Part shown: positions 1-64,000 of the stretch, in pieces
Layout of the letters: each line of letters opens with the position of its first letter
Position numbering within the stretch: position 1 is the first letter of the stretch
NCBI RefSeq assembly: GCF_002252705.1
Contig: NZ_NQLA01000011.1
Location: forward strand, 1-64,000
Source: Vulcanococcus limneticus LL
Lineage (GTDB): Bacteria; Cyanobacteriota; Cyanobacteriia; PCC-6307; Cyanobiaceae
Length of the DNA: 64,000 nucleotides
Reading direction: 5' to 3'
The notes under the pieces: generated by a model
Told to the model about the DNA's origin: nothing
Seen by the model: the letters and a program-made list of their open reading frames with translations, nothing else
The model's database searches: none
Program-made: the position numbers and the translations under genes

Positions 1-986
1 GGCTGGAGCTGGCGACGGGCCACGCTGCCGAAGGCCACCCCGGCGGCCCGGTCGCCGGGGGGCAGCAGGGCCAGGCTGCGGCCATTGGTGCCTCCCGCCA
101 GCTGCAGGGGGCCCGGGGGCGCCCAGGCCTGCAGCTCCGCCAGCAGGGCCACCGCCGCTCGCGCGGTGCCGGCCCCCACATCGCCGCTCATCGGCCGGCC
201 ATCCAGCTGCCAGAGCGGCCGCAGTCCGGCGGCCCGCACCAGGGCGAAGCGCTGCCACAGCTCGGCGGCCAGCTGTCGGGACGTGAGAGCCGCCCGGGGC
301 TGGGCCGCCTCTGGCCCCGCGGCCCCCCGCTCCAGGCCGCAGCTCACCGCCAGGCGCCGCAGCGGCACGCCGCTGGCTCGCACCTGCTCGAGGCGCCGCG
401 CAAAGGGTTCCAGGCGGCCGGGCTGGGTGTGCAGCTCCACGGCGTCGGGGCGCAGCTCCGCCAGCAGCGGCGCCACCGCCTCGGCCGCGAGGATCTGATG
501 TACTTCGCCGATCAGCCCGAGCGGGCAGGCCGGCAGGCAGCGGCCGCAGCCGTAGCAGCGCTCAGGGATCACGCCGCCGTCGGCACTGATGGCCAGGGCG
601 GGGCAGACCCGCTGGCAGGGGCGTGGGCAGTCGGGCGGGCAGAGAGCGGGATCGAAGCGGGCCTTGCGGAAGTGGGGGTCCTCACCGTCGCTGAGGCTCA
701 CCATCAGCCATGGCCGCGGGGCCTCCGGACGGCCCTCTGCTGGCGGCTGCTCCTGCTCGGCAGCCCAAGCCAGGCCACGGCGGGCGGCGGCGACCACGGC
801 CCGGTCGGCCGCCACGTCGATGCAGTGGACCCCGGCCAGGGCGTAAATGGCGCAGAGGTCCTCGATGGAGGCCAGGTCCTGGTTGCCGGCGCCGCAAATC
901 AACTTGACCCAGCGGCCAGCGGCCAGGGCCTGCTCGGGGGAGTCCGGTGCGCCGGCCAGGGGCGGGGGGGCCGCAACGGCGCCCAA
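1..986 (-). CDS. ldpA: LdpA-like iron-sulfur protein (3' end missing)
   Basis: Truncated at the left edge. The reading frame gives WVKLICGAGNQDLASIEDLC, then the cysteine clusters CPPDCPRPCQRVCP and CYGCGRCLPACP, a spacing typical of two [4Fe-4S] clusters, then the start of the LdpA C-terminal domain. In Synechococcus elongatus LdpA links light or redox state to the circadian period (family knowledge). No ATG suits the N-terminus; the best start is TTG at 986, a few bases past the ndhN stop, so the two are probably cotranscribed. ndhN-ldpA beside the ribosomal operon is familiar from picocyanobacteria. The start is uncertain; the family is well supported. Confidence 0.85.
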   Translation of the reverse strand, partial: MGAVAAPPPLAGAPDSPEQALAAGRWVKLICGAGNQDLASIEDLCAIYALAGVHCIDVAADRAVVAAARRGLAWAAEQEQPPAEGRPEAPRPWLMVSLSDGEDPHFRKARFDPALCPPDCPRPCQRVCPALAISADGGVIPERCYGCGRCLPACPLGLIGEVHQILAAEAVAPLLAELRPDAVELHTQPGRLEPFARRLEQVRASGVPLRRLAVSCGLERGAAGPEAAQPRAALTSRQLAAELWQRFALVRAAGLRPLWQLDGRPMSGDVGAGTARAAVALLAELQAWAPPGPLQLAGGTNGRSLALLPPGDRAAGVAFGSVARRQLQ

Positions 987-990
987 GGCC

Positions 991-1449
991 TCAGCCCACC
1001 AGCTGCTGCAGGGGCTGCCAGCGCAGGGCCCGGGCGCCGCCCATCTCCACCACGATCTTCAGCCGCGGCTCGCGCCGCGTCAGGTTCACCAGGGCCGCCA
1101 GTTCGGCGCTGGAGAGCACCTGGCCCTCGAGCAGCCACAGCAGGATCGGCGCGTCACCCTCCAGCAGGGCTCCGAGTTGCGGCGCGGCCATGTGCACCTC
1201 ACCGACCGCCGCCCCCCGGCCCACGCTCTGGTGGCCCAGGTGGGGTGGCCGCACGCCGTGCAGCTGCAGCAAAAAGGCCTCCGGATCGCCCAGGCCCCGG
1301 GCTGAGGTCATCTGGGCCCGATACCCTGCGGCCCGCAGCCGGCGCAGCAGCCGGGTCTCACTGCCGCCCTCCAGGGGCGCGTAGAGGGCCAGGGCTCCGG
1401 CCTGCTCCAGTTCCTGGCGAAATCCGCGACCGGTGAGCAGCAGGGGCAT
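991..1449 (-). CDS. ndhN: NAD(P)H-quinone oxidoreductase subunit N
   Basis: 152 residues beginning [18 protein letters not shown], with family stretches [31 protein letters not shown] and [11 protein letters not shown]. NdhN is a peripheral subunit found in cyanobacterial and plastid NDH-1, the thylakoid complex for respiration, cyclic electron flow and CO2 uptake. The length is normal and the ATG start is clear. It is transcribed away from the ribosomal operon and leads into ldpA, with the ldpA start almost touching its stop. Confidence 0.95.
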
Positions 1450-1956
1450 GCAGGCAGCAGAGCGCTGGCGTCAGTCTGGCAGCTGGGCCCCGGTCTTTGG
1501 TTCCCCCCTGGAGGAGGAGCTGGGTCGATGCGGTACCATCTTCGCTTGTGCAACTGCAACTGTGCCCGTCCGCTAGCCGGGCCTCCAGCGCACTGCACCA
1601 GGTCGCCAGTGGTGGCGACCTTCCCAGGCCAGTGCGGCCTCCCCAGCCCTCCTTCGGGATCGGCGCAGGAGTCACCGCCGGGAAACTGCTCCACGCGCCA
1701 GGACTGACCTCGGGAGAACCGCTTCGGCGATTCCTCCCCTGCAGATCAATCCGGTCCCCTCGGGGATTGCCTGGTCCGGTCGAGCAAGTCCCAGCCCGCT
1801 GTCTTCGATGCCGCTAGCTCCCCCGGTTTCTGCCGCCGCGCTCGCTTGAGCGCCACGCCCCGCCGGGTCAGCCCGTGAGCGCCGATTCAGCCCACACCAT
1901 TGCTGACTGCAGTCGCAGAGGGCAGTGGTGGTCCTGCTGGCGTTGTTCCCCTTCCT
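1450..1956. other. 507-base divergent intergenic region, ndhN/rplC
   Basis: No convincing gene. It must hold the ndhN promoter and the promoter and leader of the ribosomal superoperon. Visible structure: a perfect 7-bp hairpin at 1601-1620 (GGTCGCC, six-base loop, GGCGACC) and smaller CG-rich hairpins around 1728-1765. No convincing -35/-10 pair could be picked by eye. The length suggests a long rplC 5' UTR, which would suit feedback regulation by a ribosomal protein, but that is inference. Confidence 0.5.
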
Positions 1957-2604
1957 ATGTCCATCGGCATTCTTGGGAAGAAACTGGGCATGTCCCAGTT
2001 CTTCGACGACGAAGGCAGATCCATCCCGGTCACCGTGATCGAGGCGGGTCCCTGCCGCATCACCCAACTCAAAACCGACAGCACCGACGGCTACACCGCC
2101 GTCCAGCTGGGCTTCGGTGACATTCGCGAGAAGCTCGTCAACAAGCCGGCTAAGGGTCACCTGGCCAAGTCCGGCAGCGAGCCCCTGCGTCACCTGAAGG
2201 AGTACCGCGTCGACAGCGTCGACGGTCTGGAACTCGGCAGCGATGTCACCGTGGCCGCCTTTGAGGCGGGCCAGAAAGTCGATGTGAGCGGCGACACCAT
2301 TGGTCGCGGCTTCTCCGGCCTGCAGAAGCGCCACGGCTTCAGCCGCGGCCCGATGACCCACGGTTCGAAGAACCACCGCGAGCCCGGTTCGATCGGCGCC
2401 GGTACCACCCCCGGCCGTGTCTACCCCGGCAAGCGCATGGCGGGCCGCTACGGCGGCAAGCAGATCACCACCCGTGGGCTGGTGATTCTCAAGGTGGACA
2501 CCGAGCGCAATCTGCTGGTGGTGAAGGGCTCGGTTCCCGGCAAGCCGGGCACCCTGCTGAACATCCTCCCCGCCAAGCGGGTGGGCGCCAAAGCCGCGAA
2601 CTGA
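1957..2604 (+). CDS. rplC: 50S ribosomal protein L3 (uL3)
   Basis: 215 residues from ATG 1957 ([20 protein letters not shown]). The frame is open further upstream to a TTG at 1900, but that extension ([13 protein letters not shown]) has no family resemblance and was rejected. The central loop shows [20 protein letters not shown] and the basic end [19 protein letters not shown]3 is an early-assembly 23S rRNA binder near the peptidyl-transferase centre. It is the first gene of the operon here; rpsJ is absent upstream, as is usual in cyanobacteria. Confidence 0.97.
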
Positions 2605-2615
2605 GGAGGACAGAG

Positions 2616-3251
2616 ATGACAACCATCGTCGTTCGCGACTGGCAAGGCAAGGAGGCTGGTTCCGCCAGTCTCGACCTGAAAGTCGCCAAGGAGAGTTCCG
2701 CCAAGGACCTCGTGCACCGCGCCGTGGTGCGCCAGCTGGCCCATGCCCGTCAGGGCACCGCCAGTACCCTCACACGCGCCGAAGTGGCCGGTGGCGGCCG
2801 CAAGCCCTACAAGCAGAAGGGCACCGGTCGTGCCCGCCAGGGTTCGATCCGCACTCCGCTGCGTCCCGGTGGTGGTGTGGTGTTCGGGCCCAAGCCCCGC
2901 ACCTACAACCTGGGGATGAACCGCAAGGAGCGGCGCCTCGCCCTGCGCACCGCCCTGGTGAGCCGTACTGCGGACATCACCGTGGTGAAGGGTTTCGCCG
3001 CTGGCCTGGACACCCCCAAGACCAAAGAAATCACCGCCGCCCTCGGCCGCCTCGGCATTGCCGAAGGTTCCAAGGTGCTGGTGGTGCTGGATGCCCCCAG
3101 TGAGGTGGTGCGCCGCTCGGTGCGCAACCTCGAAAAGGTGAAGCTGATCGCCGCCGATCAGCTCAACGTGTTCGATCTGCTCCACGCCAACGCCCTGGTG
3201 GTGAGCGAGGAAGCACTCGCGAAGATTCAGGAGGTCTACGGCGATGGCTGA
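2616..3251 (+). CDS. rplD: 50S ribosomal protein L4 (uL4)
   Basis: 211 residues. The long basic loop reads [19 protein letters not shown], which reaches into the exit tunnel, followed by the globular rRNA-binding fold. A clear Shine-Dalgarno (GAGGAGGA) sits 7-9 bases before the ATG. In E. coli L4 also represses its own operon; whether that holds here is unknown. Its 3' end overlaps rplW by 8 bases, consistent with translational coupling. Confidence 0.97.
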
Positions 3252-3546
3252 ACGTTTTGCAGGCCGGCTCGCGGATGTGATCCGCCGGCCGCTGATCACC
3301 GAGAAGGCCACCCGGGCCCTGGAGCAAAACCAGTACACCTTTGAGGTGGACCACCGGGCTGCCAAGCCCGACATCAAGGCCGCCGTCGAACAGCTGTTCG
3401 ATGTGAAGGTCGTCGGGATCAGCACCATGAACCCCCCGCGCCGCACCCGGCGTGTGGGCCGTTTCGCCGGCAAGCGCGCCCAGGTGAAGAAGGCGGTGGT
3501 GCGCCTTGCCGATGGCAGTGCCATCCAGCTGTTCCCTGAGTCCTGA
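3244..3546 (+). CDS. rplW: 50S ribosomal protein L23 (uL23)
   Basis: 100 residues with the hallmark [20 protein letters not shown] near the N-terminus and the [16 protein letters not shown] loop. L23 lies at the exit-tunnel mouth and docks trigger factor and SRP. Its ribosome-binding site (CAGGAGGT) lies inside rplD, and the start overlaps the rplD end by 8 bases. Confidence 0.96.
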
Positions 3547-3561
3547 GGGGTCTGAACTGAC

Positions 3562-4425
3562 ATGGGAATCCGTAAGTACCGCCCGATTACGCCTGGCACC
3601 CGCACCCGGGTCGCCAGCGACTACGCCGAAGTCACCGGCCGGGGCCGCGAGCGCGGCCTTGTGGTGGCCAAGCACCAGCGCAAAGGCCGCAACAACCGCG
3701 GCGTGATCACCTGCCGCCACCGCGGCGGCGGCCACAAGCGCCTCTATCGCCTCGTCGACTTCCGTCGCGACAAGCACGGCGTGGTGGCCAAGGTGGCCGC
3801 CATCCACTACGACCCGCACCGCAACGCCCGTCTGGCGCTGCTCTTCTACGCCGATGGCGAGAAGCGCTACATCCTGGCTCCGGCCGGGGTGGCCGTCGGC
3901 TCCACGGTGGTCTCGGGTCCCGAGTCCCCGATCGAAAGCGGCAACGCCCTGCCCCTTTCGGCCATTCCCCTTGGCTCCAGCGTTCACAACGTGGAGCTGT
4001 ATGCAGGTCGCGGCGGCCAGATGGTGCGCACCGCCGGCGCCAGCGCCCAGGTGATGGCCAAAGAAGGTGACTACGTCGCCCTCAAGCTGCCCTCCACCGA
4101 GGTGCGCCTGGTGCGCCGTGAGTGCTACGCCACCCTCGGCGAAGTGGGCAACGCCGAAGTCCGCAACACCAGCCTCGGCAAGGCCGGCCGTCGCCGTTGG
4201 CTCGGTCGTCGTCCCCAGGTGCGCGGCTCGGTGATGAACCCCTGCGACCACCCCCACGGTGGTGGTGAGGGTCGCGCGCCGATCGGTCGCTCCGGCCCTG
4301 TGACCCCCTGGGGCAAGCCGGCCCTCGGCCTCAAGACCCGCAAGCGGAACAAACCCAGCAATCGGTTTGTGCTCCGGAAACGTCGCCGCACCTCCAAGCG
4401 GAGCCGTGGCGGACGCGATTCCTGA
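3562..4425 (+). CDS. rplB: 50S ribosomal protein L2 (uL2)
   Basis: 287 residues of normal length. The N-terminal RNA-binding part ends near [20 protein letters not shown], and the catalytic-centre loop [20 protein letters not shown] holds the conserved histidine at the peptidyl-transferase centre. L2 is essential for subunit association. The strongly basic C-terminus ([13 protein letters not shown]) is typical. Confidence 0.98.
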
Positions 4426-4460
4426 TGAACCACACCGCTTTGCTTTCCGCTTAAACCGCC

Positions 4461-4736
4461 ATGGGACGTTCACTCAAAAAAGGCCCGTTTGTTGCCGACA
4501 GCCTGCTCCGCAAGGTTGAAAAGCAGAACGCCGCCGACGACAAGTCCGTGATCAAGACCTGGTCGCGGGCATCCACCATCCTGCCGATGATGATCGGCCA
4601 CACCATTGCCGTTCACAACGGCAAGGCCCATGTTCCCGTCTATGTGACGGAGCAGATGGTGGGTCACAAGCTCGGGGAATTTGCGCCCACCCGCAACTTC
4701 CGGGGCCACATCAAGGACAAGAAAGGAGGCCGCTGA
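4461..4736 (+). CDS. rpsS: 30S ribosomal protein S19 (uS19)
   Basis: 91 residues, [20 protein letters not shown], with [23 protein letters not shown] and [17 protein letters not shown]19 sits in the 30S head and contacts S13 and the A-site side. No strong Shine-Dalgarno is visible before this ATG; translation may be coupled to rplB, which ends 35 bases upstream. Confidence 0.96.
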
Positions 4737-4740
4737 GGAC

Positions 4741-5094
4741 ATGGCTAACAGCTCCAACCAAACGGCTCAGGCCCATGGCCGCTACATCCGTGGCTCCGTG
4801 TCCAAGGTGCGCCGGGTGCTCGATCAGATCCGCGGTCGCTCCTATCGCGATGCGCTGATCATGCTCGAGTTCATGCCTTACCGCTCCACCGGCCCGATCA
4901 CCAAGGTGCTGCGCTCCGCGGTGGCCAACGCCGAGAACAATCTGGGTCTGGATCCCGCCAACCTCGTGATCTCTGCGGCCACGGCCGACATGGGTCCCGT
5001 GCTGAAGCGCTTCCGCCCCCGCGCCCAGGGTCGCGCCTATGCGATTCAGAAAAAAACCTGCCACATCAGCATTGCTGTGGCTCCTTCCGCCTGA
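4741..5094 (+). CDS. rplV: 50S ribosomal protein L22 (uL22)
   Basis: 117 residues from ATG 4741 ([19 protein letters not shown]), four bases after the rpsS stop. A longer in-frame version starting inside rpsS was rejected. The tunnel-lining beta-hairpin region reads [21 protein letters not shown]22 contacts all 23S rRNA domains and lines the constriction that binds macrolides. An AAAGGAGG ribosome-binding site lies at the end of rpsS. Confidence 0.96.
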
Positions 5095-5112
5095 TCCCGA
5101 GGACACCGAACG

Positions 5113-5841
5113 ATGGGACACAAGATCCATCCAACCGGCCTGCGCCTGGGGATCACCCAGGAGCACCGGTCCCGCTGGTACGCCCCCAGCAAGACCTATC
5201 CGACCCTCCTTCAGGAGGATGATCGGATCCGCAAGTTCATCCACAAGAAGTACGGCGCCGCCGGCATCAGCGATGTGCTGATTGCCCGCAAGGCCGACCA
5301 GCTCGAGGTCGAGCTCAAGACCGCCCGTCCCGGCGTGCTCGTGGGCCGTCAGGGCAGCGGCATTGAGGAACTGCGCGCCGGTATTCAGAAAACCGTCGGG
5401 GATGCCAGCCGTCAGGTGCGCATCAACGTGGTCGAAGTGGAGCGCGTCGATGCCGACGCCTATCTGCTGGCCGAGTACATCGCCCAGCAGCTGGAGAAGC
5501 GCGTGGCCTTCCGCCGCGTGCTCCGCATGACCGTCCAGCGCGCCCAGCGCGCCGGCGTCCTGGGCCTGAAGATCCAGGTGAGCGGCCGCCTCAACGGCGC
5601 CGAGATCGCCCGGACCGAGTGGACCCGCGAAGGCCGTGTGCCCCTGCACACCCTCCGCGCCGATATCGATTACGCCACCAAGGTCGCCTCCACCACCTAC
5701 GGGGTGCTGGGGATCAAGGTGTGGGTGTTCAAGGGGGAAGTCCTTCCTGGTCAGCAGGACAAGGTGCCCGTGGGTGCGGCACCCAAGCGCCGCACCAGCC
5801 GGCGGCCCCAACAGTTCGAAGACCGTTCGAACGAAGAGTGA
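5113..5841 (+). CDS. rpsC: 30S ribosomal protein S3 (uS3)
   Basis: 242 residues. [20 protein letters not shown] is the conserved N-terminus, and the KH domain shows the GxxG loop in [14 protein letters not shown]3 forms part of the mRNA entry channel and has helicase activity with S4. The C-terminal tail is basic and proline-rich. The gene sits 18 bases after rplV. Confidence 0.97.
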
Positions 5842-5857
5842 TCAGGAGGCCTGAACC

Positions 5858-6316
5858 ATGCTGAGTCCCAGACGCGTCAAATTCCGCAAGCAGCAGCGCG
5901 GCCGCATGCGCGGCATCGCCACCCGAGGCAACACCATTGCCTTCGGTGACTTCGCGCTCCAGGCCCAAGAGTGCGGGTGGATCACCTCCCGCCAGATCGA
6001 GGCCTGCCGTCGTGCCATGACCCGCCATGTCAAGCGGGGCGGGAAAATCTGGATCCGGATCTTCCCAGATAAGCCGGTCACCATGCGCCCCGCCGAGACC
6101 CGGATGGGTTCCGGTAAGGGCAACCCGGAATTCTGGGTGGCCGTGATCAAGCCCGGTCGCATCCTCTTTGAGATGGGTGGTGCCGAAATCACCCCCGATA
6201 TCGCCAAGGAGGCCATGCGCCTGGCGCAGTACAAACTGCCCCTGAAGACCAAGTTTCTGAGCCTGGCTGACCAAGAGGCCGCCCAGGTCGCAGAAGTCGC
6301 CACCGTGGAGTCCTGA
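5858..6316 (+). CDS. rplP: 50S ribosomal protein L16 (uL16)
   Basis: 152 residues, [20 protein letters not shown], with [26 protein letters not shown]16 is a late-assembly protein at the base of the central protuberance and helps position A-site tRNA. It is preceded by a strong Shine-Dalgarno (TCAGGAGGCC) and followed after two bases by rpmC. Confidence 0.97.
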
Positions 6317-6318
6317 CC

Positions 6319-6528
6319 ATGGCACGTCCCGACATCGCCGAACTGCGCAAGCTCTCCGGCGAGGAGATCACCGCCCAGATCGACGGCACCCGCCGCGAAC
6401 TGTTCACCCTGCGTTTCGAGCAGGCCACCCGCCGGCTCGAAACGCCGCACCGCTTCAAGGCCGCCCGCATCAAGCTGGCCCAGCTGCTGACGGTGCAATC
6501 CGAGCGCCAGCGCTCCGCCGCTTCCTGA
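6319..6528 (+). CDS. rpmC: 50S ribosomal protein L29 (uL29)
   Basis: 69 residues: a two-helix protein ([20 protein letters not shown] and [20 protein letters not shown]). L29 lies beside L23 at the tunnel exit. It begins two bases after rplP, so the pair is likely coupled. Confidence 0.95.
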
Positions 6529-6545
6529 TTCCCCCCATACCAGTC

Positions 6546-6797
6546 ATGGCACTCAAGGAAAGGGTCGGCACCGTCGTCAGCGACAAGATGGACAAAACGG
6601 TGGTGGTGGCGGTGGAAAACCGCTTCCCCCATCCCATCTATCAGAAGACGGTGAGCCGCACCACCCGCTACAAGGCCCACGACGAGACCAACGCCGTCAA
6701 GGTGGGCGATCGGGTTCGCATCACCGAAACCCGTCCCCTCAGCCGCACCAAGCGTTGGGCCGTGGCCGAGGTTCTCTCCAATACCAGCGCCAGCTGA
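6546..6797 (+). CDS. rpsQ: 30S ribosomal protein S17 (uS17)
   Basis: 83 residues, OB-fold protein beginning [20 protein letters not shown] with the conserved [19 protein letters not shown] and [20 protein letters not shown]17 is a primary 16S rRNA 5'-domain binder. Confidence 0.96.
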
Positions 6798-6809
6798 GGA
6801 AGACTCCCG

Positions 6810-7175
6810 ATGATTCAACAGGAAACTTTCCTCACCGTCGCTGACAACAGCGGCGCCAAGCGGATCCAGTGCATCCGTGTGCTGGGCACCAACCGTCGCT
6901 ATGCCCACGTGGGCGACGTGATCGTGGCCGCCGTCAAGGATGCGATGCCCAACATGGGCGTCAAGAAGTCGGACGTGGTCAAGGCCGTGGTGGTGCGCAC
7001 CAAGGCCACCCTGCGCCGCGACACCGGTAACTCGATCCGGTTTGACGACAACGCCGCCGTGATCCTCGGCAACGACAACAACCCCAAGGGCACCCGCGTC
7101 TTTGGTCCTGTCGCCCGCGAACTGCGCGAGCGCAATTTCACCAAGATCGTGTCCCTCGCTCCGGAGGTGATCTGA
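6810..7175 (+). CDS. rplN: 50S ribosomal protein L14 (uL14)
   Basis: 121 residues, [20 protein letters not shown], with [20 protein letters not shown] and [21 protein letters not shown]14 forms an intersubunit bridge and is the docking site of the silencing factor RsfS. The next gene starts after one base. Confidence 0.97.
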
Positions 7176-7176
7176 G

Positions 7177-7533
7177 ATGGCGACTGCCACCCCCAAGGCC
7201 AAGGCCCAGGTGCGCATCAAGATGCGCATCAAGAAGGGCGACACCGTCCAGGTGATCGCCGGCAAGGACAAGGGCAAGACCGGTGAGGTCCTGCGCACCC
7301 TGCCCTACGAGAACCGCGTGGTGGTGCAGGGCATCAACCTGCGCACCCGCCACGTCAAGCCCACCCAGGAGGGCGAATCCGGTCGCATCGTGACCGAGGA
7401 AGCCTCCGTGCATGCCTCCAACGTGCAGCTGTATTCCACCGAGAAGAAGGTGACCAGCCGTGTGGAGATCGTGGTGGAGAAGGACGGCACCAAGAAGCGC
7501 CGCCTCAAGAAGACCGGCGAGATCCTGGACTGA
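7177..7533 (+). CDS. rplX: 50S ribosomal protein L24 (uL24)
   Basis: 118 residues. The KOW motif is visible as [20 protein letters not shown], followed by [19 protein letters not shown]24 initiates 50S assembly. A 109-base gap follows before rplE, longer than the other gaps in this part of the operon; no hairpin with a T tract was seen there. Confidence 0.96.
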
Positions 7534-7642
7534 GTCTTCTCACCCCAGGCCCCTGATCGGTCTCCGCTACATCCGCCTCTCTTCCCTTCTGTCCCTGTCC
7601 GCCTTCTGACAACGCCCAGAAGCGCAACCCCTTCCCCCCGTC

Positions 7643-8182
7643 ATGTCCCTCAAACAGAACTATCGGGAGAAGATCCAGCCCAAGCTGCTCAAGGATCTCA
7701 ATCTCTCGAATATCCACGAAGTCCCCAAGGTGGTGAAAGTCACCGTCAACCGGGGCCTCGGTGAAGCCGCCCAGAATGCCAAGGCCCTCGAGGCCTCGAT
7801 CGTGGAGCTGGCCACCATCACCGGCCAGAAGGTCGTGGTGACCCGCGCCAAGAAGGCCATCGCCGGCTTCAAGATCCGTCAGGGCATGCCGATTGGTGTG
7901 GCCGTCACCCTCCGCGGTGATCGGATGTACGCCTTCCTCGAACGCCTCATCCACCTCGCCCTCCCCCGCATCCGCGACTTCCGCGGCGTGAGTGCCAAGA
8001 GCTTCGACGGTCGGGGGAACTACACCCTGGGTATCCGGGAACAGATCATCTTCCCTGAGATCTCCTTCGACAAGATCGATGCCATCCGGGGCATGGACAT
8101 CACCATCGTGACCACCGCCCGTAACGACGAAGAGGGCCGCGCCCTCCTGCGCGAGATGGGAATGCCGTTCCAGAGCAACTGA
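7643..8182 (+). CDS. rplE: 50S ribosomal protein L5 (uL5)
   Basis: 179 residues with [40 protein letters not shown] and FEKRxxDFRG-type [20 protein letters not shown]5 binds 5S rRNA with L18 and touches P-site tRNA. In many bacteria rpsN follows; here rpsH comes directly, so S14 must be encoded elsewhere. Confidence 0.97.
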
Positions 8183-8201
8183 GCCCTCTTCGGATCCGAC
8201 C

Positions 8202-8603
8202 ATGGCTAATCACGACCCGATTTCCGACCTGCTCACCCGCATCCGCAATGCGAGTGAGAAGCGTCACCAGACCACCAAGGTGCCGGCCTCCCGCATCGTC
8301 CGCAGCATCGCCAACGTGCTGCAGCAGGAGGGCTTCATCGCTGATATCACCGAAGAAGGTGAAGGCGTTCTCAAGCACCTCGTGCTCGAGCTGAAGTACA
8401 GCGGCAAGCACCGCCAACCCACCATCCGCACCGTGCAGCGCGTCAGCAAGCCCGGCCTGCGGATTTACAAGAACACCCGCCAGCTGCCCAAGGTTCTTGG
8501 CGGCCTCGGCGTGGCCATCATCTCCACCTCCAAGGGTGTGATGAGCGACCGCGATGCCCGCAAGCAGGGCGTCGGCGGCGAAGTGCTCTGCTACGTCTAC
8601 TGA
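8202..8603 (+). CDS. rpsH: 30S ribosomal protein S8 (uS8)
   Basis: 133 residues, [20 protein letters not shown], ending with the conserved [21 protein letters not shown]8 binds the central 16S rRNA domain; in E. coli it also represses the spc operon by binding near rplE. Whether it does so here cannot be seen. Confidence 0.97.
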
Positions 8604-8618
8604 TAGGGAGGTCAACCC

Positions 8619-9158
8619 ATGTCTCGTATTGGTAAAGCGCCGATTCCCGTACCCAACGCGGTCACCGTCAGCCTCAACGGGCTCGACGTGACCGTGAAGG
8701 GTCCCAAGGGGGAATTGAGCCGCACCCTCCCCGATGGCGTCGCCATCGCCCAGGACGGCAACACCCTGGTGGTGAGCCCCGTCAACGGCAGCCGCCGTTC
8801 CCGGGAGCGCCACGGCCTCTGCCGCACCCTCGTGGCCAACATGGTCGAGGGCGTCAGCAACGGCTTCACCCGCAAGCTCGAGATCGTCGGCGTGGGCTAC
8901 CGCGCCGCTGTCCAGGGCAAGAAGCTGGTGGTGAGCGCCGGCTACAGCCATCAGGTGGAGCTGGATCCCCCCGCGGGTGTCAGTTTCGCCGTTGACGGCA
9001 ACACCACCGTGTTGGTGTCCGGTGCCGACAAGGAAGTTGTGGGCAACGAAGCCGCCAAGGTGCGCGCCATCCGTCCGCCTGAGCCCTACAAGGGCAAGGG
9101 CATCAAGTACGAGGGCGAACGCATCCTGCGCAAGGCCGGTAAGACCGGTAAGAAATGA
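8619..9158 (+). CDS. rplF: 50S ribosomal protein L6 (uL6)
   Basis: 179 residues, [20 protein letters not shown], with the L6 signature [20 protein letters not shown] near the C-terminus. L6 sits near the factor-binding site and sarcin-ricin loop. A strong Shine-Dalgarno (TAGGGAGGTC) precedes the ATG. Confidence 0.97.
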
Positions 9159-9190
9159 GGTCTGCCTGAGCGTCGTTACCCAGTACCCCA

Positions 9191-9556
9191 ATGTCGTCCC
9201 TTACTCGCAAGCAGCAGACCCAGAAGCGGCACCGCCGCCTGCGTCGCCATCTGGCCGGCACCGCGGTTCGCCCCCGGCTCGCCGTGTTCCGCTCCAACAA
9301 TCACATCTACGCCCAGGTCATCGACGACGCGGCCCAGAACACCCTGTGTTCCGCCTCGACCGTCGACAAGGAGCTCCGCACCAGCCTCACGCTTGGTTCC
9401 AACTCTGACGCTTCCGTCGCCGTTGGTCAGCTGGTCGCCAAGCGGGCCCTTGCCAAGGGCATCCAGCAGGTGGTCTTCGATCGCGGCGGCAACCTGTACC
9501 ACGGCCGGGTCAAGGCCCTGGCTGATGCCGCCCGGGAAGCGGGCCTTCAGTTCTGA
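9191..9556 (+). CDS. rplR: 50S ribosomal protein L18 (uL18)
   Basis: 121 residues, [20 protein letters not shown], very basic N-terminus, then [20 protein letters not shown] and [21 protein letters not shown]18 is the main 5S rRNA binder with L5. Confidence 0.96.
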
Positions 9557-9570
9557 TCCCTGCTCTCACC

Positions 9571-10218
9571 ATGACGGAAACCAACGATCAAGTTCAGTCC
9601 AACGCGGTGCCCGCCGCCTCCGACGTTCCTGCCGCGGCCGAAGGCCAGCAGGAGCGCCGCGGTGGCCGCGGTGACGGCAGGGGTGGTGACCGCAAGGGCG
9701 GTCGGGGCCGCGACAACCGTCGCGGTCAGGAGCGCGACTCCGAGTGGCAGGAGCGCGTGGTGCAGATCCGCCGGGTCTCCAAGACCGTCAAGGGCGGCAA
9801 GAAGATGAGCTTCCGGGCCATCGTTGTCGTCGGCAACGAGAAGGGCCAGGTGGGAGTGGGTGTTGGCAAGGCCGGCGATGTGATCGGTGCCGTCCGCAAG
9901 GGCGTGGCCGATGGCAAGAAGCACCTGGTCAAGGTGCCCCTCACCCGCCACTCCTCGATCCCCACCCTCGGCAACGGCCGTGACGGCGCCGCCAGCGTGC
10001 TGATCCGCCCCGCTGCCCCTGGTACCGGTGTGATCGCTGGCGGCTCCATCCGCACGGTGCTGGAGCTCGCCGGCATCAAGAACGTGCTTGCCAAGCGCCT
10101 GGGCTCCAAGACCCCCCTCAACAACGCCCGGGCCGCCGTGGACGCCCTCAACGGCCTGCGCACCCACAAGGAGACCGCCAAGGAGCGGGGCATCTCCCTC
10201 GAGCAGATCTACTCCTGA
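9571..10218 (+). CDS. rpsE: 30S ribosomal protein S5 (uS5) with Gly/Arg-rich N-terminal extension
   Basis: 215 residues. The S5 core begins near residue 55 ([20 protein letters not shown]) and contains [20 protein letters not shown] and [20 protein letters not shown]. The first ~55 residues are an acidic/alanine stretch followed by an RGG-like run ([19 protein letters not shown]). S5 helps decoding fidelity. The extension is longer than in E. coli; cyanobacterial S5 proteins commonly carry one. rpmD (L30), which follows rpsE in many bacteria, is absent. Confidence 0.96.
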
Positions 10219-10226
10219 GGCCCGCC

Positions 10227-10679
10227 ATGACAACGCTCAATCTCCAGTCCCTCAAGTCCCAGACCGGGGCCCGTCGCCGCAAGCTCCGCAAGGGCCGCGG
10301 CATCGCCGCCGGCCAGGGTGCCAGCTGCGGTTTCGGGATGCGCGGTCAGAAGTCCCGCTCGGGTCGCCCCACCCGTCCGGGCTTCGAGGGCGGTCAGATG
10401 CCCCTCTACCGCCGGGTGCCGAAGCTCAAGCACTTCACCCTGATCAACCCGAAGAACTACACGGTGATCAATGTGGGCAGGCTCGCCGACCTCAAGGCCG
10501 GCAGCACCGTCAACATCGACACCCTGGTCAAAGAGGGCCTGGTCACCAGCCCCAAGCACCCCCTCAAGGTGCTCGGCAACGGTGAGCTGTCCGTGAAACT
10601 CACGGTTCAGGCCGCCGCCTTCACCGCCAGCGCCCGCGCCAAGATCGAGGCCGCCGGCGGCAGCGTCGAAGAGATCTGA
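10227..10679 (+). CDS. rplO: 50S ribosomal protein L15 (uL15)
   Basis: 150 residues with the N-terminal glycine/arginine-rich tail [20 protein letters not shown] and [21 protein letters not shown]15 is a late-assembly 50S protein. It is the last gene before the hairpin that separates the ribosomal block from secY. Confidence 0.96.
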
Positions 10680-10722
10680 GCCATCGGTCCGATCTCTCCC
10701 GTTCTTCAGACCCCTTAGGGTC

Positions 10723-10770
10723 AGAGCCGTCTGACAGTGCCGTTGGCCCTGCAGGCGGCTCTTTTGTTTT
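10723..10770 (+). terminator. Terminator-like hairpin between rplO and secY
   Basis: AGAGCCG-T-CTG (10723-10733) pairs with CAG-G-CGGCTCT (10752-10762), an 11-bp stem with one G-T wobble and an 18-base loop, followed by TTTTGTTTT. This has the form of an intrinsic terminator or attenuator inside the superoperon. The large loop lowers confidence that termination is complete. Confidence 0.6.
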
Positions 10771-10800
10771 GCTCTTCCACCTCCACCGCCCCTCTTCGCC

Positions 10801-12120
10801 ATGCTCGTCAGCCGGGGTCGCAACCCCAGTGCCGGAGAAATTCTCAGCCAGCTGATCCAGGCCAAGGGCCTGCGCGATCGCGTGCTGATCACCCTGGGCC
10901 TGCTGCTGCTGGTTCGCCTGGGGATCTACATCCCCGTGCCCGGCATCGACCGGGTCGCCTTCCAGGACTTCATCGCCCGTGGCGGCCAGCTGATCGGCTT
11001 TCTGGACATCTTTACCGGCGGCGGCATCTCGACCCTGGGGGTGTTCGGCCTGGGGATCCTGCCGTTCATCAACGCCTCGATCATCCTGCAGCTGCTCACC
11101 TCCGCCATCCCCCAGCTGGAGGATCTCCAGAAGAACGAGGGTGAGGCCGGGCGCCGCAAGATCGCCCAGTACACCCGCTACGTGGCCCTGGGCTGGGGCA
11201 TCCTCCAGAGCGTGGTGTTCGCCCTGATCCTGCGGCCCTACGCCACCGCCGGCACGCCGGATCTGGTGTTCGTGACCCAGACCGCCGTGGCCCTGGTGAC
11301 CGGCTCGATGGTGGTGATGTGGATCAGCGAGGTGATCACCGAGCGCGGTATCGGCCAGGGCGCTTCGCTGGTGATCTTCCTGAACATCGTGGCCACCCTG
11401 CCCCGGGCCCTCGGTTCCACCATCGAGCTGGCCCAGAGCGGTGACCGCAGCACGGTGGGCGGGATCGTGGTGCTGGTGCTGGTGTTCCTGGTCACGATCG
11501 TGGGCATCATCTTCGTGCAGGAGGGCAACCGCCGCATCCCGATCGTGAGTGCCAAGCGCCAGGTTGGCGGCGCCAACCTGCTGGCCGCCCGCCAGAGCTA
11601 CCTGCCGCTCAAGCTCAACGCCGGCGGCGTGATGCCGATCATTTTCGCCTCGGCGGTGGTCTTCCTGCCGCTCACGATCGCCAACATGGCCAAAGCGCCC
11701 TGGCTGATCAAGCTGGCCGGCTATCTCAGCCCCAACAGCAGCACCCCCTGGGTCTATGCGCTGCTGTATTTCGCGCTGATCGTTGGCTTCTCCTTCTTCT
11801 ACGCCTCGCTCACGGTCAACCCGATCGACATCGCCACCAACCTCAAGCGCTCGGGCGTGGCCGTGCCCGGCGTGCGGCCCGGCTCCGCCACGGCCCTCTA
11901 CCTCTCCAGCGTCCAGAACCGGCTGACGCTGCTGGGGGCCCTGTTCCTCGGCGCGGTGGCGATCATCCCGTCGGCGGTGGAGTCGGCCACCCAGGTCAAG
12001 ACCTTTCAGGGCCTGGGTGCCACTTCGCTGCTGATCCTGGTGGGTGTGGCGATCGACACCGCCAAGCAGGTGCAGACCTACGTGATCTCCCAGCGCTACG
12101 AGGGCATGGTGCGTCAGTGA
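10801..12120 (+). CDS. secY: Preprotein translocase subunit SecY
   Basis: 439 residues with about ten membrane segments; the first (DRVLITLGLLLLVRLGIYIP) is followed by the plug region and GIxPFINASIILQLL-type GILPFINASIILQLLTSAIP. SecY forms the SecYEG channel in plasma and thylakoid membranes. It lies downstream of a terminator-like hairpin, so it may have a separate promoter or read-through control. Confidence 0.98.
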   Translation: MLVSRGRNPSAGEILSQLIQAKGLRDRVLITLGLLLLVRLGIYIPVPGIDRVAFQDFIARGGQLIGFLDIFTGGGISTLGVFGLGILPFINASIILQLLTSAIPQLEDLQKNEGEAGRRKIAQYTRYVALGWGILQSVVFALILRPYATAGTPDLVFVTQTAVALVTGSMVVMWISEVITERGIGQGASLVIFLNIVATLPRALGSTIELAQSGDRSTVGGIVVLVLVFLVTIVGIIFVQEGNRRIPIVSAKRQVGGANLLAARQSYLPLKLNAGGVMPIIFASAVVFLPLTIANMAKAPWLIKLAGYLSPNSSTPWVYALLYFALIVGFSFFYASLTVNPIDIATNLKRSGVAVPGVRPGSATALYLSSVQNRLTLLGALFLGAVAIIPSAVESATQVKTFQGLGATSLLILVGVAIDTAKQVQTYVISQRYEGMVRQ

Positions 12121-12251
12121 GACCGCAGTGCCCAGGGCCCACCGGGTGTGGGTCTCCCATCTGCTGACGCGTCTGAACCTCTGCTGCCCTTGAACTGCCG
12201 CTGCCCAAGATCCCGGCCGGCATCCCCGATTCCCGTCTCTCTTCCCTCCCC

Positions 12252-12812
12252 ATGACGCAACGCCTCCTCTTCCTCGGTCCTCCCGGCGCCGGCAAGGGCA
12301 CCCAGGCCCAGCGCCTGGCCGCTGCCCAGGGCCTACTGCACCTCTCCACCGGCGATCTGCTGCGGGCCGAGGTCCAGGCGGGCAGCGCCCTCGGCCAGGA
12401 GGCCGAGGCCGTGATGGCCCGCGGCGAGCTGGTGAGCGATGCCCTGGTGCTGGCGATCGTGCGCAGTCGCCTCGAGCAGCAGCAGGCGGCCGGTGGTGGC
12501 GGCTGGCTGCTGGATGGTTTCCCGCGCAACCTGGCCCAGGCCGAGGCCCTCGGCCAGCTGCTCGACGAGCTGGGCCAGCCGATCCAGCTCGTGGTCCTGA
12601 TGGAGCTCGACGATGCGGTGCTGATTGAGCGCCTGCTCTCCCGCGGCCGCGCCGACGACAACGAGGCCGTGATCCGCCATCGCCTGGAGGTGTACCGCGA
12701 GCAGACCGCGCCCCTGATCGCTTACTACCGCGAGCGCCAGCTGCTCCAGGCCGTCGAGGCCGCCGGCACTGTGGAGGCTATTGAGGCCCGGATCGCGGCC
12801 CTGCTCACCTGA
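12252..12812 (+). CDS. adk: Adenylate kinase, short form
   Basis: 186 residues. The P-loop is LGPPGAGKGTQAQRLAA at about residues 9-25, with the AMP-binding TGDLLRAEV and DGFPRNLAQAEAL. The usual zinc/LID insertion is replaced by a short loop (SRGRADDN), the short form. It interconverts ATP, AMP and ADP. The secY-adk order is classical; infA, often next, is missing. Confidence 0.97.
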   Translation: MTQRLLFLGPPGAGKGTQAQRLAAAQGLLHLSTGDLLRAEVQAGSALGQEAEAVMARGELVSDALVLAIVRSRLEQQQAAGGGGWLLDGFPRNLAQAEALGQLLDELGQPIQLVVLMELDDAVLIERLLSRGRADDNEAVIRHRLEVYREQTAPLIAYYRERQLLQAVEAAGTVEAIEARIAALLT

Positions 12813-12881
12813 GCCGCCTGGTCCGCCGTAATTGACCCATGTGATAAGGTCGTCGTTTGGAAATTCGGAGAGACCGCCCCC

Positions 12882-12995
12882 ATGAAGGTGCGCGCCTCGG
12901 TCAAGAAAATGTGCGACAAGTGCCGGGTGATTCGCCGCCACGGCCGGGTGATGGTCATCTGCACCAACCCCAAGCACAAGCAGCGCCAGGGTTGA
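12882..12995 (+). CDS. rpmJ: 50S ribosomal protein L36 (bL36), zinc form
   Basis: 37 residues, [20 protein letters not shown], ending [11 protein letters not shown]. The CxxC, the later Cys and the His form the zinc ribbon of the C+ type. Found in the 335-base interval between adk and rpsM. A possible extended -10 box (TGTGATAAG near 12840-12848) lies 35-40 bases upstream, but no matching -35 was evident. Confidence 0.96.
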
Positions 12996-13147
12996 TCCCC
13001 GGCTGAGCCTTGTCCGCTGGTCCGGAACTTCCGGGCCATCCCTGAGACCTCGCCCTTCCGTGGTCTCCCCTGGCCCCGACCCCCTCGGGAGCCTCCCCTG
13101 AGCCCAACCCCGTTGGCCTCCCCTCTGCCCACCCGATCGTTTTTTAC

Positions 13148-13513
13148 GTGGCTCGGATTGCCGGTGTCGACATTCCTCGTGACAAGAGGATCGAGATTGC
13201 TCTCACCTATGTGTATGGGATCGGCCTGACCCGGGCCAAGAAGATCCTCGCCAAGACCGGCGTCAACCCCGACACCCGCGTCAAGGACCTTGAAGACGCC
13301 GACGTGCAGAAGCTGCGCGGCGCCGCCGAGTCCTTCACCCTCGAGGGTGACCTGCGCCGCCAGGAGGGCATGGCCCTCAAGCGTCTGCAGGACATCGGCT
13401 GTGTGCGCGGCCGTCGCCATCGCGCCGGCCTGCCCGTGCGCGGCCAGCGCACCCGCACCAACGCCCGCACCCGCCGCGGCGCCCGCAAGACCGTTGCCGG
13501 CAAGAAGAAGTAA
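13148..13513 (+). CDS. rpsM: 30S ribosomal protein S13 (uS13)
   Basis: 121 residues starting at GTG 13148 ([20 protein letters not shown]). The helix-two-turn-helix [15 protein letters not shown] and the C-terminal tail [18 protein letters not shown] are conserved. S13 contacts the P-site tRNA and forms intersubunit bridges. GTG is chosen because it gives the family N-terminus exactly. Confidence 0.97.
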
Positions 13514-13606
13514 GCCCTTCTTGCTTCCCCTTCGCCCTGCCGCCGCAGTGCCCGATGGGCACCGGGCGTCACCAGGGCGATTCCCCTGTCAGTCCCCCGA
13601 TCACCT

Positions 13607-13622
13607 CCCTGCCCTTGCAGGG
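13607..13622 (+). promoter_or_regulatory. Small hairpin just before the rpsK start
   Basis: CCCTGC (13607-13612), loop CCTT, GCAGGG (13617-13622): a perfect 6-bp stem ending eight bases before the rpsK ATG. It overlaps the place where a Shine-Dalgarno would lie and could modulate rpsK translation, but a stem this short may be coincidence in GC-rich DNA. Confidence 0.3.
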
Positions 13623-13630
13623 CCTACTCC

Positions 13631-14023
13631 ATGGCAAAGCCCGCCAAGAAATCCGGCGCCAAGAAGGCGAAGCGCAATGTGCCCAACGGTGTGGCGCACA
13701 TCCAGAGCACCTTCAACAACACGATCGTGTCGATCACCGACACCGCTGGCGAGGTGATCTCCTGGTCCTCCGCCGGCGCCAGCGGCTTCAAGGGCGCCCG
13801 TAAGGGCACCCCTTTTGCCGCCCAGACAGCTGCCGAAGCCGCCGCCCGCCGCGCCCTCGAACAGGGCATGCGCCAGATCGAAGTGCTGGTGCGTGGCCCC
13901 GGCTCCGGCCGTGAGACCGCCATCCGCGCCCTGCAGGTGGCTGGCCTGGAGATCACCCTGATCCGCGACGTCACCCCGCTGCCCCACAACGGCTGCCGCC
14001 GCGCCAAGCGTCGCCGGGTCTGA
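13631..14023 (+). CDS. rpsK: 30S ribosomal protein S11 (uS11)
   Basis: 130 residues with [40 protein letters not shown] and the C-terminal [17 protein letters not shown]11 lies on the platform near the E-site and Shine-Dalgarno helix. A 117-base gap separates it from rpsM. Confidence 0.97.
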
Positions 14024-14097
14024 TCCGACGCCCCGCGCCCAGCGCGTCGCGGCCCATGCCCAGCCGGGCCCTATCCATACTTTCCGAGCTTCAGACC

Positions 14098-15036
14098 GTG
14101 CTGCAGTACCAGATCGATCGGGTCGAGCATCAGATCGCTGACGACCGCTCCCAGACGGGCGTCTTCGTGATCGGGCCCCTGGAGAGGGGCCAGGCCATCA
14201 CCCTCGGCAACTCCCTGCGTCGCGTGCTGATGGGAGCCCTGGAGGGCAGCGCCATCACCGCCGTGCGCATCGCCGGCGTGAACCACGAGTACGCCACCGT
14301 GCCGGGTGTGCGCGAAGACGTGCTCGACATCCTGCTCAACTGCAAGGACGTCACCGTCCATAGCCGCAGCCGCGAGCTCGAGATTGGCCGCCTGGTGGTC
14401 AACGGCCCCGCCACCGTGACGGCCAGCGACCTGCAGTTCTCCTCCCAAGTGCAGGTGATCGATCCCGAGCGGCCGATCGCCACCGTGGCCGAGGGCCACA
14501 GCCTGGAGCTGGAAGTGCACGTGGAGCGGGGTGTCGGCTATCGCCCCGTGGATCGCCGCCACGAGGACAGCAGCGCCATCGACCTGCTCCAGATCGATGC
14601 CGTCTTCATGCCGGTGCGCCGCGCCAACTACACGGTGGATGAGACCGCCGTGGGCGAGGGCGGTTCCGCCCGCGAACGGCTGCGCCTGGAGATCCAGACC
14701 GACGGTTCCGTCAGCCCCGACGACGCCATGGCCCAGGCGGCCAACCAGCTGATCGCCCTGTTCCAGCCCCTGGCCAGCCTGACCGTGGCCGACGAGCCCG
14801 GCCTGGAACCCGAGCCCTCCGCCGAGGCCCAGATTCCCCTTGAGGAACTGAACCTCTCCGTGCGCGCCTACAACTGCCTCAAGCGCGCCCAGGTCAACTC
14901 CGTGTCCGACCTGATGGGCTTCAGCTACGAGGACCTGCTGGAGATCAAGAACTTCGGCTCCAAATCGGCCGATGAGGTGATCGAGGCCCTCGAGCGCATC
15001 GGCATCTCCCTGCCCCAGAGCCGCACCAGCGCCTGA
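14098..15036 (+). CDS. rpoA: RNA polymerase alpha subunit
   Basis: 312 residues from GTG 14098 ([20 protein letters not shown]), the usual cyanobacterial N-terminus and length; an ATG 14 codons upstream (14056) is in frame but adds a non-conserved leader. N-terminal dimerisation domain includes [20 protein letters not shown]; the C-terminal domain ([20 protein letters not shown]) binds UP elements and activators. It scaffolds polymerase assembly. Confidence 0.97.
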
Positions 15037-15096
15037 GCCGGGGCTTCCGCCACTCGACTCGACTCTTCCACCCGTCAACGCTTCACCGCTCCTCCC

Positions 15097-15447
15097 ATGC
15101 GACACCAGTGCCGAGTCCCCCTGCTGGGACGCCCCGCCGACCAACGCAAGGCCCTGCTGCGGGGTCTCACCACCCAGCTGATCCGCGAGGGTCGCGTCAC
15201 CACCACCAAGGCCCGCGCCAAGGCCCTGCGTGACGAGGCCGAGCGCATGATCTCCCTGGCCAAGGAGGGCAGCCTGGCCGCCCGCCGCCGCGCCATTGGC
15301 TACATCTACGACAAGCAACTGGTCCACGCCCTGTTCGACAAGGCCCAGGAGCGCTACGGCGACCGCAACGGCGGCTACACCCGCATCATCCGCACCGTGC
15401 CCCGTCGCGGCGACAACGCCGAGATGGCGATCATCGAGCTGGTCTGA
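15097..15447 (+). CDS. rplQ: 50S ribosomal protein L17 (bL17)
   Basis: 116 residues, [20 protein letters not shown], with [20 protein letters not shown] and the C-terminal [21 protein letters not shown]17 is near the tunnel exit. It is the last gene before the operon terminator. Confidence 0.97.
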
Positions 15448-15484
15448 CCCGCTGGGCTTCTAGCCCGCGAGCATCCCGCTCTGG

Positions 15485-15519
15485 ACCGCGATGGCCTTTC
15501 GGCCCATCGCGGTTTTTTT
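15485..15519 (+). terminator. Strong intrinsic terminator after rplQ
   Basis: ACCGCGATGG (15485-15494) pairs perfectly with CCATCGCGGT (15504-15513), loop of nine bases, followed by a run of seven T. This is the clearest terminator of the superoperon. It also argues against starting truA at the in-frame ATG 15491, which would lie inside the stem. Confidence 0.9.
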
Positions 15520-15583
15520 CATGGCCAGGGTTCGCCCTGGCCACCGGTCGCCTCGCGGCCCCTGGCCCTCCGCCCCGCCGTCC

Positions 15584-16477
15584 ATGCCGTCCCTGGTCCC
15601 TGCTTCGGCAGCCCCGGCCCCTGGGGGTGGCCCCCTGGCTAGGGTTGCCCTCTGCCTCCAATACGACGGCGCCGCCTACTGCGGCTGGCAGCGCCAGCCC
15701 CGCGACCCCAGCGTGCAGGAGACCCTGGAGGGCGCCATCGCCCAGCTGGATCCGCAGCGGCCCGCGCTGGCCGTAGCGGCCGGGCGCACTGACAGCGGTG
15801 TCCATGCCGCCGGCCAGGTGGTGCACTTTGATGCGGCTGGCCCGATCCCTGCCCAGCGTTGGGCGGCCGCCCTCAACGGCCGCCTGCCGGCCAGCATCCG
15901 GGTTCGGGCCGCCGCCGCAGTGCCGTCCGACTGGCATGCCTGCTTCTCTGCGACCTACCGCCGCTACCGCTACACCCTCCACAACGCCCGGGTCCCCAAC
16001 CTGTTCCTGGCCCCCTGGAGCTGGCACCGCTACCAGGTGCGCCTGGATGAGGGCCTGATGCGCCGGGCCCTGGAAGGCATGTTGGGTGAGCACGATTTCG
16101 CCGCCTTCGAGCGGGCCGGCAGCAGTCGTTCCCACTCGCGCACCACCTTGCAGGAGGTGAGCGTGGAGCGCTGCGGGGATCTGATCACGGTGGAACTCCA
16201 GGCCAGTGGCTTCCTCTACGGCATGGTGCGGCTGGTGATGGGCCAGCTGGTGGCGCTGGGGGAGGGCCGCCTGGCCCTGGCGGACTTCGAGCGGCGCTGG
16301 CGCAGCCGCGCCCGCTCGGAGGTGAAGGAGGCGGCCCCCCCCCAGGGCCTCTGCCTGCTGCGGGTGGGCTATCCCCACGAGATCTTCCCCCGAGCCGCCT
16401 GGTATGATGGTCAACCGCGGTATTCGCTGGAGTGCTCTGATCCTCCAGCCGCCGGAGCGTCCCAGCCGCAAGGCTGA
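15584..16477 (+). CDS. truA: tRNA pseudouridine synthase A
   Basis: 297 residues from ATG 15584; an earlier in-frame ATG (15491) falls in the rplQ terminator. Core motifs: [15 protein letters not shown] and the catalytic-Asp motif [10 protein letters not shown], then [20 protein letters not shown] and [12 protein letters not shown]. TruA modifies U38-40 in the anticodon arm. Its stop codon lies inside a long RNA hairpin. Confidence 0.95.
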
Positions 16478-16504
16478 AGGCTCCGGCGCCGGGAGGCCAG
16501 AGCA
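16433..16504 (+). promoter_or_regulatory. Long hairpin across the truA stop codon, upstream of rplM
   Basis: Arms 16433-16458 and 16480-16504 pair over TGCTCTG/CAGAGCA and CGCCGGAGC/GCTCCGGCG with a short mismatched middle. The apex is CAGCC-GCAA-GGCTG (16463-16476), a GNRA-type tetraloop. The truA TGA (16475-16477) sits in the apical stem. No T tract follows, so it does not look like a simple terminator; a processing signal, stabiliser or ribosomal leader element is possible. Confidence 0.55.
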
Positions 16505-16762
16505 CCCTGCCCCTGCTGATCGCTGCGGGCAGTTTCTCCCCAGAACCCGGCCAGGACTGCGATCCCGGCCGGCCTCGTCGACTTTGCTCAAGGTGCTCGC
16601 CACCGAAGAGGTAAGGTCGCTTGACGAGCTTCTGTCACCCGAGCGATCGGGTGCCCCTGCCGTTCCCCTGTCCAGCCCCGTCGGCCCGGACCCCGATCCG
16701 CCTGGTTTCCAGAGCAGATCCGTCCAGCCACGGCGCGCTACCCGATCCGGCCCGCCGGCGCG
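16505..16762 (+). other. truA-rplM spacer
   Basis: About 260 bases with no gene. Near 16583-16618 there is a weak promoter-like pair, TTGCTC and TAAGGT, with plausible spacing. With the hairpin upstream, this is the probable regulatory region of the rplM-rpsI-rpmE unit. Confidence 0.35.
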
Positions 16763-17215
16763 ATGAACAAGACTCTCGTCCCCCCTCAGGATCCCGCCTC
16801 CCGCCAGTGGTATCTGGTGGATGCGGCGGATCAGACCCTCGGTCGCCTCGCCAGTGAAGTGGCCTCCGTGCTGCGGGGCAAGAACAACCCCAACTACGCC
16901 CCCCACATCGACGCGGGTGACTTCGTCGTGGTGATCAACGCCGACAAGGTGCGGGTGAGCGGCAACAAGAACACCCAGAAGGTGTACCGCCGTCACTCCG
17001 GCCGGCCCGGCGGCATGAAGACCGAGACCTTCGCCCACCTGCAGGCCCGCCTGCCGGAGCGCATCATCGAGAAGGCCGTCAAGGGCATGCTGCCCCACAA
17101 CGCCCTCGGCCGCCAGCTGTTCCGCAAGCTGAAGGTCTATAAGGGCGCCGAGCATCCCCACGCCGCCCAGCAGCCCCAGGTTCTCGCCCTCGATCCCGCC
17201 GCCTCCGCCCAATGA
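16763..17215 (+). CDS. rplM: 50S ribosomal protein L13 (uL13)
   Basis: 150 residues, [20 protein letters not shown], with [20 protein letters not shown] and the signature [21 protein letters not shown]13 is an early 50S assembly protein. It overlaps rpsI by four bases (ATGA), the classic L13-S9 pair. Confidence 0.97.
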
Positions 17216-17613
17216 GCACCAACACAGTCGTCTACTGGGGAACCGGCCGCCGCAAGACCGCCGTCGCCCGTGTTCGCGTCGTTCCCGGCACCGGCACCGT
17301 GACCATCAATGGCCGCCCCGGTGACAATTACCTGAACTACAATCCCGTCTACCTGGCGGCCGTCAAGGCCCCCCTGCAGACCCTGGGTCTGGCCACCGAG
17401 TACGACCTGCTCGTGAACGTGCGCGGCGGCGGCCTCACCGGCCAGGCCGATGCCATCAAGCAGGGCGCTGCCCGGGCCCTGTGCGACCTGTCGCCCGAGA
17501 ACCGCAAGCCCCTCAAGACTGAAGGGCACCTCAGCCGTGACCCGCGCGCCAAGGAGCGTCGCAAGTACGGCCTGAAGAAAGCCCGTAAGGCTCCCCAGTT
17601 CTCCAAGCGCTGA
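17212..17613 (+). CDS. rpsI: 30S ribosomal protein S9 (uS9)
   Basis: 133 residues with [39 protein letters not shown] and the C-terminal [17 protein letters not shown], whose final arginine contacts P-site tRNA. Start overlaps the rplM stop. Confidence 0.97.
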
Positions 17614-17660
17614 TTGCCGGTCTTTTCCGTTTTCAGCTCCGTATTCAGCCGTACCCCGCC

Positions 17661-17924
17661 ATGCCGAAGGCCGACATCCATCCCACCTGGTATCCCGATG
17701 CCAAGGTGATCTGCAACGGAGAGGTGGTGATGACCACCGGCTCCACCAGCCCCGAGCTGCACGTCGACGTGTGGAGCGGCAACCACCCCTTCTATACCGG
17801 CACCCAGAAGATTCTGGATACCGAAGGTCGGGTGGACCGTTTCATGCGCAAGTACGGCATGGCCGGCGCCAGCGATGCCAAGGCGGCCGACGCCAAGCAG
17901 GACGCGGCCACAGCCGAGGCCTGA
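17661..17924 (+). CDS. rpmE: 50S ribosomal protein L31 (bL31), zinc-independent form
   Basis: 87 residues, [20 protein letters not shown], with [20 protein letters not shown] and [11 protein letters not shown]. Only one cysteine remains and the CxxC pair of the zinc form is missing, so this is the C- type. L31 bridges the subunits. The C-terminal tail is alanine-rich. A terminator follows. Confidence 0.95.
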
Positions 17925-17956
17925 ATTCCAGCCACCAGCTGATCTCCAGCCCTTCG

Positions 17957-17985
17957 GCCGGGTGCTCACGGGCATCCGGCTTTTT
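17957..17985 (+). terminator. Intrinsic terminator after rpmE
   Basis: GCCGGGTGC (17957-17965) pairs with GCATCCGGC (17972-17980) with one G-T wobble, six-base loop, then TTTTT. It ends the rplM-rpsI-rpmE unit just before prfA. Confidence 0.8.
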
Positions 17986-18006
17986 GCTGTCACCCGCCAC
18001 TCCGCC

Positions 18007-19113
18007 ATGGATGCCACGTTCCTGAGCGACCGGCTGGATACCGCCTGCCGCACCTTCGAGACCCTGGAGCGCCAGCTGGCCGATCCCGCGGTGGCGGCGG
18101 ATCCGGCCCAGCTGGAGCCGCTGGCCCGCGAGCGCTCCCGGCTGGAGCCCCTGGTGCTCGGCTACGGCGAGCTCCAGGAGCTCCAGCGCCAGGAGATCGA
18201 GGTGCGCCAGCTGCTCCGCGACCATCGCGGCGAGCCGGAGATGGAGGGTCTGGCCCAGGCCGAGCTGGCGGAGCTGGCCGAGCGCAGCGCCGCCCTCACC
18301 CAGCGGCTCACCCTGGCCCTGCTGCCCCGCGATCCCCGCGACGAGCGCAGCGTGATGCTGGAGATCCGCGCCGGTGCCGGCGGTGATGAGGCTGCTCTCT
18401 GGGCGGGGGACCTGGCCCGCATGTATGAGCGCTATGCCCAGAGCGTGGGCTGGAGCGTCCAGCCCGTCAGTGCCTCGGAGGCCGAGCTGGGCGGCTACAA
18501 GGAGCTGATCCTGGCCATCCGTGGCGAGGGCGTTTACAGCCAGTTGAAGTACGAGGCGGGCGTGCACCGGGTGCAGCGGGTGCCGGTCACCGAATCCCAG
18601 GGCCGGGTGCACACCTCCACCGCCACGGTGGCGGTGATGCCGGAGGCCGATCCGGTGGAGGTCCAGATCGACCCCACGGACCTGGAGATCAGCACCGCCC
18701 GCTCCGGCGGCGCCGGCGGCCAGAACGTCAACAAGGTGGAGACGGCGGTGGACCTGCTGCACAAGCCCACCGGCATCCGCGTGTTCTGCACCCAGGAGCG
18801 CTCCCAGCTGCAGAACCGCGAGCGGGCCCTGGAGATCCTGCGGGCCAAGCTCTACGAGCGGGAGCTGGCGGCGGCCAACGCCCAGCAGCGCTCAGCCCGT
18901 CTGGCCCAGGTGGGCAGCGGCGACCGCAGCGAGAAGATCCGCACCTACAACGTCAAGGACAACCGCACCACTGACCACAGGCTGGGCCGCAACTTCTCCC
19001 TGGAACCGGTGCTGCAGGGCCAGCTCGCCGAGCTGATCGGCGCCTGCGTGGCGGCAGACCAGCGGCGTCAGCTGGAGGAGCTGGCCGAACAGGCCGCCGG
19101 CGTCGGTAGCTGA
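18007..19113 (+). CDS. prfA: Peptide chain release factor 1
   Basis: 368 residues from ATG 18007 ([20 protein letters not shown]); in-frame upstream starts lie in rpmE or its terminator. It has the class-I GGQ motif ([13 protein letters not shown]) that triggers peptidyl-tRNA hydrolysis, and [22 protein letters not shown]1 reads UAA and UAG. Confidence 0.97.
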
Positions 19114-19140
19114 GGGCCTCACACAGCTGCGCCGGCTGGC

Positions 19141-19644
19141 TCAGGCCGCCCCCAGCATGTACTTCGCCCACTCGCGGTGCTGCCCCGCCTCCATCTGGCG
19201 GGTGGCCTCGAACACCAGGCTGCTGCTGGGGCGGTGTGGGGCGCAGGCGAGCACCATGCCGGCTTCGCGTGGCGTGCGGCTGCCCTTGTGCACGTTGCAG
19301 CGCAGGCAGGCCGTGGTCACGTTCTCCCACACGTCCCCGCCGCCGCGGCTGCGGGGGATCACGTGGTCGATCGAGAGGGGTTCGCCGCTGCGGCCGCAGT
19401 ACTGGCAGCGGTGGCCGTCACGGTGGAACACGTTGCGGCGGGTGAGCGGCAGCGGTCGGTAGGGCACCCGCACGAACTGACGCAGCCGGATCACGGTGGG
19501 CTGGCGCAGGCCGGGGCGCAGGTGGCGGCTGGGGTGGTGCTCCAGCCCCTCGGCCTTGCCCTTGAGCAGCATCACCGTGGCGCGGCGCCAGGTGGTGATG
19601 TTGAGGGGTTCGTAGGACGCATTCAGAACGAGAACGTGGCTCAT
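19141..19644 (-). CDS. HNH endonuclease family protein
   Basis: 167 residues from ATG 19644 (MSHVLVLNASYEPLNITTWR). The C-terminal half is an HNH domain: CQYCG, then LSIDHVIPRSRGGGDVWENV and CLRCN, giving two CxxC zinc knuckles around the DH...N active site. This conserved cyanobacterial and actinobacterial family has no settled biological role; nuclease activity is expected from the fold. It converges on prfA from the opposite strand. Confidence 0.9.
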   Translation of the reverse strand: MSHVLVLNASYEPLNITTWRRATVMLLKGKAEGLEHHPSRHLRPGLRQPTVIRLRQFVRVPYRPLPLTRRNVFHRDGHRCQYCGRSGEPLSIDHVIPRSRGGGDVWENVTTACLRCNVHKGSRTPREAGMVLACAPHRPSSSLVFEATRQMEAGQHREWAKYMLGAA

Positions 19645-19718
19645 GCCAGCTCCCTGGTTCCACGGCATGCTATCGGGGTCGTGCCGGTGCGTCCGCCCCT
19701 GACTGCCTGCCTGCCCGG

Positions 19719-20954
19719 ATGCCCGAACCTTTCCCCACGCCCCCATTGTCCGCCGCCGACTCCCACAGCCCGGCCGCGCCCCGGCTCCCCGGCCGGCTGC
19801 CCGACCTCTGGGCCCACCCCCGGCAGCGCGCCTGGGTGGAGGTGGATGAGGCGGCGATCACGGCCAATGCCCGGGCCCTGCGGGCCGCCCTGACGCCGGC
19901 TACGGAGCTGATGGCGGTGGTCAAGGCCGATGGCTACGGCCATGGGGCCTTGCCCGTCGCCCGCGCCGCCCTGGCCGGCGGGGCCAGCTGCTTCGGGGTG
20001 GCCACCCTGCAGGAGGGCTTGGAGCTGCGCCAGGCCGGCATTGAGGCACCCGTGCTGGTGCTCGGCAACCTCACCCAGCCCGAGGAGCTGCGCACCTGTC
20101 TGCACTGGCAGTTGATGCCCACCCTCAGCGGCATGCGCGAGGCCCTGCTCTGCCAGAACATCGCCGCCGGCAGCGGCCGCGCCATGGCCGTCCACCTGAA
20201 GCTCGACACCGGCATGGCCCGGCTCGGCGCCGACTGGCAGCAGGGGCCCCGCCTGGTGGAGGCCATCGCCGGCCTCGATGCGGTGCAGCTGGCCGGCACC
20301 TACTCCCACCTGGCCGCCGCCGATGCCCCCGAGGGCGATGAGGGCCTCACCCGCCTGCAGCAGCAGCGCTACGAGCAGGTGCTCAGGTCCCTGGCCGATC
20401 GGGGCCTGGACCCCGGCACCCGCCACCTGGCCAATTCGGCTGGCACCCTGCGCAGCCCCGCCCTTCACTTCGATCTGGTGCGGGTGGGACTGGCCCTCTA
20501 CGGCCACCGTCCCGGCCCCCACCTGGGCGGCGCCCTGCCCTTGCGACCGGCGATGCGGGTGCGGGCGCGGGTGAGCCTGATCCGTGAGGTGCCTGCTGGG
20601 GTGGGGGTCAGCTATGGCCATCGCTTCATCACCCGCCGGCCCAGCCGCCTGGCCGTGGTGGGGATCGGCTATGCCGACGGCGTGCCGCGGCTGCTCTCCG
20701 ACCGGCTGGAGGTGCTGTTCGGCGGGCGGCGGCTGCGGCAGGTGGGGGCGATCACCATGGATCAGCTGGTGCTCGATGCCACCGACGTGCCGGAGCTGGA
20801 TGTGGGTGGCGTCGTGACCCTGCTGGGAGAGGAGGGGGATGCCGCCATCGGCCCCGAGGCCTGGAGCGAAACCTGCGGCACCATCCCCTGGGAGATCCTC
20901 TGCGGCTTCAAGCACCGGCTGCCGCGCCTCGCCAAGGACGGGGCCGAGGGCTGA
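19719..20954 (+). CDS. alr: Alanine racemase
   Basis: 411 residues. The PLP-lysine motif is MAVVKADGYGHGALPVA, the catalytic tyrosine lies in VSYGHRFITRRP, and KLDTGMARLG is conserved. It makes D-alanine for peptidoglycan. The first ~30 residues are a proline-rich, non-conserved leader, so a later start is possible, though no better ATG was seen. Confidence 0.95.
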   Translation: MPEPFPTPPLSAADSHSPAAPRLPGRLPDLWAHPRQRAWVEVDEAAITANARALRAALTPATELMAVVKADGYGHGALPVARAALAGGASCFGVATLQEGLELRQAGIEAPVLVLGNLTQPEELRTCLHWQLMPTLSGMREALLCQNIAAGSGRAMAVHLKLDTGMARLGADWQQGPRLVEAIAGLDAVQLAGTYSHLAAADAPEGDEGLTRLQQQRYEQVLRSLADRGLDPGTRHLANSAGTLRSPALHFDLVRVGLALYGHRPGPHLGGALPLRPAMRVRARVSLIREVPAGVGVSYGHRFITRRPSRLAVVGIGYADGVPRLLSDRLEVLFGGRRLRQVGAITMDQLVLDATDVPELDVGGVVTLLGEEGDAAIGPEAWSETCGTIPWEILCGFKHRLPRLAKDGAEG

Positions 20955-20972
20955 TAGGCTTTGCGAGCCGCT

Positions 20973-21061
20973 GGAGAGGTGGCTGAGTGGTTGAAAGCGG
21001 CTCCCTGCTAAGGAGTTACAGGAGGCAACTTCTGTCGAGGGTTCGAATCCCTCCCTCTCCG
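20973..21061 (+). tRNA. tRNA-Ser(GCT)
   Basis: 89 bases with acceptor GGAGAGG/CCTCTCC and G discriminator, the T arm GGGTTCGAATCC, and anticodon loop CTGCTAA (anticodon GCT, reads AGC/AGU). The long variable arm between anticodon and T stems is typical of class II serine tRNAs. No CCA is encoded. Confidence 0.95.
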
Positions 21062-21065
21062 TTCC

Positions 21066-21101
21066 AAAACCAAGTTCCGATCCTGCCGGAACTTGGTTTT
21101 C
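21066..21101. terminator. Bidirectional terminator after tRNA-Ser
   Basis: A perfect 14-bp stem, AAAACCAAGTTCCG (21066-21079) with CGGAACTTGGTTTT (21087-21100), and a 7-base loop. The T run on one side and A run on the other allow termination of tRNA-Ser on the plus strand and of the serine hydrolase gene on the minus strand. Confidence 0.88.
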
Positions 21102-21126
21102 TTGTGAGTGGTTCTCCGCTGTTCGG

Positions 21127-22107
21127 TTAGGCGGTGGCCGTGGACGACTCGATCGTGGCCTCCTCCGCCAGCCGGCAGCTGGCGGCCAGGGCCCGGGTCA
21201 GCTCCGGCAACAGCGTCGCGTCCTGGGCCCGCTCACTCCCCTCGCTGAAGATCACCAGCAGGAAGGGCCGATGGCCCTCCAGTTCCACGTAGGCGGCGTC
21301 GTGTTGGGCCTGGGTCATCCAGCCGGCCTTGCTCCACAGCCGGGCATCCAGGGGCAGGCCGCCGCCGATGAAGCCATCCACCTGGTTCTCGGGATCGGCG
21401 GCCCGTTCAGCGGGATCCAGGGAGCGGGCCAGCAGCTCCTGCATGCGGATGCAGGCCGGTGGCGACACCAGCGCCCCCGCCATCACCCCGTGCAGCACCC
21501 GGGCCGTGAGGTCGGTGCTGAGGCGGTTGCGGTTCTGCAGCTGCTCCCCGTAGGACTGGCGCTCGCGGCCGTAGGGTCCGTCGCCCCAGGTCTTCTGGCA
21601 GGCGTTGCAGCCGGCCCACTCCGGCCAGCCCAGGCCCTCGAACCACGCGTTCACTAGCTGGCGTTGTGCGCTCCACTGGGCGAAGGCGGCCGGCGGCAGC
21701 TCCGGGCCGCTGCTGGTGCCGCTGAGCAGGTCGACTACCAGGCCGGTGGCGTCGTTACTGGAGTCGCGGATCATGTCCGCCAGGGCGCGGCGTAGCTCGG
21801 GGCCTTCGCCGATCAGCTGGCGTTGCAGCCAGGCCTCCGCGGCCACCAGGTAGAGCAGCTTCACGACGCTGGCTGGATAGCGGGGGCGTTCGCCGTTCCA
21901 GGCCGCCCCGGCCACGGGCCGCTGCCAGAAGCCCGCGGCATCGAAGTCGCTGCTGGCGCCGGCGGCGCTCTGGCGCAGCGAGTGTCCATAGCGCAGCCAG
22001 GTCACCGACAGCTGCTGGCCCAGGCCCGGGCGGCCCTGGGCCTCGAGGGCGCCAATCTGATCGGCGAGGATCCGTTGCATGGCCCCATCCGGGCTGTAGA
22101 ACCCCAT
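21127..22107 (-). CDS. Class A beta-lactamase-like serine hydrolase
   Basis: 326 residues from ATG 22107 (MGFYSPDGAMQRILADQIGA). It carries the SxxK motif in RYPASVVKLLYLVAAEAWLQ (Ser80, Lys83), SSN in MIRDSSNDATGLVVDLL, and SKAGW in place of the KTG triad. No clear signal peptide is seen from this start. Beta-lactamase or a D-Ala carboxypeptidase-like role are both possible; many cyanobacterial members are uncharacterised. It starts 17 bases from the divergent NlpC/P60 gene, suggesting a shared cell-wall theme. Confidence 0.85.
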   Translation of the reverse strand: MGFYSPDGAMQRILADQIGALEAQGRPGLGQQLSVTWLRYGHSLRQSAAGASSDFDAAGFWQRPVAGAAWNGERPRYPASVVKLLYLVAAEAWLQRQLIGEGPELRRALADMIRDSSNDATGLVVDLLSGTSSGPELPPAAFAQWSAQRQLVNAWFEGLGWPEWAGCNACQKTWGDGPYGRERQSYGEQLQNRNRLSTDLTARVLHGVMAGALVSPPACIRMQELLARSLDPAERAADPENQVDGFIGGGLPLDARLWSKAGWMTQAQHDAAYVELEGHRPFLLVIFSEGSERAQDATLLPELTRALAASCRLAEEATIESSTATA

Positions 22108-22124
22108 CGCGGCCCCTGCTGGCA

Positions 22125-22952
22125 ATGGCGAGATTAGGCATGTCGGCGGGGGCGCATCCCGGCCAGGGGCCCCCGGCCCTGGGCTCCTTGGACTTGGTGG
22201 CCTCCCTGGGGCCCGGCCAGCCTGCTGCCCCCGAGCTGCTGCGGCCCGGGAGCCGCTGGCGCCTGGCCGCGCCGCTGGATCTGCGCAGCAGCCCCCGGGG
22301 GGCAGGCCTGGCCACCCAGGCTGCGGCGGGGCGCTGCCTGCAGGTGCTCCAGGCCCCCGGCGATTGCGGCTCCCCTGTCCCGGGCCGCCTGCGGGTGCGC
22401 CTGCTGGAGGATGGCTACCCCGGCTGGCTGGCGGCCGAGGAGCTGCTCGGCATCGCCTTCGCCAGCGGCCCCCACCGCCCCCGTCTGCTGGCGGCGCCCG
22501 CCATCGCCGCGCGCCTGCCCCATGTGCTGGCCTTCGCCGAGGCGGCCCGGCGGCGGCCCAACCGCTACCTGTGGGGCGGCAGCCTCGGGCCCGACTTCGA
22601 CTGCTCCGGCCTGCTCCAGACCGCCTTCGCGGCCGCCGGCATCTGGATTCCGCGCGATGCCTACCAACAGGAGCGCTTCTGCCAGTCCGTGGCGGTGCGG
22701 CCCGGCCACTACGCCCTGCTGCGGCCCGGGGACCTGATCTTCTTCGGCAGTCCCCAGCGTTGCAGCCACGTGGGCCTGTACCTCGGCCAGGGCCGCTATC
22801 TGCACAGCTCCGGCCGCGAGCACGGCCGCGACGGCCTCGGCATCGACAGCCTCGATCCCCAGGTGGGCGATCCGGTGTCGGTGCACTACCGGCTGGAGCT
22901 GCGTGGCGCTGGTCGGGTGGTGCGCTGCCATGACGGCACCCCCCTTCCCTAA
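22125..22952 (+). CDS. NlpC/P60-family cell-wall peptidase
   Basis: 275 residues. An SH3-like N-terminal part (GSRWRLAAPLDLRSSPRG) precedes a C-terminal NlpC/P60 domain: RYLWGGSLGPDFDCSGLLQT holds the catalytic Cys and SHVGLYLGQGRYLHSSGREH the catalytic His. Such enzymes cleave peptidoglycan stem peptides. An alternative start is ATG 22140. Its promoter region is shared with the divergent serine hydrolase. Confidence 0.9.
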   Translation: MARLGMSAGAHPGQGPPALGSLDLVASLGPGQPAAPELLRPGSRWRLAAPLDLRSSPRGAGLATQAAAGRCLQVLQAPGDCGSPVPGRLRVRLLEDGYPGWLAAEELLGIAFASGPHRPRLLAAPAIAARLPHVLAFAEAARRRPNRYLWGGSLGPDFDCSGLLQTAFAAAGIWIPRDAYQQERFCQSVAVRPGHYALLRPGDLIFFGSPQRCSHVGLYLGQGRYLHSSGREHGRDGLGIDSLDPQVGDPVSVHYRLELRGAGRVVRCHDGTPLP

Positions 22953-22989
22953 GTTGCTGCGGCAGTTGCTCCGATCCGGCCCGCCCCCG

Positions 22990-24009
22990 ATGAGTGAGCA
23001 TCCGCCGCACCATCCCAGCCCCAGCCCCAACCCAACTGCCCTGGCTGGCGCCGCCCTGGAGCTCTCAGTGGTGGTGCCCCTCTACAACGAGGCCGAGAGC
23101 CTGCCGCTCCTGGTGGAGAAGCTGCTGGCGGCGCTGCGGCCCCTGGGCCGCCCCTTCGAACTGGTGCTGGTCGACGACGGCTCCAGTGACGGCACGGCTG
23201 AGGTGCTGAAGCAGCTGGCGCCTGCCACCCCCGAGCTGGTGGCGGTGCTGCTGCGCCGCAACTACGGCCAGACCCCGGCCATGGCGGCTGGCTTCGACGC
23301 CAGCCGCGGCGCCGTGATCGTGACCCTCGATGGCGACCTGCAGAACGATCCGGCCGACATCCCGATGCTGCTGGCCGAACTGGAGCGGGGCTTTGACCTG
23401 GTGAGCGGCTGGCGCCACCAGCGCCAGGACAACACCGTGAGCCGGCTCCTGCCCTCCAAGGTGGCCAACCGCCTGATCGCCCGCGTCACCGGCGTGCGCC
23501 TGCACGACTACGGCTGCTCGCTTAAGGCCTACCGCCGCGAGCTGGTGGACGACATGAACCTCTACGGCGAGCTGCACCGCTTCCTGCCCGCCCTGGCCTT
23601 CATCGAGGGGGCCCGGATCAGCGAGGTGAAGGTGAACCACAGCGCCCGCCAGTTCGGCCAGAGCAAGTACGGGATCGACCGCACCTTCCGGGTGCTGATG
23701 GACCTGCTCACCGTGTGGTTTATGAAGCGCTTCCTGACCCGGCCGATGCACGTCTTCGGCTTCTGGGGGCTCGCTTCGATCGCCCTCGGCCTGGTGCTGA
23801 GCCTCTACCTCGTGGCCGAGAAGCTGTTCGCGGACGCCGACATCGGCAACCGCCCCCTGTTGCTGGTGGCGGTGCTCGCCCTGATCGCCGGGGTGCAGCT
23901 GTTCTGCTTCGGCCTGCTGGCGGAGCTCCAGATGCGCACCTACCACGAGAGCCAAGGGCGCCCGATCTACAGGGTGCGCGCGACGTTGCGGGGCAGCCTC
24001 GGCGGTTGA
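22990..24009 (+). CDS. Family 2 glycosyltransferase, GtrB/DPM1-like, membrane-anchored
   Basis: 339 residues from ATG 22990; ATG 22930 inside the preceding gene is an alternative. GT-A signature: LSVVVPLYNEAESLPLLVEK, LVDDGSSDGTAEVL, VTLDGDLQNDPADIP, and HDYGCSLKAYRREL. Two C-terminal membrane segments (GLASIALGLVLSLYLVAEKL and LLLVAVLALIAGVQLFCFGL) match polyprenyl-phosphate glycosyltransferases that load a sugar onto undecaprenyl phosphate. The sugar is not predictable. Its 3' end overlaps the opposite-strand gene by 43 bases. Confidence 0.9.
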   Translation: MSEHPPHHPSPSPNPTALAGAALELSVVVPLYNEAESLPLLVEKLLAALRPLGRPFELVLVDDGSSDGTAEVLKQLAPATPELVAVLLRRNYGQTPAMAAGFDASRGAVIVTLDGDLQNDPADIPMLLAELERGFDLVSGWRHQRQDNTVSRLLPSKVANRLIARVTGVRLHDYGCSLKAYRRELVDDMNLYGELHRFLPALAFIEGARISEVKVNHSARQFGQSKYGIDRTFRVLMDLLTVWFMKRFLTRPMHVFGFWGLASIALGLVLSLYLVAEKLFADADIGNRPLLLVAVLALIAGVQLFCFGLLAELQMRTYHESQGRPIYRVRATLRGSLGG

Positions 24010-24500
24010 GGCGCCACCGCCGCCTGGCTGCGGCCGCGGAAGGCCTCCATGGCCCGGGCCGCCAGGCCAGCCACCACCGGATCGGCATCCCGCAGGCCCA
24101 GCTGCACCAGCGGCAGGGTGGCCCGATCGCCCCAGGCGACGCAGCGGGCCAGGGCGCGGCGGCGGGCTGTGCCTGCTGCGGTGAAGTCCGCCTTGAGCTG
24201 GCGCAGCAGGGCTGCGCGGCTGGGGGCATCGAGGGGGCGCTCCAGGGGCCAGCCCAGGACGAGCTCTGGATCCGATGGGTCCCCGGCGGAGGGCTCGGCC
24301 GAATCCGCTGCGGCCGCGCCGCCGGCTTGAGCGCTGGCCGCCCCGGTGCCGCCCGTCGCGATCAGGGCCATCTGGGTCCGGTTCAGGGCCGCCACGGCCG
24401 CGGTGTCGGTGGAGCGGATCAGCGCCGGCCGGCGGCGGCCCAGCAGCCAGGCAGCCACCAGTACGGCGGAGACGACGGCGCCACCGAGGGCCTGGGACAT
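23967..24500 (-). CDS. HEAT-repeat-like protein with N-terminal membrane anchor
   Basis: 177 residues from ATG 24500. One N-terminal hydrophobic segment (LGGAVVSAVLVAAWLLGRRR) is followed by an Ala/Gly-rich linker and a helical C-terminal part, LARCVAWGDRATLPLVQLGL and DADPVVAGLAARAMEAFRG, reading like one or two HEAT repeats. No enzymatic motif is present. The position beside psaI/psaL is recalled from other picocyanobacteria. Function unknown. Confidence 0.7.
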   Translation of the reverse strand: MSQALGGAVVSAVLVAAWLLGRRRPALIRSTDTAAVAALNRTQMALIATGGTGAASAQAGGAAAADSAEPSAGDPSDPELVLGWPLERPLDAPSRAALLRQLKADFTAAGTARRRALARCVAWGDRATLPLVQLGLRDADPVVAGLAARAMEAFRGRSQAAVAPQPPRLPRNVARTL

Positions 24501-24666
24501 GACGAATACCGAGGGGCGGGCAGGGGGCGGATGGGGTGTGGCGGGACAGCCGATGGGGCGGGGGCGGGACTGCGGATTGAACTTTTATGTCGCCACCCAA
24601 GCCCCCCAAGAGCAGCTCTGGAGGTGATCCGTACAGTGCCGACGGTAGCTGTATTGGCCCACGCTG
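24501..24666 (+). promoter_or_regulatory. Putative psaI-psaL promoter region
   Basis: An AT-rich island, TTGAACTTTTATGT (24577-24590), stands out from the GC-rich surroundings 80-90 bases before psaI and could hold -35/-10 elements. The AGGTGATC stretch nearer the gene does not resemble a canonical element. No HLR1 (RpaB-type) repeat was found by eye. Confidence 0.3.
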
Positions 24667-24783
24667 ATGACCGGAGATTTCGCCGCCGCCTGGTTGCCCT
24701 CGGTGTTCGTGCCCCTTGTTGGGTTGCTCGGCCCCGCGGTGGCCTTTGCCCTGCTGTTCAACGTGGTTGAAGCCCGCGACTGA
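24667..24783 (+). CDS. psaI: Photosystem I subunit VIII
   Basis: 38 residues: a single membrane helix, [20 protein letters not shown], followed by [10 protein letters not shown]. PsaI sits at the trimerisation side of photosystem I and helps hold PsaL. The short gene lies 43 bases before psaL, the usual pairing. Confidence 0.95.
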
Positions 24784-24826
24784 TTCCGCCGCGCGTCCAG
24801 CCCCAGCCAACCGACCTTCCCCACCG

Positions 24827-25318
24827 ATGACCGTGACCCCCGTCGCCGACCCGACCGTCGGCAATCTGGCCACCCCCGTCAATAGCAGCTACTTCGCCAA
24901 GGCGTTCCTGAACGCCCTGCCGGCCTACCGCCCCAGCCTGTCGCCCAACCGCCGCGGCTTGGAGATCGGTGCTGCCCACGGCTTCTTCCTCTACGGGCCC
25001 TTCGCCATCACCGGCCCCCTGCGCAACACCGACTACGCCAGCACCGCCGGCCTTCTCGCCGCCATCGGCCTGGTGTCCATCCTCACCGTGGGGCTCTCCC
25101 TCTACGGCACCGCCGGCACGGGTCCCAACGTGCAGCCGGCTGATGCCACCATCGACAATCCTCCGGCTGACCTGTTCACCAAGGCCGGCTGGGCGGAGTT
25201 CGCCAGCGGCTTCTGGCTGGGTGGCACCGGCGGCGCGGCCTTCGCCTGGTTCCTGGCCGGCACTTCGGTGGTGGCTCCTCTGGTGAAGATCGCCGGTGGC
25301 GTCTGGAGCGTTGGCTGA
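24827..25318 (+). CDS. psaL: Photosystem I subunit XI
   Basis: 163 residues from ATG 24827 ([20 protein letters not shown]). Conserved [20 protein letters not shown] and [20 protein letters not shown], and a C-terminal membrane helix. PsaL forms the centre of cyanobacterial PSI trimers. The longer frame upstream overlaps psaI and is not used. Confidence 0.97.
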
Positions 25319-25360
25319 CCTCCCCCTCTTGGGCTGCTCCTGCTGCCCCATCGTTCTGCA

Positions 25361-25385
25361 AACCCCGCTGCGGCGGGGTTTTTTC
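25361..25385 (+). terminator. Intrinsic terminator after psaL
   Basis: AACCCCGC (25361-25368), TGCG loop, GCGGGGTT (25373-25380), then TTTT. Ends the psaI-psaL transcript. Confidence 0.88.
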
Positions 25386-25489
25386 ATGGCCGCGCCCGGC
25401 GGCGCCCGGTACTCTGGAGCCCGGCGGCCCGACTGGGTTGTGCCGCCGTGCCAGTTGTGCTGTGGCAGGCGAATCTTGGGTGTGGTGAG

Positions 25490-25996
25490 ATGTCTCGTCG
25501 GCTGCTGAGGGCCCTGCTCGGTGAGCGGTACCGCGGTGGGGAGCAACGTCAGCGGCAGCAGCAGCAGGCCAGCCAGCACGACACCCTGCTGGACGGGGCC
25601 TTGCGGCGTGACGGCTCCTCCCGCCGCAGCGAGCACAACCGGCGTGCCCACCGGCGGCGGCTGGCTCCGATCGGAGCCGCTGCGGTGCGCGGTGTGCTGC
25701 TTCTGGAGGATGGCCAGCGGCTCTGCGGCAGCCTCTGGGACCTCAGTGAGGGCGGCCTCTGCCTGGCGGTTCAGGGGCACCTCTCGGCCAGCTGCGGTGC
25801 CTGCGGCCAGGTGTTGCTCTACGACCCGGTGGGGCCTGAGAGCGTGAGCATGGCGGTGGAGATCCGCTGGCTGGGCAGCAAGAGCCACGATGCCTTCCTC
25901 GGGCTCTGCTTCAGTGGCGGCGCCCAGCTGCCAGAGGGCACCTTCCTCGACGCCTACCTCGATCACCACTGGAGCGATCTGGGGCGTGAGTCTTAG
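25490..25996 (+). CDS. PilZ-domain protein
   Basis: 168 residues from ATG 25490; GTG 25448 is an alternative. A basic Gln/Arg-rich leader runs to about residue 65, then RRAHRRRL (RxxxR-like) and SLWDLSEGGLCL (D/NxSxxG) form the c-di-GMP-binding signature. It closely resembles two other PilZ proteins in the window (36427 and 57800), including a C-terminal LPEGTFLDAYL block. Its stop codon overlaps, tail to tail, the stop of the GGDEF-EAL gene on the other strand. Confidence 0.88.
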   Translation: MSRRLLRALLGERYRGGEQRQRQQQQASQHDTLLDGALRRDGSSRRSEHNRRAHRRRLAPIGAAAVRGVLLLEDGQRLCGSLWDLSEGGLCLAVQGHLSASCGACGQVLLYDPVGPESVSMAVEIRWLGSKSHDAFLGLCFSGGAQLPEGTFLDAYLDHHWSDLGRES

Positions 25997-28983
25997 CCAG
26001 TCCGCTCCTGGTTCCGTTGGACGGCGACGGTGGCGGCGCCCGCCCGCTCGCGCTGGGTGTAGGCCATGAACTCCTCGGGGGGCAGGGGCTTGGCGAACAG
26101 ATAGCCCTGGATCTCATCGCAGCCCTGCTGCTGCAGAAAGCGCCGCTCCTTGAGGCATTCCACCCCCTCGGCCAAGGTGCGGATCCCCATGCCCCGCGCC
26201 ATGTTGACGATGCCGGTCACGATGGCGCGGGCGTCGGCGTTGACGTTCAGATCGCGGATGAAGGAGGCGTCGATCTTGAGCTTGTAGGCCTTGAGCTGGC
26301 GCAGGTTGCTCAGTGAGGAATAGCCGGTGCCGAAGTCGTCGATGGCGAAGCGGATGCCGAGCAGGCCGAGCTGATGGATCGTGTGCCTGGCGGCCGCTGG
26401 GTTTTCCATCGTGGCGTTCTCGGTGAGTTCGAGCTCCAGCAGATCGGCGGGCACGCCGGCCCCGGCCAGCAGGGTGGCGGTCCGTTCGGCCAGATCGGCC
26501 TGGCGGAACTGCAGCGCTGAGAGATTCACGGCGATGCGGGGCGGTGCCAGGCCCGCTTCGATCCACCGCTGCAACTGGTGGATCGCCTCCGCCAGCACCC
26601 AGCTGCCGATCGGCAGGATCAGCCCGTTGCGCTCGGCCACGGGGATGAACTCCGCCGGGGAGATCGGGCCCAGCTCCGGATGCTGCCAGCGCAGCAGGGC
26701 TTCCGCCCCGAGCACCGCCCCAGTGGTGGTATCCACCTGGGGTTGGTAGACCACCCTGAATTCGTCGCGCTCAAGGGCGAAGCGCAAGGCGTTGGACAGC
26801 TGCATGGTGCGGGCCGTGCGGGCCTGCAGCTCGTCGGTGAAAAAGCGGTAGCCATTGGGCTGCTCCTGCTTCACGTCGTGGAGCGCCAGGCTCGCCTTGC
26901 GGGCCAGCAGGTCGCGGTCGCGGCTGTCCTCCGGGGCCATGGCAATCCCCACCGAGGCGGTCACGACCACCTCGTGGCCGTCGTCGTGCCAGGCCTCGGC
27001 CACGGCGGCCTGCAGTGTGGTGGCCACGATCGCCGCGTCGCGTGGTGTGAGCTTCGGCAGCACGATCAGGAATTCATCGCCACCCACGCGGGCGATCACA
27101 TCGGAGCTGCGCAGCGTGCGGCGCAGCCGCTGGGCCGTCTCCACCAGCAGCCGGTCGCCGGCTTCGCTACCCAGCGAGTCGTTGATCACCTGGAAGTGAT
27201 CCAGGTTGAGCAGCATCACCGCCACAGGCTGCTGTTCCCGCAGGCAGCTGCTGAGCACGAACTGGAACTCCTGGTTGAGTAGGTCGCGGTTGGCCAGGCC
27301 CGTGAGCTGATCGAAGTGGGCGAGCCGCTCCACTTCCTGCTCCGCCTGCTTGCGCGAGGTGATGTCGCGGGAGACGCCGTGAAATTCCGGCCGGCCGCTG
27401 GAGCCCTGCGGCACCAGGCTGATCGAGCTCTCCACCCACACGGCGGTGCCGTCGCGGCGGCGCAGCTCTATCTCCTCGAGCGGCAGGCTGATCGGGCTGG
27501 CCCCGTGGCCCCGCTCCTGCCAGTGGCCGTAATCGAGCTGGCGCTGTTGCCGCCAGAGCCGGAACCGGGGGCCGAAGGCCCGCAGCGGCAGCCCCTGTAG
27601 CACCTCCTCGGGGGCATAGCCCCAGAGCTGCTGCACCGAGGGGCTGAAGTAGAGCGGCCCGAGGCTCTCCGCCTCGATCCGCCACACCACGTCGTTGATG
27701 GTTTCGGTGAGCTCCCGGTACTGGCGCTCGCTCTGGAGCACCGCCTCGCGCAGCTGCCCCTGTTCGGCCTCGTAGGCAAACCGATCCAGGGCCAGCTCCA
27801 GGTCCGTGGCCATGTCGAGCAGCAGCCGCTGCACGCTGGCGGTGAAGGCGTTGGCTTCGCTGGCATAGAGCGTGAGGGCGCCGATGTTGCCCCCCCCACG
27901 GTGCAGCGGCAGCGAGGCCGAGGCCTTCCAGCCAAACAGCTCGCCCCGCCGATGCCAGGGGGCGGTGGCCGGATCGTGCTGGTAGTCCTGGCACCAGAAG
28001 GGCCGGTCATCGCGGATCGCGGAGCCGGTGGGGCCCTGGCCGTAGGGGCTGTCCGCCGCGACCGAGATCTGGATGTCCGTCAGGTAGTCGGTGCCCACGC
28101 CGGCCCAGGCCAGGGGTTTCACCCGCCCGCAGGCGGGATCCACCAGGCCGATCCAGGCCATGCGCAGCACCCCGGTGCTGATGGCCTCGTCGCAGATGCG
28201 CTGCATCAGCTCGGCCTCGCTGCGGCTGGCGAGGATGGCGTCGTTGCAGCGGCTGAGGATGGTGTAGAAGCGGATCTGGCGCTGCAGTTCCTCCAGGGCG
28301 AGCTTGCGTTCGTGGATGTCGCGGGAGATCACCACATAGGTGTCCGGCGCACCAGGACCGCCGGGCTTCTTGGCCATCGACACCTCAAACCAGCGCTCCC
28401 CCTCCGGCAGGGGCAACAGGATCTGGTGGCCCCTGGCGCTGCCCCGCCGATCGGCTTCGGCCAGAGCCTCCAGGCAGGTGGCGGCGGCGGCGGGCGGCAT
28501 CACGTCGTGCACGCTGCGGCCGATCAGCAGCTCCCGCTTGACCACCAGCTGCTGGGGATCCAGGGCCTGCACGGTCAGGTACCGCCCTTGGCGATCCAGT
28601 TCGAACAGCAGGTCGGGGACGGCCCGGAGGGTGGCGAGGGCCTGGGTTTCGCTGTGTCGCAGCTCCTGCTCGCTGTGGCGCAGATGGCGGCGCAGCTGGG
28701 CGTTCCAACCGAGCAGGCCGGCGCAGAGCAGTGCCAGACCACCGATCAGGGGAACCGCCCCTGGGGGAGCAAGGTTTGCCTGGCCCTGCGCCGCGCTCAC
28801 CGGCCGCTGGCGTTCCGGCGGGGGCGGCAGCGGGGTGAGGCTCCGGCGAGAAATGTCCTGCTCTGGCATGGCATGCCCAGCCAGAGCACCGGGCAGGGCC
28901 AGGAACCCCAGCAGCACCGGTCGCACTCCCAACGCTCTGTGTCGTCGTGGCGGTCGCCCGAAAGCCAGTGCCACCGTCCCCAT
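25993..28983 (-). CDS. PAS-GAF-PAS-GGDEF-EAL sensor protein
   Basis: 996 residues. Two hydrophobic segments near the N-terminus (PVLLGFLALPGALAGHA and AVPLIGGLALLCAGLLGW) frame a short periplasmic loop. Then come a PAS (~105-230), a GAF (~240-400), a second PAS (~420-560), GGDEF (~570-730) and EAL (~745-980). GGDEF motif GGDEF and an RSSD I-site are intact, but the usual DLDHFK is NLDHFQ, losing a metal-binding Asp. EAL residues are complete: EALLRW, VNLSALQF, DDFGTGYSSL, KLKID, EGVE. So c-di-GMP hydrolysis is more likely than synthesis. Confidence 0.92.
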   Translation of the reverse strand: MGTVALAFGRPPRRHRALGVRPVLLGFLALPGALAGHAMPEQDISRRSLTPLPPPPERQRPVSAAQGQANLAPPGAVPLIGGLALLCAGLLGWNAQLRRHLRHSEQELRHSETQALATLRAVPDLLFELDRQGRYLTVQALDPQQLVVKRELLIGRSVHDVMPPAAAATCLEALAEADRRGSARGHQILLPLPEGERWFEVSMAKKPGGPGAPDTYVVISRDIHERKLALEELQRQIRFYTILSRCNDAILASRSEAELMQRICDEAISTGVLRMAWIGLVDPACGRVKPLAWAGVGTDYLTDIQISVAADSPYGQGPTGSAIRDDRPFWCQDYQHDPATAPWHRRGELFGWKASASLPLHRGGGNIGALTLYASEANAFTASVQRLLLDMATDLELALDRFAYEAEQGQLREAVLQSERQYRELTETINDVVWRIEAESLGPLYFSPSVQQLWGYAPEEVLQGLPLRAFGPRFRLWRQQRQLDYGHWQERGHGASPISLPLEEIELRRRDGTAVWVESSISLVPQGSSGRPEFHGVSRDITSRKQAEQEVERLAHFDQLTGLANRDLLNQEFQFVLSSCLREQQPVAVMLLNLDHFQVINDSLGSEAGDRLLVETAQRLRRTLRSSDVIARVGGDEFLIVLPKLTPRDAAIVATTLQAAVAEAWHDDGHEVVVTASVGIAMAPEDSRDRDLLARKASLALHDVKQEQPNGYRFFTDELQARTARTMQLSNALRFALERDEFRVVYQPQVDTTTGAVLGAEALLRWQHPELGPISPAEFIPVAERNGLILPIGSWVLAEAIHQLQRWIEAGLAPPRIAVNLSALQFRQADLAERTATLLAGAGVPADLLELELTENATMENPAAARHTIHQLGLLGIRFAIDDFGTGYSSLSNLRQLKAYKLKIDASFIRDLNVNADARAIVTGIVNMARGMGIRTLAEGVECLKERRFLQQQGCDEIQGYLFAKPLPPEEFMAYTQRERAGAATVAVQRNQERTG

Positions 28984-29183
28984 CTCAGCCCTCGCTCCGG
29001 GAGTGGCGCCGGCCGGTCGCAGGTTCGCAGGCCGGGGTGCCCAGGGGGTGGAGGGTCATGGGCGTTGCGGCCAGGGCTGGTTGGACTCTGGCCCGCATGG
29101 CCCGCTCAAGCTAGCCGCAGTCCCTGGCGAAGAACATCGCGGCCCTGCAGCCCGTGATCTCGCGTCGGGTGCCGCGCGCCGCC

Positions 29184-32100
29184 TCAGAGGGGCAGCTGCA
29201 GGAAGGCCTCGTTGGTCATCGGCTTGCCGATCCAGTACCCCTGGATCTCATCGCAGCCGGCCCGGCGCAACAGCTCCATCTGCTGGGGCGTCTCCACCCC
29301 CTCGGCGATCGTGCGCATGCCCATCGTGCGGGCCAGGTTGATGATCGTGAGCACGATCGCCCGGTCGTCCGCGTCGGTCTCGAGGCCGCGCACGAACGAC
29401 TGGTCGATCTTGAGCTTGTGGGCGCGGATGCGCTTGAGGTAACTCAGCGACGAATAGCCCGTGCCGAAGTCGTCGATCGCCAGCTGGATGCCCTCGTTGA
29501 ACAGGCGATCCATCAGCAGCACGGCGCGCTCCGGATTGTCCAGCGTCACCGTTTCAGTGAGTTCCAGTTCCAGCCGTGCGGGCGGGAACTGCTCCTCGGC
29601 TAACAGCCGCAGCACCCGGCCGGGCAGGTCGCTGTCGCGGAACTGCACCGCCGAGATGTTGACCGACACCGTGAGGGGTTGCGCCTGCCCGGGACTCGCA
29701 GGTCGGATCCAGTGGCTGGCATCGCGTAGGGCGTGACGCAGCACCCAGTCGCCGATGGGAATGATCAGGCCATTGGCCTCGGCAATGGGAATGAACTCCG
29801 CCGGCGACACCGGCCCCAGCTCCGGCGAGGTCCAGCGCAGCAGCGCCTCGGCCCCGATGATCCGGTTGCTGTTCAGCTCCGCCTGGGGCTGGTAGTAGAG
29901 CTCAAATTCGCCGCGTTCCAGGGCCTGGTGCAGGGCGTTGGAGATGCGCAGGTAACGGGAGCTGCGCTGCTGCACGCTGGGGGTGAAGAACTGGAAGCTG
30001 TTGCGGCTCTCCTGCTTCACCTGGTGCATCGCCGCATCGGCGTTGCTCATCAGGGTTTCGATGGTGGTGCCGTCCTCCGGGTAGATGGCGATGCCGATTG
30101 AGGCGGTGAGAAAAAGGGGTTCGGTGCTCACCTGATAGGGCGTCGCCACCGTCTGGATCAGGCGGCGCACCAGCTCCAGCGCCGCCTCGGCGTCGGTGTC
30201 GGGGAGTAGCAGCAGAAACTCATCGCCGCCGGAGCGCGACAGGGTGTCGCCGGGGTGCATCTGGGCCTCCAGACGCCGGGCCACCTCGATGAGCAGCCGA
30301 TCGCCCACCGAGTGGCCGAGGCTGTCGTTGATGGTCTTGAAGTGGTCCAGGTCCAGGTTGAGCAGGGCCAGGTGGCCAACCTGCTTGCGGGCCAGCCCCA
30401 GGGCGTTGCGGAAGCGGTCCCGCAGCAGCACCCGGTTGGCCAGGCCGGTGAGCTGGTCGGAGTAGGCCAGGCGCTTGATCTGCTCATAGGCGAACTTGCG
30501 CTCGGTGATGTCCCGCGTCACGCCGTGCAGCTCGATGCGGCCGGTGCCGGGGTTGCGGATCAGGTTGGTCACCACCTCCGTCCACACGCTGGAGCCATCC
30601 CGGCAGGGCTGCTCCACCTCATCCACCGACACGATCTCGCTGTTGCGTAGGCCCTGCTTGAACTCCTCCAACTCGGCCCGGATCTGGTCTTCCATGCGGC
30701 GGGCGCTCTCAGGCAGTAGCGAGGCCGCAAACGACTGGGTGATCACCTCCTCCGGCGCGTAGCCCCGCAGCCGCTGCACCGAGGGGCTCACATAGAGGTA
30801 GCGGAACGTCTCAGGATCCAGGGTCCAGATCACGTCATGGATCGACTCGGTGAGTTCGCGGTACTTCGCCTCACTGGCCGCCACGTCTTGCTCCAGGCGG
30901 CGCTGGTTCGCCAGGGAATTGAGGCGATCGAGGGCAACGTCGATGTCGCGCGCCATTTCGATCAGCAGGTCCTGGCTCTGCTCGTCGAAGCCGTTTGCCT
31001 CGGCGCAGTAGAGCGCGATGCTGCCGATTACGGCCCCCTCGCGATGCAGGGGCAGGGCGGCCACCGAGCCCCAGCCGAAGCGGCGGGCTCGCTCGTGCCA
31101 GGGCTGACAGCTGGGGTCGTTCTGGAAGTCCTGGCACCATTGGGGCCGGTTCGCCTGCAGGGCCCGGCCCACTGGCCCATGGCTGGTGGCATCGTCGGGG
31201 TCGGTGCTGATGCTCAGGCCACGCAGATACTCGGTGCCAGCCCCGGCCCAGGCCACCGCCTGGACGTGCTGGTCGAGGGGATTGAGCAGGCCCACCCAGG
31301 CCATCTTCATCTCGGCGGAGGTCACGGCGATCTGGCAGATCTCTTGCAGCAGCGCGGTGCGCTCCTCCTGGCGGGCGATCGCCTGGTTGGAGCGGCACAG
31401 CGCCGTATAGAGCCGATTGAGGCGCTGGATCCGCTGGGCGTCATGCTTGCGGCCGGTGATGTCGCGGCTGAGCAGCAGGAATCGGGCCTGTCCATCGGAG
31501 GGCAGCTTGCGTCGCGTCACCGACAGCTCAAACCAGGCCATTCCACCTGGCACCGGCACCTCGATCTCCTGACCGCTTGCGTAGCCCTGCCGCGCCGCCT
31601 CCGCTAGGGCCTCCAGCACCACGGTGGCGGCGTTCGCCGGCAGCACCTCTCGCACGTGGTGGTTCACCTGCTCCTCCGCTGGCCGGGTCAGCAGGTCGCG
31701 GCGCGGGCTGTGGATGGCGAGGATCTGTCCCTCGGCGGAGAGCTCGATCAGGGGATCGGGCACGGCCTCGATCGTGCTGCTCAGCGCGTCCCTGGCCTCG
31801 GCCAGTTCGCGGGTGCGTCGGCGCACCAGGATCCGGAGAGTGGCGGCCCAGATCACCAGCAGGCCGGCGATCCCCAGCGCGGCGGCCAGCAGGGCCAGCC
31901 CATGGCGGGTCAGCCAGCTGAAGCGGGGCTGGATGTCTGTGCCCAGCCACTTGCGCTCCATGGCGGCCGCTTCCGCCGCGCTGATTCGGTTGAAGCCAGC
32001 GGCCACGGTGTCGCGCAGCTCCCGATTGCCTTTGCGCACCGCCTCGGCGATGGCCGAGGTGAACAGAGGCGGGGATTGCAGGAATGTCTCACTCAGACCG

Positions 32101-32690
32101 TCCTGGCTGAGGATGTAGTTGGCCGGCAGCTCCTTCATGCAGAACACATGAACGGCGCCGCTGCGGGCCGCCTGGATCAGGGCGGTGTGGTTCGGGTAGA
32201 AGCGGAAGAGTCGGCTGCTGTCGGCCTTCAGCCTCTCGATGCATTCGTCGCCGGCACTGACCCCCACCACCAGTGACTGGTGGCTGGCCGGATCGACGAT
32301 GCCGCGCAGCTTCCGGTCGTAATAGAGATGGGCCGCCAGCGCCAGGTAGGGCGCTGTGAAGTCGTAGCGCTGCTCCCCGGCCTTGGTCCTGGCCATGGCG
32401 GCGATCACATCGGCGCGACCGGCCAGCACGGCCTGCTGGGCCTCCAGCCAGCCCATCGCCTGCAGTTGCACCGGGATGCCGGTGCGGCGCTGCCACAGCT
32501 CCCAGCGCTCCCGCACCAGCCCTTGGATCGTGCCCTGGCGATCCACGAAGCTGATCGGCGGGAAGGACTCACTCACCACAACCCGTAACGGCCGCCTGGC
32601 CGGCTGGACAGCCGCTGTGGCCACGGGGAGCAGCAGTGCCCACAGCACCAGCAACGGCCCACAGGTGTCGCGAAGGCCCATCAGCGGCAT
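29184..32690 (-). CDS. Periplasmic-binding-domain PAS-GAF-PAS-GGDEF-EAL protein
   Basis: 1168 residues. Signal peptide (LLVLWALLLPVATAAVQPAR), then an SBP_bac_3-type ligand domain (~35-255; LRVVVSESFPPISFVDRQGT, QRYDFTAPYLALAAHLYYDR), one membrane helix (ALLAAALGIAGLLVIWAATL), PAS, GAF, PAS, GGDEF (SRSGGDEFLLLLP with intact DLDHFKTIND) and EAL (EALLRW, DDFGTGYSSL). No RxxD I-site is seen. Both catalytic domains look functional, so it may switch between making and degrading c-di-GMP when a small solute, perhaps an amino acid, binds outside. Paralogous to the neighbouring 996-residue protein over the last ~900 residues. Confidence 0.92.
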   Translation of the reverse strand: MPLMGLRDTCGPLLVLWALLLPVATAAVQPARRPLRVVVSESFPPISFVDRQGTIQGLVRERWELWQRRTGIPVQLQAMGWLEAQQAVLAGRADVIAAMARTKAGEQRYDFTAPYLALAAHLYYDRKLRGIVDPASHQSLVVGVSAGDECIERLKADSSRLFRFYPNHTALIQAARSGAVHVFCMKELPANYILSQDGLSETFLQSPPLFTSAIAEAVRKGNRELRDTVAAGFNRISAAEAAAMERKWLGTDIQPRFSWLTRHGLALLAAALGIAGLLVIWAATLRILVRRRTRELAEARDALSSTIEAVPDPLIELSAEGQILAIHSPRRDLLTRPAEEQVNHHVREVLPANAATVVLEALAEAARQGYASGQEIEVPVPGGMAWFELSVTRRKLPSDGQARFLLLSRDITGRKHDAQRIQRLNRLYTALCRSNQAIARQEERTALLQEICQIAVTSAEMKMAWVGLLNPLDQHVQAVAWAGAGTEYLRGLSISTDPDDATSHGPVGRALQANRPQWCQDFQNDPSCQPWHERARRFGWGSVAALPLHREGAVIGSIALYCAEANGFDEQSQDLLIEMARDIDVALDRLNSLANQRRLEQDVAASEAKYRELTESIHDVIWTLDPETFRYLYVSPSVQRLRGYAPEEVITQSFAASLLPESARRMEDQIRAELEEFKQGLRNSEIVSVDEVEQPCRDGSSVWTEVVTNLIRNPGTGRIELHGVTRDITERKFAYEQIKRLAYSDQLTGLANRVLLRDRFRNALGLARKQVGHLALLNLDLDHFKTINDSLGHSVGDRLLIEVARRLEAQMHPGDTLSRSGGDEFLLLLPDTDAEAALELVRRLIQTVATPYQVSTEPLFLTASIGIAIYPEDGTTIETLMSNADAAMHQVKQESRNSFQFFTPSVQQRSSRYLRISNALHQALERGEFELYYQPQAELNSNRIIGAEALLRWTSPELGPVSPAEFIPIAEANGLIIPIGDWVLRHALRDASHWIRPASPGQAQPLTVSVNISAVQFRDSDLPGRVLRLLAEEQFPPARLELELTETVTLDNPERAVLLMDRLFNEGIQLAIDDFGTGYSSLSYLKRIRAHKLKIDQSFVRGLETDADDRAIVLTIINLARTMGMRTIAEGVETPQQMELLRRAGCDEIQGYWIGKPMTNEAFLQLPL

Positions 32691-32761
32691 TGCGCGGTTC
32701 TGACCAGGCCGGGGCGGCGTCGTGTCGTCCTCAGGACGGGTTGGGTTTCAGCCTACGGGGA

Positions 32762-33403
32762 CTACTTCGCCCGGGGGCTGGTGCTGCCCGAGCTGTCACC
32801 GTTGCCGGGCTTGTCGAGATTGCCGCCCAGATCCGTCTCCAGGAAGGTGCTCACCACGCCGGAGAGCGAGCTGATCTGATTTACGGCCCCCTGCAGCACT
32901 GGAAGGTTCACGGCCAGATCGCGGCTGGGGTAGGCCCGCAGGAAGCCCACCGGCGAGAGGGTGCCGTTGCCGGCGTTCAAGGCCAGGATCGTGGCGCTGC
33001 GCAGGGCCGGGACCCCGGCTGCCGGGGCCCGCAGCGGATAGATGATGCGGGCCACCCGCTCCAGGGCCACGCCGCCGATGCGGGTGTTGAGTACCCGGCT
33101 GGTGGCCACCAGGGGCAGGGTGATCTGCTTGTTGAGCAGCCGGGCGACGGCCTCCGGCTTCTGGCGACCCAGCCGGATCGCATCGGCCAGCAGTCCTCGG
33201 GCCTGGCCGGTGCTGGCCAGGTGTTCCAGATCGGCCACGGGGATCGAGCGGCGGAAGGCCCCGCTCACGAACACCACCTGCTCGGCCGCCTGGCCCGGGG
33301 CGCCCAGCAGCCCGCCCGCCAGAGCGGCCAGACCCAGGGCGACGCAGGCGAGTCGGGTACGGCTGGGGCCGCTCCGGCGGCTGTCGCGGCGGGGGTGGTG
33401 CAT
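32762..33403 (-). CDS. DUF1400-like secreted protein
   Basis: 213 residues from ATG 33403. Signal peptide: a basic start, then CVALGLAALAGGLLGAPGQA. The body, EQVVFVSGAFRRSIPVADLE, ARLLNKQITLPLVATSRVLN, and ERVARIIYPLRAP, resembles DUF1400, which in cyanobacteria usually precedes an alpha/beta-hydrolase domain. Here it is alone; no GxSxG is present. The Ser/Gly-rich tail is low complexity. Function unknown. Confidence 0.75.
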   Translation of the reverse strand: MHHPRRDSRRSGPSRTRLACVALGLAALAGGLLGAPGQAAEQVVFVSGAFRRSIPVADLEHLASTGQARGLLADAIRLGRQKPEAVARLLNKQITLPLVATSRVLNTRIGGVALERVARIIYPLRAPAAGVPALRSATILALNAGNGTLSPVGFLRAYPSRDLAVNLPVLQGAVNQISSLSGVVSTFLETDLGGNLDKPGNGDSSGSTSPRAK

Positions 33404-33453
33404 GGGGGCTCCTGGGGCGTGGGGCCAAACCTAGGCAGTCCGGGGCGATTGGC

Positions 33454-34395
33454 CTACTCCTCCGGCCCCGGTTCGAGCTGGAGGGTGCTGTGGGCGATGC
33501 CGAGCCGGGCCAGCACTTCCTTGGCCTCGTGCAGCAATGCCATGTCGCTCAGGCCGCTGGGGCTCCGCAGCAGGTGGGCGGTAAGCGCGCTCTGGGAGGT
33601 GCTCATGCCCCACACGTGCAGGTGGTGGACATCCACCACGCCAGGCACCGCTCGCAGCGCCTGCTCGACCGCCACCAGATCAATGCCAGGCGGCACCGCA
33701 TCCAGCAACACCACCAGCGATTCCTTCAGCAGCTTGGCGCCGCTCCAGGCCACCGCCAGACCCACGCCGATGGCGGTGGCCGAGTCCAGCCAGTTCCAGC
33801 CCGTGAGCATCACCAGCAGCGCACTCACCAACACCGCCGCCGAAACGGCCGCGTCGGTGAGCAGGTGCACCATCGCCGCCCGGCGGTTGAGATCGTGCTG
33901 GTGGCCGCCGCCGCTGAACAGCCGGGCCGAGAGCAGGTTGACCACCACGCCGAGGGCGGCGGCCACGGCCACGGGCTGGCCCATAACTTCCACCGGGCTG
34001 CCGAGCCGTTGAATGGCCTCGACGATCACCACCGCGGCCGCCATCAGGATCAGCACGGCATTGATCAGCGAGGCCAGCTGGGTGCTGCGGCCAAAGCCGT
34101 AGGTGAAGCGCGGCGTGGCGGGCCTGGCGCTGAGGCGTTCAGCCCCCCAGCCGAACAGCAGGCCAGCTACATCGCCCAGGTTGTGGATGGCGTCGCCCAC
34201 CAGGGCCAGGGAGCCGAAGCCGAATCCGATCACCAGCTGCAGCCCGGAAAGGACGCTGTTGAGGATCACGCTCCAGCGGAAGGCGCTGGCGGAGCCGATC
34301 CGGTGCTGGTGCTGGTGGGGGTGCGGCAGGCGCTGGATCTGCACCGCCGGATGGATGTCGGCCGGGTGGACGTCGGTGTGGGAGTGCTCGGGCAT
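33454..34395 (-). CDS. Cation diffusion facilitator (CDF) metal exporter
   Basis: 313 residues from ATG 34395 (MPEHSHTDVHPADIHPAVQI). A His-rich N-terminus (HPHQHQHR) precedes six membrane segments. Metal-site motifs HxxxD appear as LVGDAIHNLGDVAGLL (segment II) and MVHLLTDAAVSAAVL (segment V). Members exchange Zn2+, Co2+ or Cd2+ for protons. The frame stays open upstream through a 12-bp tandem repeat encoding DRRTDHRTDR-like residues, so a longer start cannot be excluded. Confidence 0.9.
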   Translation of the reverse strand: MPEHSHTDVHPADIHPAVQIQRLPHPHQHQHRIGSASAFRWSVILNSVLSGLQLVIGFGFGSLALVGDAIHNLGDVAGLLFGWGAERLSARPATPRFTYGFGRSTQLASLINAVLILMAAAVVIVEAIQRLGSPVEVMGQPVAVAAALGVVVNLLSARLFSGGGHQHDLNRRAAMVHLLTDAAVSAAVLVSALLVMLTGWNWLDSATAIGVGLAVAWSGAKLLKESLVVLLDAVPPGIDLVAVEQALRAVPGVVDVHHLHVWGMSTSQSALTAHLLRSPSGLSDMALLHEAKEVLARLGIAHSTLQLEPGPEE

Positions 34396-34397
34396 GC

Positions 34398-34469
34398 GAT
34401 CTGTCCTGTGATCCGTCCTCCGATCCGCCATCTGATCTGTCCCGTGATCCTTTTGGCGATCCGTCCTGG
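34398..34469. repeat. 12-bp tandem repeat, six copies
   Basis: Six back-to-back imperfect copies of GATCYGTCCYGT (34398, 34410, 34422, 34434, 34446, 34458), directly in front of the CDF exporter start. It keeps the exporter frame open, so it may be a repeat-encoded N-terminus or a leader element. Confidence 0.85.
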
Positions 34470-34554
34470 CCTCGTCATGTTGATGGCTGACGCGATGTTT
34501 GGAGCCGGGGGCTTGGTGATTCGCCGCACATAGCCCCAGCAGAAAGGCCCAGCA

Positions 34555-34579
34555 GAAAGCCCCGACCGAAGCCGGGGCC
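34555..34579 (-). terminator. Terminator of the cyAbrB gene
   Basis: Read on the minus strand, GCCCCG-gctTCGGT-CGGGGC (34578-34559) is followed by TTTCT. It lies 60 bases downstream of the cyAbrB stop. A 12-13 base direct duplication (CCCAGCAGAAAG) sits next to it. Confidence 0.65.
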
Positions 34580-34637
34580 CAACTGCAGAGCCGCGGCGGT
34601 GGGCCGCGGACCTAAGCCTGTGATCGCTGGCCTGGGA

Positions 34638-35006
34638 TCACTCCTCTTCGTCGGTGCTGCCGGCGGGGATCAGGCGAATCTGCTTGCGGCCGAGCTTGAT
34701 CTCAAACTCATCGCCGGGCTGGAGATCGAGCATGGCGGTGTAGGCCTTGCCCACCAGCAGGTTACCGTTGCCTTGCACCGTGGCCACGTAGCTGAGCTTG
34801 CGGCCACCCTTGCCGACGCCCTTGCCACCGGTTTCACCCAGGCTGATGCCCTTGGCTTCGAGCAGGGCCTCGTAGAAGGCCGTGAAGTTCAGCCGCTCGC
34901 TGCCATCCTTCTTGGTGCTGACATAGCCGCAGCTGCGTACCAAATCGGACTTGGACGCATCGCCCAACTCCTTGACCTTGGTCAGCAGATCGGTTCCCGT
35001 GAGCAT
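34638..35006 (-). CDS. cyAbrB-family transcription regulator
   Basis: 122 residues from ATG 35006 (MLTGTDLLTKVKELGDASKS), with LVRSCGYVSTKKDGSERLNF and the AbrB-like C-terminal DNA-binding part, YVATVQGNGNLLVGKAYTAM and GDEFEIKLGRKQIRLIPAG. cyAbrBs are nucleoid-associated regulators of carbon/nitrogen balance in cyanobacteria. A longer frame to 35066 adds a non-conserved Cys-rich leader and was rejected. Confidence 0.93.
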   Translation of the reverse strand: MLTGTDLLTKVKELGDASKSDLVRSCGYVSTKKDGSERLNFTAFYEALLEAKGISLGETGGKGVGKGGRKLSYVATVQGNGNLLVGKAYTAMLDLQPGDEFEIKLGRKQIRLIPAGSTDEEE

Positions 35007-35309
35007 GGTGTGTCCCCCTGTGCAACACAAACCTATCACTGCGATGCACAACCCGCCGCCATGCATTGCACAGCGCCAGTGGTGCTCATTCCAAAGCGCG
35101 GTGCTGTTGGATCATGGGCACTGGCTACAGCACAAGCCTGTGTCGTGGATCTTGGCCACTGCTGTGATCGCAGCCAGGCTGATTACCCTGGCGCCACCGC
35201 GATGGTGAGTCCCGAGCCATTGCCACGCTGTCTGGGCCGTAGGCCTTCGCTGGTGCGCTGCCGTCAGGTCTGGGATCATGGATGTTCTCTGCCCATTGCC
35301 TGCATCCCT
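35007..35309. other. Divergent spacer, cyAbrB / lipoprotein gene
   Basis: About 300 bases with no supportable gene. It is noticeably less GC-rich than its flanks and holds the cyAbrB promoter; on the minus strand TGATAGGTTTG (near 35030-35040) is a possible -10 region. The plus-strand frame of the downstream gene is open through it but the translation lacks coherent structure. Confidence 0.4.
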
Positions 35310-35990
35310 GTGCTGGGTTTCTGCTTCAAACCCGCTGCGAGGCGCCAGGCCCGGACCGCCCTTGTCCTGCTGGTCTGTGGGCTGCTGGGAAGTTGCGGCT
35401 GGGGGCCGGCCCCGCGCGTCAGTGACCAGGGCAAGGCGCGCTGCGAGATCCGGGCCCAGCGCGAGGGCGGCGTGATCAAGCGCTGGTACACCTACAACCG
35501 TTGTCTCGACACGGTCGAGCAGCACCTGGCCCAGGAGCGCGCCGCCGTCGCCCGGCGGCAGGCCGCGGCCCTGGCCCAGCGCCTGGCGTTCTGCCAGCGG
35601 ACGCGTCCCCGGGTCACCCTGTTGGTGGCGGAGTTTCGGCGGGAGCAGGCCGATCTCGACCGGCTCCGCGGTGAGGTCTACCGGCCCACTCCCAAGCCCC
35701 AGCCCCCGGATCCGGCCGACTTGAGCAAGCTGCCCGTCTACGACCAGGAGCTCGATCAAGAGCGCTACGCTCAAGCCGTGCAGGCCTGGCAGACCAAGGA
35801 AGCTGCCCGTTCCGGGGCCTGGGCTGCCGAGCACAGCCGGCTGCTGTCGGGCTCCGAGGCGAGGCTGGCGGCGATTGCCCGGGATCTGCGGGGCCTCAAT
35901 CCCGCCCTGCTCAGTGCAGAAGCTGTGCCTCGCCTTGATGAGCAGGCCGTGCGACGTTTTGCGGATTGCGGACCGGAGGCCTTTCGGTGA
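35310..35990 (+). CDS. Putative lipoprotein with helical domain
   Basis: 226 residues from GTG 35310, chosen because it puts a signal sequence (ARTALVLLVCGLLGSC, lipobox-like LGSC) at the N-terminus. The mature part is rich in Arg, Gln and Ala (QHLAQERAAVARRQAAALAQ) and probably coiled coil, with a proline-rich break, VYRPTPKPQPPDPADL. No family recognised. It overlaps the next gene by four bases (GTGA), so the two form an operon. Confidence 0.6.
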   Translation: MLGFCFKPAARRQARTALVLLVCGLLGSCGWGPAPRVSDQGKARCEIRAQREGGVIKRWYTYNRCLDTVEQHLAQERAAVARRQAAALAQRLAFCQRTRPRVTLLVAEFRREQADLDRLRGEVYRPTPKPQPPDPADLSKLPVYDQELDQERYAQAVQAWQTKEAARSGAWAAEHSRLLSGSEARLAAIARDLRGLNPALLSAEAVPRLDEQAVRRFADCGPEAFR

Positions 35991-36379
35991 GGCCGGCGCC
36001 GCTCCTGCCCGTCATGGCCTTGCTGTCGTTGGGCCTGCCCTCCGCCTGGGCCCAGCCGGCCCCAGCTCTGGCGCCACCGCCGCCCCTGCCGTCATCCCCC
36101 AGTCCCTGCGTGTCCCGTTACGGCGAAACCGGCTGTGGGGCCCGCCTCTATGCCCAGCTCCTCTGTGACAGCGTCGCCCGCCCGCTGCCGGTGCCAACCC
36201 TGCAGCAGCAGCTCCAGGCCCAGTTTGAGCAGGCCGGCCTGCGCTTTGTGGGCGTGACCGTCGAGCAGGTGGAGGGTGCCGCGGTGCGCTACTACGCCCC
36301 CCAGATCTGTCCGGCCCAGGCCGGGAGCCTGCGCGATCTGTTCTATCCCGCCGGCAGCGCCGCCCAGATGGCCCGCTGA
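35987..36379 (+). CDS. Small secreted Cys-containing protein
   Basis: 130 residues from GTG 35987 overlapping the previous stop. A signal peptide (VMALLSLGLPSAWAQPAP) leads a Pro-rich linker and a compact domain with four cysteines (SPCVSRYGETGCGARLY, LLCDSVARPL, APQICPAQ), possibly two disulfides. Not recognised. Start codon uncertain; TTG 35966 is also in frame. Confidence 0.6.
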   Translation: MRPAPLLPVMALLSLGLPSAWAQPAPALAPPPPLPSSPSPCVSRYGETGCGARLYAQLLCDSVARPLPVPTLQQQLQAQFEQAGLRFVGVTVEQVEGAAVRYYAPQICPAQAGSLRDLFYPAGSAAQMAR

Positions 36380-36426
36380 TCGGCCGGTGTGCCGTCGGCA
36401 CTGCAGTGGTGGCCTGATTGTTGGGG

Positions 36427-36759
36427 TTAGCGGCTGCGCTGCAGGCGATCCAGGAAGGTGCCCGGCGGAATCTTGCCGCCCGTGCGCAACTTCAGGCCCA
36501 CATAGGTGCCCGCATCTTCAACGGAGCTCCAGGCCACCTTCGTCTTGAGCGCCAGCTCATCCCGGCCGCCCTTTTCCTTGATGGTGAGGGTGCAGAGGTC
36601 GTTGACGTTGAGGCTGGTCACGTTGCCCTGCACCAGAACGCAGGCACCGCCCTGGCTGATGTCCCAGAGGGTGGCCAGCAGTCTGGTGCCATCCAGCAGG
36701 GTGAGGTCGCCGCTTGGGGCGTTGGTGTAGATCACGCGACGGTCGTGGTTGCGCCGCAC
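36427..36759 (-). CDS. PilZ-domain protein, start uncertain
   Basis: 110 residues from GTG 36759: RRNHDRRVIY (RxxxR) at once, then LWDISQGGACVLV (D/NxSxxG) and a C-terminal IPPGTFLDRLQRSR, the complete PilZ signature for c-di-GMP. The frame is open for about 43 codons upstream and encodes FLKRLTGDRRSQPERRSGER, very like the Arg-rich leaders of the other two PilZ proteins, but only CTG is available as a start there. The real protein may be longer. Confidence 0.85.
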   Translation of the reverse strand: MRRNHDRRVIYTNAPSGDLTLLDGTRLLATLWDISQGGACVLVQGNVTSLNVNDLCTLTIKEKGGRDELALKTKVAWSSVEDAGTYVGLKLRTGGKIPPGTFLDRLQRSR

Positions 36760-36928
36760 CGCTCCCTCGCGCCGCGGGGTCGCATTGGACCGCTCACCGC
36801 TCCGGCGCTCGGGCTGGCTGCGCCGATCTCCAGTCAGGCGTTTGAGAAACGAAAGGAGGGGCAGTGCTCTCTTCCGCCAGTTCAGGCTTCAACACTAAGC
36901 GGACTGTTTGGCTCTGGCCCCAGATCCC

Positions 36929-38611
36929 TCACGTCTGACGGGGTTTCGGCACCGTGCTGGCGTTGCCGTTGCGGATGGCGTGATAGCCCGGGGACAGGAT
37001 TTCCACCTCGGCGGCGGCGAAGGCGTCCTGTACCGCCGCCAGCAGCTGGGAGAGGGTCTCGCGGTAGCGCTCCACCTCCCGCACGAACACGGTCAGCTCA
37101 TAGCTGATGTGGAAGTCGTTGAGGGAGGTCTGCAGCACGAAGGGGGCCAGTTCGTCGCTGATTCCATCGACGCTCCTGGCGGCGCTAAGCAGCAGGGCGT
37201 GCACCTGGCGCCAGGGCACGTCGTAGCCGATGGTGACCGTGGTGGCCAGCGCCACGGGTTGTGCGATCTCGCGCCGCGAGAAGCTGAAATTGGTTACGGA
37301 GGTGGCGATCACCGTGGCATTGGGCACGCTCACCAGTTCGTTGCGGGGGGTGCGCAGGCGCGTCACCAGCAGGGCCCGCTCCTGCACCACGCCCACCACT
37401 CCCCCGATCTCGACCCGATCGCCCTCCTGGAAGGCCCGGGTGTAGATCAACATCAGGCCGCTGATCACGTTGGTGGCGATCGCACTGGAGCCCAGGGCGG
37501 CCAGTACGCCGAGAAACAGCCCCGCCCCCTGGAACACCTTGCTGGTGGAGCCCGGCACGTAGGGGAAGGCGATCACACAGCCCGCCAGCACGATCAGGGC
37601 GGTGGCGATCCGCGAAGTTGGCTCGGCCCATTCGGGATAGAACCAGCTGAAGCGCAGCCGACCCCGGCCCATGGCCCGGAACAGTCCCTGGCTGAGCCGG
37701 ACCGTGCCGACCGTGATCGCCAGGATCAGCAGGATCGTGAGCAGGTTGGGAATCGCCGCCACCACCTGGGCAAGGCCCGCCTGCACCACCGCCAGCAGCT
37801 GGCTGCGCAGGCCGGCCGCCATCACCTTGGTGGGTGGGAAGAAGCCCAGCAGCATCGGCACCAACAGGTAGCTGACCACCACCAGCAGGGCCCAGTGGGC
37901 CACCGTCAGCAGCCCCTGCAACAGGCCGCCGACCTGAGCCTCCTCGAGCAGTTGGTTGCCTGCCAGCCCCAGTCCGCTGATCCGCAGCGATTTGCGGGTC
38001 TGGATGGCCCTGGCCAGCCGCTGTTTCAGCCGCGATTGCCAGCGGATCCAGATCAAGTAGATCGTCAGGACCAGCGCCGCCAGGGCGGATCCCGTGAGCC
38101 AGGAGCTCAGGCTGTGCTCCTGGCGGTAGGCGCGGATCGCAGCGCGGACCTGGTCGCGGTAGCGCAGGGCCAGGGTCGCGCGCGACACGCCGAAGCATTC
38201 GCCCGCCCGGTCATCCAGGCTCAGCAGGCGCTGGAAGAGGTCGCCGTTAGGGGGCTCGATGCCGATGTAGCTGTAGACGTCACCATCCCGTACCACGACC
38301 GATTCAGGCGTCACCAGGGGGTTGCTGGCCAGTCCGCTGAGCCAGGCGGTGCCTTCGGCGGCGGTGGCGGCGGGATCCCGGCCACCGACGGCCCACCGCA
38401 GTTCCACCACCTTGGTCCCCTCCAGGGTGATCCACGCGCCGTGCTCGGCGCAGCCGGGAGGTGTCCAGGCCTTGCGGGGGGCGCCGAGCACGCCCGCTGG
38501 GGCGATGGCCAGCAGCGCCACCAGTCCCAGCAGCAGGACGGTGGTCAGCGCCCGCCAGGGGTGCGGTCGCCGGGACCCGCGCACGGTCATTCCAGGTGCA
38601 AGGGACACCAT
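36929..38611 (-). CDS. MscS-family mechanosensitive channel, large form
   Basis: 560 residues from ATG 38611 (38590 is also possible). A signal-like N-terminus (LTTVLLLGLVALLAIAPAGV) precedes a periplasmic domain of ~110 residues, then four or five membrane segments. The MscS pore helix and beta domain are clear: GLFLGVLAALGSSAIATNVI, MLIYTRAFQEGDRVEIGGVV, TRLRTPRNELVSVPNATV, then FVREVERYRETLSQLLAA. It would release solutes during osmotic downshock. Confidence 0.9.
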   Translation of the reverse strand: MVSLAPGMTVRGSRRPHPWRALTTVLLLGLVALLAIAPAGVLGAPRKAWTPPGCAEHGAWITLEGTKVVELRWAVGGRDPAATAAEGTAWLSGLASNPLVTPESVVVRDGDVYSYIGIEPPNGDLFQRLLSLDDRAGECFGVSRATLALRYRDQVRAAIRAYRQEHSLSSWLTGSALAALVLTIYLIWIRWQSRLKQRLARAIQTRKSLRISGLGLAGNQLLEEAQVGGLLQGLLTVAHWALLVVVSYLLVPMLLGFFPPTKVMAAGLRSQLLAVVQAGLAQVVAAIPNLLTILLILAITVGTVRLSQGLFRAMGRGRLRFSWFYPEWAEPTSRIATALIVLAGCVIAFPYVPGSTSKVFQGAGLFLGVLAALGSSAIATNVISGLMLIYTRAFQEGDRVEIGGVVGVVQERALLVTRLRTPRNELVSVPNATVIATSVTNFSFSRREIAQPVALATTVTIGYDVPWRQVHALLLSAARSVDGISDELAPFVLQTSLNDFHISYELTVFVREVERYRETLSQLLAAVQDAFAAAEVEILSPGYHAIRNGNASTVPKPRQT

Positions 38612-39045
38612 GCCGGCGGTCGCTCGGGGATCTCTGGGCTCAGTCTTGGGCAGCGCCACTCCGATGTCTGAGTTGGGGCGCCATGGTGTCATGGGGTGCG
38701 ATGTGCGGCGTCAGAGAGGAGCGAATCAGTTGGCAATGAGCGCCGGGGTGTTCAGCCATCGCCGTTCCAGTGCCATGGTGATGTCCTGCCAATGCCATTG
38801 CTACCCCAGGCCGATGCCGGTTGGGTCTGATATGCCTTGGCTGGTTGGTTGTGCAATTCGGCATGGCTTGATCCGGTCGGATCATGGGTTAGTCGGCCAT
38901 GGTGTGTGCTGGGCATAATGATGCCTGCCCATGTAACGATGTCGCTAGCCAGGTTGCGATCCATCGAGCCACCTGGCCATGGTGTCAGCAGCATGGTGTC
39001 CTGCATCGGATGCCTCTCCTGCTCCTCCCGATTTTCTCCCGATTC
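38612..39045. other. Divergent spacer with CATGGTG repeats
   Basis: About 430 bases without a supportable gene, less GC-rich than the flanks. CATGGTG recurs at about 38683, 38774, 38898, 38978 and 38992, mostly as GCCATGGTG, with many other ATG and CATG words. It separates the MscS gene from the secreted-protein pair and must contain both promoters. Confidence 0.5.
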
Positions 39046-39540
39046 ATGGCATCTCCCCGGCCTGTTCCCCGCTGCGCCCTCGCCCTGGCGGCCCTTGGTG
39101 CAGCAATGGTCTGGAGTCCGAGCGCAGCTCGTAGTGAGGTGGTCTACAAGCTTGAGACGCGCTGCTCACTCCAGGGCGCTCCGGCCCAGGCCTGCACCAT
39201 CGAGGCCGAGAACGATGGCACGGCCACGCTCTATCGGCATCGCATCGGATCGGTGAGTGAAACCATCCGGATCACCGAAGCGCCGGTGCGGATGCAGCGC
39301 TGGGATGGGAGCCTCAAGCAATGGCAGCCCCTGGAGCGCGCCCAGGCCCGCTTCTCCACCAACACTGTCTGTTTTAATGACCGCAATCTCTGTGTCATCA
39401 ATCCCAACTACCTCAACAGTATTCGGGAAGACAACCCCAATACATTCAGCGGCCGTGACCTGGTCAAGGTGCTGTTTGATTCGACGGGCCGCGTGACCGC
39501 CAGCTGCTACGACTCCGGCTGTGATCTGGTGAAGAAATGA
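39046..39540 (+). CDS. Secreted protein of unknown function
   Basis: 164 residues from ATG 39046; ATG 39010 is an alternative. Signal peptide ALALAALGAAMVWSPSAARS. The mature part has four paired cysteines (ETRCSLQGAPAQACTIEAEN; NTVCFNDRNLCVINP; SCYDSGCDLVKK) and a beta-rich look (TATLYRHRIGSVSETIRITE). Its stop overlaps the next start (ATGA), so it is coupled to the Gly/Asn-Arg repeat protein. No family recognised. Confidence 0.65.
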   Translation: MASPRPVPRCALALAALGAAMVWSPSAARSEVVYKLETRCSLQGAPAQACTIEAENDGTATLYRHRIGSVSETIRITEAPVRMQRWDGSLKQWQPLERAQARFSTNTVCFNDRNLCVINPNYLNSIREDNPNTFSGRDLVKVLFDSTGRVTASCYDSGCDLVKK

Positions 39541-40586
39541 ACACGACATCTGGGTTGTCCCTATTCCTCATCGGCGCGCTGGCGGCCCCCATGCTCCCGG
39601 CCCAGGCCCTGGCTGCTGGGGCTTCGGTGCTCACCGGATCGGTTCCTCGTTCAGGTGCCCTGGCTGACGCGGCCGAGCTGCTCGCCCGTGGCGGCGGTGG
39701 CGGTGGACGCGGCGGTGGCGGTTCCCGAGGCGGCGGCAACTTTGGCGGCGGCGGCGGCCGGGCCAGCAGCGGCTTCGGTGGGGCCGGCGGCGGCCTGAAT
39801 CGGGGGGCCAGTCGGCCGTCCGGCGGCTGGAGCAACAGCGTGGGTGGTGGCAGCGCCTCCCGACCCTCGCTTGATCGCCCCAGTGGCGGGCGGGATTTCT
39901 CCCGGCCCTCCGGCGGCACACGCGATCTGGCGCGGCCCAGTGGCGGCCTGGGCTCCAATGGCCGCACTCCGATCACCAATCGCCCGGGAGCCGGCACGCG
40001 CGATCTGGGCACCAACCGGAATCTCGGTGCCAACCGGGACATCAATCGCGATCTGAATCGAAACGTCAATCGCGATCTCAACCGCGATTTCAGCAGGGAC
40101 GTCAATCGGAATGTCAATCGAACGATTAATCGCGATGTGAACCGCAACTGGAATCGCCAGGTCAACATCAACAACGTGAATGTGCGGCCCGGTTGGGCCC
40201 GGCCGGGCTGGGGTGTGGCCAGGCCCTGGAACTACGGCTGGTATGGCGGCTGGGCCACCCCAGCCTGGGGCTGGTGGGGTGCCCGGGCCGCCGCCTGGGG
40301 GGTGGCCACCCTGGCCACGGCGGCGATCATCAACAACGCCGTCGACGACGCCATCAGCAACAACCAGACATTCATCGTGGTGCCGAGCACGAGCTATCAG
40401 TTGCTCTACGGCAGTGTGCAGCCCTCCAGCAGCTCCTCTGTGACCTTCGTGGTGATGGCGGATGGCAACAGCTACCAGCTCAGTGCCGACTGCAACAGCG
40501 GTCTGCTGGATGGTCGCGAGCCCCAGAGCCTCGAGGAAGCCCAGCTGCTCAATGCGGCCTGTCAGGTGGCCTTTGGCGCCGCCTGA
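39537..40586 (+). CDS. Secreted Gly-rich / Asn-Arg repeat protein
   Basis: 349 residues. Signal peptide LFLIGALAAPMLPAQALAAG; a Gly-rich segment (~51-100, ARGGGGGGRGGGGSRGGG); a Ser/Arg/Gly segment (~100-165); then ten four-residue repeats of form xNRx (residues 169-208, INRDLNRNVNRDLNRDFSRD), an aromatic stretch (WARPGWGVARPWNYGWYGGW), a hydrophobic helix and a conserved-looking C-terminal ~70 residues (FVVMADGNSYQLSADCNSGL). It looks like a surface or periplasmic low-complexity protein. Function unknown. Confidence 0.8.
   Translation: MNTTSGLSLFLIGALAAPMLPAQALAAGASVLTGSVPRSGALADAAELLARGGGGGGRGGGGSRGGGNFGGGGGRASSGFGGAGGGLNRGASRPSGGWSNSVGGGSASRPSLDRPSGGRDFSRPSGGTRDLARPSGGLGSNGRTPITNRPGAGTRDLGTNRNLGANRDINRDLNRNVNRDLNRDFSRDVNRNVNRTINRDVNRNWNRQVNINNVNVRPGWARPGWGVARPWNYGWYGGWATPAWGWWGARAAAWGVATLATAAIINNAVDDAISNNQTFIVVPSTSYQLLYGSVQPSSSSSVTFVVMADGNSYQLSADCNSGLLDGREPQSLEEAQLLNAACQVAFGAA
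40041..40160 (+). repeat. 12-nt coding repeat, ten copies
   Basis: Ten consecutive 12-base units of type GTCAATCGCGAT encode the xNRx array of the secreted protein. The third units and wobble positions have diverged, so it is old or under protein-level selection rather than a fresh expansion. Confidence 0.9.
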
Positions 40587-40655
40587 GCACCAGGGGCCTC
40601 CCCTGCTGGGGTGGGCCCGTCTGCCGGACAGGGTTGAGATAGCCGCCGGCCCTGC

Positions 40656-41369
40656 TCAGCTGGGGAACAGGCCCCGATCGCTGCGGGTTCCGTTGAGGAT
40701 GGCCCCCTCGAATCGGGTCCCGAGCAGCTGGGCACCGCTGAGGTCGGCACCGCTGAGATCGGCGCCAGAGAAGTCGGCATCGCTCAGGTCGGCGCCCCGC
40801 AGATCCGCCCCGCTCAGGTTGGCGCCGTGGAAGTCGGCGCTGCTCAGATCACTCTGGCGCAGGTCGGCTTGGCGCAGCACGGCGCCGCTGAAATTGGCGC
40901 CGTGCCAGCGGCTGTAGGGAATCCGCAGGCCCTCGAGATTGGCGTCGTGGAGATCAAAATGGTCCTGCCACAGTCCTGCGGCGGAGAGATCCTCGATAGC
41001 CCGTATCCGGGCCAGGCTCATGCTGGTGCCGGCTTCCCGTTGGGTGAGCAATAGGTCGAGCATCTCATGGTGCTCCTTTTCCTTGCGTTGCCCGGCTTCC
41101 ATGATGTAGATCAGCGCCGCCGCCACGATGCTGAAGGATTCCACATTGCCGACGCTCACGATGTCCCAGAAGTTGCTCGTGATGCACGCGGTCTTGGCGT
41201 CTGAACCTTGGCAATTCTCGAAGCGATGCACCACTGCCAGGAGGGAAAAGGAGGCGGCCGCGGCGATCAGCAGCCGGAAGCCGAAGGAGCGATCCAGCAG
41301 GCGATAGAAGGGCGAGCCCCGGCGCTGCTGCTGCCGTGAATACCAGGTGGATCGACGGGGTGTGGTCAT
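40656..41369 (-). CDS. Membrane-anchored pentapeptide-repeat protein
   Basis: 237 residues from ATG 41369. Two hydrophobic segments (GFRLLIAAAASFSLLAVV and VESFSIVAAALIYIMEAG) enclose a loop with two cysteines, followed by a short helical linker and ~17 pentapeptide repeats (ANFSGAVLRQADLRQSDLSS, ADLRGADLSDADFSGADLSG), a right-handed beta-helix. Pentapeptide proteins are abundant in cyanobacteria, roles mostly unknown. Confidence 0.88.
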   Translation of the reverse strand: MTTPRRSTWYSRQQQRRGSPFYRLLDRSFGFRLLIAAAASFSLLAVVHRFENCQGSDAKTACITSNFWDIVSVGNVESFSIVAAALIYIMEAGQRKEKEHHEMLDLLLTQREAGTSMSLARIRAIEDLSAAGLWQDHFDLHDANLEGLRIPYSRWHGANFSGAVLRQADLRQSDLSSADFHGANLSGADLRGADLSDADFSGADLSGADLSGAQLLGTRFEGAILNGTRSDRGLFPS

Positions 41370-41885
41370 CGCAGGCGGTAAGGATCCAATGCGAGTACAG
41401 ATGGCATTGTCGCGGCGCAGCTGTCTGGATCAGGGCGCGCGCAGCGGTTCTGGCCTGCCTGATTCTGGCGCTTCGGCATGTCCACCCCGGCATCCGGGTG
41501 GGGAGTGGGGCCTGATGGCCGGCTGGACCTCCATGGACGCCCACCTGTGGAGCACGCCTTGCCGCGCACGTCTGGCCGCCATTTGCCGCTGGCGTCATTC
41601 CATGGTGATCCACTTCAGGGATGACCCACTTCAAGGAGGATCTGCTTGATCATGGCTGCGCTGCTTAGTTACTGCTGCTTGATTGCAGCGGCTGGATTGC
41701 AGGCAATTGGAGTTGTCGTCGGGAACCCTTGCCAGATTGAACTTCATCTCGCGTACTTCTGGCCCTGAGCCTGTCCGCGGCGTGCCTCGGTCAGCTCCGT
41801 GGAGCAAGGGCATCGGATCGTTCTCCGGGCGCCACCTCCCCCGGCACCACGTTGAGCAGCACTGCGGAGTGATTCCCCCACGGGC
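41370..41885. other. Gene-poor stretch before decayed OMP gene
   Basis: About 515 bases in which no frame gives a coherent protein. It may contain the eroded 5' part of the outer-membrane protein pseudogene that follows: an in-frame stop at 41853 blocks extension of that frame. Confidence 0.4.
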
Positions 41886-42619
41886 ATGGCCGGTGTGGTT
41901 GCCACCCCCACGGCCGCCGCAGGCAGCGAGGAATCCCTTGGCGACACGGGCTGGGCAGGCACCGTGGCGCTCTACGGCTTCCTCCCCTGGCTCAACAGCA
42001 CCACCACCGTTCGCGGTTTCCAGGCCGACACGACCCTCAACCCCGATCAGATCCTCAGCACGCTGGAGTTTGTGGTTTCGGCACGCGCTTCCTTGGAGTA
42101 AGGCCGCATCGGTCTGCTCACCGGCATCGTCTACCCCCAGCTGGGTGCCCAGAAGTCCGTCACCACCCGACGCGGCCTGTTCACTGGGTCAGCCGATGTC
42201 ACTGCGAGCAACGGCATCAACGACCTCGCCCTGCGCTACCGTTTCGGGCCGCGGGAAGTGGCCACCGGCAGGACCGGTTCCGTCAGGGTGATCCCCTCTG
42301 CCGGCATCCGTTTCTTGGGGGCCCAGCTCGGAGTCAATGCGGAACTCGGCGGCAATGGCCCCTTCGGATTCCGGCGCGAGCGGCAGGGTGAGGTGAGCCG
42401 AACCTGGGCCCAACTGACGTGAGTGGTTTCGCGCTGGTCGGCGCCGAGGACCTCACCGGCAATGTCCAGCTGGGTCTCGGTCATGCGGTTGGGAACAGCA
42501 CAGTGATCGATGTGGCCTGGCGTTCCCTCGGTACGGTCTCCTCCAACGGGGCCAGCCGCAGGAATGGCTTCACAAGCAACCAGAACGGCATCGAGCTTGG
42601 GCTGAAGTTCTTCTTCTGA
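41886..42619 (+). pseudogene. Decayed outer-membrane beta-barrel protein gene
   Basis: Three coherent pieces: GWAGTVALYGFLPWLNSTTT... up to SARASLE, a TAA at 42099, then in the same frame GRIGLLTGIVYPQLGAQKSV ... RRERQGEVSRTWAQLT with TGA at 42420, then in another frame SGFALVGAEDLTGNVQLGLG ... NQNGIELGLKFFF. The final aromatic residues are the usual barrel-insertion signal. The in-frame stop replaces what looks like a sense codon between LE and GRIGLL, and the second junction appears to be a frameshift, perhaps with loss of a short segment. No signal peptide remains. No intact product expected. Confidence 0.75.
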
Positions 42620-42639
42620 TCCGCGGCGCTGCCCGCCGC

Positions 42640-43673
42640 TCAGCCCTGCCCCATGCCCTGACGGCTCTGACGAAGCAGGTCTGAGAGGCGCACGCCGAAG
42701 GCCCGGTTGCAATCACGGCTGAACTGGGAGAGATGCCGGTAGCCCAGGGCCTGGGCAATCGTCGACACACTGTCGTCGGGACGCGGATTGAGGAGCCGTT
42801 CCCGGGCGGCCGCGAGCCGTTGCTCGCGGATCCACTCGCTGGGGCCGCAGCCAAAACGGTTCTGGAAGGCGTTGCGCAGGGTGCGTTCCGAATAGGCGCT
42901 GCGCTGCTCCAGATCCGAGAGGGAGATCGGCCGGTCGAGGTTGGCCCGGATCCAGTCCACGAGCTCATCGATGATCACCGCCTTGGTGCTGCCGCGGGGG
43001 CCCTGGCCTGCGGGCCCCGAGCGGATCACATCGCCGCAGAGGGCCAGGGCGATAGTCCGGTAGATCAGGTCGTCGATGGCGAGCAGGGGCAGGGTGCCCT
43101 CCAGCTGCAGGCCGGGGGCATCCAGCAGGGGGAAGGTGTGCTGCAGGGTTTGCAGCACGTCCCGCTCCACGCCCGTGTGGGCCTGAAGCCGGTGCGGACT
43201 CGCCAGGCGCTTCCGCAGCTTACTGGTACTGACGCGAAACCCGGTCATGCCAGCGGCGGTGCGTGCCAGCCGATCGGCATCCAGGGAGAACAGCACCCCG
43301 CGCACGTGCTCCGTTTCCTCCTCGAAAGCGCAGCCGGGCAGGTAGAGCAGATCCTGCGGCTGGTCGAGCTGGATCGCGCGACCATCGGCTTGGATTCGCA
43401 CGACTCCGCTCGGATCAACATCACCGTGGCGATCGAACTCTCCTGGGTGCAGAGGCGGATCGGCGTGTGGAATCCCGTGCTCACCGTGAGATCGCCGATC
43501 TGAACGGTGCTGGCGTGATAGAGAAAGGGCTCGTCGCAGCTGGCCCGGTCGAACTCCCGCAGCGCCATGCTGGCCGCATAGCGGTGGGCCAGCGCGTCCA
43601 CGTCGGTGTCGGTGACGGCGATGGCGCTGCCGAACAGCAGTGGCTGCCGCTTGAAGGTCTCGATGGGATTCAC
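42640..43673 (-). pseudogene. AraC-family regulator gene, frameshifted
   Basis: Starts at GTG 43673 (VNPIETFKRQPLLFGSAIAV), overlapping the FGE stop by GTGA. The N-terminal cupin-like part is in one frame up to FHTPIRLCTQESSIATVMLI, and the rest continues in another frame from SGVVRIQADGRAIQLDQPQD through the HTH (AYSERTLRNAFQNRFGCGPS, LGYRHLSQFSRDCNRAFGVR). The shift lies near 43405-43430. The span is 1034 bases, not a multiple of three. Without the frameshift it would be a ~344-residue regulator of the sulfatase operon. Sequencing error is possible. Confidence 0.82.
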
Positions 43674-44674
43674 CGTGCTGGATTCGAGCAGGCCCGCACG
43701 ATGCAGCGGAACCCCATGTGACAAGTGGCGGTGTCGATGCCCTGGGCCATGCGCGCGGCCGGGCGGTAGCGGCGGCAATAGCTGGGAGCACACAGGAAGG
43801 ATCCCCCCTTCACCACCTTGCGGGGCATCGCACCGTGCTGCGAGCTGTGGTCGATGCTGGCGGCGCGGGCGGTATCGGCCCCGCAGCAGCCGCCATCCCG
43901 AAGCACCACACCGTGATCGCGATACCAGGTATCCGTCCATTCCCAGACGTTGCCGATGATGTCGAGCAGGCCGTAGCCATTGGCTGGGAAGGCGCCCACC
44001 GGGGAGGTGCGCGCGTAGCCGTCGAGCAGGCTGTTGTGGTGGGGGAAGTCCCCCTGGAAGGTGTTGGCCACCGGCACGCCACCGGGGTGGAGTTCATCGC
44101 CCCAGGCGAATTCCGCTTGCTCCAGGCCACCCCAGGCCGCCCGCTCCCACTCCGCCTCGCTGGGCAATGCCTTGCCGCTCCAGCTGGCATAGGCCAGCGC
44201 ATCCTCGTGGGCGATGTGCACCACCGGATGCTGCTCTCGCCCCTTGATCGAGCTGCCGGGACCTTCCGGATGGCGCCAGTTGGCACCGGGAATGTACTGC
44301 CACCAGCGGTAGGGATCCGCGGTGCCGACGGGACCGGGGGGAGGCACAAACACGATCGACGCTGGGGCCAGCAGCTCGGGCCTGGCGTCGGGGTAGAGGG
44401 CCGGATCGGCTGGCCGTTCGGCCAGGGTGCGGTAGCCGCTGGCCTTCACGAATTTCTGGAACTGGGCATTGGTCACCAGGGTGCGGTCCATCCAGAACCC
44501 CTCCACCTGCATCGGATGGGCCGGGGCCTCCTCCGGGTAGTGGTGGTCCGAGCCCATCCGGTAGGTGCCACCAGGAATCCACACCATGTCCCGGGCCGGT
44601 GGGCGCCCCGGCCGGGACTGCGCCGTGGCCGGGGCTGGCTTGGATGGGCTGGAGGGGGACTGGGATCGGGCCAT
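43670..44674 (-). CDS. Formylglycine-generating enzyme (sulfatase activator)
   Basis: 334 residues, FGE-sulfatase fold. MVWIPGGTYRMGSDHHYPEE, then VTNAQFQKFVKASGY, LPSEAEWERAAWGGL and GNVWEWTDTWYR. The active-site cysteine pair is present in FLCAPSYCRRYRPAAR (Cys295, Cys300), so it should be a true oxygen-dependent FGE that converts a sulfatase Cys to formylglycine. It follows the sulfatase gene by 23 bases and overlaps the AraC gene, forming one operon. Confidence 0.95.
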   Translation of the reverse strand: MARSQSPSSPSKPAPATAQSRPGRPPARDMVWIPGGTYRMGSDHHYPEEAPAHPMQVEGFWMDRTLVTNAQFQKFVKASGYRTLAERPADPALYPDARPELLAPASIVFVPPPGPVGTADPYRWWQYIPGANWRHPEGPGSSIKGREQHPVVHIAHEDALAYASWSGKALPSEAEWERAAWGGLEQAEFAWGDELHPGGVPVANTFQGDFPHHNSLLDGYARTSPVGAFPANGYGLLDIIGNVWEWTDTWYRDHGVVLRDGGCCGADTARAASIDHSSQHGAMPRKVVKGGSFLCAPSYCRRYRPAARMAQGIDTATCHMGFRCIVRACSNPAR

Positions 44675-44697
44675 GGGGCTCGGACCGGTGGATGGGA

Positions 44698-46209
44698 TCA
44701 GCCGGCGCCGCTGGCCGCCTGTTCGAGTTTCTCCATCACCCGCTCCAGGGAGAAGCTGGCGGCCTTCTGGCGCGGCGGATACTCCGCAAACGTCTTCAGG
44801 AACTCACCCACGTAGGCCTGGGCCGGCACGAGCATGAACACGTGGTCAAACATCCAGTCCCAATAGGTGTTGGAGGTGATGTCGGCCCGCTCGTAGGGGT
44901 CGGTGAGCAGGTTGAAGATCTTCGGCACTCGCAGCTCCACGAACGGTTCGGCCCAGATCTGGCATGTGCCGGTGCAGCGCTGCTCCTTGAACACGAACTT
45001 CCAGTTGTCGTAGCGCAGGCCCACCAGGTCGCCGTCGTCGGAGAAGTAGAAGAACTCCTTGCGGGGGCTCTTGTCGGTCTTGCCCGTCCAGTAGTCGAGC
45101 ATGTTGTAGCCATCCAGGTGGATATGGAAGGTCTTGTCCCCCACCTGGTAGCCCGTGAGCAGCTTCTCCTTGATCTCCGGCTCGCCGGCGGCGGCCAGCA
45201 GGGTGGGCAGCCAGTCGAGGTGGCTGCAGATGCCGGGGATGTTGGTGCCAGCGGGAATCTGGCCGGGCCAGCGCACAAGGGCAGGAACGCGGAAGGCGCC
45301 TTCCCAGTTGGTGTTCTTCTCGCTGCGGAAGGGGGTCATGCCGGCATCGGGCCAGCTGTTCATGTGCGGCCCGTTGTCGGTGCCATACATCACGATCGTG
45401 TTATCGGCGATGCCCAGTTCATCGAGTAGGTTGAGCATCTTGCCGATGCACTCGTCGTGATAGATCATCACGTCGTGGTATTCCGACTGCCAGCGGCCGC
45501 TGCGGCCTGCATCCTGCGGGCGTGCATAGGTGCGGAAGTGCATGTGGGTGGTGTTGAACCACACGAAGAAGGGTTCGCCCGATGCCACCGCATCGCGGAT
45601 GAAGCGCTTGGCCTCCACTATGAACTCATCGTCGGCGGTTTCCATGCGCTTGCGGGTGAGGGGGCCCGTGCTCTCGATCCGCTGGGTGCCATCGCCGTTG
45701 GCCCAACAGTGCAGCACGCCGCGCGGGGCAAAGCGCTTGCGGAAGTTGGGGAACTCCGGATCGTCCTCCTTGGGGTAATCGCGCAGCTCCGGCTCCTCCT
45801 CGGCGTTGAGGTGGTAGAGATTGCCGAAGAATTCGTCGAAGCCGTGCATCGTCGGCAGATGCTCGTCGCGGTCGCCGAAGTGGTTCTTGCCGAACTGGCC
45901 GGTGCGGTAGCCCTGGGGCTTCAGCAGCTCGGCGATGGTGGGATCCTCTGCCTTGTAGCCCTGTTCGGCGCCGGGCAGTCCCACCTTGGAGAGGCCGGTG
46001 CGGTACACGCTCTGGCCGGAGATGAACGCGGCGCGGCCGGCGGTGCAGCTCTGCTCGGCGTAGTAGTGGATGAATTTGGCCCCTTCCTTGGCCACGCGAT
46101 CGATGTTCGGGGTCTGGTATCCCATCAGCCCGTGGCTGTAGCAGCTCAGGTTGCTCTGGCCGATGTCATCGCCCCAGAGGATGAGGATGTTGGGCTTGGT
46201 GGTGGGCAT
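44698..46209 (-). CDS. Type I sulfatase (arylsulfatase family)
   Basis: 503 residues from ATG 46209 (MPTTKPNILILWGDDIGQSN). The modification motif CTAGR (Cys55-Arg59, CxAxR form) lies in EQSCTAGRAAFISGQSVYRT; metal ligands are Asp14-Asp15 and YGTDNGPHM. No signal peptide is seen at this start. It hydrolyses sulfate esters after formylglycine formation, most likely by the FGE encoded next. The frame is open upstream to 46566 but that would overlap the divergent AraC gene. Substrate unknown. Confidence 0.95.
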   Translation of the reverse strand: MPTTKPNILILWGDDIGQSNLSCYSHGLMGYQTPNIDRVAKEGAKFIHYYAEQSCTAGRAAFISGQSVYRTGLSKVGLPGAEQGYKAEDPTIAELLKPQGYRTGQFGKNHFGDRDEHLPTMHGFDEFFGNLYHLNAEEEPELRDYPKEDDPEFPNFRKRFAPRGVLHCWANGDGTQRIESTGPLTRKRMETADDEFIVEAKRFIRDAVASGEPFFVWFNTTHMHFRTYARPQDAGRSGRWQSEYHDVMIYHDECIGKMLNLLDELGIADNTIVMYGTDNGPHMNSWPDAGMTPFRSEKNTNWEGAFRVPALVRWPGQIPAGTNIPGICSHLDWLPTLLAAAGEPEIKEKLLTGYQVGDKTFHIHLDGYNMLDYWTGKTDKSPRKEFFYFSDDGDLVGLRYDNWKFVFKEQRCTGTCQIWAEPFVELRVPKIFNLLTDPYERADITSNTYWDWMFDHVFMLVPAQAYVGEFLKTFAEYPPRQKAASFSLERVMEKLEQAASGAG

Positions 46210-46390
46210 GGGAGCAGGTGCCGCGGGAGAATGGCTGGCCCAGGCGGGCTGACGGGACACCGGCTCCCCGGGGCTGGCCTCCCGTTGGGATGGCTCGGGC
46301 CGTGGGCGCGGAGGTGCCTGTAGCCAGTGTGCTGCCGCTGAGGGGTTCGTACATTCGAAAAGTGCATTTCGACGTGCCGGCGTGGCCGTG

Positions 46391-47341
46391 ATGTCCGTGG
46401 GCTGCGTGGAGCAGCTGGCCGAGTGCCTCACGGCCAGTGGCCTGGTGCTGCACCTCACCCAGCTCGCGCCCGGCCCCCTGGACAGCACCCTGCAGCTGTT
46501 GCGCGTCGGTCCGCTGCTGCTGCTTCGGGGCCGCCTCGATCGCCAGCTGCATGTCGCCGGGCCCAAGCTGCGGGGCCATCAGATCCTGGCCCTGGATCTG
46601 GCGGCGCGCCCCGGTACCCGCTCCTGCCGTTCCCACGGCACCTTGCTGCCGTCCACGGCGGTCTTCGGGCTCGCCAGCCATGGCGACGTGCATCTCACCA
46701 CCGCCGACCGCACCGATCTGGTCCTGGTGGTGCTGGATCAGAGCCGTTTCCTGCGGTTGGCCGGCGGCTTCGGCTGGAGCGAGCTGGAGCAGCAGGGGTT
46801 TGCCGCCAACTGGCTGCGGGTGGAGCCCCTGCGGTTCGCGCGGGTGCGCAGCTACCTGCGCCAGCTGTTTGGCCTGGCGGAGGCCAGCCCGGGCCGGCTG
46901 GCTGAGCCGGGGATGGCGCGGCTGATCGAGCAGGATCTGCTGCCCCTGCTGCTGGAGGCCCTGGCCCAGGGCAGCGCCGCCCGGCTCGATCGCCCTCCCG
47001 CCCGCCTCGAGCTGGTGAAGGTGGCCCAGGACTGGATGCATCGCCATCCCGACCTGCCGATCACCCTGGAGGAGCTCTGCCACCAGGTGTACGCCAGCCG
47101 CCGCAGCCTGATTCAGGGCTTCAGCGAGCACCTGGGCATGGGGCCGATGGCCTACCTGAAGCTGCAGCGCCTGCACGCGGTGCGCCGCCTGTTGCTCGCC
47201 GCTGCCCCCGAGCAGACCACGGTGGCGGCGGTGGCGGCCCGCTTCGGCTTCCTCAGCGCCGGGCACTTCTCGCGTGACTACCGGCGCCTGTTCGGCGAGC
47301 TGCCGCGCGAGACCCTGGCGGCCCGGCTGCGGGCGGCCTAG
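46391..47341 (+). CDS. AraC-family transcription regulator
   Basis: 316 residues from ATG 46391 (GTG 46382 also possible). The C-terminal AraC HTH is intact: LPITLEELCHQVYASRRSLI, FSEHLGMGPMAYLKLQRLHA and VAARFGFLSAGHFSRDYRRL. It is divergent from the sulfatase operon with a 181-base shared promoter region, so it is the likely regulator. The effector domain is unfamiliar. Confidence 0.9.
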   Translation: MSVGCVEQLAECLTASGLVLHLTQLAPGPLDSTLQLLRVGPLLLLRGRLDRQLHVAGPKLRGHQILALDLAARPGTRSCRSHGTLLPSTAVFGLASHGDVHLTTADRTDLVLVVLDQSRFLRLAGGFGWSELEQQGFAANWLRVEPLRFARVRSYLRQLFGLAEASPGRLAEPGMARLIEQDLLPLLLEALAQGSAARLDRPPARLELVKVAQDWMHRHPDLPITLEELCHQVYASRRSLIQGFSEHLGMGPMAYLKLQRLHAVRRLLLAAAPEQTTVAAVAARFGFLSAGHFSRDYRRLFGELPRETLAARLRAA

Positions 47342-47389
47342 ATCGCCCCCTCCCGCCAGGAGGGAAGGGGGGATCGCGCCCGGTGTCGG

Positions 47390-48253
47390 TCATGCCACCC
47401 CCTGGCGCCGTTGCCAGCGCAGCACGGGCATCGAGAGCAGCACCGTCACCAGCAGGTAGGCCAGCACGGCGATCTTCACGCTCGGCTGGCTGGGCGCATG
47501 GGTGGTGGCCAGCAGCAGGGCCAGGCCGGGATTTCGCATCGAGGTCACGAGCGCCACGGTGGTGCGTTCCCGCGGCTGGGGGCCGGCCAGCAGCAGGCCG
47601 ATGCCCAGGGCCACCAGCACCATCACCGCCATCAGGGCCAGGGCCAGCAGTTCACGGCCCACGAAGGGCAGCAGCAGCGGGGCGGTCTTGATCAGCACCA
47701 CCACGAGCAGCAACAGCAGCAGGGCATTGGCGAGCCGGTCGAGCGGCCCCTGGATCCGCGCAACGAGCCGGCGCTGCCAGCGCCTGAGCGCCAGGCCCGC
47801 CAGCAGGGGCAGCAGCTGGACCTGGCCGACCTGCAGGGCTACCTCCGCCGGCCCCACGTCCCAGCCGCTCAGGCCGAAGCTGGAGCTGTAGAGGTCGGCC
47901 ATCAGCGGCACCGACACGATCGCCGCCCCGGCGGCACAGCCCTGCAGCAGCGCCGCCAGCTGGCGATCACCGCCCTGGTTGCCGGCCTTGCGCAGGATCA
48001 GGGGGGCGCTGGGGCAGACGGCCATCAGCCCGATCGCCAGGCGCGCCGCAGGACTCAGGGCGAAGCTCAGCGGCAGCTTCAGCAGCAGCAGGGCCGCCAG
48101 GGGCACCAGCAGGCACGAGCCGACCAGCACCCGCAGCACCAAGCCCCAGCGCTGGCGGATCAGGCGCAGCCCATCGCCCGGCAGGCCGAGGCCGAGGGCG
48201 AACATGATCGTGAACAGGGTGACGCTCACGATCAGGGCGGGAGCCTGGGCCAT
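47390..48253 (-). CDS. BASS-family (bile acid:sodium symporter-like) transporter
   Basis: 287 residues, nine or so membrane segments. SVTLFTIMFALGLGL, AIGLMAVCPSAPLILRKAGN and RERTTVALVTSMRNPGLALL match the BASS fold and its sodium-site region. The substrate cannot be told; family members carry organic anions, pyruvate, pantothenate or sulfur compounds. It is the last gene of a minus-strand row of four membrane proteins. Confidence 0.85.
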   Translation of the reverse strand: MAQAPALIVSVTLFTIMFALGLGLPGDGLRLIRQRWGLVLRVLVGSCLLVPLAALLLLKLPLSFALSPAARLAIGLMAVCPSAPLILRKAGNQGGDRQLAALLQGCAAGAAIVSVPLMADLYSSSFGLSGWDVGPAEVALQVGQVQLLPLLAGLALRRWQRRLVARIQGPLDRLANALLLLLLVVVLIKTAPLLLPFVGRELLALALMAVMVLVALGIGLLLAGPQPRERTTVALVTSMRNPGLALLLATTHAPSQPSVKIAVLAYLLVTVLLSMPVLRWQRRQGVA

Positions 48254-48305
48254 GGCGACGGGTGTGGGGGGAGAAAAAACGGAGGGGGGAAGCGGCCGGT
48301 CGTGG

Positions 48306-48689
48306 TCAGGCGGTGAAGGCGCCGGCCATGAGCATCAGCAGGGCGATCACCCCGATCAGCGTGATCAGCACGGCTGTCACCGTCGCGATCGAGAGCTGGT
48401 CCCGGTAAACGATTTCATCGCGCTGGAGCCGCTGCACATAGCGCCGGTGCTGCAGGGTGGCCAGGGCGAGGGCGAGCACGCCCGTGGTCACGAAGCCCAT
48501 CGCCACCAGCTGCACCCCCAGCCCGGCGTGGGCGATGCCGCCGCCGCGCCCGTTGATCGCGGCGATGATCTTGTCGAGGCCGAAACCGAAGCTGATCAGC
48601 GACAGGCTGGTGCGGATCCAGGCCATCAGGGTGCGGTCGGCGGCCGCCCGGTTGCGCTCCTTGGCCAGTTCGTTGGCGACGTTCACCAT
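48306..48689 (-). CDS. YidH/DUF202 membrane protein
   Basis: 127 residues with the DUF202 signature NELAKERNRAAADRTLMAWI and RTSLSLISFGFGLDKII, then three membrane helices. Function unknown. It ends 52 bases before the BASS gene and starts two bases after the next one upstream. Confidence 0.88.
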   Translation of the reverse strand: MVNVANELAKERNRAAADRTLMAWIRTSLSLISFGFGLDKIIAAINGRGGGIAHAGLGVQLVAMGFVTTGVLALALATLQHRRYVQRLQRDEIVYRDQLSIATVTAVLITLIGVIALLMLMAGAFTA

Positions 48690-48691
48690 GG

Positions 48692-49090
48692 TCAGGGCTC
48701 CCCACTGGGGCCCTGGGCCGGCGGGGCCTTCTGCCGCTCCAGGCGCGTCTCCGCCTCCAGCTCCCGGGCCAGGAACAGGTTCAGGAAGGTCCGAATCACC
48801 GCCACCACGCCCAGCTGGATCAGGTGCTGGCCAGAGGGGGTGGTGGTGGTGGCGACGATGTCGGCGCCGAGCTGGAATTCCAGGGCCAGCGACAGCCAGG
48901 CCCCGAAGCGCAGTCGCACCCCCGCCAGGGGCGGCCCGGGTTGGGCACGCCGCCGCCAGGGCCGTTGCAGTTGGTTGGCGCAGGCCAGCAGGCCCACGAG
49001 CACCGTTCCCACCGAGAGGGTCTCGAGCAGGAAGCGGGTGGTGCCGGCCAGCGCCAGCAGCAGGGTTTCGGCGCTCTCAGCGATCGGCAT
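48692..49090 (-). CDS. DUF1622 membrane protein
   Basis: 132 residues, LETLSVGTVLVGLLACANQL and RLRFGAWLSLALEFQLGADI, then a helix (HLIQLGVVAVIRTFLNLFLA) and a charged tail (RELEAETRLERQK), the DUF1622 pattern. Function unknown. Its start overlaps the end of the upstream gene by 14 bases. Confidence 0.85.
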   Translation of the reverse strand: MPIAESAETLLLALAGTTRFLLETLSVGTVLVGLLACANQLQRPWRRRAQPGPPLAGVRLRFGAWLSLALEFQLGADIVATTTTPSGQHLIQLGVVAVIRTFLNLFLARELEAETRLERQKAPPAQGPSGEP

Positions 49091-49688
49091 CGGGCTGCGG
49101 GTGAGGGGAGCGCAGGGGTGGCTGATCCAGCAGGTGGATCAGCCACCCTGGCACCGCGATCGCGGTCACGAGGATCGTGAGCGAGGTGCTCAGACGGCTG
49201 GAGAAGGCCCGGGCGGGATCGAGGCCGGAATGCAGGAAGGTGAGGGTCACCAATACCGCGAAGATGCCGGTGGTGAGTGCGCTGGCCGACCGCAGCAGAT
49301 CCCGCGGCGGGTGGCCGCCACCCAGCCGGGCATCCCGGCTCAGGCGTCGACCGGCCAGGCCACCGGCCAGGGCAAAGCAGCCCAGCGTGAGGGCCCGGCC
49401 CGTGACATCCCCCGTGGGGGCGCTGGCCTGCAGCCGGCTCGCCAGTACGGCGGCCGTGCCAAGCACCGATCCGGTGGCAGCCCCCAGCAGGCCCCACCAG
49501 CGCAGTGGATCCACGGTGCGGCGGCTCACCTGGGCCGTGGCTGCCAGGGCCAGGGCGCCCAGCAGGCTTGCGGGAACCTCCGGCAGCCTGCTGGTGAGCC
49601 CGTAGCCCAGTACGGCGCCCAGCAGCCCACCGGCCAGCCGCTGCAGCTGGAGGACCGGAGCGGGGCGGGGAAGGGGGAGAGGACGCAT
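49077..49688 (-). CDS. Integral membrane protein, unknown
   Basis: 203 residues from ATG 49688 (MRPLPLPRPAPVLQLQRLAG). Five or six hydrophobic segments (LAGGLLGAVLGYGLTSRLP, ASLLGALALAATAQVSRR, GRALTLGCFALAGGLAGRRL, LTTGIFAVLVTLTFLHSGL, LTILVTAIAVPGWLIHLLDQ). No family recognised. First gene of the four-gene membrane-protein row. Confidence 0.7.
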   Translation of the reverse strand: MRPLPLPRPAPVLQLQRLAGGLLGAVLGYGLTSRLPEVPASLLGALALAATAQVSRRTVDPLRWWGLLGAATGSVLGTAAVLASRLQASAPTGDVTGRALTLGCFALAGGLAGRRLSRDARLGGGHPPRDLLRSASALTTGIFAVLVTLTFLHSGLDPARAFSSRLSTSLTILVTAIAVPGWLIHLLDQPPLRSPHPQPDADR

Positions 49689-49946
49689 GGCCTGGCCTGG
49701 CGGAGCGGAGCCCAACGCCCCTCGTGCCGCAACGTATCGACCTCCCAGGCCCCTGTCCCGCCGCTGGTGAGGATTGCAAAGTCGACGAATTCGGCTGGGT
49801 TTGCGGGTAGCGGCAGGGGAGCCGGTTCGGGCCAGACGCTCCGTCCGCCGGCCCGCGCTGGAGTGGATCCGTCCGCCGCTGGCGTGGCGGGCATCACCAT
49901 GGGCTGTTCCCGGTTTGACCGCTGCCGATGGCGGCGCAGAGCTGGC

Positions 49947-52321
49947 ATGCGGCCTGATGGACCCTGGCCCTTGAGCGCAGCAGCCGATCGACCGGTGATC
50001 GCGATCGTGGGGGGGGCTTCAGCGGCACCCTGCTCGCCAGCCACCTGCTGCGCCGCAGTGCCCGGCCGCTGGAGCTGTTGCTGATCGATCGCAACGGGGG
50101 CTTCGGCAAGGGCCTGGCCTACGGCACTGGCGATCCGGGCCACCTGCTCAACGTGTCGGCGGGGGCGATGAGCGCCTGGCCGAGCGATCCCAGCCATCTG
50201 CTGCGCTGGCTGGAGCTCAACCGCGAGAGTCTGTCGGACCTGCTGCCGGCGGATCTGGACGCCAGCAGCTTCATCCCCCGCCAGGTCTACGGGCTGTACC
50301 TGAGCTCGATCCTGCAGGACGCGATCGCCCACGCCTCGCCGGAGATCCGCTTCCGCAGCCTGACCGCCGAGGTGGTGGATCTGGAACCCGGCGCCCAGGC
50401 GGGGGCGCCCTATCGCCTCAGCCTGCGGGACGGCGAACAGCTGCAGGTCGATCGGGTGGTGCTGGCCTGGGGCAACTCCGCGATCCCTCCCGAGGCCCCG
50501 TCCGATCCGCTGCAACGCCATGGCTGGCTGGCTGGCGCCACGGCGGATCTGGATCCCGACGCCACGGTGGCGCTGCTGGGCACCGGCCTGACCATGGTGG
50601 ACATGGTGGTGTCGCTGTTGGGCCAGGGCCACCGCGGCCCGGTGATCGCCCTCTCGCGCCGCGGCCATGCTCCCAACGGTCACCGCCGGGTGCGGCCGAT
50701 CGCCCCCTGGCTCGATCCCGCCGAGGCCCCCGGTACCGTGCTGGGCCTCTGGCGCCTGATCCGCCGGCGGGTGGCCCAGGCCGAGCGCGAAGGCGACGAC
50801 TGGCGCGCCGTGATCGATGCGCTGCGGCCGGTGAGCCAGCGGCTCTGGGCCCAGCTGGGGGAGCGGGAGCGCTGCCGCTTCCTGCGCCATGCCGCCGTGG
50901 TTTGGGATGTGCACCGCCACCGCATCGCTGAGCCGCTGCAGCGCCAGCTGCAGGCCCTGCTCGAAGCCGGCCAGCTGCGGCTCTGGGCTGCGCGGCTGGA
51001 GCGGGTCGAGCCCCAGGCGGGGCGCCTGGCCCTGCAGCTGCGCCGCCGCGGCCACACCACCAGCGAAACGGTGCATGTGGACCGGCTGATCCGCTGCACC
51101 GGCATCCCCCTCGACTACGCCCGCGCCCAGGAGCCCCTGCTGCGCCAGTTGCGCGAGCGCGGCCTGCTGCGCAGCGATGGCCTCGGTCTGGGGGTGCGCA
51201 GCGCCGCCAATGGCGCCCTGTTCGCCGCCCCTGTCCACGGCAGCCCTGTCCCCTGCAGCCCTGCCGATGGCAGCGGGCAGCCATCGCCGGTGCTCTACAC
51301 CATCGGCTCCCCCCGCAAGGGCGACCTGTGGGAGACGATCGCCGTGCCGGAGCTGCGCCACCAGGCCCAGGCCCTGGCCGAGACCCTGCTGCGCTCGCTG
51401 CCGCGCTTCCTGCTGCCGGTGGAGCCGGTGCTGCCCCAGGTGGGCGCGGCGGAGTCTGGTGCTGGTTCCGCGGTCTCCGCCCCCGCGGTGGCGCCCCCTC
51501 CCCCGGCCTTCCTCTGGCGCCAGCTGTTCGACCCCGACACCAGCACCTTCACCTACCTACTGGCCGACCCGGCCAGCGGCGAGGCGGCGCTGGTGGATCC
51601 GGTGCTGGAGCAGCTGGAGCGGGATCTGCAGCTGCTCCAGGAGCTGGGGCTGCAGCTCAGTTTCTGCCTGGAGACCCACCTGCACGCCGACCACATCACC
51701 GCCGCCGGCGAGTTGCGCCGCCGCACCGGCTGCCGCCTGATCGTGCCGGCGGCCCCCGGGATCACCAACGCCGACCAGTTGCTGGTGGGCGGTGAGCGGC
51801 TGCGGCTGCAGGCAATCGAGCTGGAGGTGATCGCCACGCCGGGCCACAGCCCCGAGCACCTGTCCTATCTGGTGCAGGGCAGCCACCTGCTCACGGGCGA
51901 TGCGCTGCTGATCCGCGGCTGTGGGCGCACCGATATCCAGAACGGCGATCCCGGCCAGCTCTACGACTCCCTGCAGCGGCTGCTCGCCCTGCCGGAGGCC
52001 ACCCTGGTGCTTCCCGCCCACGACTACCTGGGCCGCACCTCCAGCAGCATCGGCGAGGAGAAGCGCCACAACCCGAAGCTGGCCGGGCGTAGCCGCGAGC
52101 AGTTCATCACCCTGATGACCAGCCAGCGGCTGGCGCCGCCCCGCCGCATCGATCAGGCCCTGCCCGCCAACCTGCACCTGGGGGACTGGCTGCCGGGCGA
52201 CCACCACGACGCGGACCTGCAGGCCCACCTGGCGGGCCAGGCCCATGACGCCCGCGAGGCCCTCGCCAAGGCGGATGCCAACCGCGACATCTACAACGCC
52301 TACATCGGCATGTACATCTGA
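49947..52321 (+). pseudogene. FAD/NAD(P)-binding protein fused to persulfide-dioxygenase-like hydrolase, frameshifted
   Basis: The N-terminus (MRPDGPWPLSAAADRPVIAI) reaches the Rossmann glycine loop IVGG and is then thrown out of frame at an eight-G run (50009-50016). One extra G would restore VGGGFSGTLLASHLLRRSAR and join LLLIDRNGGFGKGLAYGTGD, giving ~790 residues. The first ~470 are an NAD_binding_9-type flavoprotein (LLNVSAGAMSAWPSDPSHLL). The last ~270 are a metallo-beta-lactamase fold: THLHADH, TPGHSPEHLSYLV, GDALLIRGCGRTDIQ, LPAHDY, as in ETHE1-type persulfide dioxygenases. Without correction, translation could begin only at about 50078, lacking the FAD loop. Confidence 0.82.
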
Positions 52322-52362
52322 GCCGATGATCCGGGCGCCCCAGCGCCCCACCGCGCGGCGGA

Positions 52363-54153
52363 TCAGCGCCCCACCGCGTAGTTCTGCATCAGGCGTGCAT
52401 TGGCGGCGGCCCGCAGCACCGCTCCCTCGGGGCTGAGGTCCCGGGCGCAGGCGCACAGCCGCCCCTCTGACCAGGGGCCCTTGCGCTCCAGCCGGTGGCC
52501 CCTGGCCTCCAGGGCGGTGATCGTGGCGGCCGGAAGTCGCGACTCCACCGCCAGGTGGCCCGGCCGGGCCGGGCGGGGATAGAAGGAGCTGGGGGCGTGC
52601 TCGCTGTGCCAGGCGGGGGAATCGATCGCCTGCTGCAGGCCCAGGTCGTGGTGCGCCAGCTTGAGGAACAGCTGCAGTGACCACTGGTCCTGCTGGTCGC
52701 CGCCGGGGGTGCCGAAGGCCAGGGCCGTGCGCCCCTCGCGGAAGGCCATCGAGGGGGAGAGGGTGCTGCGGGGCCGCTTGCCCGGGGCCAGGGCGTTGGG
52801 GAGTCCTTCCTCCAGCCAGAACATCTGGGCGCGGCTGCCCAGGCAGAAGCCCAGGCCCGGAATCATCGGTGAACTCTGCAGCCAGCCCCCCGACGGAGTG
52901 GCTGCCACCATGTTTCCCCAGCGGTCCACCACGTCGATGTGGCAGGTGTCGCCGCGCACCACGCCCACGGTGGGTTCGCCAGTGCCGGCACCGCCCACCG
53001 CCGGGGCTTCGATCCCGCTGAGCCGGGGCGCCCGCCCCATGGGGGTGCCGGGGCGCAGCTCCAGCGAGGCCTGGGGGCCGATCAGCTGGCGGCGCTCGTC
53101 GTTGTAGTCCTCCGAGAGCAGGGCCTCGATCGGCACCGCGCCAAAGGCGGGGTCGCCATACCAGGCCTCCCGATCGGCGAAGGCCAGCTTGCCGGCCTCG
53201 GTGAGCAGGTGCACGAACTCGGGGCCATCGGGCGCCAGCCCGGCCAGGTCGAAGCCCCGCAGCAGGGCCAGCTGCTGCAGGAACACCGGCCCCTGGGTCC
53301 AGGGACCGCACTTGGCCACCAGCCAGTCGCCGTAGCTCAGGGTGAGCGGTGCCTCCCAGCTGGCCTGCCAGGCCGCCAGGTCGGCGCCATCGAGCAGGGC
53401 TCGGTGGCGGCGGCCGGAGGCATCCCGCAGCTCCGCGGTGGCGCAGAAGCGATCGATCGCCTCGGCCACGAAGCCCTCGCGCCAGGCGTGGCGCACGGCC
53501 TCGATGCGCCGCTCGCGGCTGCCGCCGGCCTGTCGCGCCTCTGCCACCAGGCGCTCGTAGGTGTCCGCCAGCTCCGGCCGGCGAAACAGGCTCCAGGCCC
53601 TGGGCACCTCGCCGTTGGGCAGCCACACGGCGGCGGAGCTGGGCCATTCGGCCTGGAACCACTCCCGCATCCCGGCGATCGTCTCCACCGCCTGGGGCAC
53701 CAGCGGGCAGCCGCTGCGGGCGTAGTGGATGGCGGGTGCCAGGGCCTCGGCGATGTCGATCGTGCCGTGGTCGCGCAGCAGCAGCAGCCAGGCATCCACG
53801 GCCCCCGGCACGCAGGGGGCGAGCAGCCCCGAGCCCGGCACCATCGCCAGGTCCAGGGCGCGGAAGGCCGCGATCGTCGCCCGCCGCGGCGCCACCCCCT
53901 GGCCGCAGAGCACCGTCAGCTGCTGGTTCGCCGCCGACCACACCAGGGCTGGCATGTCGCCGCCGGGGCCATTGAGGTGGGGTTCGGCCAGGTGCAGCAC
54001 AAAGCCGGCCACCACCGCCGCGTCGAAGGCGTTGCCGCCCCGCTCCAGCACCCCCATCGCCGCGCTGGAGCCGATCCAGTGGGTGGTGGCCACCATGCCG
54101 AAGCTGCCGTGCAGCTCGGGCCGGGTTGTGAACGGCTGGGGGGTGAGGGCCAT
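52363..54153 (-). CDS. Gamma-glutamyltranspeptidase family enzyme
   Basis: 596 residues from ATG 54153 (MALTPQPFTTRPELHGSFGM); a longer in-frame start was rejected as non-conserved. GGNAFDAAVVAGFVLHLAEP and HLNGPGGDMPALV are family blocks, and Thr403 in VRGDTCHIDVVDRWGNMVAA is the expected nucleophile at the autocleavage site (usual TTH becomes TCH). No signal peptide is obvious, so the site of action is unclear. It would split gamma-glutamyl compounds such as glutathione. It converges on the flavoprotein/hydrolase gene. Confidence 0.9.
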   Translation of the reverse strand: MALTPQPFTTRPELHGSFGMVATTHWIGSSAAMGVLERGGNAFDAAVVAGFVLHLAEPHLNGPGGDMPALVWSAANQQLTVLCGQGVAPRRATIAAFRALDLAMVPGSGLLAPCVPGAVDAWLLLLRDHGTIDIAEALAPAIHYARSGCPLVPQAVETIAGMREWFQAEWPSSAAVWLPNGEVPRAWSLFRRPELADTYERLVAEARQAGGSRERRIEAVRHAWREGFVAEAIDRFCATAELRDASGRRHRALLDGADLAAWQASWEAPLTLSYGDWLVAKCGPWTQGPVFLQQLALLRGFDLAGLAPDGPEFVHLLTEAGKLAFADREAWYGDPAFGAVPIEALLSEDYNDERRQLIGPQASLELRPGTPMGRAPRLSGIEAPAVGGAGTGEPTVGVVRGDTCHIDVVDRWGNMVAATPSGGWLQSSPMIPGLGFCLGSRAQMFWLEEGLPNALAPGKRPRSTLSPSMAFREGRTALAFGTPGGDQQDQWSLQLFLKLAHHDLGLQQAIDSPAWHSEHAPSSFYPRPARPGHLAVESRLPAATITALEARGHRLERKGPWSEGRLCACARDLSPEGAVLRAAANARLMQNYAVGR

Positions 54154-54265
54154 CGGGCCAGAGCGCTGGGGGCTCAAGGGTGGCGTGGCGGTGACGACGC
54201 GAATCCCCCGGGGGCGGCGGCGATGATCGGCGGGATCACAGCCCCGTGGGGCCGGAGCGCCAGGG

Positions 54266-55327
54266 ATGACCGCCATTCTCGATCGCCTCACCGAGCGCAT
54301 CGGCAACACGCCGCTGGTGCGCTTGCACCAGACGGCCAGCCGCTACGGAGCCCAGGCGGAGGTCCTGCTCAAGCTCGAGTACCTGAATCCCCTTGGCAGC
54401 GTCAAGGACCGCACCGCCTTCAGCCTGATCGAGGAGGCCCGCGCCAGCGGGCGGGTGAATGGGAGCACGGTGCTGATTGAGCCCACCACCGGCAACACGG
54501 GCATCGGCCTGGCCTTCGCCGCCGCCGCCGCCGGGCTGCGGCTGATCCTGGTGATGCCGGATCGAGTGAGTGCCGAGCGCATCCGCCTGGCCAAGCTGCT
54601 GGGGGCGAAGGTGGTGCTCAGCCCGGGCGAGGCGTTCATGCTCGGTTGCATCGCCAAGGCGGAGGAGCTGCAGCAGGAGATTCCGGGAAGCGTGATCTTG
54701 CAGCAGTTCCGCAACCCGGCCAATCCGAGCATCCACGAGCGCACCACCGGGCCGGAGATCTGGCGCGACACCGGCGGCCAGCTGGATGTGGTGGTGGCGG
54801 GCGTGGGCACCGGCGGCACCCTGATGGGGGTGGCTCGGGCCCTCAAGCCCCTGCACCCCGATCTGCGTTGCGTGGCGGTGCAGCCGGCCCGCTCGCCGGT
54901 GCTGGGCGGCGGCGAACCCGGGCCCCACCAGCTCACGGGCATGGGCCCGAACTTCGTGTCCCCTCTGGTGGACCAGGGGCTGATCGATGAGATCGTCTCG
55001 GCCTACGAGGAGGATGCGATCGCGGTGCTGCGCCACTGCGCCGCCCACGACGGCATCCCCCTGGGCGTCTCCAGCGGGGCGGTGGTCTGGGCGGCGCTGC
55101 AGCTGGCGCGCCGGCCGGAGCATGCGGGCCAGCGGATCGTGGCGATCTGCGCCTCCGGCAGCGAGCGCTACCTCTCCACCAGCCTGCTGGCTGGGATCGG
55201 CCTGGAGAGCGACGACGTGAGCGACTGGTTCGGCGACGGGGCTGCTGTGGGCGGAGGGGGCGTGGACGGGGCGGCGACCGCGGCGGTCCCGGCTGAGCTG
55301 CAGGGAGCCTCACTCCATGGGGCCTGA
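54266..55327 (+). CDS. Cysteine synthase family enzyme (PLP)
   Basis: 353 residues. PLP lysine is Lys47 in [11 protein letters not shown]; the substrate loop is PTTGNTG (usually PTSGNTG) and the phosphate loop [12 protein letters not shown]-sulfhydrylase activity (O-acetylserine + sulfide to cysteine) is the first guess, but the Ser-to-Thr change and the ~40-residue Gly/Ala-rich tail could mean another amine or sulfur substrate. It overlaps the TauE/SafE gene by 11 bases. Confidence 0.9.
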
Positions 55328-56135
55328 TCGCCTGTTGGCGGCCGCGCCCCCGGCGGTGGGGCTTCTGCAGGGCCTGGATCTGGTCTGGGTGGCGCTGGCG
55401 GCCGCGGCCGCGGGCCTGATCAACGCCCTGGCCGGCGGCGGCTCCCTGATCAGCTTTCCGGCGCTCACGGCCCTGGGGTTGCCGGCGGTGATGGCCAACG
55501 TGACCAATACCGTGGCCCTGGCCCCCGGCTACCTGGGTGCCACCCTCGCCCAGCGAAGGGACCTGCACGGCCAGCGCCGCCGCCTCTGGCTGCTGCTGCC
55601 CGCCGCTGCGGTGGGGGGGCTGGTGGGCGCGGTGCTGCTGCTCAACACGGCTGAGCGGGTGTTCGCTGTCCTGGTGCCGTTTCTGATCCTGTTGGCCTCC
55701 CTGCTGCTGGCCGCCCAGGAGCGGTTGCGGGCCTGGGTGCTGCGCCGAGCTGCCCACCATGGCCGCCACCCCAGCGAGCTTTGGTCGATCGGCCCTGTGG
55801 CCCTGGCCGCCGTCTACGGGGGCTATTTCGGCGGCGGCCTCAGCGTGATTGTGCTGGCGGTGCTGGCCCTCAGCCTCGACGACGACCTCACCCGCCTCAA
55901 CGCCCTCAAGCAGGCGGTCGCCTTCGTGACCAATCTCACGGCCGCCGTCTTTTTCCTGTTCTCCGATCAGGTGGCCTGGCGCACCGCCGTGGTGATGGCC
56001 CTGGCGGCCCTGGTCGGTGGGGCCCTGGGGGGCAAGGTGGCCGGCCGGGTCAATCCCCAGGTCTTGCGCAGCCTGGTGGTGGGGGTGGGGATTGCCGTGG
56101 CGCTGGCCTATTTCGTGCGACTTTTCGCCTTTTGA
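55317..56135 (+). CDS. TauE/SafE-family sulfite/sulfonate exporter
   Basis: 272 residues, about eight membrane segments. [20 protein letters not shown] and the second repeat [20 protein letters not shown] are the paired TauE/SafE motifs. The family exports sulfite, sulfoacetate or related organic anions. Coupled to the cysteine synthase gene upstream and followed by a second one. Confidence 0.9.
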
Positions 56136-56288
56136 GGGCCCAGGACGCACCCCTGGCGCCTTGGCGGGTGGGCCCGGGTGTGGTGCTGACTACCTCGCCC
56201 CTCTGCCGGGCCACTCCGCCGTTGCTACCACGGGCGCAGACCGGGAAGGCCACCGCCTGCTGGTCGCTGTGCCAAAGCTCTGACCACC

Positions 56289-57311
56289 ATGACTGCCACC
56301 GGACTCAAACCTGGCACCACCCAGGCCGTTCTGCCGGCCTTTGAGGACAACAGCCTGTCAATCGGCCATACCCCCCTGGTGCGGCTCAACCGGGTGGTGG
56401 GCCTGGACGCCAAGGCCACTGTTTACGCCAAGATCGAGGGCCGCAACCCCGCCTATTCGGTCAAGTGCCGGATCGGCGCCGCCATGATCTGGCAGGCCGA
56501 GAAGGACGGCCTGCTGGGTCCGGACAACGAGATCGTGGAGCCCACCAGCGGCAACACGGGCATTGCCCTGGCCTTTGTGGCCGCTGCCCGGGGCATCCCG
56601 ATCACGCTCACCATGCCCGAAACCATGAGCCTGGAGCGGCGCAAGCTGCTCACGGCCTACGGGGCCAAGCTCGTGCTGACCGAAGGGGCCAAGGGCATGT
56701 CGGGCGCCATCGCCAAAGCCCAGGAGATCGCCGCCTCCGATGCTCGGCGCTACGTGTTGCTGCAGCAGTTCGCCAACCCCGCCAATCCCCTCATCCACCA
56801 CGACACCACCGGCCCTGAGATCTGGGCCTCCCTCCAGGGCCGGGTGGATGCCCTGGTGGCGGGGGTGGGCACCGGCGGCACGATCACCGGCGTCAGCCGC
56901 TACATCAAGCAGACCCTGGCCCAACCGTTGGTGTCGGTGGCGGTGGAGCCGGTGGAGAGCCCGGTGATCAGCCAGACCCTGGCCGGACAGCCCGTGCAGC
57001 CTGGGCCCCACAAGATCCAGGGCATCGGCGCGGGTTTCGTGCCGGCCAACCTGGATCTGGCCCTGGTGGATCGGGTCGAGCAGATCAGCAGTGCTGAGGC
57101 TGTGGCCTTCGCGCGGCGCCTCACCCGGGAGGAGGGGATTCTTTCCGGAATCTCCAGCGGTGCCGCCGCTGCGGTGGCGGTGAAGTTGGCCCACGAGGAG
57201 GCTTTTGCCGGTAAGACGATCGTGGTGGTGTTGCCGGACTCCGGGGAGCGCTATCTCAGCACCGTGTTGTTCGAGGGGGTGTTCAACGCCCAGGGGCTGG
57301 CGGAGGGCTGA
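56289..57311 (+). CDS. cysK: Cysteine synthase A
   Basis: 340 residues, [23 protein letters not shown] lysine Lys59 in [32 protein letters not shown] and the C-terminal loop [10 protein letters not shown]. The canonical motifs make this the better candidate for the main OAS sulfhydrylase of the pair. Confidence 0.93.
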
Positions 57312-57399
57312 GGTTGGGGCGGCGTCTGGGGCGCCCCACACCCGGGCCTGTGGCGTCTACCACCCCAGCCCCCCGGCCCTCGCCGCAGGATCGAAGGTC

Positions 57400-57792
57400 A
57401 TGCCCTGCCTGCCCATGACCTTTCTGCCAGGACCGGATCACCAGCAACGGGTCGAGGCCGCCCGCCGCCAGATCCGCGAACTTGACACCTCCGCCATCAA
57501 GATCCTGCTGGCCTTCGGCACCCAGCTCATCGACCTGCGGGACGCCGCGGCCTTCGCTGCCACCCACATCCCAGGCGCGCGGCGGGTGGAGCGGGAGGTC
57601 CTGCTGGCCCAGGCGGCCTCGCTGCTGCCCGAGCCTGACGCGTCGGTGGTGCTGGTGAGCGCCTCTGGGGCCACCAGCGCGATCGCGTCACTGGCGTTGC
57701 AGAACCTGGGCTACACGGCAGTTGTGTCCCTGCGGGGCGGGCTGCGTCAATGGAGTGGGCCGCTGCAAGGGGAGCGCGCTGCCGCAACCTGA
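57400..57792 (+). CDS. Rhodanese-like protein lacking the catalytic cysteine
   Basis: 130 residues from ATG 57400 (MPCLPMTFLPGPDHQQRVEA). Fold markers: LIDLRDAAAFAATHIPGARR and the C-terminal LQNLGYTAVVSLRGGLRQW. Where active rhodaneses have CxxGxRS, this has SASGATS, so the sulfur-carrying Cys is Ser. Sulfur transfer is unlikely; binding or regulation is possible. Tail-to-tail with the PilZ gene. Confidence 0.85.
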   Translation: MPCLPMTFLPGPDHQQRVEAARRQIRELDTSAIKILLAFGTQLIDLRDAAAFAATHIPGARRVEREVLLAQAASLLPEPDASVVLVSASGATSAIASLALQNLGYTAVVSLRGGLRQWSGPLQGERAAAT

Positions 57793-57799
57793 ATCCTCG

Positions 57800-58273
57800 T
57801 TACACCAGGCCGTCGTGGGTGGGCTCGCCCTCGGCCCAGGTCTCTTCCAGGTAGGGAGCCAGGAAGCAGTCCTCGGGAATGTCCGCGCCGCCGTTCAGGA
57901 GCACGCCCAGGAACGTCTCGTGCCCCTGGTAGAACTGCCAACACACTTTTACCTCCAGCTCCAGGCTGTCGACCTGCATGGTGTCGTGCAGGGTCAACAG
58001 CGCCGAGTCGCCGGGCTGGAGGCTCAGTTCGCCGATCACCACAAGGCAGGCACCGCGTCGGCTGATGTCCCAGAGGGTCGCAGGCCAGCGCTGGCCTGCC
58101 TGGCCGCGCAGCACGCCCGTGACCGCCCAGGCGCCGAAGGGCACCTGATGGCGCGGTAGCTGGCGGCGATCGCCCGGGGTGCGGCGCGTTTCCTGGTCGA
58201 GCCGGTCTGGAGAGCGGCGATCGGCGCCGCTTCTCCTGTCGCCGACGGGGCGGCCTGGCGAGCGAGCATCCAT
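57800..58273 (-). CDS. PilZ-domain protein
   Basis: 157 residues from ATG 58273. Arg-rich leader (GDRRSGADRRSPDR), then RRQLPRHQV and LWDISRRGACLVV (D/NxSxxG), and a C-terminal IPEDCFLAPYLEET. Third member of the same PilZ subfamily in this window; presumed c-di-GMP receptor. Confidence 0.87.
   Translation of the reverse strand: MDARSPGRPVGDRRSGADRRSPDRLDQETRRTPGDRRQLPRHQVPFGAWAVTGVLRGQAGQRWPATLWDISRRGACLVVIGELSLQPGDSALLTLHDTMQVDSLELEVKVCWQFYQGHETFLGVLLNGGADIPEDCFLAPYLEETWAEGEPTHDGLV
58165..58174. repeat. HIP1 octamer (full GGCGATCGCC)
   Basis: A complete HIP1 palindrome. Core GCGATCGC copies also occur near 10870, 37466, 49155, 50322, 55018, 57677 and 62266. Their presence on both coding and non-coding DNA is the typical cyanobacterial pattern. 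Confidence 0.85.
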
Positions 58274-58386
58274 GGCAAGCCCCTACGACATGACTCAACC
58301 CTACCCCTTCTGGGGTGGGGAGTCGCCGCATCTGGGGTGGCGTGTTGGTTGGCCTGGCCGATGGCCTGGATGTCCCCCACAGCGGA

Positions 58387-58458
58387 AGCCGGCTAACGGA
58401 TTTGAACCGATGGCCTTCGCTTTACAAAAGCGCTGCTCTACCACTGAGCTAAGCCGGC
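58387..58458 (-). tRNA. tRNA-Thr(TGT)
   Basis: 72 bases on the minus strand: acceptor GCCGGCT/AGCCGGC, D arm AGCTCAGTGGTAGAGCA, anticodon loop TTTGTAA (anticodon TGT), T arm CGGTTCAAATCCG. No CCA is encoded. Confidence 0.95.
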
Positions 58459-58484
58459 AACGGGGCTTGGCCCCGCTGGGGAGC

Positions 58485-58685
58485 TTATCGCTGCCGGAGC
58501 GCCCAGAGCAGCAGCTGGGTGCGGTTGCTGCAGCCGGTCTTGGCCAGCAGGTTGCCGATGTGCCCCTCCACCGTGCGTGGGCTGAGCACCAGGGCCGCGG
58601 CAATCCCCTTGTTGCTGTGGCCCTGCAGCAACTGATGCAGCACCAGGGATTCGCCGGGGGTGATCGAGAACAGGTTGGGAGCCAT
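58485..58685 (-). CDS. Single-domain LuxR-type HTH regulator
   Basis: 66 residues consisting only of a GerE/LuxR HTH: ITPGESLVLHQLLQGHSNKG, IAAALVLSPRTVEGHIGNLL, AKTGCSNRTQLLLWAL. No receiver or sensory domain is fused. The short length and the ATG start look real; partner or target is unknown. It lies just downstream of minE on the same strand. Confidence 0.8.
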   Translation of the reverse strand: MAPNLFSITPGESLVLHQLLQGHSNKGIAAALVLSPRTVEGHIGNLLAKTGCSNRTQLLLWALRQR

Positions 58686-58723
58686 GGCCGTGGCGGCTGA
58701 GCTGCCCGCAGTGTTCCCGCAGT

Positions 58724-59071
58724 TCAGGCCGTGGCGATGGCGCCGTCGCCCGCCGGCGCGCTGCTGGCGCTGGCGGGATCAGCATCGGCGGCAGTGCCGG
58801 GCTCGGCAAGGGGCCGGGCCCGCTTGATCGGCAGGTTGGCCACCAGGGCGGTCACCCGGTCTTCGGTCTCGAGGCTCACGTCCCCCTCGTCCAGGTCAAT
58901 TTCCACGTAGCGGCTCACCACTTCGAGGATCTCGCGCCGCATCTGCTCCAGCAGTTCGGGGTTGAGGTCGCTGCGGTCGTGGGCGAGCACGAGCTGCAGC
59001 CGCTCACGGGCCACGTTGGCGCTGGCGGGCTGACGACCGAGCAGCTTGTCGATGAAGTCGCGCAGGGTCAT
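58724..59071 (-). CDS. minE: Cell-division topological factor MinE
   Basis: 115 residues. The N-terminal anti-MinCD helix reads [20 protein letters not shown] and the dimer domain [20 protein letters not shown]. The final ~30 residues are an Ala/Ser-rich tail not in E. coli MinE. MinE drives MinD oscillation. It starts four bases after minD. Confidence 0.96.
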
Positions 59072-59075
59072 CGCT

Positions 59076-59894
59076 TCAAAAGATCTTGGTGGTCATCAGG
59101 CGGCCGAGCTTGGCCCGCAGGCCCCGGCCGGCCTTGGTGGGATCCAGCAGCGGCACCTCCTCGCCGCGCAGGCGCCGGGCGATGTTGTTGTAGGCCAGGG
59201 CCGCCGGCGACTTCGTGCCGTTGAGGGTGAGCGGCTCGCCCCGGTTGGTCGACACGATCACCTGCTCGTCCTCCATCACCAGGCCCAGCAGGGGCAGGGC
59301 CAGGATGTCGGTCACATCGGAGACGCTCAGCATCTCCTGGTTGGCCATCATCTTGGGCCGCACCCGGTTGAGCACCAGCTGGATCGGCTGGACGCCGTGG
59401 CTGTTCAGCAGGCCGATCACCCGGTCGGCGTCCCGCACTGCGGACACCTCCGGGGTGGTGATCACGATCGCCTCCTGGGCCGCGGCCACCGCGTTCTTGA
59501 AGCCGTCCTCGATGCCCGCGGGGCAGTCGATCAGCACGATGTCGAACTGCTCGCCCAGCATCGCGGCGATGCGCTGCATGTCCTCCGGCTTGAGCCACTC
59601 GAGCATGCGCGGATTGCCGGCCGGCAGCAGGGCCAGGTTGGGCTCCTGCTTGTGCTTCACCAGGGCCTGCTCCAGCCGGCAGCTGCCCGCGAGCACCTCC
59701 TGGGCGGTGAACACAATGCGGTTCTCCAGGCCCAGCAGCAGGTCCAGGTTGCGCAGGCCGAAGTCCGCGTCCAGCACCGCCGTGCGCACCCCCTGCCGGG
59801 CCAGGGCGATGCCCAGGTTGGCCGTGAGGGTGGTCTTCCCGACGCCCCCTTTGCCGGAGCAGATCAGGATGTAGCGAGTCCCAGGAGCGGTCAC
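59076..59894 (-). CDS. minD: Septum-site ATPase MinD
   Basis: 272 residues, [20 protein letters not shown] with the deviant Walker [18 protein letters not shown], and a basic C-terminal amphipathic region ([11 protein letters not shown]) for membrane binding. Works with MinC and MinE to place the division ring. minC is not adjacent. Confidence 0.97.
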
Positions 59895-60009
59895 GGCAAC
59901 GTCCGACGTCGCGGCAGGCTAAGACGACCCCCCGGCTTTGGTCCGTGTCCCGCGAGCCCATGCCTTGCCGCTGGTGGGGTCTAGAACACGGGGGCCCGAA
60001 CGGCCCGCG

Positions 60010-61008
60010 ATGACCCCATCCCCAAGCCATCAGCAGAGGCTGCTGGTGATGCCCGACGACGGGGCGCAGGCCGTGGTGGAGCTGATCGACCAAGCCCGTG
60101 AGCAGCTGCTGCTCAAGCAGTTCAAGCTCCAGTCCCGGGAGGTGGAGGAGGCCCTGCGGCGGGCCCGCGAGCGGGGTGTGCGGGTGCGGGTGATGCTCAA
60201 CCCCCACACCTCCGGCGGCGACCGCTGGAACGACGAGGCCTACGCCCTGCTGCAGAGCTGGCAGATCGAGGTGGCCTGGACCAGCGAGGCCTTCCCGGTG
60301 ACCCACGAGAAGTCGCTGGTGGTGGACCGGGAGCTGGCCCTGATCTCCACCTTCAATCTGGCGGACAAATACTTCACCCAGACCCGGGACTACGGCGTGG
60401 TGACCTACGCCCCCGAGGTGGTGGCCCAGGTGATCGCAGGTTTCGAGGCCGACTGGCACCGCCAGTTCTTCGAGCCCGATCTCGGGGTGGGGCTGGTCTG
60501 GAGCAGCTTCCACAGCCGCGGCCAGATGGCCCGGATCGTGGATGCGGCCACCACCACCCTCTGGATCCAGCACCCCAAGTATGTGGATGCGGTGATCCTG
60601 GAGCGGATCATCGCGGCCCGCGAGCGGGGCGTGAAGGTGCGGGTGCTGTGCGGCGGCAAGCACGGCGTCAGCGACTGGGACATCTACGACACCTTCAGTT
60701 CCCTGCGGCTGATGGGGCGCTTCGGGGTGAAGGTGCGGCGCCAGAAACACCTCAAGCTGCACGCCAAGCTGATCCTCATTGATGGCATCGCCGCCCAGAC
60801 CGGCTCCATGAACATCGACCGCAGCGCCTTCGACCTGCGCCGTGAGCTGGGGATCGAGTCCGACGCCCCCGATGTGGTGGCGCGGCTCAAGGCCACCTTC
60901 GAGGCCGATTGGGCCCAGGCCGCCAAGTACCGGGCCCCCGATCCCCTCGATCCCAGCCTCCACGAGGAGGGCGAGCTTCCGCCCGATCCCCACTTCGTGC
61001 ACAACTGA
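60010..61008 (+). CDS. Phospholipase D-like (PLDc) protein
   Basis: 332 residues from ATG 60010. Two HKD-type motifs: THEKSLVVD (~100) and LHAKLILID (~255), each with downstream Asn/Ser (STFNLADKYF; GSMNIDRSAFDLRRE). No signal peptide. Cardiolipin synthase, phospholipase or nuclease activity is possible. It ends six bases before the chromate-transporter pair and divides the min genes. Confidence 0.88.
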   Translation: MTPSPSHQQRLLVMPDDGAQAVVELIDQAREQLLLKQFKLQSREVEEALRRARERGVRVRVMLNPHTSGGDRWNDEAYALLQSWQIEVAWTSEAFPVTHEKSLVVDRELALISTFNLADKYFTQTRDYGVVTYAPEVVAQVIAGFEADWHRQFFEPDLGVGLVWSSFHSRGQMARIVDAATTTLWIQHPKYVDAVILERIIAARERGVKVRVLCGGKHGVSDWDIYDTFSSLRLMGRFGVKVRRQKHLKLHAKLILIDGIAAQTGSMNIDRSAFDLRRELGIESDAPDVVARLKATFEADWAQAAKYRAPDPLDPSLHEEGELPPDPHFVHN

Positions 61009-61013
61009 GCGGC

Positions 61014-61652
61014 ATGGCCAGCTCCCCGCCCCCCTCGGCAACGGCGTCACCCAGCGCCACCCCGCCACCTGCGGCCCCGCCGGCACCGCCCCCGTCGCTG
61101 GCGGAGCTGTTCCTGGGCATGCAGCAGGTGGCGCTCTCCTCCTTCGGCGGCGGTCTCTCGGCCTGGAGCCAAAGGATCGTGGTGGAGAACCGCCGCTGGA
61201 TGAGCAACGAGGACTTCATCACCGGCCTCACCGTGGCCCGCCTGTTCCCGGGGCCCAACCAGATCAACATGGCCGTCTACATCGGTGCCCGCTTCCATGG
61301 CCTGGTGGGCGCCATGGCAGCCCTGGCCGGGATGCTGCTGCTGCCCTTCAGCGTGCTGCTGCTGATTGGGCTCGCCTACTTCTACCTACACCTGGTGTTG
61401 GCGGTGGATCGGGTCCTGGCCGGGGTGGTGGCCGCGGCGGCGGGCATGGCCCTCTCGATGGGCTTCAAGATCCTCGGCGAGTACCGCCGCGACCCCCTGG
61501 CCCTGCTGCTGGCGGCGGTCAGCTTCGTGGCCATGGACGTCTTCCACGTGCGGCTGATCCCACTGGTGCTGGTGCTGGGGCCGATCGCCATGGCGCTCTA
61601 CTGGCCGCGCTCGCCTCGCCCGCCGGCTCCTGCCCCTGGGCTTGGGTCATGA
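61014..61652 (+). CDS. Chromate transporter, first half
   Basis: 212 residues. A Pro/Ala-rich N-terminal leader of ~30 residues precedes ALSSFGGGLSAWSQRIVVEN and ARLFPGPNQINMAVYIGARF, the CHR signature. Short-chain CHR proteins work in pairs. Stop overlaps the next start (ATGA). Chromate or sulfate-like anion export is expected from the family. Confidence 0.88.
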   Translation: MASSPPPSATASPSATPPPAAPPAPPPSLAELFLGMQQVALSSFGGGLSAWSQRIVVENRRWMSNEDFITGLTVARLFPGPNQINMAVYIGARFHGLVGAMAALAGMLLLPFSVLLLIGLAYFYLHLVLAVDRVLAGVVAAAAGMALSMGFKILGEYRRDPLALLLAAVSFVAMDVFHVRLIPLVLVLGPIAMALYWPRSPRPPAPAPGLGS

Positions 61653-62236
61653 TTGTGGTCGCCTGCCAGCCGGCCAGCCTCACCGACCTCGCCAACCTGG
61701 CGGCGGTGATCTGGGATTTCCTCAGCCTGTCGCTGTTCTCCCTGGGCGGCGGCAACACCCTGCTGGCCGAGTACCACCACCTCAGCGTCGACAAATACTG
61801 CTGGCTCACATCCCGCCAGTTCGCCGACATCTACGCCCTGGCGGAAGCGGCTCCAGGTCCCAGTTCGATGATCGTTGGACTGCTGGGCATGGGGGCCGCC
61901 TGGCGGGAGGGGCCGATCTGGGGCCTGCTGAGCGGCGTGGCGGCGGAAGTGGCGATCCTGTTGCCCTCCACCCTGCTGATGGTGGCGGCGGCCCTGGGCT
62001 GGAATCGCTTCAAGGATTCGCCGTTCCGCGTCGCCTTCGAGCGGGGCCTGGGCCCGATCACCCTTGGCATCCTGTTCGGCGTGGGCGTCAAGATCCTGCG
62101 CACGGCAGACCAGGATCTGCCCGCCCTGCTGGTGTCCCTGCTGGTGTGTGCACTGATGCTGTGCACCCGCATCTCGCCCCTGTGGTTCATGGCGGTGGCA
62201 GGGGTGCTGGGTGGTCTGGGCCTGATCAACCGTTGA
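61649..62236 (+). CDS. Chromate transporter, second half
   Basis: 195 residues from ATG 61649. FLSLSLFSLGGGNTLLAEYH and YALAEAAPGPSSMIVGLLGM are the second CHR domain. Six or so membrane helices. Forms a heterodimer with the first half by analogy. Its 3' end overlaps minC (opposite strand) by 11 bases. Confidence 0.88.
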   Translation: MIVVACQPASLTDLANLAAVIWDFLSLSLFSLGGGNTLLAEYHHLSVDKYCWLTSRQFADIYALAEAAPGPSSMIVGLLGMGAAWREGPIWGLLSGVAAEVAILLPSTLLMVAAALGWNRFKDSPFRVAFERGLGPITLGILFGVGVKILRTADQDLPALLVSLLVCALMLCTRISPLWFMAVAGVLGGLGLINR

Positions 62237-62921
62237 GGGGCCAGCTGGGCTCGGCCGGCCGGATCGCGATCGCTCCCCCCTCCAGCACGGCCTCCTCGGT
62301 GAAGCCGGTGGGGGGCTGATCCTCGGGCCCCCGGGCCACGGCCGCGGCGATGCGCAGCTGCAGGGGCCGCAGCTGCAGGGCCACGATCCGGGCGCTGCCA
62401 TCGCCGCGGCAGCCGGCGTGGGCCACGCCCCGCAGCCGTCCCCACACCCGCACATCGCCCACCGCCGAGATGCGCGCACCGGGGTTCACGTCCCCCAGCA
62501 GCAGCACCGACCCCTCGGCCTGCAGGTGGTCGCCGGAGCGCAGGGTGCCCTGGTGAATCGTGACCGGCGGTGCGGGGCGATCCCTTTCCCCTCCGGCTTC
62601 TGCTTCGGCCTCCCCGTCCGGTTCGGCCCGCCACCCGGTGGCCAGGCCCAGGGCCGCGGCGGCCACCAGGGTCTCGGCCCGGCTGCCCTCCACCCGCTCC
62701 AGCGTCAGGCCCAGGCCCTCCAGCAGCTGCTGCAGCGCCCGCAGCTCCGGCAGGGTCAGCGGCCAGTCGCGGCTGTGCAGCACCAGCGGACCGCGGGGTG
62801 GCCGACTGCCGAGGCCGTGGCGCACCTCCGCCAGGACGCCGTTGCCGGCGCTGTTGTTGATCGGGAGCTGGAGCTGGTGGGGCAGGCCAGGGGCCGGGGC
62901 CGGTGTCAGCAGGGCGGCCAT
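62226..62921 (-). CDS. minC: Septum-site inhibitor MinC
   Basis: 231 residues. The C-terminal beta-helix domain is clear: TLRSGDHLQAEGSVLLLGDV, NPGARISAVGDVRVWGRLRG and HAGCRGDGSARIVALQLRPL. The N-terminal FtsZ-inhibitory domain is weaker but length and position fit. A Gly/Glu-rich linker joins them. It is separated from minDE by 2.3 kb on the other strand. Confidence 0.92.
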   Translation of the reverse strand: MAALLTPAPAPGLPHQLQLPINNSAGNGVLAEVRHGLGSRPPRGPLVLHSRDWPLTLPELRALQQLLEGLGLTLERVEGSRAETLVAAAALGLATGWRAEPDGEAEAEAGGERDRPAPPVTIHQGTLRSGDHLQAEGSVLLLGDVNPGARISAVGDVRVWGRLRGVAHAGCRGDGSARIVALQLRPLQLRIAAAVARGPEDQPPTGFTEEAVLEGGAIAIRPAEPSWPLNG

Positions 62922-62959
62922 CTCACCGGGGCGGGCATCTCAGCTGGGCCAGCATCCCA

Positions 62960-64000
62960 CTACTGGCCATCGGCCAGGGCCAGTTCCTCGCGTAGCACCG
63001 GACTTACCTCGGCCGGATGGATCAGCCAGGCGGTCTGCACCGGCTGGCTGAGGCTGGTCACCAGGGCCGAGCTGGCCTCGAGGGCAGCCAGGCGCGTGCC
63101 ATCCCAGAGACGCAGGCCCCCCTTGTAAGGGTGGTAGCCGCGGCTCTCCCGCTGCTGCAGGCCGCAGCAGCTTTCGGGATCCAGGCCCGCCGCGCCGCTC
63201 AGGCTCCGGGCCCGGGCCAGGAACTCCAGCCGCCGCTCCGGGCGCAGCTGCGTCACGGCCGTGGCCTTGAGCAGGCGGCGATCCAGCAGCCGGGCGCAGA
63301 GGCCGCGCAGGGGCTCCGGAGCCTCTTCCCGCCAGCGCAGCAGGTGGTAGCCGGTGCGCAGGTCGTCGTTGGCCAGGTAGGTCTCCAGGTCGATGGCGGT
63401 CGGGTGCCACAGCCAGCGGGCCATCACCGCATCGGCCTCCAGCTGGCTGGGGCCCAGTCGCCGGGCGGTGGCGATCACCTGGCTCAGCAGCCAGTTGCAC
63501 ACCACGTTGAGCCGGTGGTTGTAGACGCTGCGGTACATCAGGTTGCGCACCACCAGGTAGTGCTCCACCGCCATCAGGCCCTTGGGGTGCAGGGCTAGCT
63601 GGCCGTCGGGGGCCAGGGTGAGGGCCGCCAGGATCCTCTCCAGATCCAGCTGGCCGTAGCGGGTGCCGGTGCTGTAGCTGTCGCGCAGTAGGTAGTCGAG
63701 CCGGTCGCAGTCCAGCTGGCTGCTCACCAGGGCCTTGATGGCGGGCTGGCCGTAGCGGCCGTGCTCCAGCAGGTCCGCCACCGCATCGGCCGTGCCGGGG
63801 GCGTAGGCCTCGAGCCGCTGCCGCAGGGCGGGGTGCTCCCGGATCAGCCGGCCCGACCAGCTCTCGTGGTGCAGGCCATACATCTCCTCGCCCGAGTGGC
63901 TCAGGGGGGCGTGTCCCACGTCGTGCAGCAGCGCCGCCGCCAGCAGCACGCCACGGTGCTCCTCCAGCTGGGGGGCCTGGGCGGCCAGGCCGTCGAGGGC
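62960..64000 (-). CDS. HD-domain phosphohydrolase (5' end missing)
   Basis: Runs off the right edge; at least 346 residues are visible. The HD motif is LLHDVGHAPLSHSGEEM, followed by LVSSQLDCDRLDYLLRDSYS and GLMAVEHYLVVRNLMYRSVY, as in dGTPase-like/YfbR-type HD phosphohydrolases. It precedes minC by 38 bases on the same strand and may be cotranscribed with it. Confidence 0.9.
   Translation of the reverse strand, partial: ALDGLAAQAPQLEEHRGVLLAAALLHDVGHAPLSHSGEEMYGLHHESWSGRLIREHPALRQRLEAYAPGTADAVADLLEHGRYGQPAIKALVSSQLDCDRLDYLLRDSYSTGTRYGQLDLERILAALTLAPDGQLALHPKGLMAVEHYLVVRNLMYRSVYNHRLNVVCNWLLSQVIATARRLGPSQLEADAVMARWLWHPTAIDLETYLANDDLRTGYHLLRWREEAPEPLRGLCARLLDRRLLKATAVTQLRPERRLEFLARARSLSGAAGLDPESCCGLQQRESRGYHPYKGGLRLWDGTRLAALEASSALVTSLSQPVQTAWLIHPAEVSPVLREELALADGQ

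Follow-up and report, generated by a model that had tools for sequence, protein, structure and literature searches.

A one-base frame break at an eight-G tract in a predicted flavin-type/persulfide dioxygenase fusion gene of Vulcanococcus limneticus LL

The stretch of DNA analysed in this work (64,000 nucleotides of contig NZ_NQLA01000011.1, hereafter the window) carries a gene whose reading frame is broken, for want of one base, at a run of eight G lying on the codons of a putative FAD-binding loop, and the reading we favour, at a probability of roughly 0.58, is that this break arose by a recent one-base replication-slippage mutation in the sequenced lineage. The break is real in the given sequence, because DNA alignment with the intact gene of G276, a genome of the same family and the source of the nearest homologue found, shows a gap of one base at the tract: the window has GATCGT-GGGGGGGGCTTCAGC where G276 has GATCGTCGGCGCGGGCTTCAGC, and the single absent base falls inside the run. 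As a sequence-only reading of this DNA had held, the tract (50007-50017 read GT-GGGGGGGG-C) contains exactly eight G and is the point where two frames meet one base short of continuity. The upstream frame codes for the N-terminus and the first beta strand of the Rossmann fold (RPVIAIVGG), in agreement with the G276 protein over MAPPDSPPVIAIVGAGFSG; past the tract it continues as ...AAADRPVIAIVGG|ASAAPCSPATCCAAVPGRWSCC*, out of frame, up to its TGA. The downstream frame reads ...RDRGGGFSGTLLASHLLRRSARPLELLLIDRNG... across the tract and GGGFSGTLLASHLLRRSARPLELLLIDRNG (GGGFSGTLLAS…) after it, and its length and freedom from stops (Table 1) can be set against the 15 and 4 stops of the two remaining forward frames over 50018-52321. 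On its 5′ side, this frame has its last stop at TGA 49955-49957, is devoid of ATG, GTG or TTG from there to the tract, and translates as RSTGDRDRGGG, with no hydrophobic beta strand. Reinitiation at the TTG overlapping the upstream stop is possible, and would yield a product without the FAD loop. Neither an Rfam match over 49000-53000 nor a promoter or terminator in a scan upstream of the gene was found.

Table 1. Features of the broken gene and of its neighbourhood (positions in the window).
Feature	Position	Strand	Details
Upstream frame	49947..50084	+	Candidate starts ATG 49947, TTG 49971, GTG 49995
G8 run, site of the frame change	50009..50016	+	One base fewer than intact G276 in the DNA alignment
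Downstream frame	50018..52321	+	767 codons and stop; internal stops 0
First standard start in the downstream frame past the break (TTG 50078)	50078..50084	+	Overlaps TGA 50082-50084, which ends the upstream frame
FAD-NAD(P)-binding domain, PF13454 (NAD_binding_9)	50018..50476	+	E=6.5e-35; model positions 7-154 in the downstream frame
ETHE1-type persulfide dioxygenase domain, metallo-beta-lactamase fold (PF00753)	51512..52198	+	Motifs HLHADH, GHS, GD, PAHDY
Gamma-glutamyltranspeptidase (glutathione breakdown)	52363..54309	-	PF01019, E=4.1e-110
PALP-family enzyme	54266..55327	+	PF00291, E=2.7e-71
TauE/SafE sulfite exporter	55317..56135	+	PF01925, E=4.5e-43

Judged by its domains, the gene belongs to a cyanobacterial type in which a PF13454 FAD/NAD(P)-binding domain and an ETHE1-type persulfide dioxygenase form one protein. 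The first domain matches its model at 120.8 bits (cut-off 21.8), and the frame break parts its loop, GGGFSG, from the beta strand VIAIV. Earlier the second domain, a match to Lactamase_B (PF00753, E=3.4e-16), had been called a metallo-hydrolase; this can now be sharpened, as its closest solved structures are persulfide dioxygenases (4ysb, E=4e-72; BpPRF, 5ve3-5, about 7e-60; human ETHE1, 4chl, 1e-55), and it remains below the cut-off of the glyoxalase II model TIGR03413 (120 vs 200.8 bits). H554, H556, D558, H559, H610, D628 and H668 are invariant across 12 aligned fusions; the residues of the HxHxDH, GH and GD motifs we take, from general knowledge of the fold, to be the metal-site ligands. 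The similarity to dioxygenases, the motifs and the sulfur-related neighbours together point to oxidation of glutathione persulfide as the likely function. A persulfide dioxygenase of Synechococcus PCC 7002 oxidises GSSH (PMC7042703), and our literature search returned no paper on a fusion of PF13454 with a persulfide dioxygenase.

Among the neighbours listed in Table 1, the PALP-family enzyme is probably a cysteine synthase. The intact fusion of G276 (contig C48) likewise lies within about 5 kb of putative sulfur genes, which were named by eye as a serine acetyltransferase, a cysteine synthase, a YeeE/YedE-type transporter and a rhodanese-type sulfurtransferase. Elsewhere in the V. limneticus genome there are two stand-alone persulfide dioxygenase genes (C8:10274-11011 and C77:3489-4199) and one PF13454 paralogue (C13:76924-78294), and because of these the loss of the fusion could be tolerated, with the two dioxygenases and the FAD paralogue covering for it. 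In the paralogue (loci L118 and L189), and also in locus L150, the PF13454 domain stands behind a cysteine-dioxygenase-like domain (CDO_I), the order being the reverse in the window gene, where it stands in front of the persulfide dioxygenase. That one flavin-type domain is paired with thiol dioxygenases of two kinds suggests a redox role common to both.

The fusion is present in dozens of cyanobacteria, and its FAD loop is in one frame wherever it was read. This applies to 35 homologues (from Phormidium, Nostoc, Pseudanabaena, Leptolyngbya, Chroococcus, Arthrospira and others) and to eight further loci of the phylum, about 44 one-frame loops in total when that of G276 is included, with five as the longest G run; three phylum-level loci (L190, L197 and L198) to which the loop pattern could not be matched were left out of this count. 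Comparison of the tract in relatives, which the sequence-only reading had recommended, therefore reveals no equivalent G run in any of the loops read, upholds one frame as the ancestral state and makes the break, on the genomes compared (one per species), private to this genome. The G276 homologue is intact, starts with MAPPDSPPVIAIVGAGFSGTLLAS, and is 64% identical to the window protein over 735 aligned residues. A close homologue occurs only in this genome and in G276 among those sampled (400 genomes of the family, 399 of the order, 25 of the genus and 42 from the genus to which G276 belongs), so that the gene is patchy in its distribution and was probably acquired; another genome, G264, has a different, CDO-linked relative. 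No copies of the locus were found in plasmids, nor of the tract in viral contigs. In Tychonema (L072) and in G690 (L191) the flavin half stops about 450 codons past the loop, so that some cyanobacteria seem to have either a separate gene for each half or a truncated fusion.

In spite of the break, the downstream frame shows no further decay or relaxation of constraint, by either its invariant residues or relative-rate tests. Across 33 homologues 181 columns do not vary; the window protein has the conserved residue at 160 of them and the intact G276 protein at 153. Relative-rate tests against eight outgroups give the window lineage fewer unique changes than G276 every time (38-51 against 55-66). 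The earlier description of this frame as undamaged is thus borne out, both by its openness and by the conserved residues it keeps. Of the marks by which a pseudogene is recognised, the gene displays a frame disrupted relative to intact homologues and not the additional decay or relaxed constraint. Since constraint is kept and there is no acceleration of rate, the break would be either recent or unreal, the gene being unbroken in the latter case. A pairwise dN/dS estimate against G276 (0.30/0.64, NG86) was set aside, as synonymous sites are strongly biased, with GC3 at about 0.9.

G or C runs of eight bases and more are not enriched in the window, which has three (at 16335, 27890 and 50009), while an order-2 Markov model fitted to its composition gave 2.8 on average and never more than 7 over 30 simulations; the tract is accordingly what a GC content of 69% leads one to expect. 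Genome-wide there are 158 G8 positions on both strands, and the 100 of these that were listed correspond to 51 distinct runs, which bring the number examined, with the three of the window, to 54. Thirteen lie in continuous frames (nine with coding sequence on both sides by codon usage, four in frame on inspection), no simple frameshift apart from the one at 50009 was found among the 54, and the rest fall at gene edges, in intergenic DNA or are undecided. One apparent frameshift (L127, C1:216853) turned out to be an ordinary gene end and start, as did five suspicious runs (L136, L137, L144, L148 and L175). The lack of a second simple frameshift among the examined runs speaks against a platform-wide homopolymer error, and the assembly does not go wrong as a rule at such places.

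Two much longer tracts occur in the same assembly, a draft of 160 contigs. A run of 19 G (C32:5448-5466; L170:1049-1067) cuts a P-type-ATPase-like frame (...LLGFWQERSAA) with no visible continuation after it, and is likely a poly-G misjoin, apparently a chimeric one, or else a real disruption. A run of 32 C (C20:6048-6079; L160:1549-1580) lies between convergent genes, far exceeds the usual tract length and is possibly a read artefact. Both have the look of artefacts that short reads produce at poly-G.

How the base came to be missing is best considered by weighing the possible origins together. The FAD-loop codons V-G-G-G could have drifted, in a genome so rich in GC, to nearly all G, giving a run prone to replication slippage, from which one base would recently have been lost in the sequenced lineage. 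In this state the ribosome would halt 22 codons after the tract and the FAD loop would remain unjoined to the rest of the protein, presumably with loss of the product, even if a reinitiated fragment with the dioxygenase domain is conceivable. A frame transition that occurs as a singleton is put down by the authors of GeneTack to an indel mutation or a sequencing error (PMC3711429), and here, too, a plain indel and a base-calling error are the explanations left, with a recent indel preferred over an error. An error in the consensus or assembly, the real tract being frame-keeping and the gene intact and normally expressed, is a serious if clearly less probable alternative. It would account for the full conservation of the downstream frame, since the lack of a second lesion is just as expected from an intact gene as from a recently broken one; there is at least one questionable poly-G join in the draft (the 19-G run at C32:5448) as well as the 32-base C run, and the reliability of short-read platforms drops at 8-mer runs (PMC11140927), all of which counts against a recent slippage mutation. 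Against the error, on the other hand, stand the 54 examined runs, at which no other simple frameshift was seen and 13 of which lie in continuous frames.

Both regulated uses of the tract that had been proposed from the sequence fare worse than a recent slippage mutation or an error. Slipped-strand phase variation, with a tract length varying from cell to cell and the enzyme switched on or off, has a precedent in Campylobacter jejuni, which relies mainly on polyG/C tracts of at least seven bases and in which eight G are long enough to phase-vary (PMC4965091), and the good conservation of the gene would suit it. Even so, relatives are without the tract at the homologous position (longest G run five), long G and C runs in the window are as frequent as its composition predicts, and the predicted product is a sulfur enzyme of the cytoplasm, while phase variation strictly so called has to do with surface antigens (PMC11868660). 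A full-text literature search gave no paper with cyanobacterial phase variation as the subject of its title or abstract. With a tract that is private, G tracts that are unenriched and a product of this kind, positive evidence is missing and phase variation seems improbable; a contingency switch in particular, by which the run would toggle the flavin-linked persulfide dioxygenase and sulfane-sulfur oxidation between cells of a population, seems more improbable still. The remaining proposal, that the eight-G gene still yields a full-length protein through programmed slippage in transcription or frameshifting on the ribosome, could appeal to the conserved downstream frame and to the fact that homopolymers of at least eight bases are typical sites of transcription slippage (PMC3711429). 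Programmed sites, however, are kept by purifying selection, and conservation of the site is what the GeneTack authors ask for (PMC3711429), whilst the homologous loops read here have no slippery run and no conserved slippery site at the frame transition was found across homologues. In addition, within-run insertions in transcripts of E. coli and Buchnera, the two species measured, occurred only in A/T runs, the G/C runs being described by the authors as not prone to slippage (PMC5574713). We consequently find this proposal unsupported and regard it as very improbable.

A homopolymer frameshift in a single genome is of limited weight, but it should prompt a check of the G run before such a gene is called dead or switchable. 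Of broader interest could be the domain itself, a flavin-type one joined to a persulfide dioxygenase here and to a cysteine-dioxygenase-like domain in the paralogue, near genes of sulfur metabolism. As one domain family is fused to two dioxygenase types beside sulfur genes, the arrangement suggests that cyanobacterial sulfur dioxygenases have a redox partner still to be characterised.

In comparison with known systems, the window gene most resembles the singleton class of GeneTack, or a strain-specific pseudogene (PMC3711429), in having a frame transition in one genome, one-frame homologues and no conserved frameshift motif; it differs from such a pseudogene in the absence, so far, of further decay, and in the sequence at hand an error and a mutation look the same. 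With phase-variable genes of the simple-sequence-repeat type it shares an eight-G run towards the 5′ end of an open reading frame, although its tracts are not enriched, this one is not conserved and the product is not a surface determinant. The fusions of Nostoc, Phormidium, Pseudanabaena, Leptolyngbya and other genera (L038-L074) have the same domain order and dioxygenase motifs and about 50% identity over the full length, but they are in one frame and have no G run, as opposed to the frame-broken window gene with its eight G, in whose own family just one other genome, among the several hundred sampled, has the fusion.
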